Positions 1 through 36,297 of a DNA stretch of 36,297 nt are shown here, piece by piece. The DNA is from a bacterium (lineage in GTDB: Bacteria; Bacteroidota; Ignavibacteria; Kapaibacteriales; UBA2268), in assembly GCA_024711295.1 (NCBI GenBank), contig JANJTB010000025.1:1-36297 (forward strand), read 5' to 3'. The notes beneath the pieces are model-generated. The model was not told the DNA's origin. It saw nothing but the letters and a program-made list of their open reading frames with translations, and did no database searches. The stretch's first letter is position 1. Every line of letters starts with the position of its first letter. A program made the translations under genes and the position numbers.

Positions 1-1
1 T

Positions 2-667
2 TCAGGTTCATCTAATGGTGCTTCAACAAAAAAGGGACAACCAATGAACTTAAGTGATATGATACCCGGTTTTACTGGCTTTACTATCGCGAATGGTGAT
101 GATTGGTCTAAGATGAATAATGAACAAAAAAATGAAGCATTGAACAAAGTTAATAATTTATTAAGATATCTTCAAAGTAAATCAGGTTATGAATGGTCAT
201 ATACACTTTTTGAAGTTGAAAATAAAGATGGAACTTCAAGTATTATTGCCTCCAACTTTAAAACTGATGGGGAATCAAATAGTGTAATGCCTGATTTTCA
301 GTATAAGGGAAATGGTAGTCTTGTTAAGGTTTGGGGATTTGGGCATTCACATCCAACTAATGCACCTCATTCTGCCCCAGATTTAGGATTTATTTCTGCA
401 AGTTGGCATAAAAGTAATGGATTTCTATCTTTAGTTGTATCGCCTGACCATAACTTTTACTTAGAAATAGTTGATCACGGTGCTCTCTTAACAAGTTGGT
501 CAAATCTAATAAAAAATGATAATGAAGATGGTCTTGGTTATACTTACTTTATGATAAATTATCAAAATAAAGGGTGGACTGATGTTTTTAAAATGGACAA
601 TAATGGACAATGTCATAGTTGCGGTTTACATTTTGAAAAATTTACTCCCAAAATAAGGAGAAAGTAA
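2..667 (+). CDS. C-terminal end of a probable RHS/polymorphic toxin with JAMM/DUF4329-like tip (5' partial)
   Basis: The reading frame is open from base 2 with no stop before the first ATG at 44, so this is the 3' end of a larger gene cut by the window edge rather than a 207-residue protein. The visible part carries GHSHPTNAPHSAPD, a close match to the JAMM metalloprotease signature (H-x-H-P then S-x-x-D, here one residue shorter than the usual spacing). A Glu that could complete the metal site lies upstream (around YTLFEVE). JAB/DUF4329-type domains are known as C-terminal tips of RHS and other polymorphic toxins. The RHS core fragments downstream support that reading. The last residues contain a CHSC pair. 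The N-terminal part is not visible, so the RHS identity is inferred from context. It could instead be a free-standing JAB peptidase-like protein. Confidence 0.6.
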   Translation, partial: SGSSNGASTKKGQPMNLSDMIPGFTGFTIANGDDWSKMNNEQKNEALNKVNNLLRYLQSKSGYEWSYTLFEVENKDGTSSIIASNFKTDGESNSVMPDFQYKGNGSLVKVWGFGHSHPTNAPHSAPDLGFISASWHKSNGFLSLVVSPDHNFYLEIVDHGALLTSWSNLIKNDNEDGLGYTYFMINYQNKGWTDVFKMDNNGQCHSCGLHFEKFTPKIRRK

Positions 668-714
668 TCATAATGACTTTATTACTTTTTATAAATTTTT
701 AATTTGAGGATAAC

Positions 715-1302
715 ATGAAATATATGATAATTGGTTGTATTATTATTTTAAGCACAATAAGTTTTGCTAATAATAATGAGTTTGATCCCTATTTCTTTAG
801 AAATAATTTTCAAGATGATATTCACGCCGGAACTTATTTCTATGCTTTGTTTAGTATTGGAAATAAATTTGGTGATAGTAGCGATAGAGCATTCCAGAAT
901 TTCGATACAAACCTGTATAAAGGGAGAAAATTAGGCTACGTGTTAATTGATTTATCCAAAAGGTATTTGTTCTTAAGAGGATCGGTTATAAATGGTGATT
1001 TATGTTTAGATCAAAATGACTTTAGTCGTCGTACTCATTTTGCATTCACATTTAAGTTTAATGATACCCTAAGTTTGAATATTGTCGGTATGCTTGCAAA
1101 ATCTGAATGGTTTTATGAAGAATCCGACTCGATTGCTTTCAACAAATTGCTTGAAATTGACAAGTATGCTTTACTACCTATAAATAGAAATATGAAAATT
1201 TATTATAAACAAATTATTGACCTAATGAAATTTGATAATAGCCCGAGGTTAAAAGATAGGATTGAAAGTATATTAAAGAATTATCCTGGTGTAGCTAAAT
1301 AA
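715..1302 (+). CDS. Small exported protein of unknown family, candidate immunity protein
   Basis: This 195-residue protein begins with a typical signal peptide (MKYMIIGCIIILSTISFA, cleavage probably after SFA), so it is expected in the periplasm or at the cell surface. I do not recognise a family. It starts 47 bases after the JAMM-tip protein on the same strand, the position an immunity gene takes behind an RHS tip. A paralogue at 3032-3619 shares the order PYFFRNNF, GDSSD, DTNLYKG, RTHFAF, FNDTLSL and IAKSEWF/LAKSEWF, with similar length and a similar C-terminal end (YPGVAK against YPEVAK). A duplicated small gene beside RHS debris fits an immunity role, but no sequence signature proves it. 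AT content is high, as is usual for RHS cargo. A secreted accessory protein of the tip is the main alternative. Confidence 0.6.
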   Translation: MKYMIIGCIIILSTISFANNNEFDPYFFRNNFQDDIHAGTYFYALFSIGNKFGDSSDRAFQNFDTNLYKGRKLGYVLIDLSKRYLFLRGSVINGDLCLDQNDFSRRTHFAFTFKFNDTLSLNIVGMLAKSEWFYEESDSIAFNKLLEIDKYALLPINRNMKIYYKQIIDLMKFDNSPRLKDRIESILKNYPGVAK

Positions 1303-1333
1303 CCTATAGTATTATACATAGTGAACTTTCTAA

Positions 1334-1405
1334 TGGACATGGGGATATACATACAATCATGCCGGAGTGCGTGAGCAAAAGCGTTTACTTACATCTGATA
1401 ATTTG
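1334..1405 (+). pseudogene. RHS/YD-repeat core remnant
   Basis: In the frame beginning at 1334 the sequence reads WTWGYTYNHAGVREQKRLL. This resembles an RHS YD repeat (W-x-Y-x-YN-x-x-G followed by REQKR). There is a stop immediately upstream, and no RHS similarity remains after about 1405, although the frame stays open to 1486. It looks like a leftover of an RHS core between the candidate immunity gene and the MazF-type module. No functional gene is apparent in the rest of 1303-1513. Confidence 0.5.
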
Positions 1406-1513
1406 ATTACAATAATAAAAGTTGATAATATTACTATTGTCCTTATCAGCAATATTCATTATTTATTTACGTTAATTGAATTATAATATATTAATAGAGT
1501 ATACAAACAAGAT

Positions 1514-1744
1514 ATGAAAACTATATCACTAAAAATAGATGATAATAATTTTTCTGAAATTGAGAAAATATTGTCATCTCTGAAAAAACCTCGTAATAGA
1601 TATATAAATGAGGCAATTGAATATTATAACAAATTCCAAAAAAGGAATTTACTTCAAAGAAAATTAGAGTTTGAATCTCGGTTGACTAAAAGCCAATCAA
1701 TAGAAATATTGAAGGAATTCGAGGCAATCGAATATGAAAATTGA
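1514..1744 (+). CDS. Ribbon-helix-helix antitoxin of a MazEF-type module
   Basis: This 76-residue protein starts with a short beta-strand-like segment (MKTISLKIDD), followed by helices with the pattern KPRNRYINEAIEYYNKF. That is the layout of a MetJ/Arc ribbon-helix-helix DNA-binding domain. The C-terminal half (residues 45-76) is charged and probably forms the toxin-binding tail. Its last 11 bases overlap the start of the MazF-like gene, the classic antitoxin-first arrangement with translational coupling. By analogy it should neutralise the toxin and repress the shared promoter. It is an RHH antitoxin and not an AbrB-type MazE, so I do not use the mazE symbol. The upstream region is very AT-rich, and I could not pick out a defined operator. 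Confidence 0.8.
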   Translation: MKTISLKIDDNNFSEIEKILSSLKKPRNRYINEAIEYYNKFQKRNLLQRKLEFESRLTKSQSIEILKEFEAIEYEN

Positions 1745-2078
1745 GCAGTATTCTATTTGGATTTGCGACCTAAATCCACAAATTGGTACTGAACCCGGAA
1801 AAGTCAGACCTGTATTAGTTGTTCAAACAAATCTTCTAAATGATATTAATCATCCATCTACATTAGTTTGCCCAATAACTACCGATGTAATAAATGACGT
1901 AGATATTTTGCGATTACATCTGAAAAAAGGTGAATCAAACCTTAAAGAAGATAGTGATGTATTATTAGACCAAATGAGGGCAATTGATAATAGACGGCTC
2001 GTGAAAAAAGTAGGTAATTTGAAACATGATAAAATCCAAAAGGTACTAGAAAATCTTAAAATTGTCTTAGATTTATAA
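1734..2078 (+). CDS. MazF/PemK-family endoribonuclease toxin
   Basis: This 114-residue protein has the family's features in order: a beta-strand start with IWICDLNPQIGTEPGK, the strongly conserved KVRPVLVVQ segment, a CPITT strand, and a C-terminal LLDQMRAIDNRRL motif. MazF/PemK proteins are ribosome-independent or mRNA-cleaving endoribonucleases with an SH3-like fold, usually 105-120 residues. The Arg in VRPVLVV and the segment around PITT normally contribute to the active site, and both are intact. The gene overlaps the RHH antitoxin by 11 bases. The module lies between two RHS core remnants. Nothing suggests truncation, so it is probably active. Confidence 0.9.
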   Translation: MKIEQYSIWICDLNPQIGTEPGKVRPVLVVQTNLLNDINHPSTLVCPITTDVINDVDILRLHLKKGESNLKEDSDVLLDQMRAIDNRRLVKKVGNLKHDKIQKVLENLKIVLDL

Positions 2079-2092
2079 ATAATAAGAGATTT

Positions 2093-2264
2093 GCAGATGC
2101 TCGGTTTCCGTATGTACTTTTCTAAATTGAAAATGAAATCCTAGAAAAAAATAATACTTCTTATATCAAATAATTGTCAATTAATGAATAACTCCCCACT
2201 GATATGGAGTGACCCCAGTGGCTTATCACCGGAGAAAGAAAATTCAATTTTTTCAAGAGTTTGA
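2093..2264 (+). pseudogene. Decayed RHS core C-terminal end (two pieces)
   Basis: Two short pieces of RHS core survive. The first, from 2097, reads MLGFRMY, matching the conserved segment before DTETGRF in RHS proteins. The second runs from 2184 to the stop at 2262-2264 and reads NNSPLIWSDPSGLSPEKEN, the hallmark DPSGL junction after which the variable tip begins. The 66 bases between them are AT-rich and not RHS-like, so the middle has been lost or replaced. The second piece is nearly the same as the end of the fragment at 3642-3941 (NSPLIWSDPSGLAPEKE). The rest of 2079-2317 shows no gene. Confidence 0.75.
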
Positions 2265-2317
2265 AATAAACACATATAATTATCGTCAAAATTTGATATA
2301 AATATAAGTGCAATATA

Positions 2318-2545
2318 ATGAAAAGTTTAGTATTAAGTATTCCTGAAAATATTGATTTAGAGATTACCGAAACTACAAGGTTTTTGGCATCGAAACTTTA
2401 TGAAGCTGGTAAGTTATCTTTAGGTCAAGCATCAGAAATGGCTGGTTTGAGCAAGAGTACTTTTGCTGAAATCTTAAAAGATTTCGGAGTAGCTTATATT
2501 AATTATTCTACCGAAGATGCTCTTGATGACGCATCAAAAATATGA
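2318..2545 (+). CDS. UPF0175-family antitoxin
   Basis: This 75-residue protein matches the UPF0175 pattern: an N-terminal segment (SLVLSIPENID), a helical part ending LYEAGKLSLGQASEMAGLSK, and a C-terminal FGVAYINYSTEDALDD. The middle forms a small helix-turn-helix-like unit (LSLGQASEMAGLSKSTF). UPF0175 proteins are commonly encoded just before DUF3368 PIN-like proteins and act as the presumed antitoxins. Here the next gene overlaps this one by 29 bases in another frame. It follows directly on the RHS remnant ending at 2264. The ATG at 2318 gives the full family length. Confidence 0.8.
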   Translation: MKSLVLSIPENIDLEITETTRFLASKLYEAGKLSLGQASEMAGLSKSTFAEILKDFGVAYINYSTEDALDDASKI

Positions 2546-2978
2546 TGTTATTATTGCCGACACTTCTTGCCTGATTTTATTAGATAAAATTTCAGAACTT
2601 GAGTTACTGAGCAAAATCTTTAAAAATATAACCATTACGAAAATCATTGCTAATGAATTCGGTAATATTTTACCTGACTGGATTACAATTATAGACAATT
2701 CTATAAGTAAAAACATTGCATTGTTTGAATTGGAAGTTGATATAGGTGAGGCATCCGCATTTTCGCTAGCTATAGACTATCTGAATCCACTTCTAATTAT
2801 TGATGATTTAAAAGCACGAAATTTAGCAAAAAAACTCAAGTTAAATTACACCGGAACTTTTGGCATATTGTTAAAAGCAAAAGAATTAGGATTAATAGAC
2901 AATTCCGAAAGTTTAATCAATAAAATTAAATGCACAAATTTTCATATATCAGACGAATTAATAGAGTTGTTAAAATGA
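2517..2978 (+). CDS. DUF3368 PIN-like toxin
   Basis: This 153-residue protein shows the DUF3368 signature. VIIADTSCLILLDKI carries the first acidic residue of a PIN-like site. LEVDIGEASAFSLAIDY carries the conserved D-x-GEA-x-A segment. IIDDLKARNLAKKL contains the second acidic pair, followed by YTGTFGILLKAKELGLID. PIN-fold proteins are Mg-dependent ribonucleases, so this is probably the toxin of the pair, but activity of DUF3368 members is less well established than for VapC. The length is normal for the family. The start may be ATG 2517 or ATG 2526 (MTHQKYDVI); both overlap the antitoxin gene. The gene ends 53 bases before the second exported-protein paralogue. Confidence 0.85.
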   Translation: MLLMTHQKYDVIIADTSCLILLDKISELELLSKIFKNITITKIIANEFGNILPDWITIIDNSISKNIALFELEVDIGEASAFSLAIDYLNPLLIIDDLKARNLAKKLKLNYTGTFGILLKAKELGLIDNSESLINKIKCTNFHISDELIELLK

Positions 2979-3031
2979 TTTTGAAGAGATGTTATATTGC
3001 TAATTTTGGTAAAAAATTTAAATAGGTAATT

Positions 3032-3619
3032 ATGAAAATATTGTGTTTAATTTGCTTTGCTCTTTTAACCCAAATAGAAAAATTTGATAAAGAAGAGTTT
3101 GAGCCCTATTTCTTTAGAAATAATTTTAATGATGATGCTTATGTTGAGGCAAATTTCTTTTGTTTTTTTGGAATTGGTGATAGATTTGGTGATAGTAGTG
3201 ATGTTCCTTTAAAAACTTTAGATACCAACCTATATAAAGGAAAAAAACTTGGTTTTATTATTTCTGATTTATCAAGTAAATATATGAAATTTTGGGATTT
3301 TTCTTCTAATGGTGTTTTAGGTTATGGTAATGTTGATTTAAGTAAACGTACACATTTTGCATTTATATTTAAATATAATGACACTTTAAGTTTAAGTATT
3401 GTCGGAATGATTGCAAAATCTGAGTGGTTTAAAGAAAAATCAGACACATTAGCTATTAAAAGAATCTATGAAATTGATAAATTTATTATATTACCTGTAT
3501 TACATAATATGAAAGTACGTTATAGGCAGATTATCGAGCGTATGAAAACAAACAAAAACCCTAAGTTAAAAGAACAACTCGAAAGTTTGTTAAAGGATTA
3601 TCCGGAAGTTGCTAAGTGA
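3032..3619 (+). CDS. Paralogue of the exported protein at 715, candidate orphan immunity protein
   Basis: At 195 residues it is exactly as long as the protein at 715-1302. The two share PYFFRNNF, a GDSSD segment, DTNLYKGKKLG, RTHFAFIFKYNDTLSL, IAKSEWF and the end YPEVAK. The N-terminus (MKILCLICFALLTQ) looks like a short signal peptide but is weaker than in the paralogue. No family is recognised. No toxin tip is encoded immediately upstream. The next recognisable sequence downstream is an RHS core fragment beginning at 3642, 23 bases after the stop. The position fits an immunity gene left behind when its tip was replaced, an arrangement known from RHS loci, but the role is inferred from position and duplication only. 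Confidence 0.6.
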   Translation: MKILCLICFALLTQIEKFDKEEFEPYFFRNNFNDDAYVEANFFCFFGIGDRFGDSSDVPLKTLDTNLYKGKKLGFIISDLSSKYMKFWDFSSNGVLGYGNVDLSKRTHFAFIFKYNDTLSLSIVGMIAKSEWFKEKSDTLAIKRIYEIDKFIILPVLHNMKVRYRQIIERMKTNKNPKLKEQLESLLKDYPEVAK

Positions 3620-3641
3620 TACAAAATGAAATCTCAATTAA

Positions 3642-3941
3642 AAATACGACTACAAACCCTTTGGTGAGCTATACTGGTCGATTGACGGCTCTCACCTGCG
3701 TGAAGGTCTGGAGGGCAGTATTTTCGACCCCGAGTCCGAACTGCAAATGAAAGGTGTAAGGATGTACGACACAGAAACAGGCAGATTTACCACTCCCGAC
3801 CTGCTCTGGTCTGCCTTTCCGTCACATACCCCCTACCACTATGCCTATAACTCCCCATTGATTTGGAGTGACCCCAGCGGCTTAGCACCGGAGAAAGAAA
3901 GGGATAGAGAGAAGTTGTTGGGGATATATGATAAATATTAA
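3642..3941 (+). pseudogene. RHS core C-terminal fragment with truncated tip
   Basis: An in-frame stretch of 99 codons, preceded by a stop at 3639-3641, reproduces the end of an RHS core in the correct order: YDYKPFGELYW, then RMYDTETGRFTTPDLLW, then PYHYAYNSPLIW and DPSGLAPEKERD. It stops about 14 residues after DPSGL, so hardly any tip remains. No start codon lies near the beginning; the first ATG is internal at 3747. Base composition is visibly richer in G and C than the cargo genes around it, the usual contrast between RHS core and tips. It is a displaced RHS C-terminal end and not a complete gene. It could act as a recombination template for tip exchange. Confidence 0.85.
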
Positions 3942-4002
3942 ACTAAAATAATTGAAATAACGTAATTTATGATTATTAAAAAAAATTGATTTAGGAGATT
4001 TT

Positions 4003-4203
4003 ATGAGATTTACTCTTAGTTATTGGATAGATGAAAATTGGTATGTCGGCAAACTTTTAGAAGTCCCGGGGGTTTTCAGCCAAGGGGAAACTTTGGAAGA
4101 ATTAAAGAAAAATATTAAAGAAGCTTATCAGCTTATGATTGATGACTACAATGAATCAACACAATTTCAGCCAAACTCTAATTTATTAGAGCTTGTGATA
4201 TGA
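4003..4203 (+). CDS. hicB: HicB-family antitoxin
   Basis: This 66-residue protein has the HicB partial RNase H-like fold pattern: FTLSYWIDENWYVGKLLEVPGVFSQG, then ETLEELKKNIKEAYQLMI. The core motif, PG-x-x-(T/S)QG-x-T-x-EE-x-x-x-NI-x-E-A, is complete. The protein is short and ends after NLLELVI without an added DNA-binding domain, so autoregulation may depend on the HicA-HicB complex. A good ribosome-binding site (TTAGGAG) lies about 8 bases before the ATG. The stop overlaps the hicA start by 4 bases (ATGA). Antitoxin-first order is the less common arrangement for Hic modules, but it occurs. Confidence 0.85.
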   Translation: MRFTLSYWIDENWYVGKLLEVPGVFSQGETLEELKKNIKEAYQLMIDDYNESTQFQPNSNLLELVI

Positions 4204-4382
4204 AACGGCGTGAACTTCTAAAAATTCTCAACCAAAATTATTGTGAACTCAAAAGACATGGCTCAAATCATGACATTTATATAAATACAATAAATAACAA
4301 AACAAGCCCGGTACCGCGTCATAATGAAATCAAAGATTCCCTTTGCAGATTAATTTTTCAGCAATTAGGTATTGAATTTTAG
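4200..4382 (+). CDS. hicA: HicA-family mRNA interferase toxin
   Basis: This 60-residue protein has the double-stranded-RNA-binding-like HicA fold: KRRELLKILNQN, then the catalytic region LKRHGSNHDIYIN, then SPVPRHNEIKDSLCRLIFQQLGI. The His in NHDIY corresponds to the catalytic His, and PRHNEI is the conserved strand-helix turn. HicA toxins cleave mRNA and are about 55-80 residues long, so the protein is complete. It shares ATGA with the HicB gene. An RHS core fragment begins 3 bases after the HicA stop in the same frame, so the module sits directly against RHS sequence. Confidence 0.87.
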   Translation: MKRRELLKILNQNYCELKRHGSNHDIYINTINNKTSPVPRHNEIKDSLCRLIFQQLGIEF

Positions 4383-4385
4383 AAT

Positions 4386-4490
4386 ATGTTCGGCTACCGA
4401 ATATACGATACCGAAACAGGTCGCTTTACCACCCCCGACTTGCTTTGGGCTGCTTTTCCGTCACATACATATTACATACACAATAAATAA
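4386..4490 (+). pseudogene. RHS core fragment after HicA
   Basis: The frame reads FGYRIYDTETGRFTTPDLLW and continues AAFPSHT, matching the fragment at 3747-3833 almost residue for residue. Similarity breaks off at about 4470 and a stop follows at 4488-4490. The NSPLIW and DPSGL part is missing. It is the last RHS trace in the island. The stretch 4491-4694 that follows is AT-rich, contains no recognisable gene, and presumably holds the promoter of the sigma-factor operon. Confidence 0.8.
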
Positions 4491-4694
4491 TTTAATCACT
4501 ACAGCTTCTATTTTCTTATACGGATTCAATATGAGATTTAATAAATCCCTTAAATTCTGCAAATTTCATTAAACAGCTAAAACCTTCATTAAAAAAAATC
4601 GTATAAAAAACTTTAAACGCTAAAATTATTTTGTCACAAATTTATTTTAATGTGTAATAGTGTTAGTAATCAATTTATATTTTTTTTGAAATAA

Positions 4695-5252
4695 ATGAAT
4701 TTAGTTTATAATAACTTGTCAGATAGTGAATTGCTCGAATTGATCTCCCGCGGCAACAAGGACTCTCAGGATGCCTTCAAAGTTGCTTACAAGAGATATT
4801 CAGGTGCAGTTCATGCTTATTGTTATAAACTTGTAAGAGATAGAGCTGCAACCGAAGATATATTTCAGGATACTTTCATAAAATTTTATCAAAAAGCCGG
4901 AACAGAGAAATCCAACAGCTCTTTGAAGGGATTCATATTCACAATAGCACGTAATCTATGTTTCAATTATTTAAGAGATAAGAAACACACTATTGAAATT
5001 GAGGAATTTCACTTATTTTACGAAAATAATGAACTTGAAGAGCAGGAATCATTCAGGCATATCAAGATTGCTATGGATTTACTTGAGATTGAGTACAGAG
5101 AGCCGCTTATATTGCGTATGTACGACGGACTAAGCTACGGCGAAATCGCCGAAATATGTAATATTTCTACAGATACAGCGCGTCAAAGAGTTTTCAGAGC
5201 AAAAGAGAAAATGAAAACATTACTTCAACCATATTATAAAATTAAACAGTAA
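4695..5252 (+). CDS. ECF-type RNA polymerase sigma factor
   Basis: This 185-residue sigma-70-family protein consists of regions 2 and 4 only, the ECF layout. Region 2 (about residues 25-95) includes AVHAYCYKLVRDRAATEDIF and DTFIKFYQK, then GFIFTIARNLCFNYLRDKK. Region 4 (about residues 125-180) has REPLILRMYDGLSYGEIAEI and a helix-turn-helix ending TARQRVFRAKEKMK. Such factors direct RNA polymerase to a small regulon under control of a membrane-bound anti-sigma factor. The next gene, 24 bases downstream, looks like that partner. The ATG at 4695 is the natural start because stops lie shortly upstream. It also marks the return to ordinary coding sequence after the RHS island. Confidence 0.92.
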   Translation: MNLVYNNLSDSELLELISRGNKDSQDAFKVAYKRYSGAVHAYCYKLVRDRAATEDIFQDTFIKFYQKAGTEKSNSSLKGFIFTIARNLCFNYLRDKKHTIEIEEFHLFYENNELEEQESFRHIKIAMDLLEIEYREPLILRMYDGLSYGEIAEICNISTDTARQRVFRAKEKMKTLLQPYYKIKQ

Positions 5253-5276
5253 ACGAGTTATTTACAGGTAAATAAA

Positions 5277-6467
5277 ATGAATTATACTCAACTGATACAC
5301 GAATTACTCGACGGTACATTAGAGCCGCACAGCGAAGAGCAACTCTTCATGGCTCTTGCCGGGAACGAGGATTTGCGAAATGAACTTAGGCAGTTCATTC
5401 AGTTCGGCCTTGCAGTCAAGCAGGATGGAGAGGCTTTCAGGCCCGAACCTGACTCACAGGATAAAATTTTCGGTGCTTTGGGTATTACCGGTGCTGCAGC
5501 AGTAGCAGGAGCGGCCGCATATTATACACCTGCTGCATGGTTTGGCAGATATCTGAACCAAATTTTAATTGGTTTGGGTTCTGCTATTGTGGGCAGTATG
5601 CTGATGTTTCTATGGATGAGTAATAATGATTTGAATAATTCTGAAATAAGTAATCCTGATAATCCGGTTAGCCTGACCGATAGATTTTATGATTTAAGCT
5701 CGAATATACCTGTAATGACGTCAATTAGAATTGATACTATTGTTAAAGAAAAAACCATTATTGAATATATATCAAAAACTGATACTGTTTACAAAGAAAT
5801 TACTGCTGCTGAAGATATCGCAACTAATCAGTCATATAATAGTTTTATTCAGCCGGCTGAATTTGAAGATGGTAATATTAAATTCTTTGAAGGATCTTCT
5901 GCGAGTAATTCATTTAACTCCTTGAATAATAATGGAATGGCTTATGATTCTTTCTCGTTCACAGATTTGAATCTTTTTGAATTAAATGACAGGATTTCTG
6001 TGGAATTCCGTGCAAATCAAGACTGGTCTGTAGCTAAACCGATAGTTGAACGCTCGAGCTATCCTTTGTTCAATAACACATCAGCCGCTGTGATGTATAA
6101 ATTAAGCGACAAAATTACGATAGGTGCAGATATCCGACAGGAATATTTTTATCAGGAATACAATGGTTTTGCAGAAGATAAAAGTGCCTATAATTATTAT
6201 CAACATACCAATTACATATCAGCGGGTATAATTGCCAGATATAATATACTAAATACCAATGATATTAACTTCTTTATACAACCTGGTGTATCGTTTAATA
6301 AAGTTGGTTCTGCAGCCCGAACAATGCTCGGTGCAGAGTATAATATAGCCGATAAAGTATCTGTAATACTTGGACTGGAAGGTAGTATCCTCAGATTTTC
6401 GCATCAGGGTAACAATTTTTATTCACCAAAAGTCGGATTCCATTACGGGATAAGAATTAATCCATAA
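5277..6467 (+). CDS. Membrane anti-sigma-like protein fused to an outer-membrane-barrel-like domain
   Basis: This 396-residue protein has three parts. Residues 1-60 are helical, soluble and charged (LIHELLDGTLEPHSEEQLF...NEDLRNELRQF), like the cytoplasmic sigma-binding part of anti-sigma factors, though without a zinc-finger HxxxCxxC. An Ala-rich segment at 68-84 leads to a clear membrane span at about 95-114 (ILIGLGSAIVGSMLMFLWM). A linker holds a charged repeat-like segment (TIVKEKTIIEYISKTDTVYK). The last 150 residues alternate strands and turns (SAAVMYKLSDKITIGADIR, YISAGIIARYNI, FFIQPGVSFNKVG, VGFHYGIRINP), the pattern of outer-membrane beta-barrel proteins. Position behind the ECF gene supports the anti-sigma role. 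Fusion of an inner-membrane span with a barrel-like domain is odd. The strands may form a periplasmic sensor instead of a true barrel. Confidence 0.7.
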   Translation: MNYTQLIHELLDGTLEPHSEEQLFMALAGNEDLRNELRQFIQFGLAVKQDGEAFRPEPDSQDKIFGALGITGAAAVAGAAAYYTPAAWFGRYLNQILIGLGSAIVGSMLMFLWMSNNDLNNSEISNPDNPVSLTDRFYDLSSNIPVMTSIRIDTIVKEKTIIEYISKTDTVYKEITAAEDIATNQSYNSFIQPAEFEDGNIKFFEGSSASNSFNSLNNNGMAYDSFSFTDLNLFELNDRISVEFRANQDWSVAKPIVERSSYPLFNNTSAAVMYKLSDKITIGADIRQEYFYQEYNGFAEDKSAYNYYQHTNYISAGIIARYNILNTNDINFFIQPGVSFNKVGSAARTMLGAEYNIADKVSVILGLEGSILRFSHQGNNFYSPKVGFHYGIRINP

Positions 6468-6479
6468 TTGAGGGAGTTT

Positions 6480-7142
6480 ATGAACAACAATATATATAAA
6501 AGAGAAAAAATACTAAAAATTAAGACTTTTGTCACACTTGCATTGCTGATAATAATTACAGTTTTTAGCAATAGTTGTATGGACACATTTGGTACTGATC
6601 CTTTTGTAAAGAAAGTACCTGTTGACCCCAAAGATACAAGCAATTCAGATACAAAAATACGTGCAAAAGAGATTAATTGGAGATTTCGTGAGGTGGTTGG
6701 AGCAAATCAAATTAACGAATGGCCTAACTCAATTACTTTTTTGAATAATTATGCTTTGATTGATACTTCAAATGGTAAAACCTTTGTATGGATTGAGCTT
6801 GAAATGAAAGCCAATTTTAATTTCAAAAATATGGATAATGAAAATCCGGAGCGAAGCGAGAGAGTAGAATATGTCAAAATCAAAATTGACTCTCTTGAGG
6901 TTCAGCCTAATATATCATATTTACTGAATGACTTAAATGCCGGAAGATATGGTAAAATTGAGATTTTCAGCTACATTGACGGGAAAAAATATAGCTTCGA
7001 AGGAAAAGATTTAATTACCAGAATCCGATTCGAATATCTAAGGGAGCAGCACAAGATTACAGGAAGCTTTACTTTCGATTTTCAGATGATTTCTTATGTT
7101 AAGATTTTGCAATTTATCGGAAATTTTTCGATATTTTACTAA
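6480..7142 (+). CDS. Putative lipoprotein of the sigma-factor operon
   Basis: The start is set at ATG 6480, where GAGGGAG lies a few bases upstream; the frame is also open from the TTG at 6468, just after the previous stop. The 220-residue product has a positively charged N-terminus, a hydrophobic stretch (TFVTLALLIIITVF) and a lipobox ending SNSC, so Cys33 is the likely lipidated residue. The mature protein is largely beta-strand-like (WIELEMKANFNFKN, YVKIKIDSLEVQ, KITGSFTFDFQM) and matches no family I know. It follows the anti-sigma-like gene by 12 bases and is the last gene of the unit, converging on the hydrolase gene. It may be a regulon output or a sensor component. Confidence 0.7.
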   Translation: MNNNIYKREKILKIKTFVTLALLIIITVFSNSCMDTFGTDPFVKKVPVDPKDTSNSDTKIRAKEINWRFREVVGANQINEWPNSITFLNNYALIDTSNGKTFVWIELEMKANFNFKNMDNENPERSERVEYVKIKIDSLEVQPNISYLLNDLNAGRYGKIEIFSYIDGKKYSFEGKDLITRIRFEYLREQHKITGSFTFDFQMISYVKILQFIGNFSIFY

Positions 7143-7164
7143 AGTTGAGTTATCAGAAAAATCA

Positions 7165-8184
7165 TTATTTTGTTGAGATAGTCCAGTTTACAAACTCATT
7201 CATTACTTCTTTCCAATGACCGTGGTTGTAGTCTGTAGTGCCCATGTCATTAACTCCAAAGAAGTTGTGGTCTTGATTTAAATATCTCCTGTATGTTAGA
7301 TTGTTTTTATTTAATCTGATAAAAGAAAGTGGGACTAAATCGCACATTTCACTTATTACATCATTTGTCCCATAAGCTAAATAAATGGGAATGTTGAAGT
7401 TAAGCCAGTCATCTATGGGTGGGTTTGAAAAGGATTTCCATGACTTGTAATAATAGTTCGAATTAGCAGAATCCCTGTTATTTATTATTTCATAAAATTT
7501 ATATAATTCGTTGATTTTATTATTTGCTTCCTGCTGTGAAATTTTATTATGCTCTGCATCTAATCTTGCCTGCCGAACCAATTGTTCTGTTCTACCAAAA
7601 GGATTAGCTCCGAAGAGTCCCAGGTGCGATACATTTGAATTGTTCTTAACAATTGCTGTAGCTATCCTGGCACCTTGTGAATGACCGGCAACAACAAGCT
7701 TTTCATTTGCTACCCATTTTTGCTGTGATAAATACTTCAATACTGCTAGTGCTCTCTTAACATAATTATCCAAATTGTCAGACGCTAAGTAATCTAAACT
7801 AAATTCCTGCGGTTTACTTTTGTCGGGTACGTATTGCAAACTTCCGTTAATGTTCCTTTCTTCAGCTATCATAGGTGTATGAGGCATAGATATAACCACA
7901 AGATGATAGTATTTCCTTATGCTATTGATATCAAAATTGCTTATACCTCCACCATGCATTATTATGCCGTGTTTTTCGAAATTAATAAATAGCGGATATG
8001 GAAGTGAGCCCTGACAAAAAAGGAAAACAGGTTTATTTTCACTTAAAGTGGTATCAACAACAATGAAGTCAATTTTCTCTCCATTATCAATTTGGAAATG
8101 AATTGCTTGATTATTAATCATTTCTACAGAATAGCCGAATGAATACAGAGTCATCATTATTATGAACATTAATATTATTTTCAT
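7165..8184 (-). CDS. Exported alpha/beta-hydrolase
   Basis: The first ATG (MKIILMFIIMMTLYSFGYS) is chosen over an upstream TTG because a signal peptide begins exactly there. The mature protein has an alpha/beta-hydrolase core. The nucleophile elbow is VAGHSQGARIATAI (Ser at about residue 168). Late in the chain come YGTNDVISEMCD, with the likely acidic residue, and NQDHNFFGVND, with the catalytic His. The segment FLFCQGSLPYPLF probably forms the oxyanion region, and a GGG stretch (IMHGGGISNF) follows. The substrate cannot be deduced; esterase or peptidase-like activity in the periplasm is likely. Its 3' end faces that of the lipoprotein gene, with 22 bases between them and no clear terminator. 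Confidence 0.8.
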   Translation of the reverse strand: MKIILMFIIMMTLYSFGYSVEMINNQAIHFQIDNGEKIDFIVVDTTLSENKPVFLFCQGSLPYPLFINFEKHGIIMHGGGISNFDINSIRKYYHLVVISMPHTPMIAEERNINGSLQYVPDKSKPQEFSLDYLASDNLDNYVKRALAVLKYLSQQKWVANEKLVVAGHSQGARIATAIVKNNSNVSHLGLFGANPFGRTEQLVRQARLDAEHNKISQQEANNKINELYKFYEIINNRDSANSNYYYKSWKSFSNPPIDDWLNFNIPIYLAYGTNDVISEMCDLVPLSFIRLNKNNLTYRRYLNQDHNFFGVNDMGTTDYNHGHWKEVMNEFVNWTISTK

Positions 8185-8230
8185 ACTGATTAAGCCCAAT
8201 GTTAAAATCTTGTAAACTATTGTTTATAAA

Positions 8231-8764
8231 TTACTTCCTTAATGAATCAACGGCAGCATATATTGAAATTCCTGCAGCAACAGAAACATTTAGTGAGTGC
8301 TTTACACCATACATAGGAATTTCGAGAGCAAAGTCGCACATTTCCAAAATATAGTCATCAACTCCGCTGAGTTCATTACCCAGAATTATACAAAGAGGAT
8401 AATCCTCTTTTTTGAGTGAATTATAAGGTCTTGTTTTATCGCATATTTCGAGAGCTGCGATTTTCCATCCCTGAGATTTTAAATTTGTTATCGGTTCAGC
8501 AATATCCTTGTAATATGACCATGGTACTGTATCAACAGCTCCAAGTGCTGTCTTTTCGATTTCTTTGCGAGGTGGATGTGGAGTGTAGCCGCACAAAATT
8601 ATTTCTGAGAGCAAAGCAGAGTCAGCTGTACGGAATAATGAGCCTACATTATACAAACTTCGTATGTTGTGCAGAATAATTTTTATGGGATGCCTTTCAA
8701 TGATTTTAGCGGTCGAAACATCAATTCTTTTGCTTAGTATATCAGCGTGAATAAGTTTTTTCAT
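8231..8764 (-). CDS. SpoU/TrmH-family RNA 2'-O-methyltransferase
   Basis: This 177-residue protein carries the three SPOUT motifs in order: NIRSLYNVGSLFRTAD near residue 33, IILGNELSGVDD near residue 125, and IPMYGVKHSLNVSVAAGI near residue 150. These build the deep trefoil knot that binds S-adenosylmethionine; the Asn-Arg-x-x-x-NVG segment holds the catalytic Arg. Members methylate ribose 2'-OH in tRNA or rRNA, and the exact site cannot be told from sequence. The protein is short, with no extra N-terminal RNA-binding domain, like TrmL-size enzymes, although the motif spacing does not settle the subfamily. The gene lies 46 bases upstream of the hydrolase gene on the same strand. Confidence 0.9.
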   Translation of the reverse strand: MKKLIHADILSKRIDVSTAKIIERHPIKIILHNIRSLYNVGSLFRTADSALLSEIILCGYTPHPPRKEIEKTALGAVDTVPWSYYKDIAEPITNLKSQGWKIAALEICDKTRPYNSLKKEDYPLCIILGNELSGVDDYILEMCDFALEIPMYGVKHSLNVSVAAGISIYAAVDSLRK

Positions 8765-8832
8765 TAATTGTGTAACTTTTTGATGAATAATGGTTATATT
8801 AAAAATAATTATATCAAAATAATTTTTGGTTT

Positions 8833-8852
8833 ATTACTTTACAGAAAGTAAT
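8833..8852. promoter_or_regulatory. Perfect inverted repeat in the divergent intergenic region
   Basis: ATTACTTT-ACAG-AAAGTAAT forms two perfect 8-base arms around a 4-base spacer. It lies between the SpoU gene (minus strand) and the T9SS surface-protein gene at 8911. No T-run follows on either strand, so an operator is more plausible than a terminator. No known regulator motif is recognised. Confidence 0.3.
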
Positions 8853-8910
8853 ATATTGAGTAATACAAAAATATAATTTTCTTTAGAGATATGAAAAGGG
8901 TTTGGCAAAT

Positions 8911-11900
8911 ATGATTATAAATATACGGATTAGCGGGTTAATATTACTTATGTTTTTGTATTTTGCTGCAAATGTAAGTAATTTGAAAGCTGAATTGGAC
9001 ATAACCAAGAATAAAGAATTTTATCTGACCTTCCTGCCAAATTTTCATAACAACTGGACAAACCCAACAGACAGATTAAGAAAAGGGGATTCAATTTATA
9101 TTTTTATTTATGCAGCTTTACCAACCAAAGGTACAATTGATTTCAAAGATGTTTATGGCAATTCTTACTCAGAAAATTTTGATATTCCCGACCCTACAAA
9201 AATTTATGTATTCAAAAAGCCCGCCTATGATTATGCTCTAAGAGGTTTTAATCTTTCGGGTAATACCAATTCTTCAAATCACAATGAAAAAATTACTGAT
9301 TTTTCGTATCATATAAAAGCCGACCTTCCGATTCAAGTTTACGGTCATAGTCAGGCTACCCTTACAAGTGAATCTTTTAATGTTCTTCCGGTTGAATCAT
9401 TAGGAAATGACTATTTTGTGCTATCCTATAATTCAAATGTTCTTAATCACACAATAGGTCAACGCACACCTAGTCAGTTTGCTGTTGTTGCAACCGAAGA
9501 TGATACTGAAATTGAAATTATCCCATCTGTTCCAACTCACTTGAATGGATTAGACACTCAAAGAGTAACGCTAAACAGAGGTGAAGTATATTTGGTGCAA
9601 GCACTTACAATGGGATTCGACCCGGATTTGTCACGATCTATTGTCAGCTCAAACAAACCTATTGCAGTTTTTAGCGGTCAGCAAAGGACTAAAATACCTA
9701 TTTCCCTGCAAGGTGGCAGAACATCAAGAGATTTTATTTGCGAACAGATGCCTCCTCTGGATTCATGGAGCAACGAAGCTGTTGTAGTACCATTCCCTGA
9801 GCCGTCGCGATACGAAAGAGTTAGCTATGCAAACGATTTGCTGAGAGTTATTGCCGCTTATGATAATACTGAGCTATATGTTGAGAATATTTTGCTGACA
9901 ACCCTTAATAGAGGTGAAATATACGAGACTGACCTTACAATACCTATGCATATAATGGCAAATGCACCCATCATGGCGGCCGGATATAAGCGTTCTTCTG
10001 GTATTAACGAGACTGCTGACAGTGATTTTTACAGAGGTGACCCGCTATTGCAAATAATTCCTACTCCTAATCAGTATGGTGAGAGTTACAGGTTCATCAC
10101 TATTCAATCTTACGAAAGGCCTAGTGGTAGCTCAATAGCTACTAAAATATATGATGAGCACAATATAGCTGTAATTGCTCTGCCCGAAAATATACCTTCG
10201 CTATTGCTTGACGGACAACCGCTCAATCCAACAATTTTCAAAACAGTTATGGGATCGAATTATCGTTATGCTCATATTAGGATAACTGAGGGTACACATA
10301 TCATGACAGGTGATTATCCATTTGGATTATTCGTATGTGGATACGGCAATGCAAATTCATATGGATATTTTTGTGGTGTGGTCAGTAAGAGAGATGACTA
10401 CGAACCGCCTGAGCTACAGTCTAATGTTGATTGCTTCGAGTCTGAGGGTATAGTTACTGACAAAAAGTTAAAAAGTATTTCTGCTCCTCAGAATTTTAGA
10501 ACTAATGTAGATGTTCAACTTGAGCAATTTAATCCTTATGTAGAGGAAGCTAAGTTTTCGGCAAAGCTCCTAAACAATTACCTTGATGGGAAATATAGAA
10601 TAATTGCCATTGATTCAGTGGGGCAACAAACCTCGAAAGATATTGACATTCCGGGATTTACAGTAAGGGTTATTTCTAGACTGGCAAATGACGAGCCTGT
10701 CGAAGTGCCTCTAATATTAGATTCATTAGCGGTCAGCCAACAAAAATGTTATGATTATACTCTTTTCAATTATGGTAAATTTGAACAGAAAGTCAGCAAT
10801 ATCAAATTGTTGAAAAATTCAAAATATACTTCATTGAGTCTTCCTGAAAGCATTGTGCTTGGTCCCGGCAAAACGCTTGATTTCAGGATTTGTTTCGAAT
10901 CTGATGAAAATGTCTACCTTATTGATACTCTTAGCATTTCGAGTGATTGTATCACACGTAATGTACTGGCATTGGATATAGTTGCATCGAAAGACGAAAA
11001 TGCGCCGCTGGTATCAAGCGACAGAGATCCATGTAATAAATATTTCGACTTTATGATTTCTGATTCACTTCGATCCGATTTGGGGCTGGATACAATAATT
11101 ATAATTGAATCTGTAAACCTTGACAATAAACTCGAAAAACGCAGCCCAAAAATATTCAGACTCAGTTCAAAAGTAATAAATCCATACGAAGATGCTTATA
11201 TAAAATTCAGAGTAACCGACCTAGCTGGTTTTTCGACAGAGATAGAAAAAGTATTGCCCGGCTATACAATCAGCTTTGATATGGTGAATAGTTTAGCCGA
11301 TTCATCATTGTATTATGATTTTGGCGAAAGAATGGTAGGTATCAGATATTGTGACTCAATTTTAATCAAAAATTATGGAAAATACGAAATTGCTCTCGAA
11401 AATGTAAGAGTAAATAATAATATTTGGTTCTCGATACCACCATCACAATTACCTTTGATATTATTACCCGGTCAGGAATTGCCGCTAAGAATTTGCTATT
11501 GGGCAAACAAACCTGATTTTGAGGTTATATCGGATACTTTGAATTTTGATTTCAACTGTATTAATATGAAAATTACTGTGATGGGAACACCCGATACATT
11601 GATGTTTGATGGTGATACTAAGTGTGATGTACCTTTATTATTTGAACTTGAGGATATACCTGAAGGAGCATTTTTGAGCAAAGTATTTCCTAATCCGTCT
11701 GAGGGTAATTTAAATGTTGAATTTGCGGCTCCTGCTGATTCTCAAGTCGAGATTAAAGTCTATGATTATATTGGCAATTCACTTAAGAGTTTGATCTTTG
11801 AAAATTTATCGAAAGGATTCTATAGGGTTCCTGTTGATTTAAATTCTTTAAACAGCGGCTCTTATATCATAAAAATAAGAATAAACAATGAGCATTTTGG

Positions 11901-11925
11901 AGAAAGTTTCATACTTAGTAAATAG
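8911..11925 (+). CDS. T9SS-secreted surface protein with IgGFc-binding-like domain
   Basis: The ATG at 8911 begins a signal-peptide-like stretch (ISGLILLMFLYFAANVSNLKA); the preceding TTG at 8902 is less likely. Residues of about 30-480 resemble the IgGFc-binding N-terminal domain found in large Bacteroidota surface proteins (KEFYLTFLPNFHNNW, VYGHSQATLTSESFNVLPV, YFVLSYNSN, AVVATEDDTEIEIIP). Two later segments, about 590-690 and 780-880, look like Hydin/ASH-type beta-sandwiches with a repeated motif (LFNYGKFEQKVSNI and LIKNYGKYEIALENV). The last 80 residues are a type A sorting domain (SKVFPNPSEGNLNVEF ... GSYIIKIRINN). The protein should pass through the Sec and T9SS systems and remain on the surface or be released. 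The ligand is unknown. It stands alone on this strand, after a divergent gene. Confidence 0.85.
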   Translation: MIINIRISGLILLMFLYFAANVSNLKAELDITKNKEFYLTFLPNFHNNWTNPTDRLRKGDSIYIFIYAALPTKGTIDFKDVYGNSYSENFDIPDPTKIYVFKKPAYDYALRGFNLSGNTNSSNHNEKITDFSYHIKADLPIQVYGHSQATLTSESFNVLPVESLGNDYFVLSYNSNVLNHTIGQRTPSQFAVVATEDDTEIEIIPSVPTHLNGLDTQRVTLNRGEVYLVQALTMGFDPDLSRSIVSSNKPIAVFSGQQRTKIPISLQGGRTSRDFICEQMPPLDSWSNEAVVVPFPEPSRYERVSYANDLLRVIAAYDNTELYVENILLTTLNRGEIYETDLTIPMHIMANAPIMAAGYKRSSGINETADSDFYRGDPLLQIIPTPNQYGESYRFITIQSYERPSGSSIATKIYDEHNIAVIALPENIPSLLLDGQPLNPTIFKTVMGSNYRYAHIRITEGTHIMTGDYPFGLFVCGYGNANSYGYFCGVVSKRDDYEPPELQSNVDCFESEGIVTDKKLKSISAPQNFRTNVDVQLEQFNPYVEEAKFSAKLLNNYLDGKYRIIAIDSVGQQTSKDIDIPGFTVRVISRLANDEPVEVPLILDSLAVSQQKCYDYTLFNYGKFEQKVSNIKLLKNSKYTSLSLPESIVLGPGKTLDFRICFESDENVYLIDTLSISSDCITRNVLALDIVASKDENAPLVSSDRDPCNKYFDFMISDSLRSDLGLDTIIIIESVNLDNKLEKRSPKIFRLSSKVINPYEDAYIKFRVTDLAGFSTEIEKVLPGYTISFDMVNSLADSSLYYDFGERMVGIRYCDSILIKNYGKYEIALENVRVNNNIWFSIPPSQLPLILLPGQELPLRICYWANKPDFEVISDTLNFDFNCINMKITVMGTPDTLMFDGDTKCDVPLLFELEDIPEGAFLSKVFPNPSEGNLNVEFAAPADSQVEIKVYDYIGNSLKSLIFENLSKGFYRVPVDLNSLNSGSYIIKIRINNEHFGESFILSK

Positions 11926-12046
11926 TGCATTACCTCAAATTATCGAAATTTACTAAACTTTTGGGCTGAAATGCTATACTTTTTTTATATTTATAACGTT
12001 TATACCATTTTGCTAAACAGCTAATTTATGAAGTATGGAGAATTGA

Positions 12047-13717
12047 ATGAAGCTTAAGATATTATTATTCGGCTTGGTATTGGCAGTAGGCATTACGCTC
12101 GGATTTTGGCTTAATCCACTAATATCCAGTGATAATGTGTACGACCAGTTCGAAAAATACAAAAAAGTCTTCGGTATCACAATCAAGAATTATGTTGATA
12201 ATGTTGATACACAAAAACTTACCGAAGCCGCTATACGGGGTATGCTTAATGATCTCGACCCTCACTCCGTATATATTGACGCCAAAGAGATGAAGGATGT
12301 TCAGGAAGATTTTCAGGGTAGTTTTGAAGGTATTGGCGTTCAGTTCGATATTATTAATGATACAATAAACATTATTACACCTATATCCGGTGGTCCCAGT
12401 GAAGCCGTTGGTGTTCAGTCGGGCGACAAAATAATTAAAATAGATGGTGATTTAGCTGTCGGAATTGAAAGATCCGAAGTGCCTAAGAAATTAAAAGGAC
12501 CTAAGGGTACGACTGTTGTAATTGATATAAAACGTGGCAATAGCGATAAACTTATTACATTCTCCATTATAAGAGACAAAATTCCTCTTTATAGCGTAGA
12601 TGCATCGTTTATGTTTGACGGCACAGACGTAGGATTTATCAAAGTAAACCGTTTTGCTTCGAATACTTATCAGGAATTGAAAGATGCTCTGGTTGATTTG
12701 AGATCAAAGGGCATGAAAAAGTTGTTGCTTGATCTGCGTGGCAATCCCGGTGGTTTCCTGCAACAGGCATATTATATGGCAAATGAGTTCCTTAAACGTG
12801 GTGATACCATAGTATATACAAAAGGTCGTCGTGCTGAGTTTGACGAATATATGATTGCTCAGCGGACCGGCGAATTTGCAAATATTCCGATTATTGTGCT
12901 GGTAAATCATGGATCAGCTTCTGCCAGTGAGATTGTATCAGGTGCCATACAGGATTTAGACCGCGGATTAGTTGTTGGAACTACTTCTTTTGGTAAGGGT
13001 TTAGTACAGCGTCAGTACGAGATTGGCGACGGTTCGGCTTTCAGACTTACCATATCAAAATACTTTACTCCGTCGGGCAGGTCTATTCAGCGTCCTTACA
13101 AAGATAAGAAAGAGTACAGATTACTTTCCGGAAGACTCGAACTCGAAGAGGGATCAAACATTGAGCATGCTTTCGAAAAAGTAAGAAAAGCAATTGATGA
13201 AGAAAATAAGAAAGAACTTGAAAAAAATCCAAAGAGTAAAAATACTATCAGTCTGGACTCTATTCCAATTCACTATACAAAAAGTGGCAGAATGGTAATG
13301 GGTGGTGGCGGAATTACTCCCGACTTTATTGTTAAGGGCGATACTCTGACTGATTTATCTGTAAATCTTCGTATAAATAGAATATTCTACGAGTTTATAA
13401 GCAACAACCTAAACAATGGTGAATCAATCAAAAAGCAGTTTAAAGATAATTTTGAGGAATTCAGACGTGATTTTAAGGTTTCGGACAAAATGTTGCAGGA
13501 TTTTAGGAAACTTGCCGAATCTAAAGATGTTAAGTGGAGTCAGGAGCAATATGAAATTGATAAGGATTTCATTATTGCTGAGCTTACAGGTACTATAGCA
13601 AGCAGTATTTGGGGTACTAAAGCAAGATATGAAGTATTTTATACAACTATTGACAGACAAATTCAAAAAGCGCTCTCATTATTCCCGGAAGCAGCTAAGA
13701 TTGCCAAAATTAAATAA
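12047..13717 (+). CDS. S41-family carboxy-terminal processing protease (CtpA-like)
   Basis: This 556-residue protein begins with a signal/anchor segment (LKILLFGLVLAVGITLGFWL). It then shows the N-terminal CTP helix region with LNDLDPHSVYID, a PDZ domain (residues about 90-180; GSFEGIGVQFDI, GVQSGDKIIKIDG) and the protease core. The catalytic Ser is in GSASASEIVSGAIQD (Ser292 by analogy), and Lys317 in SFGKGLVQRQ lies 25 residues later, the usual Ser-Lys spacing. YFTPSGRSIQRPY follows. Such enzymes cut C-terminal ends of periplasmic proteins. Residues 440-556 form the C-terminal extension common in Bacteroidota members. It is complete, followed by a strong terminator, and apparently monocistronic. 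Confidence 0.93.
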   Translation: MKLKILLFGLVLAVGITLGFWLNPLISSDNVYDQFEKYKKVFGITIKNYVDNVDTQKLTEAAIRGMLNDLDPHSVYIDAKEMKDVQEDFQGSFEGIGVQFDIINDTINIITPISGGPSEAVGVQSGDKIIKIDGDLAVGIERSEVPKKLKGPKGTTVVIDIKRGNSDKLITFSIIRDKIPLYSVDASFMFDGTDVGFIKVNRFASNTYQELKDALVDLRSKGMKKLLLDLRGNPGGFLQQAYYMANEFLKRGDTIVYTKGRRAEFDEYMIAQRTGEFANIPIIVLVNHGSASASEIVSGAIQDLDRGLVVGTTSFGKGLVQRQYEIGDGSAFRLTISKYFTPSGRSIQRPYKDKKEYRLLSGRLELEEGSNIEHAFEKVRKAIDEENKKELEKNPKSKNTISLDSIPIHYTKSGRMVMGGGGITPDFIVKGDTLTDLSVNLRINRIFYEFISNNLNNGESIKKQFKDNFEEFRRDFKVSDKMLQDFRKLAESKDVKWSQEQYEIDKDFIIAELTGTIASSIWGTKARYEVFYTTIDRQIQKALSLFPEAAKIAKIK

Positions 13718-13756
13718 TCCGGATTGCTCTTTTTGATAATATTTTAGAATAAATAT

Positions 13757-13794
13757 TAAAGCCCCGAATCAACGATTTTGGGGCTTATTTTTTT
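13757..13794 (+). terminator. Rho-independent terminator after the S41 protease
   Basis: AAGCCCC and GGGGCTT arms (13759-13786) surround a 14-base loop and are followed by an A and seven T. It lies 40 bases after the protease stop and suits that transcript. Confidence 0.85.
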
Positions 13795-13850
13795 AAAATA
13801 TGATTAGACTACTACGGATTTTATTATAAATCTCTATTTGTGTTCGAGGT

Positions 13851-13946
13851 TTACATCTTCACAAACTTCTCGAAAATGGAACAAGCTCCATTGCTACCAA
13901 CAATTTTCATAAAATACAATCCTTCAGAAAGATGTGTTACATCAAT
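13851..13946 (-). pseudogene. Orphan T9SS sorting-domain tail
   Basis: On the minus strand 31 codons and a stop read IDVTHLSEGLYFMKIVG, then SNGACSIFEKFVKM. Apart from the inserted SNGACSI, this is the end of a CTD, comparable to IDVSNLASGLYFVKIG and VEKFVKM in the gene at 18823. The codon before it is a stop and no gene body is attached. The insert is encoded by an imperfect palindrome (AATGGAACAAGCTCCATT, 13875-13892). The 3' end of the Bro-N gene overlaps its first two codons, which suggests a recombination junction. Confidence 0.75.
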
Positions 13947-14781
13947 TTAAAAGTTTTTTTCTAATTTCTTTTTCAGGTAGAGCTTTATAATTTGTTTTGG
14001 TTGATACTTTGCGACCAGATTTCTTCTCTAATTCCTTTCTTGCATTTCCAGAAATTTCTCCACCTTGTTTGGCGGCAACTTTATTTTCTTCAAATCCAAT
14101 AGCATCTTTATTTTTAGCGATTTCAGTTGTTGATGCCTCGCCAAGCATTATAAAAATCAATTCTAAATCTGTCATATGGTCACGAAGATTATCATTTGGC
14201 TTTTCTAATTCTTTGAATTGCTTATATTCCACAGGTGTCATCCCAAAAGTTGCTTTGCTTATTTCAGATGTTAATATTGCATATTCTTTATGTTCTTTTA
14301 CGCCTCGATTTTTCCATTCATTTGTCAATTCATCTCTTACAGCGATTCCGCGAATTCTCTTTTCTATCCATTCATCGCTATAACCTTTTGCTGAATAAAT
14401 TTCGCGGATTCTTTTTTGAGCTAATTCTGGATTTTCAATTTCTTCCAAACGTTCATAACCTACTTTCGCTAACCATCGCTTAAATGGTTCTGCTTTTGGA
14501 GATGGAATAGATTGAATAATTCTTAACAGTCCTTCTACATTTGCTGCTTGTATTTTACGTTTTTTCCCATCAGCCGCAATCATTTCAACTGGGGTACAAA
14601 TTGTACCCCAGTTGGATTTTAACTCTGAATCTCTTGAAAGAATTCTTTTTATGTATTGTTTAACATCAACAGTATCAGTTAAAACTTCGACTACATCCTG
14701 AACAGAAAAATACCATTTCTGCTCTTCTTCGTTCCAAGTTGAACGAATATTTTTTGATTCAAATAATTTAATATTGCTCAT
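13942..14781 (-). CDS. Bro-N domain protein (phage antirepressor-like)
   Basis: The ATG at 14781 (MSNIKLFESKNIRSTWNEEE) is preferred. An upstream extension of 19 codons is possible but gives an unlikely hydrophobic leader, and AAGAAAA precedes 14781. Residues 1-110 form a Bro-N domain: WYFSVQDVVEVLTDTVDVKQ, YIKRILSRDSEL, then IPSPKAEPFKRWLAKVGYER. Bro-N proteins are DNA-binding and common in phages, phage-like islands and some bacterial chromosomes. Residues 130-279 are helical and charged, with DELTNEWKNRGVKEHKEYAI and KNKDAIGFEENKVAAKQGG, as in the larger bacterial members. No phage genes lie nearby. The gene sits between an intact and a broken T9SS sorting domain, so it looks like a single-gene insertion. 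Its function in a bacterial host is not known. Confidence 0.85.
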   Translation of the reverse strand: MSNIKLFESKNIRSTWNEEEQKWYFSVQDVVEVLTDTVDVKQYIKRILSRDSELKSNWGTICTPVEMIAADGKKRKIQAANVEGLLRIIQSIPSPKAEPFKRWLAKVGYERLEEIENPELAQKRIREIYSAKGYSDEWIEKRIRGIAVRDELTNEWKNRGVKEHKEYAILTSEISKATFGMTPVEYKQFKELEKPNDNLRDHMTDLELIFIMLGEASTTEIAKNKDAIGFEENKVAAKQGGEISGNARKELEKKSGRKVSTKTNYKALPEKEIRKKLLN

Positions 14782-14838
14782 AATTTTCTTAAATAAAAAG
14801 TTATCATAACTAAAAAGTAAAAATAAGAAAAATTGCAA

Positions 14839-16230
14839 TTAATATTTTATAAACTTTACAACTTTATCACCAATCCTCACAAAATATACTCCTGCAGGCA
14901 GATAGGAAACATCAATTTTTAAATTCCCCTCTTGGAGGGGTGGCTGCATAGCAGACGGGGTGGTTTGCATCTCCACTCCCATCACATCATATATTTCTAT
15001 GAAAGCAATGGGGCTTGCCCCATTGTTGTTTCCATTGGAGCAAGCTCCAATGCTTTCCAAATTAATAGTTATGTATTCAGTTGTAGGGTTGGGATAAATG
15101 ATATAATTACTGTGATTTGTTTCATAGTTAATTACAGAAGTTGGGTTTTCATACATCCATATTCTCCCCTTTAAATATTCATTTGCTATTATTTTATAAG
15201 TATGCCTTTTAGGAAATACTAATTTTGTAAAAGCATCCATTTCAGTCCATGGGAAAACTTCATTTATCCAGTTCTTACCACCATCAGTAGTACGCCATAT
15301 TTTTCCCTCGCCATAAGCTAAACCTTCATGACGATTTGCAAAGTATATTCCACCTGTTAAACCAGATTCAGGATATAATATTGTATCTAATTGAGTCTCC
15401 CAAGTTTGCCCACCATCCGAAGTATAATATATTACATCATAATATTTTTGATTACCTGCTCCCACTCTTCCAGCAAGCCATCCTTCATCCATACTTATAA
15501 AAAAAGGTTTGAAATCTGCATATTTGGGAATTTTTGAACCAAGATTCCAATTTTTTCCTCCATCTAAGGTTTTTACTAAAGTATAGAATTTATTTGATGA
15601 ATTTTTGTAATTATAAATAACAGCAATTAAACTATCCTTGCCTACTAAATCAACACTGATCTCAGTTGTTCCATAATTTTCTTGTTCGCTACCAAAATAG
15701 TTAAGATTAAGTTCTTCCCAATCAAGACCACCATTATAAGTTTTAAATAAGGTCTTATAACCACCAAATGCAATACCGTAATTTTCATCTAAAAATTTTA
15801 TTTTAATTATATCTTTTTTTGTATTCAATTGAGTAGAATCCCAAGTATATCCACCATCTCTTGAAATAGTTATTTGACCTTCAATATGACCGACTACCAC
15901 AAAATTTGGTGTAACAAAATCAATGCTACGCGCAGCTTTAAATTTTTGGGATTTTGTATCTATCCATTGTCCCTGTTCGTTAAAAATTTTAGTTGCAGTA
16001 TCTGCATAAGCAATGAACCAATTACTGCCACCATCAGTTGTTTTGATATACATCGAACCAGTGGCACCTGGACTTGCTAAAGATATACAATTCAAGCTAT
16101 CTGCACAATCCAAATCCCATTGTGGCAAGCCCTGATTACCCGGATAATGTTTATATACTTGAATCCATTGGCTATTTGTACTTGCAAAAGCAAAAATAAA
16201 AACAAAAAGTATAAGGTATAATATTTTCAT
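14839..16230 (-). CDS. T9SS-secreted Asp-box/YCF48-like propeller protein
   Basis: A signal peptide (MKILYLILFVFIFAFASTNS) is followed by a beta-propeller with six Asp-box motifs: TTDGGSNW, SRDGGYTW, TYNGGLDW, TLDGGKNW, TSDGGQTW and TTDGGKNW. These resemble the BNR/sortilin and YCF48 families. In Bacteroidota such proteins are usually surface proteins of unknown ligand. The CTD (about residues 375-463; IIYPNPTTEYITINLESIG ... GVYFVRIGDKVVKFIKY) directs T9SS export. The CTD contains two in-frame inserts made by repeat DNA: GACSNGNNNGASPIA between strands, and TTPSAMQPPLQEGN after VMGVEMQ. The gene precedes two further T9SS genes on the same strand, but gaps of 39 and about 160 bases make one transcript uncertain. 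Confidence 0.88.
   Translation of the reverse strand: MKILYLILFVFIFAFASTNSQWIQVYKHYPGNQGLPQWDLDCADSLNCISLASPGATGSMYIKTTDGGSNWFIAYADTATKIFNEQGQWIDTKSQKFKAARSIDFVTPNFVVVGHIEGQITISRDGGYTWDSTQLNTKKDIIKIKFLDENYGIAFGGYKTLFKTYNGGLDWEELNLNYFGSEQENYGTTEISVDLVGKDSLIAVIYNYKNSSNKFYTLVKTLDGGKNWNLGSKIPKYADFKPFFISMDEGWLAGRVGAGNQKYYDVIYYTSDGGQTWETQLDTILYPESGLTGGIYFANRHEGLAYGEGKIWRTTDGGKNWINEVFPWTEMDAFTKLVFPKRHTYKIIANEYLKGRIWMYENPTSVINYETNHSNYIIYPNPTTEYITINLESIGACSNGNNNGASPIAFIEIYDVMGVEMQTTPSAMQPPLQEGNLKIDVSYLPAGVYFVRIGDKVVKFIKY
14922..14963. repeat. REP-like element inside the T9SS CTD-coding sequence
   Basis: The element begins AATTCCCCTCTTGGAGGGG and ends in CGGGGTGG. It is a variant of the 46-base element found twice outside genes at 34926-34971 and 35045-35090. 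Inside it are two inverted repeats (CCCCTC/GAGGGG and CTGC/GCAG). Here it is in frame in the CTD of the gene 14839-16230 and encodes TTPSAMQPPLQEGN. Confidence 0.8.
15006..15052. repeat. Two adjacent 20-base palindromes inside the CTD
   Basis: CAATGGGGC-TT-GCCCCATTG (15006-15025) and CATTGGAGC-AA-GCTCCAATG (15033-15052) are perfect hairpins separated by 7 bases. They encode in frame the GACSNGNNNGASPI insert of the CTD. A third, imperfect member lies at 13875-13892 in the orphan CTD tail. Confidence 0.85.
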
Positions 16231-16268
16231 AAAATTTCCTTTTGTATTATTTAATTTAATGTTTTTCC

Positions 16269-18662
16269 CTAAATTTTAATAAACTTCTCTACTCTATCGC
16301 CAATTTTTACAAAATAGACACCGGGCGCGAGATTGGATACATCTATTCGCTGCTGTAGAGACACAATATTTTGAGTTCCAACAGGGGTGGAATGTGTTTT
16401 GACTCCCATCAAATCAAGTATTTCAATAGATACGACACCCTCAACCTCATGCTTAAGCGTGGGATTGATAGAAGATAGATTTATTGTGATATACTCCGTA
16501 GCTGGGTTTGGGTATAAGCACATCATAGAACCTTTTTTACTTTGTTGCATTATGATGTTTGAAAGCGAACTATTATTCGTAAGAAGGCCTATATCACTTG
16601 CCAAATGTAAGTTCATATTATAATCAATAGAAAAATCGTAGATTGGAATTTTTAGGTTAGGTCTGTCATTTATATTCAAATCAAACATTTCAAATCTACC
16701 ATTTCCTGTATATTTGTACAAAAATCCTTTATCATCTGAAGCCCAAATATCATTATCCATTAAATTTTTTATTCTGGTAATAGTGCCGTTTATACCTGAT
16801 TTTGCTAAGTCGAGCTGTTCGATTTTCAAAATTTTTTTGTTTATCCTAAATAAAATCTTTTCATAACTGCCGTACAATAACAATTCATCTGAATTTTGGT
16901 CGTACAAAATGATATTAAAATGAACTTTTTTACCATTATGAACAAGGCTTACAACTTTTGATTCATACTCAGAGAATTTAATTATTGATTCTGAAGTAAG
17001 AATCCAGGGAGTAAGATTTTTATCCAAAGCAATGCTATATGGAATTGTATCCTTAGGGAATGAATATATTTCAAAATTTTCAAAATAATAGTCAGGCAAA
17101 CCTGCATTATTTTTATCGAAATGCTTTTGAGTTTTATTGATTATATCATAAATCGTCAGATAAGTATTCAATGAGTCTTTGTGATAATTGTATTGCCCCA
17201 ATGCCGCAATATACTGACCATAAAAGTCATAGTTTATTATTTCAGGTCGTGTCTTGTCACTAAATCCGAAGTCAATCTGTGTGATATTATTGCCTTCCCA
17301 TGTCAGTAGATAATTATCTCTTTGTGTATAATAAACAGTTCCGTCATCTAAAGTTTTGAATGTGCTGCTGTGATCATTTAATCTTTCGAATTTATTATCC
17401 ATTTCAAGATACAAGCCGCTCGTACCATTCATTGTACCTCTGAAAATTCCTTTACCATTACGATTTATTTCCACATCAGAGATTGTTGAAAAAGGGAAGT
17501 CATTTGTAAAGAAGACACTCAGACTATCTCCATCAACAGAAATTATGCTTTCTTCGGATGAAAGTCCTTTTGATATTTTTAGATAGAGTTTCCCGTTCAA
17601 ATTCAATAGCTTTTCGATTCTTGTGTTAATTTCGATATTCAGACTGCTAAATGATATACGTACCCAGCCGGTATCCTTTAGTAAGTAAAAGTTTGAGGCC
17701 GACCTTGCCACTACAAACTTGCTGTCCAAAACATTGATTTTATCTATCCAGGAATCTTCTGTATAACTCAAATGGGGTGTCACTTCTCCAGTAGCGATGT
17801 TGTAGCTAACGGGGAATGCTGAGAAGTCTGTTTCATCGCCTACTGTGTACCAAATATTTCCTTTATCATCGCCGTATATCTTTTGTGATGGCATCGGAAG
17901 ATGCTTCTTGTAATTAAAACCAAAGGCAAATTTCCATTCATTATTTTCATATCTGTAAATCTCATACATGTTTTTCCAAAAAACCGTATTGCCATAGGGG
18001 TAAATAGAATAATCACCTTTTTGACGCGGATACTCATCTATAGTATCAAATACTTTATTAATTCGGGAATCTTTAACAATAGCTATACAAACCATCATGT
18101 CAGACATATCTTTGTTGTAATATGTTGTTTTACTTTCTGAATTGTCGTTGTAAATCACCCATACATTGTTTGGAGTGATTGTCAAATCCCAGATATCAAA
18201 ATTATAATTTATTGAATCTGCTAGATTTATGGTTTTCCATTGCCCATTATCAAAGTAGTGAACTTTCTGCGATGAGAATGTCCAGATTCTACCTTTAGAA
18301 TCTTGATATAGATTCCGTGAATCTGTATCGGGGTAATTCTGACATATTGCATCAGTGACTGAGATCTTTCCATTCCTGTACAGACATAATCCGGATTTTG
18401 TACTTATAAGCATCATGCTGTCGTTCATTTTCAGAAAAGAATTGAAATTATTATTCGGTAAATCAGAATTGACAACTGAATAATGATAATAATCGTTTGT
18501 TTTGATATTTACTTTGGTCAATCCATTGCTTCTGCCAAGAAAAATCTCATCATTAATTTGTAGATGAGTATTAAAGTTACTTGTCGAAAATCTATGTTGC
18601 CACTCAGCAAAAATATTCCTACAATTGATAAGAAATAAAAATAAAATTATCATGATTTTCAT
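16269..18662 (-). CDS. T9SS-secreted propeller protein (Reg_prop-like)
   Basis: The ATG at 18662 starts a signal peptide (MKIMIILFLFLINCRNIFA), with AGGTG about 8 bases upstream; a GTG at 18671 is less likely. The body of about 700 residues has repeated short strands with motifs such as LYQDSKGRIWTF, IYGDDKGNIWYTV and LNLNGKLYLKISKG, resembling two-component-regulator-propeller (Reg_prop) repeats. No histidine kinase domain follows. The last 85 residues are a CTD (YPNPATEYITINLSSIN ... GVYFVKIGDRVEKFIKI). The role is unknown beyond being secreted. The CTD DNA is almost the same as that of the next gene upstream (18823-21201), although the bodies are unrelated. Confidence 0.82.
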   Translation of the reverse strand: MKIMIILFLFLINCRNIFAEWQHRFSTSNFNTHLQINDEIFLGRSNGLTKVNIKTNDYYHYSVVNSDLPNNNFNSFLKMNDSMMLISTKSGLCLYRNGKISVTDAICQNYPDTDSRNLYQDSKGRIWTFSSQKVHYFDNGQWKTINLADSINYNFDIWDLTITPNNVWVIYNDNSESKTTYYNKDMSDMMVCIAIVKDSRINKVFDTIDEYPRQKGDYSIYPYGNTVFWKNMYEIYRYENNEWKFAFGFNYKKHLPMPSQKIYGDDKGNIWYTVGDETDFSAFPVSYNIATGEVTPHLSYTEDSWIDKINVLDSKFVVARSASNFYLLKDTGWVRISFSSLNIEINTRIEKLLNLNGKLYLKISKGLSSEESIISVDGDSLSVFFTNDFPFSTISDVEINRNGKGIFRGTMNGTSGLYLEMDNKFERLNDHSSTFKTLDDGTVYYTQRDNYLLTWEGNNITQIDFGFSDKTRPEIINYDFYGQYIAALGQYNYHKDSLNTYLTIYDIINKTQKHFDKNNAGLPDYYFENFEIYSFPKDTIPYSIALDKNLTPWILTSESIIKFSEYESKVVSLVHNGKKVHFNIILYDQNSDELLLYGSYEKILFRINKKILKIEQLDLAKSGINGTITRIKNLMDNDIWASDDKGFLYKYTGNGRFEMFDLNINDRPNLKIPIYDFSIDYNMNLHLASDIGLLTNNSSLSNIIMQQSKKGSMMCLYPNPATEYITINLSSINPTLKHEVEGVVSIEILDLMGVKTHSTPVGTQNIVSLQQRIDVSNLAPGVYFVKIGDRVEKFIKI
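16283..16517 (-). repeat. CTD-coding repeat, copy 1
   Basis: This is the 3' coding part of the gene 16269-18662. By eye it matches 18835-19070 nearly base for base over long runs (for instance around GATTGGATACATCTATTCG and CTCATGCTTAAGCGTGGG). Differences cluster near the very C-terminus. It includes a near-palindrome (CATGCTTAAGCGTG). Confidence 0.85.
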
Positions 18663-18822
18663 AATAAACACCTATCTGCCTTATTCTAAAATTATTCAAG
18701 CAATTTCACGGGCTTGTATTTCAAAAAGCTGCTAAGTGAAAGATTTAATTTGTATTAAATATGACCTGTATAAATTCAGCTATTCAAGTTATAAATAGTA
18801 TTTACAAGATTTCTATTATTTT

Positions 18823-21201
18823 CTACATCTTCACAAACTTCTCTACAAATCCACCAATTTTTACAAAATATAAACCTGATGCGAGATTGGATACATCTAT
18901 TCGCTGCTGTAGAGACACAATATTTTGAGTCCCAACAGGGATGGAATGTATTTTGACTCCAATCACATCAAGTATTTCAATAGATACGACACTCTCAACC
19001 TCATGCTTAAGCGTGGGGTTGATAGAAGATAGATTTATTGTGATATACTCCGTTGCAGGATTTGGGTATATGTTGGCTATGAATTCTTTATTTAAAATTA
19101 TATTGCTTGGGGCATCCTTGTCTTCTTCAGAGAAAACGATACCGCCGGGTTTATAAACAGTGTTGACAAGTTTCATTTTATTCGACCAAACCTCGTCGCC
19201 ACATTCATTATAGAAACGATACTGATAAATTCCGGGCTTTAGGTTCGAGGATTTACCACCAAGAACAAATCCATAATCGGTATAGTTATTAATATTTCTT
19301 TTTTTAGTACCTTTTTGCACAAGTTCGCCATCAATGTACAGCTCAAAATGTAGCTCGAGTCCTTTCGAAATTACTGTTGCAGAAACTATTCTCATATAGT
19401 CTCCTTCATTTGCATGGTAGTCCGGCAGGTCACGTATCATATATGGCTTTTCGATAATCTCGACGTACATTGTGCCAAGGAATCTTGCTTCTCCTGTTTC
19501 AATGTTAGTAGCCCAAATATAATAATCACCTTCATCAGCCGCAATTGTATTTCTGATTGTTAAGATGTTTTTATCTGTATTAATGAATCTCGAACTTTCG
19601 TTAATGGTATCATTGTCTTTAATCCAGGTGAATCTATAGTTATCTCCAAGGTCATCGGCTTTCAATATCAGGTCATTACCTAAACAAGCACCAACATCAT
19701 TGTACCCATAGGCAACATACATTGTATCAGACCATGTTTCGCCACACTCGTTTGATATTCTGCAAACATAAGTTCCCACAAAACTAGCACTATCAGAGCC
19801 ACCCCTGAAATCCTTGTCGAATGCCTTATAAATGAGTTTTCCATTTCTGAAATATTCATAAAAACAAGGTGGGAAGTTACTTACTCTTACCTGGAGATAT
19901 GCCAGTCCCTGCTCGTAGTTTCGTCTTCCACGTATTGACCAGTATTTTGTCTGATACACTATTTCGGGCTTTCTTTTTGGCTGGTACTCAAAACTTGGCG
20001 AGCGTTTAGAAATATTCTGGTTGATGAGCGTTACTAAACAGTAGTAATGCTGTTGGTCTTCTTTGAATGTTCCATTTCTTATGATTAGAGTAGGGGTTTT
20101 TGTACCGATAAATTTTTCGGACTCTCTGATAATTTTGAAGCCGGTTTTATACCATTGATATTTGAATTGAGCTCCTGCAACTGATGTTTCTACTTTTATC
20201 GTAAAGATTGCATCCTTACCCTCGCAGGAATAGAAATTCGGTGTTTCCTTGGTAATTCTGAACATACCGGCATCACCGAGCATAAAACTTGTAGTGTCTG
20301 TGCCGCACATACCCTCGGCTATACAACTATATGTAGCGCGATCGCTCCATACAACATCCTTTATCTGAAAACACTGTGTTTGCGAGCCGGTTATTCTATG
20401 ATTGTCAAAAAGCTTAATCTTTATGTTGTCTATACGATATCTGATAGGATTCTGTGAAATAATTACAGTAACTGTAGTATCTTTGTACCATTGGAACTTA
20501 ACGTAATCATTCTCATAATCAAAGTTGGTATGAAGAGGTGCAACAACTCTGACGGTATCCATGTGTTCCCATTCCACATCGTCAGGTTTTGAAGCGAATT
20601 TGGTTGGTGTTGCCACATATACGGCAATTGGCTCTGACTTTACAGTTCCGCAAGGTTCATCACCTGTTATTTCGAATGAGTATGTGCCTGATGCCGAGTA
20701 ATCGCTATTTTCGATGATGAGTTTTGTGCTTGTTTCATTATTGATAAGTACACCATCTTTGTACCAACGATAGCTATTCCTAAAGCCACCTGCTTCGATG
20801 CTCAGTATTATCGTTTCGCCACTACACACAATTGCCGATCTGGTCTGATTGATTATTTCTGGTTTACTTTTGATTAAAATACTGTCAATTATGGCAAAAT
20901 CATCCGGATTATGTTTGTTGAAGACTTTGAATTTCACATGGACATCCATCAGAGAATAATCATTCGGAGTCCATTGCAATGTATTGCCTATAGAAGATAC
21001 ACCATACATTCTGATTTTATCCTCAGAGCTGTATGTATAAGCTTCGATATTATAATTTGAAGCGTTCGAGCTCAGAGCAAAGGTGATAGGACTATCGCTA
21101 CAAAATGCCTGATTGGCAACCGGAGATTCTACCTGAACTAATGAGAAGGAATATTTAGTAAATATAAATAAACAAACAAAAAATGTAATTGTTTTACCCA
21201 T
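18823..21201 (-). CDS. T9SS-secreted protein with multiple Ig-like domains
   Basis: The ATG at 21201 starts a signal peptide (MGKTITFFVCLFIFTKYSFS); a TTG 12 bases earlier is rejected. The body contains about six Ig-like domains, each with a W or Y core and a GxYxC-type end: SGTYSFEITGDEPCG, RATYSCIAEGMCGTD, QQHYYCLVTLINQN, VGTYVCRISNECGE, EGDYYIWATNIETG and PGIYQYRFYNECGD. The Cys pairs may form disulfides in the oxidising periplasm. The last 85 residues are a CTD (IYPNPATEYITINLSSIN ... GLYFVKIGGFVEKFVKM). Surface adhesion or scaffold function is likely but not shown. No enzymatic motif is visible. A region of about 200 bases upstream of the start (21202-21413) contains no gene and presumably the promoter. 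Confidence 0.85.
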   Translation of the reverse strand: MGKTITFFVCLFIFTKYSFSLVQVESPVANQAFCSDSPITFALSSNASNYNIEAYTYSSEDKIRMYGVSSIGNTLQWTPNDYSLMDVHVKFKVFNKHNPDDFAIIDSILIKSKPEIINQTRSAIVCSGETIILSIEAGGFRNSYRWYKDGVLINNETSTKLIIENSDYSASGTYSFEITGDEPCGTVKSEPIAVYVATPTKFASKPDDVEWEHMDTVRVVAPLHTNFDYENDYVKFQWYKDTTVTVIISQNPIRYRIDNIKIKLFDNHRITGSQTQCFQIKDVVWSDRATYSCIAEGMCGTDTTSFMLGDAGMFRITKETPNFYSCEGKDAIFTIKVETSVAGAQFKYQWYKTGFKIIRESEKFIGTKTPTLIIRNGTFKEDQQHYYCLVTLINQNISKRSPSFEYQPKRKPEIVYQTKYWSIRGRRNYEQGLAYLQVRVSNFPPCFYEYFRNGKLIYKAFDKDFRGGSDSASFVGTYVCRISNECGETWSDTMYVAYGYNDVGACLGNDLILKADDLGDNYRFTWIKDNDTINESSRFINTDKNILTIRNTIAADEGDYYIWATNIETGEARFLGTMYVEIIEKPYMIRDLPDYHANEGDYMRIVSATVISKGLELHFELYIDGELVQKGTKKRNINNYTDYGFVLGGKSSNLKPGIYQYRFYNECGDEVWSNKMKLVNTVYKPGGIVFSEEDKDAPSNIILNKEFIANIYPNPATEYITINLSSINPTLKHEVESVVSIEILDVIGVKIHSIPVGTQNIVSLQQRIDVSNLASGLYFVKIGGFVEKFVKM
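18835..19070 (-). repeat. CTD-coding repeat, copy 2
   Basis: Counterpart of 16283-16517, in the gene 18823-21201. The middle 150 bases differ by only a few substitutions by eye and keep the same insert sequences (NPTLKHEVE and VGTQNIVSLQQR). Confidence 0.85.
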
Positions 21202-21413
21202 AACACACCACAAAATTCAATTTTTGGCACAGACATATTATATATGACAGTTGAAAACAGATTTTGTCACAAAAAAAATGCGTTTTTCTTGTATTTTATA
21301 ATTTTTGTTTTTTTACTCTACTCTAATGTGTGCCTGTAAATTAGAAAAGAAATTAAGGAACTTATTAACACTTTTGCTTTAAATAAGTATGAATTTACTT
21401 GTGGTAATAATAA

Positions 21414-21905
21414 TTATCTGCTATTGCTCTTTGCGGCTTTTAGATAGAAAAATACAAGAATCAATAGAATAGTAGGTACGATAATATCAGAAAACCATAA
21501 GAAGAATCCTGAGTTGTATTGGGCATAGTTGTTATTATTCATCATTTCGTTTATGTGAACTCCAGCAGCACCATAAAGAAACACTGCATAAGCAATTACC
21601 GTTGCTAACCAGAACATTTTTCGCTGCCAATAAGATATTATACCCAATACGGCTATGGCAAGGTTTGCTGCACCTACCTCAAGTTGGAAAGGACTGCCTG
21701 TAGCCCATCCAATTTGCTTGGCTATAGCATCAGAATTGAAAGTATGCATCATAAAAACGATAACTCCTCCAATACCTATTAAAATTAATATCAGCCATTT
21801 AAGAGTTGTTTCAAGTACAAAGAAAGTATTCTTTTCTTTTTCCGAAAAATACATATTTACAGCAATTATTAATACTGCTAACGCAATGTAAAACAATGAA
21901 AACAT
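21414..21905 (-). CDS. DUF6790-like integral membrane protein
   Basis: The ATG at 21905 (MFSLFYIALAVLIIAVNMYF) is chosen because AGGTGG precedes it. The ATG at 21947 would add 14 residues. The 163-residue product has four to five membrane helices: residues about 1-20, 35-55 (LKWLILILIGIGGVIVFMM), 75-95, 98-118 and 130-155. GWATGSPFQLEVGAANLAI between helices matches the DUF6790 pattern as I recall it. The function is unknown. It is transcribed divergently from the GH81 gene with a short gap of about 110 bases. Confidence 0.7.
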   Translation of the reverse strand: MFSLFYIALAVLIIAVNMYFSEKEKNTFFVLETTLKWLILILIGIGGVIVFMMHTFNSDAIAKQIGWATGSPFQLEVGAANLAIAVLGIISYWQRKMFWLATVIAYAVFLYGAAGVHINEMMNNNNYAQYNSGFFLWFSDIIVPTILLILVFFYLKAAKSNSR

Positions 21906-22015
21906 AAAACCACCTAAATATAAATTTTTAAAAATATTTAAATACATTTATTGATTGCAATTTAACATAAAATATGTATTTTTATACAATTTTTTTTACT
22001 TATTTAGAGTTAAAT

Positions 22016-25000
22016 ATGAAAAATTTAATTTTAAGTTTATTGGTAATATTATATTCAGTATCATCAGCTGAAGTAATTAAAGTAGGTAGTGGCTCTTATA
22101 CCACCAAAACTCCAAAATTCATCAATGGAACAAGGGATTTGGAAAATCCTAAAATGAATAGACCGATGAATGTTGATGGTCCATGTTTTTCGAATAATGT
22201 ACCCGAAAATGCATGGAAGCCTATTTATCCTGCAGTAACTGAGCGATTTAGGGCAAGTGGCAAACGTGTTACCACAAATCAATTTTGGTCATCAATTATT
22301 TTTAAGTTTAATGGCGGCAGTCATTCAAATAGAATGTATCCCGGTCCACTAAGTGTTAATTGCAACAGGGATGGAATATATTTAAATAATCAGCGCACAA
22401 TATTTGTGAACAACAGGATACCGAGTGGAGATTATACCACTGCAAACATGAAAGTAGATATATCACCTGTTACACCACTAAAAATTGGTATTTTGAGTGT
22501 TGATGCAGATTCCACTCTTGTTGATGACTATGGTGATTGGCATGTAAAAGCTGCCTGGAAGAAGGATTCAATTATAATGAGTGCAACTTTTGGCAGAGGT
22601 TCTCCTTTTGTGTATTTTGAAGATATTAAACAAAAAATTAAGATATCGAGCAACGACCCAAACACAAGACTTTCGAGTTGGTACAAAAAAGAAAATGATA
22701 AATTAACTCTGGGGATCAAAAATGAATCAACTAAAGAGTATTGGCTGTTATTTTTGCCTGCTGATGCTACTTATGTATTAAATAATATGCAACCTGGACC
22801 TGAGGATACAGTCTTTTTTAAAGAAATAATTGTTGATTTGAAAAGTAAGGATTATTTCTCAATCGCATCAGTATTTAATTATGATGTTTCGGAATCAACT
22901 GTACAATTAATGAAAAAATATGCTTTTAGTTTTATCAAAGATACTAAAGTAAGCTGGAATTTTGATGAAAAAACAGGTTTAGTGACAAGCAAATTCGATT
23001 TTATTACTTTACCCAAACAGGGAACTGAAAATAATACTATAGTCTGCTTGTTTCCACATCAATATAACAATATTGATGGTCAGGTGACCTTTTCAGATTT
23101 AAAATATCCGGTAATTAAGGGTTGGATGAAATCAATAGAAGCTAAAAGTTTTACTACGAAACTTAAGCCGGGTGGGATTCTTTACCATTTTCCAAAACTA
23201 ATAAATAAAACCCGTGGGGACACATTAAAACAGTTTTTAGATGATCTGAATAAGGTTAAATTTATTGAATTAATACCTGACTATAATACCAGTTACGGCC
23301 ACGGTAAAAGCACGCTGAGAGTATTAAGCGCTATTCAGGCAGCAAGGGCTGTTGGAGATACTACAAAGGCAAAAGTTTGGAAAGACAGAGTTAAAATGAT
23401 CTTTGAAAATTGGATGTCAACCTCGGCTACTGAAGTAGATGATGCAAAACCTTCGGGTTTAATATCGGTTCAGAAGAGAGGCGGTGGTGATACTTTAGTT
23501 CCTGATACTACCTCAATAGGCAACTATCTGCTCTTTTACTACAACAAGACATGGAACTCCATCTACGGCTTGCCTGCAGGTTTTAATACTGATAATGAGT
23601 TCAACGATCACCATTTCACCTGGGGATATTTTATAAGAGCTTTGATTGAAATTATGGAAAGTGAAGGTAAAGATTACGGTAGCGATGATAAATGGGGTGG
23701 TATGATTAAAATGCTGATAAGAGATATAGCAGGTGATTACCGCAAAGTTTCTGATGGTGGATTAAGTGATACCGGAGACCCCTTGTTCCCGAGATTCAGA
23801 AATTGGGATCCTTATATGGGCTATGGATTGGCGTCCGGTCATGCATCATTTGATGATGGTAATAATCAGGAGTCAACTTCTGAGGCAATGAATTTTATTA
23901 CTTCTTTAGCTTTGTTTGGTGCTATGAACGGTGATAAATATTATAGAGATTTAGGATTGTATATGTATGCTACTCAGCTGAGTTCGATTGAGAATTATTG
24001 GTTTGATGTGCATAAGAAGAATTTTTGGCGCGAACCACGTGAATGGAATAAAGTAGATGGAAAATATGTCAAAGAGCTTGATTCTGCCTCGTATATATGG
24101 CCCTTCATTAGTATCGCCTGGGATAGCAAAAGTGAGATGACAAATTTCTTCAGGCCATCAATCGAAAGCTTACTTGGTATTCAGTTACTGCCATATACAC
24201 CTTCATCATTGTATTTGGCAAGATATTCTGAGTGGTATGCTGATGTTTACAACAATGCGTATCAAAAACTGGTAAAATTCAAGGATAAAAAACCTGTTGA
24301 CCACTGGCAAAACATAATTTGGCAATTTATTAGTTTGTACCATTCTCAGGAAGCTATTGATGAATTTAATAATTTTAGAAATTTTACCAGAGATGACATT
24401 ATTGAGCAGGAAAATGTCGCAAGCGGTAATTATGGAGAAAACGGAACAACAAGGTCTTACACCTATTACTGGCTTCATACGTTAGATTCTTTAGGCAGAT
24501 TAGATACTGCTATTACTACTGTTTCCACACCTTTTTATTCAATATTTATTAATCAAAAACTTCACAAAAGAACATACATTGCTTTTAATCCTGATACAAG
24601 CTCTTTGAATGTTACTTTTTCAGATGGTGAAAAGCTCGATGTACCTCCATTCTCTACGGCATATTTAAATAAAGCTGCTAAAATATCATTGGAAAACTTT
24701 AAGCCTGTGCTTAAAAGCAGCTCAACAGAAATTGATTTTGATACCCTTGATGTAGGTGACAGTCGAAAGAGAATGTACGTTTACACGAATACTACCGATA
24801 CACTTCAGGTGATTGATGATATTGAAATTGCTGACCAGAACGATAAGGAGTTTTATTTGTCGTACCTCGATGATGAGCGTTTTATTTTACCCGGTCATAA
24901 TTATGTTGGTATGGTTGGTTTTAAACCTAAAAAACCAGGATTGGCTACTGAAACTCTTGTACTTTTAATTGATTCTGCTGCAGGCACTACACCACCATTC

Positions 25001-25309
25001 AGCATTATACTTAAGGGATTCGCACGTGGTTCTGTTGATGTTGAGGATGAAACTCAATTGCTCAATATTACCGCAGCACCCAACCCTGCATCTGATAGAA
25101 TTGAATTATTTTTTAATCATGGAAGTATAGCAGAAGGATCTGAAGTAAGTATTAGTGATATGAATGGTAATATTATTTTGAAAGAGATACTGAAGATCGG
25201 TACAGAAAAATACATATTACCGCTAAATAATTTTAGTTCAGGGACTTACATCTTGAGTCTTGTAACCAATGTTAAAATTTACCATGCAAAAATTATTGTT
25301 GTAAAGTAG
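22016..25309 (+). CDS. GH81 endo-beta-1,3-glucanase with T9SS sorting domain
   Basis: The ATG at 22016 starts the signal peptide (MKNLILSLLVILYSVSSA); an earlier ATG at 21974 is less suitable. The protein shows the glycoside hydrolase 81 layout: N-terminal beta-sandwich with TTNQFWSSIIF, a linker, and an alpha/alpha-barrel holding YGHGKSTLRVLS, NEFNDHHFTWGYFIRA and DDGNNQESTSEAMNF. By analogy with characterised GH81 enzymes, Asp531 (FNDHHF) would be the acid and Glu619 and/or Glu623 (NQESTSE) the base side, and all are present. The enzymes cut beta-1,3-glucan such as laminarin or callose. After the catalytic part, about residues 905-1010 form an ASH/Hydin-like sandwich, then a CTD (APNPASDRIELFF ... 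GTYILSLVTNVK). It is probably exported to digest algal or fungal glucan. No other glucan genes are adjacent. Confidence 0.92.
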   Translation: MKNLILSLLVILYSVSSAEVIKVGSGSYTTKTPKFINGTRDLENPKMNRPMNVDGPCFSNNVPENAWKPIYPAVTERFRASGKRVTTNQFWSSIIFKFNGGSHSNRMYPGPLSVNCNRDGIYLNNQRTIFVNNRIPSGDYTTANMKVDISPVTPLKIGILSVDADSTLVDDYGDWHVKAAWKKDSIIMSATFGRGSPFVYFEDIKQKIKISSNDPNTRLSSWYKKENDKLTLGIKNESTKEYWLLFLPADATYVLNNMQPGPEDTVFFKEIIVDLKSKDYFSIASVFNYDVSESTVQLMKKYAFSFIKDTKVSWNFDEKTGLVTSKFDFITLPKQGTENNTIVCLFPHQYNNIDGQVTFSDLKYPVIKGWMKSIEAKSFTTKLKPGGILYHFPKLINKTRGDTLKQFLDDLNKVKFIELIPDYNTSYGHGKSTLRVLSAIQAARAVGDTTKAKVWKDRVKMIFENWMSTSATEVDDAKPSGLISVQKRGGGDTLVPDTTSIGNYLLFYYNKTWNSIYGLPAGFNTDNEFNDHHFTWGYFIRALIEIMESEGKDYGSDDKWGGMIKMLIRDIAGDYRKVSDGGLSDTGDPLFPRFRNWDPYMGYGLASGHASFDDGNNQESTSEAMNFITSLALFGAMNGDKYYRDLGLYMYATQLSSIENYWFDVHKKNFWREPREWNKVDGKYVKELDSASYIWPFISIAWDSKSEMTNFFRPSIESLLGIQLLPYTPSSLYLARYSEWYADVYNNAYQKLVKFKDKKPVDHWQNIIWQFISLYHSQEAIDEFNNFRNFTRDDIIEQENVASGNYGENGTTRSYTYYWLHTLDSLGRLDTAITTVSTPFYSIFINQKLHKRTYIAFNPDTSSLNVTFSDGEKLDVPPFSTAYLNKAAKISLENFKPVLKSSSTEIDFDTLDVGDSRKRMYVYTNTTDTLQVIDDIEIADQNDKEFYLSYLDDERFILPGHNYVGMVGFKPKKPGLATETLVLLIDSAAGTTPPFSIILKGFARGSVDVEDETQLLNITAAPNPASDRIELFFNHGSIAEGSEVSISDMNGNIILKEILKIGTEKYILPLNNFSSGTYILSLVTNVKIYHAKIIVVK

Positions 25310-25351
25310 ATGATTTTGATATTTTTGAAATGATTATCCGTTTTATATAAC

Positions 25352-25381
25352 AAAAAAGGGAGTGACAAAAATCGCTCCCTT
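25352..25381 (-). terminator. Rho-independent terminator after the GNAT-like gene
   Basis: Read on the minus strand, AAGGGAGCGA and TCACTCCCTT arms (one G-T pair) form a 10-base stem followed by a T-run. The T-run is on the minus-strand side only, so it serves the gene ending at 25411. It lies in the 101-base gap between two convergent genes. Confidence 0.75.
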
Positions 25382-25410
25382 GAATTTACTAATAACATTA
25401 TTTGCGCCGA

Positions 25411-26538
25411 TTATATTTTCTTTTCATATATACGATATTTTTTATAAACTTCGCCGCTCATTGTAGTTGTGAGACCTCTATTCATCATTTCGTTATCTTC
25501 GAGAATCCAGGAAGCTTCACCTGTATCCATACCAAGCTCGTGAGCCCTCATACCGGACTCGTAATAAACTACTGCATCAACACCAGTACCACGGAACTCA
25601 GGTAGAAGTCCGAGAACAATTATTCGCATTATGTTAATATTTTTCTTTTTGGTAAGTAAATTCAATGCTGCACCTACCATACCGCCACCTTTATTGTGTA
25701 TCAATACCTGATTTAGGTCGGGCAATCCCAGGTGAAATCCTGCTGGTTTGCCTTTTACTTCCACAATGAACGCAACTTTTGGATTTGCTATTGGCTTTAG
25801 GTCAGCTGCCAGGAAGTCGAACTCTTCATTTGTCATTTTGACGAAGCCCCAATTGAGTTCCCAAGCTTTGTTATATATGTCTTTAAGTGTTTCAACATCT
25901 TTTCGAAACTGCTCTTTGTCCTTAAAATTAATATCTCTGATCGTAACCTGATAGCGCTCTTTGATCAATCCCTGAAGTCTTTTCATTTTTTCGGTAATAT
26001 ACTTATGAAACTCAAGTTTATAAGCAAAAAGGTCTTTGGACTTCTGCATACCGGCATTATCCATAAGTGTGGGATAATATCTTGGATTGTAGGTCATTAG
26101 TATCCTTGGAGGGTCATCAAATCCATCAATAAGCATAGCACATTCATCATTCATTGATGGATTTACAGGACCTCTTATTGCATCTTTCCCTTTCGACTTA
26201 AGCCATTCTGATGCTGTTTCGATAAGCTTGTTTGCAACTTCTTGATTGTTGATAGACTCGAAGAATCCAAAAAATCCTATCTTGTCACCATGTGTTAAAT
26301 TGTGATTCTCGTTTGTTATTGCTGCTATTCTGCCGATTATCTCCCCATTTTGCTCAGCTGTCCAAAGCTTAATCTCAGAGTGCTTATAAAAGGGATTCTT
26401 CTCAGTATTGAGAAGTTTCATTCTGTCGTAAATCAATGGTGGTACAAAATTTTTGTCGCCCTTGTAAAAATTCCATTGCGACTTTACAAATCTTTTTAAT
26501 TGTGATTTGCTCTCGACAGGGACTATACTAAATTGCAT
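25411..26538 (-). CDS. GNAT-like acyltransferase (YghO-type)
   Basis: This 375-residue protein resembles the GNAT-superfamily YghO-like group. Segments include FVKSQWNFYKGDKNFVPPLI near residue 17, LWTAEQNGEIIGRIAAITNE near 60, GFFGFFESINNQEVANKLIE near 88, and RGPVNPSMNDECAMLIDGFD near 122. The second half holds KVAFIVEVKGKPAGFHLGLPD and IIVLGLLPEFRGTGVDAVVY, which resembles the GNAT motif A acetyl-CoA-binding turn (Q/R-x-x-G-x-G/A). The substrate is unknown. The gene is the last of three closely spaced minus-strand genes (21 bases after the cupin stop) and has a terminator downstream. An acetyltransferase call is an inference from fold-level similarity. Confidence 0.75.
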   Translation of the reverse strand: MQFSIVPVESKSQLKRFVKSQWNFYKGDKNFVPPLIYDRMKLLNTEKNPFYKHSEIKLWTAEQNGEIIGRIAAITNENHNLTHGDKIGFFGFFESINNQEVANKLIETASEWLKSKGKDAIRGPVNPSMNDECAMLIDGFDDPPRILMTYNPRYYPTLMDNAGMQKSKDLFAYKLEFHKYITEKMKRLQGLIKERYQVTIRDINFKDKEQFRKDVETLKDIYNKAWELNWGFVKMTNEEFDFLAADLKPIANPKVAFIVEVKGKPAGFHLGLPDLNQVLIHNKGGGMVGAALNLLTKKKNINIMRIIVLGLLPEFRGTGVDAVVYYESGMRAHELGMDTGEASWILEDNEMMNRGLTTTMSGEVYKKYRIYEKKI

Positions 26539-26559
26539 ATCCGCTAACTCTTAAAAATA

Positions 26560-27051
26560 TTAAGTTAATTCGTTAATTATTTGTCTGTAATCGGGAAAAT
26601 CATTTACCAGTTTCTGACTTTCAGCAAGTTCAAAATCATTAAACTCAAACCCGGGTGCTACTGTGCATGTTATGAGCAGGTAGTCGCCCCTTGTAACTTT
26701 GGCTGCAAACCAAACATTTTTTGGGATGAATACTTGAAAACTCTCACCATTATTGATGTCGGGACCAATTTTTTCAATCTTCAATCCATGTTTGCCGAGC
26801 ATGAAAATCTCTGCTGAGCCTCCGGAATTGTAAATCCATGCTTCATCAGATTTAAGTCTGTGAAACTTAGATTTGTCGCCTTGACCTAAAAGAAAATAAA
26901 TGGCTGTTGAAGTACAACGGCTTTCGGAGTATTCTTCACCTAGAACGCCTGAAGGTATAATACTTGCAGATCTGTAAGTCTCACGGTAATATCCTCCTTC
27001 GGGATGTGGTGCAAGGTTTAATTTATCAGCCCAGTACTCAGCAGTAAACAT
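26560..27051 (-). CDS. Cupin_5 (DUF985) family protein
   Basis: This 163-residue protein matches the cupin_5/DUF985 family: LNLAPHPEGGYYRETYRSAS at the start, then TAIYFLLGQGDKSKFHRLKSDEAWIY, GESFQVFIPKNVWFAA and TCTVAPGFEFNDFELA. Cupin-type His and Glu residues (FHRLKSDEAW) are in place for a metal or sugar site, but the family has no well-established reaction. The start codon overlaps the stop of the S9 peptidase gene by one base (TAATG), indicating translational coupling. Full family length, so complete. Confidence 0.88.
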   Translation of the reverse strand: MFTAEYWADKLNLAPHPEGGYYRETYRSASIIPSGVLGEEYSESRCTSTAIYFLLGQGDKSKFHRLKSDEAWIYNSGGSAEIFMLGKHGLKIEKIGPDINNGESFQVFIPKNVWFAAKVTRGDYLLITCTVAPGFEFNDFELAESQKLVNDFPDYRQIINELT

Positions 27052-29834
27052 TACTTATTTCCTAAATATTTACGCCCTTCGATAATCCATTTGGCTGCGG
27101 GTTTGCCAAGTACATAATGGTCGAACCATTCCTTCATCTTAATGGACCAATCGAGCTTATTTTCATATTTCCTTGGATGATGAGGTTCATTTTTGTATTC
27201 AACCATCACACAATTTTTGCTTAGTCTCCTAAATGCCAAATATAATTCTACGCCCTGTGCAAATGGTACTGCTTCATCAACATTGCCATGCAAAACTAAG
27301 AGAGGTGTAGTGGCGTTCGGTACATGGAAGACAGGAGAATTACGGATGTAGCTGTCGAGAGAATCCCACAAATTGCCACCTATACGACTTTGATATTTTT
27401 CGTATTGAAACTGTCGAGCCAATCCGGATTCGGTTCTGATTTGGCTGTATGCGCTGGTCATATTGCCGACAGGTGCCCCTGCGCTTGCTGCAGCAAACAT
27501 ATTTGTCTGTGTAACAATATATGCTGTTTGATAACCTGCCCATGAATGTCCCTGAATGCACAATTTCTTAGAGTCCGCAATACCTCTGTCTATAAGCATT
27601 TGTACACCTGATGTGATGGCTTCGACGGCATCGGTACCTGGACGCCCGTCGCGATATCTGACATCGGGCACAAATACCAGATAATCCTCACCCAAATATA
27701 TCTGATATATAGGTCTGTGATTAACCCTTGGTTGATAAAATCTAAATGTTTGTTCAGAAAATCTTTCATAGTAGTAAACAAGTACAGGATATTTCTTTTT
27801 TGGATCAAACCCGTCAGGTTTGATGATATAACCATGTAGTGAATCACCTACCGGTGGTTTCCACCTGACCTGTTCTGTTGTACCCCACTTAAAGTCCTTC
27901 ATCTGTGGATTCACATCAGTGATTTTGTGAGTACTATCCATGAAAATATTTCCGACCCACAAGTCAGGGAATTCATCAAAGCTCTCTCGTGTATAAATAA
28001 GGTAATCCTCATTCTTGGGTTTAGCGGCAATGAAGAAATTCTTGCCCCCCAAGAAGTCAAATCCTTTAGCAGCACTAATATTTATTCCACCAATAATGTG
28101 CGTTTCGAGAAGATATATGTTTGTACTCTTTTTTTCTTCGGAGTAGCCATGTAAGTAAATGGTATCTCTATTATTGATGTATTTTTTATCAGGATCAAGT
28201 TTTCTGTATCTGAAAACAATTTTGCTTTTGCGGCCTACAGTTGCCGTTTGATTTAAGAAAGAGCCCGGGTCACCCGGGTATAATCTGTAAAGATCATATT
28301 TTTCGTTGACTAAAACGAAATTATCACCTTCGAACCAGCCGGCAATACCATAGCTTCCAGGCTCCATAGGCAAATCATTTTCGTCATCATAAAATGGTAC
28401 CGGTAACTTTGAGGTCATATTGCTTATGGCTTTGGACTGAACATTGTAAACATGCCAATGTAAATCTTTGAAAAATACTATATATTTTCCAAGTGGTGAT
28501 AATGATGCCTGCTCATAAATCCTTTCAGTGATTTTTGTCTTTTCACCTGTATTCAAATCAATCGCATAAAGGTCGAAATACCATCCACCCCATGTGCTTT
28601 GCCTAATATATGGGCTTTCATCATATCCTATGGTAACATTAGAATTTTCGCTGTATAGTACATTATCAAATTTTTCGTCACCTAGTTGGAAATAATTTTT
28701 TGTATCTGCATCATAAACGCAGGCAAAAGTTCTGTTTTTGTTCTTACCCCACCAGTTCACCTGATGAGAAGAAATTCTGTCATCATTCCAATGCCAAATC
28801 AAATCATCGGCATTTGCAAGCAACGAGTCCTGATTGTAGTAGGTAGAGTCTGTGAGTTTAGCATCTTCAAAATCTGAAGTGTCTTTTTCTGCTAATGGTT
28901 TAATGCCAAAAAACAGTTTTTTGCCGTCCTCAGTCCACTTTGTATTGTTCGAGGCAGGTATGAAATAGATGTTTTTTACCTGTTGTGGTGTTACGGCGAA
29001 TTGAGTCAGGTTTGGTCTTACATATTCCCAAATCATCAAGGAACCGTTATCCGGGCGGCCATCTTTACGCAATGGTGCCGAAACATAAGCCAGTATGTTG
29101 CGTTGAGGATTCCATGCCATTGATGAATATGATGTATTATCTGATTTATTGATTGCGATTTCGGGAATAAACTCTTCTTTCAGATTACGCCAGTAAATTC
29201 CGTCCTTTTTCCCATCAGGTGATGATACTGTATAAAATATGAATGTGCATGCACTATCAATCAAATACTCTTTTACAAAAGGAACTTTTATCTCTGTTCC
29301 TGAGCTCATGTGACGGATAGTTAATTCACTGCCGATTGCTTTTTTCTTCATTTTTTCAGACTTATCTGAGTCATCGGCATGCTTATGGTACATTAACCAT
29401 TTAGAATTGTTGCTGAACTGAAATTTGCTTACATTTTCAATTTCTGTTATCACGCCGGTAGAGTTACGTAATATAGCCATGTTGCTCTTAGGCTTATCTT
29501 TGCCTTTGGAATTGTCAACATCCAAAGATTTAGGATTTATATATGCAGCAAGCCAATTCCCGTCCTTCGAAAATTGTGGTTTGTCTCCACGTGGTATATT
29601 TACTTTGAATGAATCCCTGGGTGATATTACGAACAAATCTCCGTCGCCTCTATCAGGAAGAGTTGTGTATGCTATCCACTTACCATTATCCGATACTATA
29701 GTCGAACGAATAGATTTAAATTTCATAGCATCATCATGAGTAAAGGGCTTCTTAGATATTAAGTCAGTTGCACTGATGAATAAAAACAAAATTATCAAGA
29801 ATCCTGCAAATGGGATTTTTTCACAATATCTCAT
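27051..29834 (-). CDS. Exported S9-family prolyl oligopeptidase-type peptidase
   Basis: The 927-residue protein begins with an N-terminal signal segment (FAGFLIILFLFISATDLISK). Residues about 30-640 form the beta-propeller, with WD-like segments such as STIVSDNGKWIAYTT and FSKDGNWLAAY. The C-terminal hydrolase domain has CIQGHSWAGYQTAYI (nucleophile Ser at about 764), a charge-relay Asp in LVLHGNVDEAVPF, and the catalytic His in EYKNEPHHPRKYENK. S9 enzymes cleave short peptides after Pro or related residues, and the propeller limits substrate size. It is secreted to the periplasm. The cupin gene downstream is coupled to it. The elbow is G-H-S-W-A-G, a little different from the more common GxSxGG, but the triad is intact. 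Confidence 0.9.
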   Translation of the reverse strand: MRYCEKIPFAGFLIILFLFISATDLISKKPFTHDDAMKFKSIRSTIVSDNGKWIAYTTLPDRGDGDLFVISPRDSFKVNIPRGDKPQFSKDGNWLAAYINPKSLDVDNSKGKDKPKSNMAILRNSTGVITEIENVSKFQFSNNSKWLMYHKHADDSDKSEKMKKKAIGSELTIRHMSSGTEIKVPFVKEYLIDSACTFIFYTVSSPDGKKDGIYWRNLKEEFIPEIAINKSDNTSYSSMAWNPQRNILAYVSAPLRKDGRPDNGSLMIWEYVRPNLTQFAVTPQQVKNIYFIPASNNTKWTEDGKKLFFGIKPLAEKDTSDFEDAKLTDSTYYNQDSLLANADDLIWHWNDDRISSHQVNWWGKNKNRTFACVYDADTKNYFQLGDEKFDNVLYSENSNVTIGYDESPYIRQSTWGGWYFDLYAIDLNTGEKTKITERIYEQASLSPLGKYIVFFKDLHWHVYNVQSKAISNMTSKLPVPFYDDENDLPMEPGSYGIAGWFEGDNFVLVNEKYDLYRLYPGDPGSFLNQTATVGRKSKIVFRYRKLDPDKKYINNRDTIYLHGYSEEKKSTNIYLLETHIIGGINISAAKGFDFLGGKNFFIAAKPKNEDYLIYTRESFDEFPDLWVGNIFMDSTHKITDVNPQMKDFKWGTTEQVRWKPPVGDSLHGYIIKPDGFDPKKKYPVLVYYYERFSEQTFRFYQPRVNHRPIYQIYLGEDYLVFVPDVRYRDGRPGTDAVEAITSGVQMLIDRGIADSKKLCIQGHSWAGYQTAYIVTQTNMFAAASAGAPVGNMTSAYSQIRTESGLARQFQYEKYQSRIGGNLWDSLDSYIRNSPVFHVPNATTPLLVLHGNVDEAVPFAQGVELYLAFRRLSKNCVMVEYKNEPHHPRKYENKLDWSIKMKEWFDHYVLGKPAAKWIIEGRKYLGNK

Positions 29835-30038
29835 ATTACTTACTTTATATATAATTAAAATTCTTACTTTGTAAAATAACCAAACTTCAAATTTAATGAA
29901 TTAAATTGTAATTCAGAAAAATATGACACTTTATAGACAGTTGTTGATGTGTTTTGTTACACTTTTTTTTATTTTTTGTGCAACTTTCAAAAATTTTTGC
30001 CGTCTAATAAAAAGAATAATTTTTAAATGGAGGGTTTT

Positions 30039-30662
30039 ATGAAAAAAATAATATTGGTATTCTTGTTTACTTTAGTTCCTGCCTTAGCATATTCTCAACT
30101 AAGTATAGGCTTGTCGGCAGGATTTAATTCCAGCAAATTATCAACTGACTTTGATGAAATAAACAGCAATTTCAAATCCGGATTTCAATTCGGATTATAT
30201 ACAAGATTAGGTGGCACATTATTTATTCAGCCGGAATTTCTTTATTCGAGCCGAGGTGGTTTTTCGCAATTCGAAACAGAATTTTGGCAATCTGTTGGTT
30301 TAAAAGGCGAGGGTACCGAAATTCATACAGGACTATTCCAAATACCTGTTGTAGTGGGCTATAAATTACTCGAGGGCCAAAATACTTCACTCAATATTCA
30401 GGCAGGTCCTGTTTTATCAATTGTTGCAGACAAAGGACTAGCAGGTGTTGATGAGGTTTTTTCACAAAAAGATATTCAGGATTATTCATTTGGTTTATTG
30501 CTCGGGGGTGGTATTGATTTATCAAACATTTCCCTGAATGTAAGATACGAATATACTCTTAGTGATGTTTACAAAGTTGAATCTGAAGTTGCAGACAGGA
30601 CTATCAGCTCCAAAGCTCATACATTTCTGGTGACAATAGGTTTCAGATTGTTTAATTTTTAA
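30039..30662 (+). CDS. Outer-membrane beta-barrel protein (porin family)
   Basis: The ATG at 30039 is used because GGAGGG lies just upstream and the signal peptide (MKKIILVFLFTLVPALAYS) begins there. The mature protein of about 190 residues has alternating amphipathic strands: LSIGLSAGFNSSK, SGFQFGLYTRLGGTLFIQPE, GYKLLEGQNTSLNIQAGPVL, FGLLLGGGIDLSNISLNV, and a final strand FLVTIGFRLFNF ending in Phe, typical of BAM substrates. It fits the outer-membrane beta-barrel group 2 (PF13568-like). The function is not predictable. It is monocistronic, with a terminator 26 bases after the stop. The 190 bases upstream hold divergent promoters and no gene. Confidence 0.88.
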   Translation: MKKIILVFLFTLVPALAYSQLSIGLSAGFNSSKLSTDFDEINSNFKSGFQFGLYTRLGGTLFIQPEFLYSSRGGFSQFETEFWQSVGLKGEGTEIHTGLFQIPVVVGYKLLEGQNTSLNIQAGPVLSIVADKGLAGVDEVFSQKDIQDYSFGLLLGGGIDLSNISLNVRYEYTLSDVYKVESEVADRTISSKAHTFLVTIGFRLFNF

Positions 30663-30687
30663 TGATTTCACCTTTTATCCTGAAGGA

Positions 30688-30720
30688 ATGCCCTGTAATT
30701 CTAACTACAGGGCATTTTTT
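30688..30720 (+). terminator. Rho-independent terminator after the barrel gene
   Basis: ATGCCCTGTA and TACAGGGCAT form a perfect 10-base stem with an 8-base loop, followed by a T-run. Confidence 0.88.
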
Positions 30721-30835
30721 ATTTATTTGTTTATAAAACATAGCATTGATGATATTATAATTAATATTTTTTTAATGAAATCATACTAAATCAAATAAGC
30801 TCAAATAATCTCAAGTTGCCGTTCTTTTTGTATTT

Positions 30836-30871
30836 TTTGGTTACAACAAATACAATTATTTCGTATTTTTG
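30836..30871 (+). promoter_or_regulatory. Possible Bacteroidota-type promoter before the S9 lipoprotein gene
   Basis: TATTTTTG at 30864-30871 fits the -7 consensus TAnnTTTG, and TTTG at 30836-30839 could be the -33 element. The spacing of 24 bases is longer than the usual 19-21, so support is weak. It lies about 60 bases before the start codon. Confidence 0.3.
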
Positions 30872-30929
30872 GAAATTATTAAAACTATAAAAAAAGTTTA
30901 TATTTATGAATTAATTGTCGGGTGATATT

Positions 30930-33020
30930 ATGCACAGTTTTTTAATTATAATAACATTTTTTCTTACTATGATGATGTTTTCGTGTACGCAAAGTGATAA
31001 GTCTGCTCAAGAGACCAAAGATACAAAAGAAATCAACTTAAGTCTCAACCAAAGTGATATGGGCGAGCGCTTATTCAGTGCCAAAGACCTTTATTCAACA
31101 AAAAGAATAAGCGAGTTTGTATTATCGCCTGATGGTGAATGGATAGTTTATCGTATGGCGGTACCTTCTATTGCTGACAATAAGTTGTTCGCAGACTTGT
31201 ATGCTGTCAAAAGAGACGGTAGCGAAACCATTCAACTAACGGATAATAAATCTTCGGAATCAAATCCAAGATTTTCGAATGATGGCAAAAAATTAGCATT
31301 CATTTCATCTGTTGATGGTGCTCCTCAAGTTTATGTAATGGACTTCCCCAAAGGTACACCAAAAGTATTTACCAGTGTTGAAAAAGGTGTAAGCTCGTTT
31401 AACTGGGTTGGTAATACTATTGTTTTTGCATCCGAAGTTAAATTCAGAGAAACCATTAAAGACGAATATCCTGAATTCGATAAAGCTAATATGATGGTTT
31501 ATGATGATTTGCATATTCGCCACTGGGACGAATGGAACGATGAGAATGTAAGCCATATATTCACAGTAAGCTTCAACGGTGGGGAACCTAAAGACATCAT
31601 GCAGGGAGAAAAATATGAATCTCCTCTTAAGCCATTTGGTGGTGCCGAAGAATACGACATATCACCTGATGAAAAGGAAATTGCTTATACTTGCAAAAAA
31701 GTAGAGGATTACCCTTTTTCGACCAATTCAGACATTTTCCTTTATGATGTGGCAAGCGGAAGCACAAAAAATATTACCGAAGGTATGATGGGCTATGACA
31801 AAAATCCCAAATATTCACCTGATGGCAAATATATTGCATTCGTTAGCCAGGAACGTCCGGGCTTCGAATCCGACCGTATCCGCTTGATGGTTTATGACAG
31901 AACAAATTCTCAAATTTCTGAAATTTCGAAAACACTCGACCAATGGGTTGAAGAGTTTGTTTGGGCTCCCGACAGTAAGTCTTTTTATATTATAGCAGGT
32001 GACAGCGGAACAGTACAGATTTATACTATTGCATTAGATGGTAATTGGTCTGTCCTGACAAATGGTGTTCACAAATTAGGCGGTGGACTGAATATTACAC
32101 AAGACGGCAAAGTCCTTGTAACCGGCAAACAGTCATTCACAGAGCCATTAGATATTTTCGGATTCGATATCAGCTCGAATAAACTTAATCAGATTACCAA
32201 TCTCAACAAAGATTTGTATGCAAATATCAAAAAAGTTAAGGTTGAGGAAAGATGGTTTGATGCTACAGATGGTAAGAAAATTCATGCTTGGGTAGTTTAT
32301 CCTCCTGATTTCGATGCTAATAAGAAATACCCGGTAATCACATACTGTCAGGGTGGTCCGCAAAGTATGATCAGCCCGAACTTTCATTACAGATGGAGTC
32401 AATTCCTGATGGCTTCGAAAGGATATATTATTCTTGCTGCAAATCGCAGAGGAGTACCGGGTTTTGGACAAGCATGGAACGATGCCATCAGTCTGGATTG
32501 GGGTGGTATGCCTATGAACGATTTACTTGTTGCTACAGACCAATTCTCTAAAGAACCCTTTGTTGACATCGAAGGAAGAGCTGCTATGGGTGCCAGTGCA
32601 GGAGGTTATGCTGCTTTTTGGTTAGCAGGACAGCACCAGAACAGATTCAAAGCATTTATTGCTCATTGCGGCGTGTTTAATCTTGTTAGTAAATATGGTT
32701 CGACCGAAGAATTATTCTTCCCCAACTGGGAGTTTGGCGGTCCATACTGGATTAAGAAGAATAGAGATCATATGGAGAAGAATTCTCCCCACAACTATGT
32801 ACAGAATTGGAATACTCCTATATTTATTTCAACTGGTATGAATGATTTCAGAGTACCTTACACACAAAGTCTCGAAGCTTTTACAGCAGCCAGAGCTCAG
32901 GGAATTCCTGCCGAATTGGTGGTATTTCCTAATGAAAACCATTTTATTGGTAAACCTCAGGAATTCATCATTTGGAATGATAAAGTGTTCAAATTCTTAG
33001 ATAAATATTGCAAGAAATAA
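30930..33020 (+). CDS. Lipoprotein S9-family peptidase (acylaminoacyl-peptidase type)
   Basis: The ATG at 30930 is chosen (a TTG at 30915 is weaker). The N-terminus MHSFLIIITFFLTMMMFSC is a lipoprotein signal peptide with Cys19 as the lipidation site, so the enzyme is anchored in a membrane, on its periplasmic or outer face. Residues about 50-400 form a TolB-like propeller (NPRFSNDGKKLAFISS, NPKYSPDGKYIAFVSQ). The hydrolase domain holds TYCQGGPQSM, the nucleophile in MGASAGGYAAFW (Ser556), Asp in STGMNDFRVPY and His in FPNENHFIG. Residues 457-701 match an S9 catalytic domain. It would digest peptides outside the cytoplasm. A second S9 enzyme lies upstream on the other strand, but the two are not closely related in sequence. 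Confidence 0.9.
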   Translation: MHSFLIIITFFLTMMMFSCTQSDKSAQETKDTKEINLSLNQSDMGERLFSAKDLYSTKRISEFVLSPDGEWIVYRMAVPSIADNKLFADLYAVKRDGSETIQLTDNKSSESNPRFSNDGKKLAFISSVDGAPQVYVMDFPKGTPKVFTSVEKGVSSFNWVGNTIVFASEVKFRETIKDEYPEFDKANMMVYDDLHIRHWDEWNDENVSHIFTVSFNGGEPKDIMQGEKYESPLKPFGGAEEYDISPDEKEIAYTCKKVEDYPFSTNSDIFLYDVASGSTKNITEGMMGYDKNPKYSPDGKYIAFVSQERPGFESDRIRLMVYDRTNSQISEISKTLDQWVEEFVWAPDSKSFYIIAGDSGTVQIYTIALDGNWSVLTNGVHKLGGGLNITQDGKVLVTGKQSFTEPLDIFGFDISSNKLNQITNLNKDLYANIKKVKVEERWFDATDGKKIHAWVVYPPDFDANKKYPVITYCQGGPQSMISPNFHYRWSQFLMASKGYIILAANRRGVPGFGQAWNDAISLDWGGMPMNDLLVATDQFSKEPFVDIEGRAAMGASAGGYAAFWLAGQHQNRFKAFIAHCGVFNLVSKYGSTEELFFPNWEFGGPYWIKKNRDHMEKNSPHNYVQNWNTPIFISTGMNDFRVPYTQSLEAFTAARAQGIPAELVVFPNENHFIGKPQEFIIWNDKVFKFLDKYCKK

Positions 33021-33068
33021 TAAATATTGATTTACTGTTGATTAATTCAGGTTTTCTTTTAATCTGTT

Positions 33069-33602
33069 ATGTCGCGAAAAGAAGATTTAATAACTAAGGT
33101 CAAGACTCTGACAGGTGTAACCGGTTCAGAGCTGACCGTAGTATTTATTCTGGTATCGGGCTTATTGATGGGGCTTATAATTCAGGCAGTACAGGGGAAT
33201 GCTGATAATACAAAAAAGGTAAATAAAGAAATTTATCATTTATTGGACTCTCTTGCAAATGCGTCAAAAGCTACTTACAGAGCTACTGATGCCTCAAATA
33301 ATGTATTGGATGCCGATTCAAACAGCGCGGATATTCAGCAACAGACATTCTTTTCTTCCTCCGGGACTGCTAACGGTACTAAGACTACAAAAGCTGACAG
33401 ACTAAAGGGTAGCAAAATCAATATCAATGATGCTTCGAAAGTTGAGTTGATGAAATTACCCGGCATCGGAGAGAAAACAGCTATCAGTATTATTGAGTAC
33501 AGGGATAGCAGACCTTTTGGTTCCATTAATGAAATTAAAAACGTTAAGGGAATTGGAGTTAAAAAGTTCGAACAGATGAGAGAATTTATTGATGTTAAGT
33601 AA
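33069..33602 (+). CDS. ComEA-like helix-hairpin-helix protein
   Basis: The 177-residue protein has one membrane span near the N-terminus (residues about 20-40; ELTVVFILVSGLLMGLIIQA), a low-complexity linker rich in Ser, Asn and Asp, and a C-terminal pair of HhH motifs (residues about 115-175): ININDASKVELMKLPGIGEK and IKNVKGIGVKKFEQMREF. This is the ComEA layout of an anchored double-stranded-DNA-binding domain. ComEA proteins bind incoming DNA during natural transformation, but similar proteins occur in species not shown to be competent. It lies 48 bases after the S9 gene and 69 before gcvT, all on the plus strand, without an obvious shared function. Confidence 0.85.
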   Translation: MSRKEDLITKVKTLTGVTGSELTVVFILVSGLLMGLIIQAVQGNADNTKKVNKEIYHLLDSLANASKATYRATDASNNVLDADSNSADIQQQTFFSSSGTANGTKTTKADRLKGSKININDASKVELMKLPGIGEKTAISIIEYRDSRPFGSINEIKNVKGIGVKKFEQMREFIDVK

Positions 33603-33671
33603 TTTGATTATCATAAACGTTTTATATTTTTTTGAAGACATTATAAATAAAAATTTATCAGGAATAATAAT

Positions 33672-34769
33672 ATGATAAAGACAACCAGATTTACTCAGAT
33701 TCATAAAGATTTGAGTGCGAAAATGGTGGAATTTGCAGGCTTTACTATGCCTATTCAATATCCAGGGGGTATAATTTCCGAACACAATATCGTTCGTGAA
33801 AAAGTCGGTGTGTTTGATGTATCCCACATGGGTGAATTTGAAGTTAACGGACCTGATGCTTTGGCATTTGTACAGAAAATCACAACAAATGACGCCTCGA
33901 AGCTTGCTCATGGTGGAATTCAGTACTCTGCAATGTGCTACGAAGATGCCGGTATTGTTGATGATTTGTTGGTTTACAGAGTAGCTGATGATAGTTTTAT
34001 GCTGGTAGTAAACGGTGCAAATATAGACAAAGATTGGGCTTGGTGTGTTAAAAATGCTGAGGGCATGAACCTAAAACTTGATAATGTTTCCGACGATATT
34101 AATTTACTTGCTGTTCAAGGACCGGCATCACGCTCTACTTTACAGAAACTGACAGATGAAGATATCAGCGAAGATACACTCAAATATTATAATTTCAAAT
34201 TTGGCAAACTTGCCGGTATAGAGATGTTGATTTCCCGAACAGGATACACCGGTGAGCTAGGATTCGAATTATATTTCAGAGGTGATGATGAGGTTGCCAG
34301 ATTGGTTTGGGATAAAGTATTCGAGGCAGGTGCTGAGTTTGGTATCGAGCCGGTAGGGCTTGGCTGCAGAGATACTTTACGCCTCGAAAAAGGGTATTGT
34401 CTTTACGGTAACGACATTGACCAGACTACTAACCCAATCGAAGCAGGATTAGGATGGATTACAAAGCTTGCTAAAGGTGAGTTCAATGGTAGTGATGTAA
34501 TTACTAAAGTTAAAGAAAACAAACCATCGCGTCATTTGGTTGGTTTTGTAGTAGGTGCGGATAAATTTATTGCTCGTCACGGATATAAAATATTTGACGG
34601 TGAAAATGAAATAGGTGTCGTAACAAGCGGTAATTTATCACCTACACTCAACAAAGCGATTGGTATGGGATATGTTACACCTGAATTTAAAAACCCGGGT
34701 TCGAAAATTGAAATTGAGGCTCGTGGCAAAAAATTTGTTGCAGAAGTAATTAAACTTCCATTTTTATAA
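33672..34769 (+). CDS. gcvT: Aminomethyltransferase (glycine cleavage system T protein)
   Basis: This 365-residue protein matches GcvT from end to end. FDVSHMGEFEVNGPDALAFV is followed by KITTNDASKLAHGGIQYSAM, DAGIVDDLLVYR, LLAVQGPAS, MLISRTGYTGELGFELYF and GLGCRDTLRLEKGYCLYGND. The C-terminal barrel has PSRHLVGFVV and VVTSGNLSPTLNKAIGMGYV. The enzyme takes the aminomethyl group from the H protein, releases ammonia and makes 5,10-methylene-tetrahydrofolate, in the cytoplasm. The conserved Asp of the TND segment and the folate-side residues appear intact. No other gcv gene is within the window. A strong terminator follows, so the transcript ends here. The length is usual for bacteria (about 360). 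Confidence 0.96.
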   Translation: MIKTTRFTQIHKDLSAKMVEFAGFTMPIQYPGGIISEHNIVREKVGVFDVSHMGEFEVNGPDALAFVQKITTNDASKLAHGGIQYSAMCYEDAGIVDDLLVYRVADDSFMLVVNGANIDKDWAWCVKNAEGMNLKLDNVSDDINLLAVQGPASRSTLQKLTDEDISEDTLKYYNFKFGKLAGIEMLISRTGYTGELGFELYFRGDDEVARLVWDKVFEAGAEFGIEPVGLGCRDTLRLEKGYCLYGNDIDQTTNPIEAGLGWITKLAKGEFNGSDVITKVKENKPSRHLVGFVVGADKFIARHGYKIFDGENEIGVVTSGNLSPTLNKAIGMGYVTPEFKNPGSKIEIEARGKKFVAEVIKLPFL

Positions 34770-34785
34770 AATTCTTTCTATCTCA

Positions 34786-34819
34786 AAAATCCCCGTTAAT
34801 TTAACGGGGATTTTTTTTT
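34786..34819 (+). terminator. Rho-independent terminator after gcvT
   Basis: AAATCCCCGTTAA is followed by its near-complete reverse complement TTAACGGGGATTT and a long T-run. The inner A/T bases probably form the loop around the CCCCG/CGGGG stem. Confidence 0.9.
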
Positions 34820-34925
34820 GCCCTTTTAGCTAATCCTGATAATATTCTACTTCACCACCAATTTCTCAATTCCCCTCTTTTGGGAATTTAAACCTCAATC
34901 CACCACCAAAAACTTGGGTTCCTTC

Positions 34926-34971
34926 AATTCCCCTCTTGAGGGGTGCCTGCCTTAGCAGGCGGGGTGGATGG
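34926..34971. repeat. REP-like element, intergenic copy 1
   Basis: A 46-base element starts AATTCCCCTCTTGAGGGG and ends CGGGGTGGATGG. It contains inverted repeats CCCCTC/GAGGGG and CCTGC/GCAGG. It is the same as the copy at 35045-35090 by eye and related to the in-gene copy at 14922-14963. Confidence 0.88.
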
Positions 34972-35044
34972 TTTTCTACAACTCTAAATTGCCCTCTTTT
35001 GGGAATAAAAACCTCACTCCAACACCAAAAACTTGGGTTTCTTC

Positions 35045-35090
35045 AATTCCCCTCTTGAGGGGTGCCTGCCTTAGCAGGCGGGGTGGATGG
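35045..35090. repeat. REP-like element, intergenic copy 2
   Basis: Second copy of the 46-base element, 119 bases after the first and unchanged by eye. Confidence 0.88.
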
Positions 35091-35175
35091 ATTTCACACT
35101 GTTGCCAAATATTTTAACAAACATCTCCATCTTGCAACCAATTTCTCAATTCCCCTCTTTTTGGGAATTTAAACC

Positions 35176-36297
35176 TCACTCCAACACCAAAAACTTGGTT
35201 GTGTGTGATTTGTTCCTATCCTGTATATGTAGCAGATAAACTCCATTCTGTAATTGAACGGGTATTTCTATAATATCTTTAATATGATTTATCCTATTTT
35301 GATAAACTAGATTTCCTTTTATGTCACTAATTGTAAGATTAATAGTTGGTAAAATACTTTCGATTCCTGAAATCTTTAATATACCCTTACGATATTCAGT
35401 TATGATTTTTTGAATCGGGTCATTTGGCTCGTCAACACTAACGGAGTTTAGGATTTTGTTGAAATCGAGTGAAAATAATTGTCTTATTATTTGATTTGCG
35501 CTAGATAAATAATAATAATCCGTAATTATAGAATTATGAATTTTATTAAATTGTGGAGTTCTTGATGAATATAATTCAGATTTGAAAATTTCTTTTTCAT
35601 TATCAATATCATATATCGCTCCAACGCTGCTATTTATACCATAAGATGATAAAAATAAATGACTTTCATTGATAAACCCAACATAAGATTTGCCGGAAAA
35701 TGGAGTGATTACATCATTAAATTCCCATTTTTTGTATGGTGTCTCGCAGGTAAATAAAGTTGCCTTAGGACTTCCACCATTATTTCCATACCCCACATAC
35801 TTAGCATTTTCGGAGAATTGAATGAACTCAATTGTTCTGCCTTCGGCTGGTACATCTTCAAGTTCTCTAATTAATTTCATTGTTTGTGCATCATAGAGGT
35901 AGAAGTGGGTGTGATAATCATCTTCAAAATCCCTTTGAGCTATTGCGATAAATCTGCCATCGTTTGATACTTTCATAGCAGTTGTTGAATTTTGGTTTGT
36001 TGGTATGCTGTATTCAGTGATTTTATTGTCGTTTATGTTAAATGTTACAATACCCATTGACATTTTCATGACTATCACATCATTTCGCGGATTTAGAAAT
36101 TGTGCATACAAACCAGTAGGTACATTATCATTAATTATTTCCAATGATTCATAATCAATAACTTTATGACTTATCATAATCCTTAAACCATCACTCGAAA
36201 CAATAATATCTTCAGACGGAGTGAATGGTATGCGTCTCACTAATTCACCTGTAAGTCCGTTAAGTTCAATAACATCAGCTTTATTTCGATCACCGAT
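35176..36297 (-). CDS. T9SS-secreted WD40/YVTN-like propeller protein (5' partial)
   Basis: The frame stays open to the right edge of the window: 19 further codons precede the GTG at 36240, including VIELNGLTGELVRRIPF. The gene is therefore cut by the window edge and the real start lies beyond it. The visible part has propeller-like strands (EDIIVSSDGLRIMIS, AMKVSNDGRFIAIAQRD, IQFSENAKYVGYGNN) and a phrase typical of WD40 repeat proteins (HFYLYDAQTMKLIRELEDVP). The last 70 residues are a CTD variant (INLTISDIKGNLVYQNR ... NGVYLLHIQDRNKSHTTKF). Two extra copies of its 3' end lie in the repeat tract downstream. The ligand is unknown. Confidence is high for T9SS export and moderate for the propeller. 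Confidence 0.8.
   Translation of the reverse strand: MGDRNKADVIELNGLTGELVRRIPFTPSEDIIVSSDGLRIMISHKVIDYESLEIINDNVPTGLYAQFLNPRNDVIVMKMSMGIVTFNINDNKITEYSIPTNQNSTTAMKVSNDGRFIAIAQRDFEDDYHTHFYLYDAQTMKLIRELEDVPAEGRTIEFIQFSENAKYVGYGNNGGSPKATLFTCETPYKKWEFNDVITPFSGKSYVGFINESHLFLSSYGINSSVGAIYDIDNEKEIFKSELYSSRTPQFNKIHNSIITDYYYLSSANQIIRQLFSLDFNKILNSVSVDEPNDPIQKIITEYRKGILKISGIESILPTINLTISDIKGNLVYQNRINHIKDIIEIPVQLQNGVYLLHIQDRNKSHTTKFLVLE

Follow-up and report, generated by a model that had tools for sequence, protein, structure and literature searches.

REP-like palindromes in frame in three loops of T9SS sorting domains in a family of Kapabacteria

As far as the source was available to us, the Rickettsia palindromic elements (RPE) are about 150 bp long, form ten families and lie in unrelated metabolic genes (PMC10969869). 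The GTAG- and CGTC-tagged REPs are reported, in the accessible part of their description, to be mostly intergenic and 3' of genes and sometimes intragenic, the proteins concerned being unrelated and several of them belonging to DNA repair (PMC3733652). In Porphyromonas gingivalis, five of 19 BrickBuilt MITEs adjoin a gene with a T9SS sorting domain (CTD), and their position is always intergenic according to the excerpt at hand (PMC4596501). PARCEL is presented, in the available sections of the paper, as a coding palindromic repeat of Mollicutes and others (PMC2996958), and perfect inverted repeats of up to 284 bp occur within protein genes of nematomorph mitochondria, as stated in the extract accessible to us (PMC6649704). 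Two accounts of the sorting domain itself were likewise available only in part: in Porphyromonas CTDs, loop Lb3b4 and the C-terminus are relevant for export, the other loops are variable and an insertion in Lb5b6 is neutral (PMC11285876); the CTD is cleaved by PorU (PMC4804311).

The host gene and the E46 family

The window, by which the whole analysed stretch of 36,297 nucleotides is meant, is contig C3 of an assembly totalling 3.45 Mb. The product of its gene 14839-16230 matches PF18962 with 44.4 bits (cut-off 27) at residues 378-457 and TIGR04183 with 29.2 bits (cut-off 23) at residues 378-462 of 463, and it meets the criterion for a type A sorting domain, the match being C-terminal and above both curated cut-offs. 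The sequence-only reading had proposed that a variant of a 46-base element (E46) and two 20-base hairpins lie in frame within this domain, and the coordinates, the two family matches and the in-frame readings all bear this out (Table 1). E46 occupies Lb4b5, and a nested pair of palindromes, each with 9-bp arms around a 2-nt centre (18 of 20 bases paired), occupies Lb2b3. The strong mRNA hairpin that had also been foreseen is reproduced by folding, which predicts -29.5 kcal/mol for the loop-1 RNA. The restriction to one gene did not hold, as loop Lb2b3 is occupied by a different palindrome, in decayed form, in the CTDs of the window genes 16269-18671 and 18823-21213.

Table 1 Repeat elements in the window and the gene that carries three of them. 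Strand is given as + or -, with a dot where none is assigned.
Feature	Positions	Strand
Host gene, YCF48/BNR-like passenger and T9SS type A sorting domain (CTD, residues 378-462)	14839..16230	-
CTD coding segment, seven predicted strands b1-b7	14842..15099	-
E46 (46-base-family element) within loop Lb4b5, read in frame as TTPSAMQPPLQEGN from the minus strand	14926..14963	+
Palindrome CAATGGGGCTTGCCCCATTG, loop Lb2b3, part of NNNGASPIA (minus-strand reading)	15006..15025	.
Palindrome CATTGGAGCAAGCTCCAATG, loop Lb2b3, part of SIGACSNG (minus-strand reading)	15033..15052	.
Decayed palindrome INPTLKHEVE, loop Lb2b3, CTD of gene 16269-18671	16440..16469	-
Decayed palindrome INPTLKHEVE, loop Lb2b3, CTD of gene 18823-21213	18994..19023	-
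Imperfect copy of a palindrome, reading YFMKIVGSNGACSIFEKFVK, at the Lb6b7 position of a CTD fragment without a start	13874..13893	.
E46 copy between genes, lying downstream of the CTD gene 35176-36240(-)	34930..34967	+
Second intergenic E46 copy, within a 113-nt unit that recurs with a spacing of 119 nt (34864-35095)	35049..35086	+

The AlphaFold2 (AF2) model of this CTD was obtained with 58 aligned sequences and has a pLDDT of 74.3, low in loop 1. It predicts strands at 17-19, 26-30, 50-54, 60-65, 76-80, 87-93 and 96-102, and from these positions loops 1, 2 and 3 were identified as Lb2b3, Lb4b5 and Lb6b7. A Foldseek search with the model returned T9SS substrate CTDs at the top, 8glk_D (E 2.1e-3) and 8qb1_A (E 4.0e-3), the matches being weak and none reaching 1e-3. 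The search and the seven-strand model are consistent with the seven-stranded b-sandwich fold without being strong support for it.

The genic copy of E46 aligns with the two intergenic copies of the window, and all three belong to one family, of which a gapped pattern detects 22 copies in the genome against none for a reversed-pattern control. With the strict pattern, the sole copy inside an ORF is that of gene 14839-16230; the other 21 are not fully contained in ORFs of at least 80 aa, two of them overlapping an ORF end at contig C40 and several adjoining CTD genes or contig ends. Where gene 14839-16230 reads TPSAMQPPLQEGN, five aligned CTD rows of the same genome read HPVS(Y/F)AATPQDGN or NSVSYAATPQDGN, in the other frame. 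E46 is thus read in two frames across CTDs of one genome, and is therefore conserved as DNA.

The window as a whole has 26 listed hairpins with an arm of at least 8 and a loop of at most 6, compared with 1-17 in 20 shuffles; since shuffled sequences also yield such hairpins, a single 9-bp arm is weak evidence alone, and recurrence decides. Some other repeats were noted. A palindrome with 14-bp arms, CAACTGGGGTACAAATTGTACCCCAGTTG, at 14586-14614 is in frame in the BRO-N domain ORF 13942-14838(-), where it reads NWGTICTPVE, and two ORFs at 715-1302 and 3032-3619 contain DNA stretches that are 70-71% identical at a spacing of 2317 bases. Beyond whole CTD genes, 3' fragments of CTDs with a loop-3 palindrome are present at 13855-13955 of the window and at C21:44578-44667, C22:7761-7838 and C28:1264-1328; the fragment on C22 sits directly after an unrelated ORF, a pattern as if CTD ends had been scattered as repeats.

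Palindromes in related sorting domains

In the genome of the window, 222 CTD candidates were collected, of which 150 were scored and 148 read. A ten-row profile (A1) built from the insert-bearing sub-group of CTDs was searched against 60 genomes including this one, 29 of which gave a match at E ≤ 1e-10, and against a collection of named genomes, from which the best 80 loci of 176 relatives were taken. These best-scoring 80 of 176 derive mainly from Kapabacteria or 'Ignavibacteria' MAGs, some being labelled Desulfobulbaceae or Chloroherpeton; 39 loci were designated Kapabacteria-type by similarity, several of them bearing other names, and among the non-Kapabacteria-type loci of the same 80 a hairpin was present in 1 of 42 CTD entries. 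Genome G020 was placed in the family of the window's genome, and A1 gave no match at E ≤ 1e-10 in 24 genomes of the same order that belong to other families, a result that concerns the profile match only, the CTDs themselves being unseen. As A1 was built on insert-bearing CTDs, the rates given below, including 76 of 289, are not unbiased and do not apply to all CTDs.

A score-based scan of the profile-matching CTDs, in which the named loci are again the best 80 of 176 relatives, disclosed 116 hairpins in 81 of 296 entries. After merging of overlapping loci, 109 strong palindromes remained in 76 of 289 distinct CTDs from this genome and its relatives (Kapabacteria-type MAGs), with 62 in loop 1, 38 in loop 2 and nine in loop 3. 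No hairpin centre fell outside Lb2b3, Lb4b5 and Lb6b7, neither among the 116 entries nor among the 109 merged ones. The earlier proposal that CTD loops are insert sites is upheld, as all inserts found by the scan, in the CTDs of this genome and of its relatives, lie in strand connections predicted from the AF2 model. The palindromes avoid Lb3b4 and the C-terminus, and Lb5b6 is likewise without any. Insert sizes are mostly 18-46 bp, the nested pair taking 57 nt and the longest insert 67 nt. The scan misses E46 itself and decayed copies, and, with clusters correlated from paralogue to paralogue, its counts do not represent independent events.

When the comparison is confined to close CTDs (A1 E ≤ 1e-18), 33 of the 44 entries from G001, a congener, contained at least one palindrome, as did 4 of 24 from the window's genome and 2 of 8 from G002; for G001 and G002 the retrieved CTDs alone were counted, out of 56 and 23 matches. 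Palindrome copies in the window's genome are often decayed, INPTLKHEVE in two window genes being an example, and a sub-group of its CTDs has other palindromes in the same places, as at C26:122147 with 16-bp arms in two loops. In an early scan at a score of at least 24, five hairpins were found in the 148 CTDs of this genome and seven in 339.7 kb of sampled coding sequence, none of the seven having at least 45% GC.

The CTD coding DNA contains 116 hairpins in 67.3 kb, against 7 in 184.5 kb of passenger coding sequence just upstream and 7 in 336.6 kb of codon-shuffled CTDs, and chance or codon bias as the source of the CTD hairpins was rejected on these two controls. The 200 nt past the stop codons hold 112 hairpins in 58.2 kb, of which 41 have a 10-mer common to the CTD-loop set, while the remaining ones include ordinary terminator-like hairpins. 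A sample of G001 was assembled from twenty 20-kb stretches picked by coordinate (400 kb); palindromes with a CTD-set 10-mer number five in 1.38 kb of CTD, four in 59.7 kb of intergenic DNA and none in 339 kb of other ORFs, the five CTD-family palindromes all lying in one 20-kb stretch (L398), and hairpins of other kinds number 15 in other ORFs and 22 between genes. The same kind of sample from the window's genome gave none in CTDs (174 nt only), two intergenic and one in other ORFs, all AT-rich and plausibly due to chance.

Copies outside genes, as expected from the first inspection, exist both for E46 and for the CTD-loop palindromes. In the retrieved loci, CAAAGGGCTT was located at 21 CTD sites, 11 intergenic sites and one site in another ORF (some are double-counted, and one CTD is a 41-aa fragment), and CAAAGGGCTTMAGCCCTTTG has 28 forward and 26 reverse matches in G001, mostly the same sites on both strands. 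With the 22 copies of E46 and with CAAAGGGCTTMAGCCCTTTG in G001, the REP criterion of a 20-40 bp palindrome in many copies is met. The extragenic share varies by family: 21 of the 22 E46 copies are extragenic or overlap an ORF end, and the G001 sample has five palindromes in CTDs compared with four between genes. Three G001 loci (L297, L298 and L304) also display a composite repeat 3' of CTD genes, consisting of CAAAGGGCTTCAGCCCTTTG and then AGATGTCC...GGACATCT, 43 nt start to start.

Single linkage by 9-mers sorted the palindromes into 28 clusters, 15 of which have more than one member; of the singletons, UBA1184 and C31:93525 at the least may be chance. One cluster can occur in different loops, the GGAGCTTGCTCC element being present in loops 1 and 3 and the GTAG family in loops 1 and 2. 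Both sides have changed in 8 of 15 stem pairs of the PSEG/TSEV family, a number reached by none of 500 shuffles, and in 7 of 12 stem pairs of the GTAG family (5 of 500 shuffles); on a further measure for the GTAG family, how many pair types occur, 65 of 500 shuffles did as well. As the rows were chosen by the hairpin scan, pairing is built in and only the paired differences count as evidence. Together with the two frames of E46, these paired arm changes confirm that the inserts are conserved as DNA and not merely as protein. Members of a family mostly use one and the same frame even though several are open, which suggests that many copies spread as coding pieces. Hydrophilicity was tried as a rule for the frame and rejected, the frame in use exceeding the average hydrophilicity of the remaining open ones in 45 of 76 distinct hairpins.

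Turnover, recombination and origin of the inserts

Orthologues were paired by reciprocal best passengers. L183 and L184 (passengers 95.3% identical) have loop 1 in common and different palindromes in loop 2, and the palindromes of L218 and L225 (85.6%) are unlike in both loops. L216 and L191 (91.5%) differ in both loop 1 and loop 2 while agreeing closely in b1-b2 (40 of 42 nt) and b5-b7 (73 of 78 nt); this difference is a local change. Loop 2 of L216 is E46-like, and L216 passes no hairpin threshold. Gene 14839-16230 and L184 (60%) again have loop 1 in common and differ in loop 2. A comparison of L308, which has palindromes, with L212, which has no hairpin, did not give a clean empty site, the whole CTD having diverged (passengers 73-79%).

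Copying of CTDs is also apparent. At L290 (G001:C2:592000-599000), neighbouring genes with unlike passengers have near-identical CTDs, the identity stopping about 10 bases past the stop codon, which amounts to gene conversion limited to the CTD. The 33 G001 CTDs whose loops were classed display 13 combinations of loop-1 and loop-2 type. No significant association links the type of loop 1 to the strands next to it (94 and 68 of 1000 permutations), but it is tied to b5-b7 (0 of 1000), and that of loop 2 is tied to b3-b4 (0 of 1000) and b5-b7 (4 of 1000), so that CTD copying accounts for part of the pattern. Local change and copying of CTD pieces both occur.

Matches to PF01797 (Y1_Tnp) were few in several genomes, with one partial match in the window's genome, three in G001, none in G002, 14 in G006, four in G012 and one each in G020 and G026. 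Five of 18 stretches around these matches hold a palindrome with a CTD-set 10-mer (L374, L375, L385, L388 and L391), and G002 has CTD palindromes (2 of 8 CTDs read) without any PF01797 match. The genomes compared gave no instance of excision, of target-site duplication or of a polymorphic insertion. Support from transposases is weak, and RAYT-driven mobility as the main cause is left open and not adopted here; recombination from CTD to CTD is at least as likely a vehicle as transposition, CTD copying being directly visible. The initial suggestion that mobile or REP-like DNA is becoming protein is retained for repeats that are REP-like, in frame and also extragenic, while their transposition has not been demonstrated. 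The only IS200-like transposase match of the window's genome at E ≤ 0.001 lies at L387 (G000:C11:202500-205500), where Y1_Tnp at 203700-203906 is flanked on both sides, in the same frame, by portions of a methylase ORF (Eco57I/N6_Mtase type) at least 1000 aa long. Within the nested part, a palindrome, ACCCCAAGCTAAAGCTTGGGGT, and a sequence close to the NPTLKHGV family are likewise in frame.

Lb2b3, Lb4b5 and Lb6b7 probably serve, in this family of Kapabacteria, as translated residences for REP-like palindromes that arrive rarely and are then redistributed by CTD recombination. In-frame residence at three loops, several intergenic matches, differences between orthologues and free combination among paralogues were directly observed. 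The loops are inferred to accept inserts because they are away from the parts reported to be essential for export, Lb3b4 and the C-terminus, and are presumably not sensed by the translocon; with the CTD reportedly removed after export, only frame-keeping inserts in these loops would be expected to survive. New palindromes may arrive rarely, by REP- or MITE-like insertion or by hairpin-templated copying. Recombination involving CTDs and their 3' flanks would then carry them from one to another of the many CTD genes and exchange them, and would be promoted by breaks that the hairpins provoke. A loop-cassette system, in which the three loops act as dedicated acceptors, hairpin DNA is both the cargo and the cause of the breaks by which one CTD takes over a loop of another, and the outer loops are continually reshuffled, is a tentative extension that we regard as doubtful; if true, the main genomic niche of some repeat families would be inside translated protein and not between genes.

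The hairpins might instead be selected as RNA, for message stability, for slowed translation before the CTD or as backup terminators, and reside in the loops because the protein cost is least there. The 41 of 112 hairpins in the 3' flanks (58.2 kb) with a 10-mer of the CTD-loop set, the paired changes of the arms and the stable fold predicted for the loop-1 RNA of gene 14839-16230 (-29.5 kcal/mol) speak for such selection, but covariation cannot separate a DNA palindrome from an RNA hairpin and there are no expression data. As 20 of the 24 close CTDs of the window's genome lack a strong hairpin, and inserts turn over between orthologues, selection as RNA appears unlikely to be the explanation.

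A few ancestral insertions, inherited through CTD duplication with no continuing acquisition, would fit the occurrence of one loop type in many CTDs of one genome (INHRVNPMVD, 10 G001 entries), and the visible CTD-exact conversion, the mostly constant frame of each family and the strand-loop associations are in line with such inheritance. The existence of 28 clusters opposes it, as do orthologues that differ in inserts with passengers 86-95% identical and, in L216/L191, with conserved flanks, and the lack of a significant tie of loop-1 type to adjacent strands; inheritance without new arrivals was judged improbable. Ordinary loop variation at the protein level, palindromic in appearance through codon usage or chance, can hardly be entertained: a single 9-bp arm is indeed not rare in an AT-rich window, but codon shuffles produced 7 hairpins in 336.6 kb compared with 116 in 67.3 kb, the same palindromes occur between genes, and E46 is read in two frames. 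Translated residence of rarely arriving palindromes, followed by CTD recombination, remains the explanation that we prefer.

Comparison with known palindromic repeats

The 76 CTDs constitute a natural series in which repeat-like palindromes have been turned into protein at known places in the structure and in which close orthologues provide examples of a swap; they make the acquisition of selfish-DNA inserts by proteins directly testable. The inserts resemble a natural insertion scan of the T9SS signal and agree with the Porphyromonas CTD mutants, as far as these are covered by the available part of PMC11285876. Recurring peptides such as NKGLQPF, PSEGLKPSEG and VGAIHELPLQ can be repeat DNA and not functional motifs.

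With RPE the CTD inserts have in common that they are in-frame palindromic repeats in protein genes, present elsewhere in the genome too; the in-frame criterion is met, whereas the size of about 150 bp is not, and RPE differ further from the 28 clusters found here, which are concentrated in three loops of a single domain and turn over from orthologue to orthologue. The GTAG-tagged REPs are also short palindromes, and one family in the relatives has GTAG...CTAC ends, but the palindromes of gene 14839-16230 and the E46 and CATTGGAGC families of its genome have no GTAG tag, and a link to RAYT is not established. PARCEL is likewise coding DNA with dyad symmetry spread among genes, but is one 25-residue motif in tandem arrays, while here single, mostly unrelated palindromes are located in loops. 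The nematomorph palindromes are longer and mitochondrial, and a tie to one domain was not found in the portion of that source available to us. Among the matches listed in a literature search limited to open-licence PMC papers, no report of palindromes inside T9SS sorting domains was present.

Of earlier findings that connect repeats with sorting domains, the closest is that of the BrickBuilt MITEs, hairpin-rich repeats beside T9SS sorting-domain genes, which the 3'-flank repeats described here fit. The P. gingivalis elements are different, much longer and never interrupt coding, whereas the present inserts lie within the CTD and in frame. In-frame palindromic repeats are already known elsewhere, and what is new here is their position inside the domain and in three loops only, the many families and the turnover.
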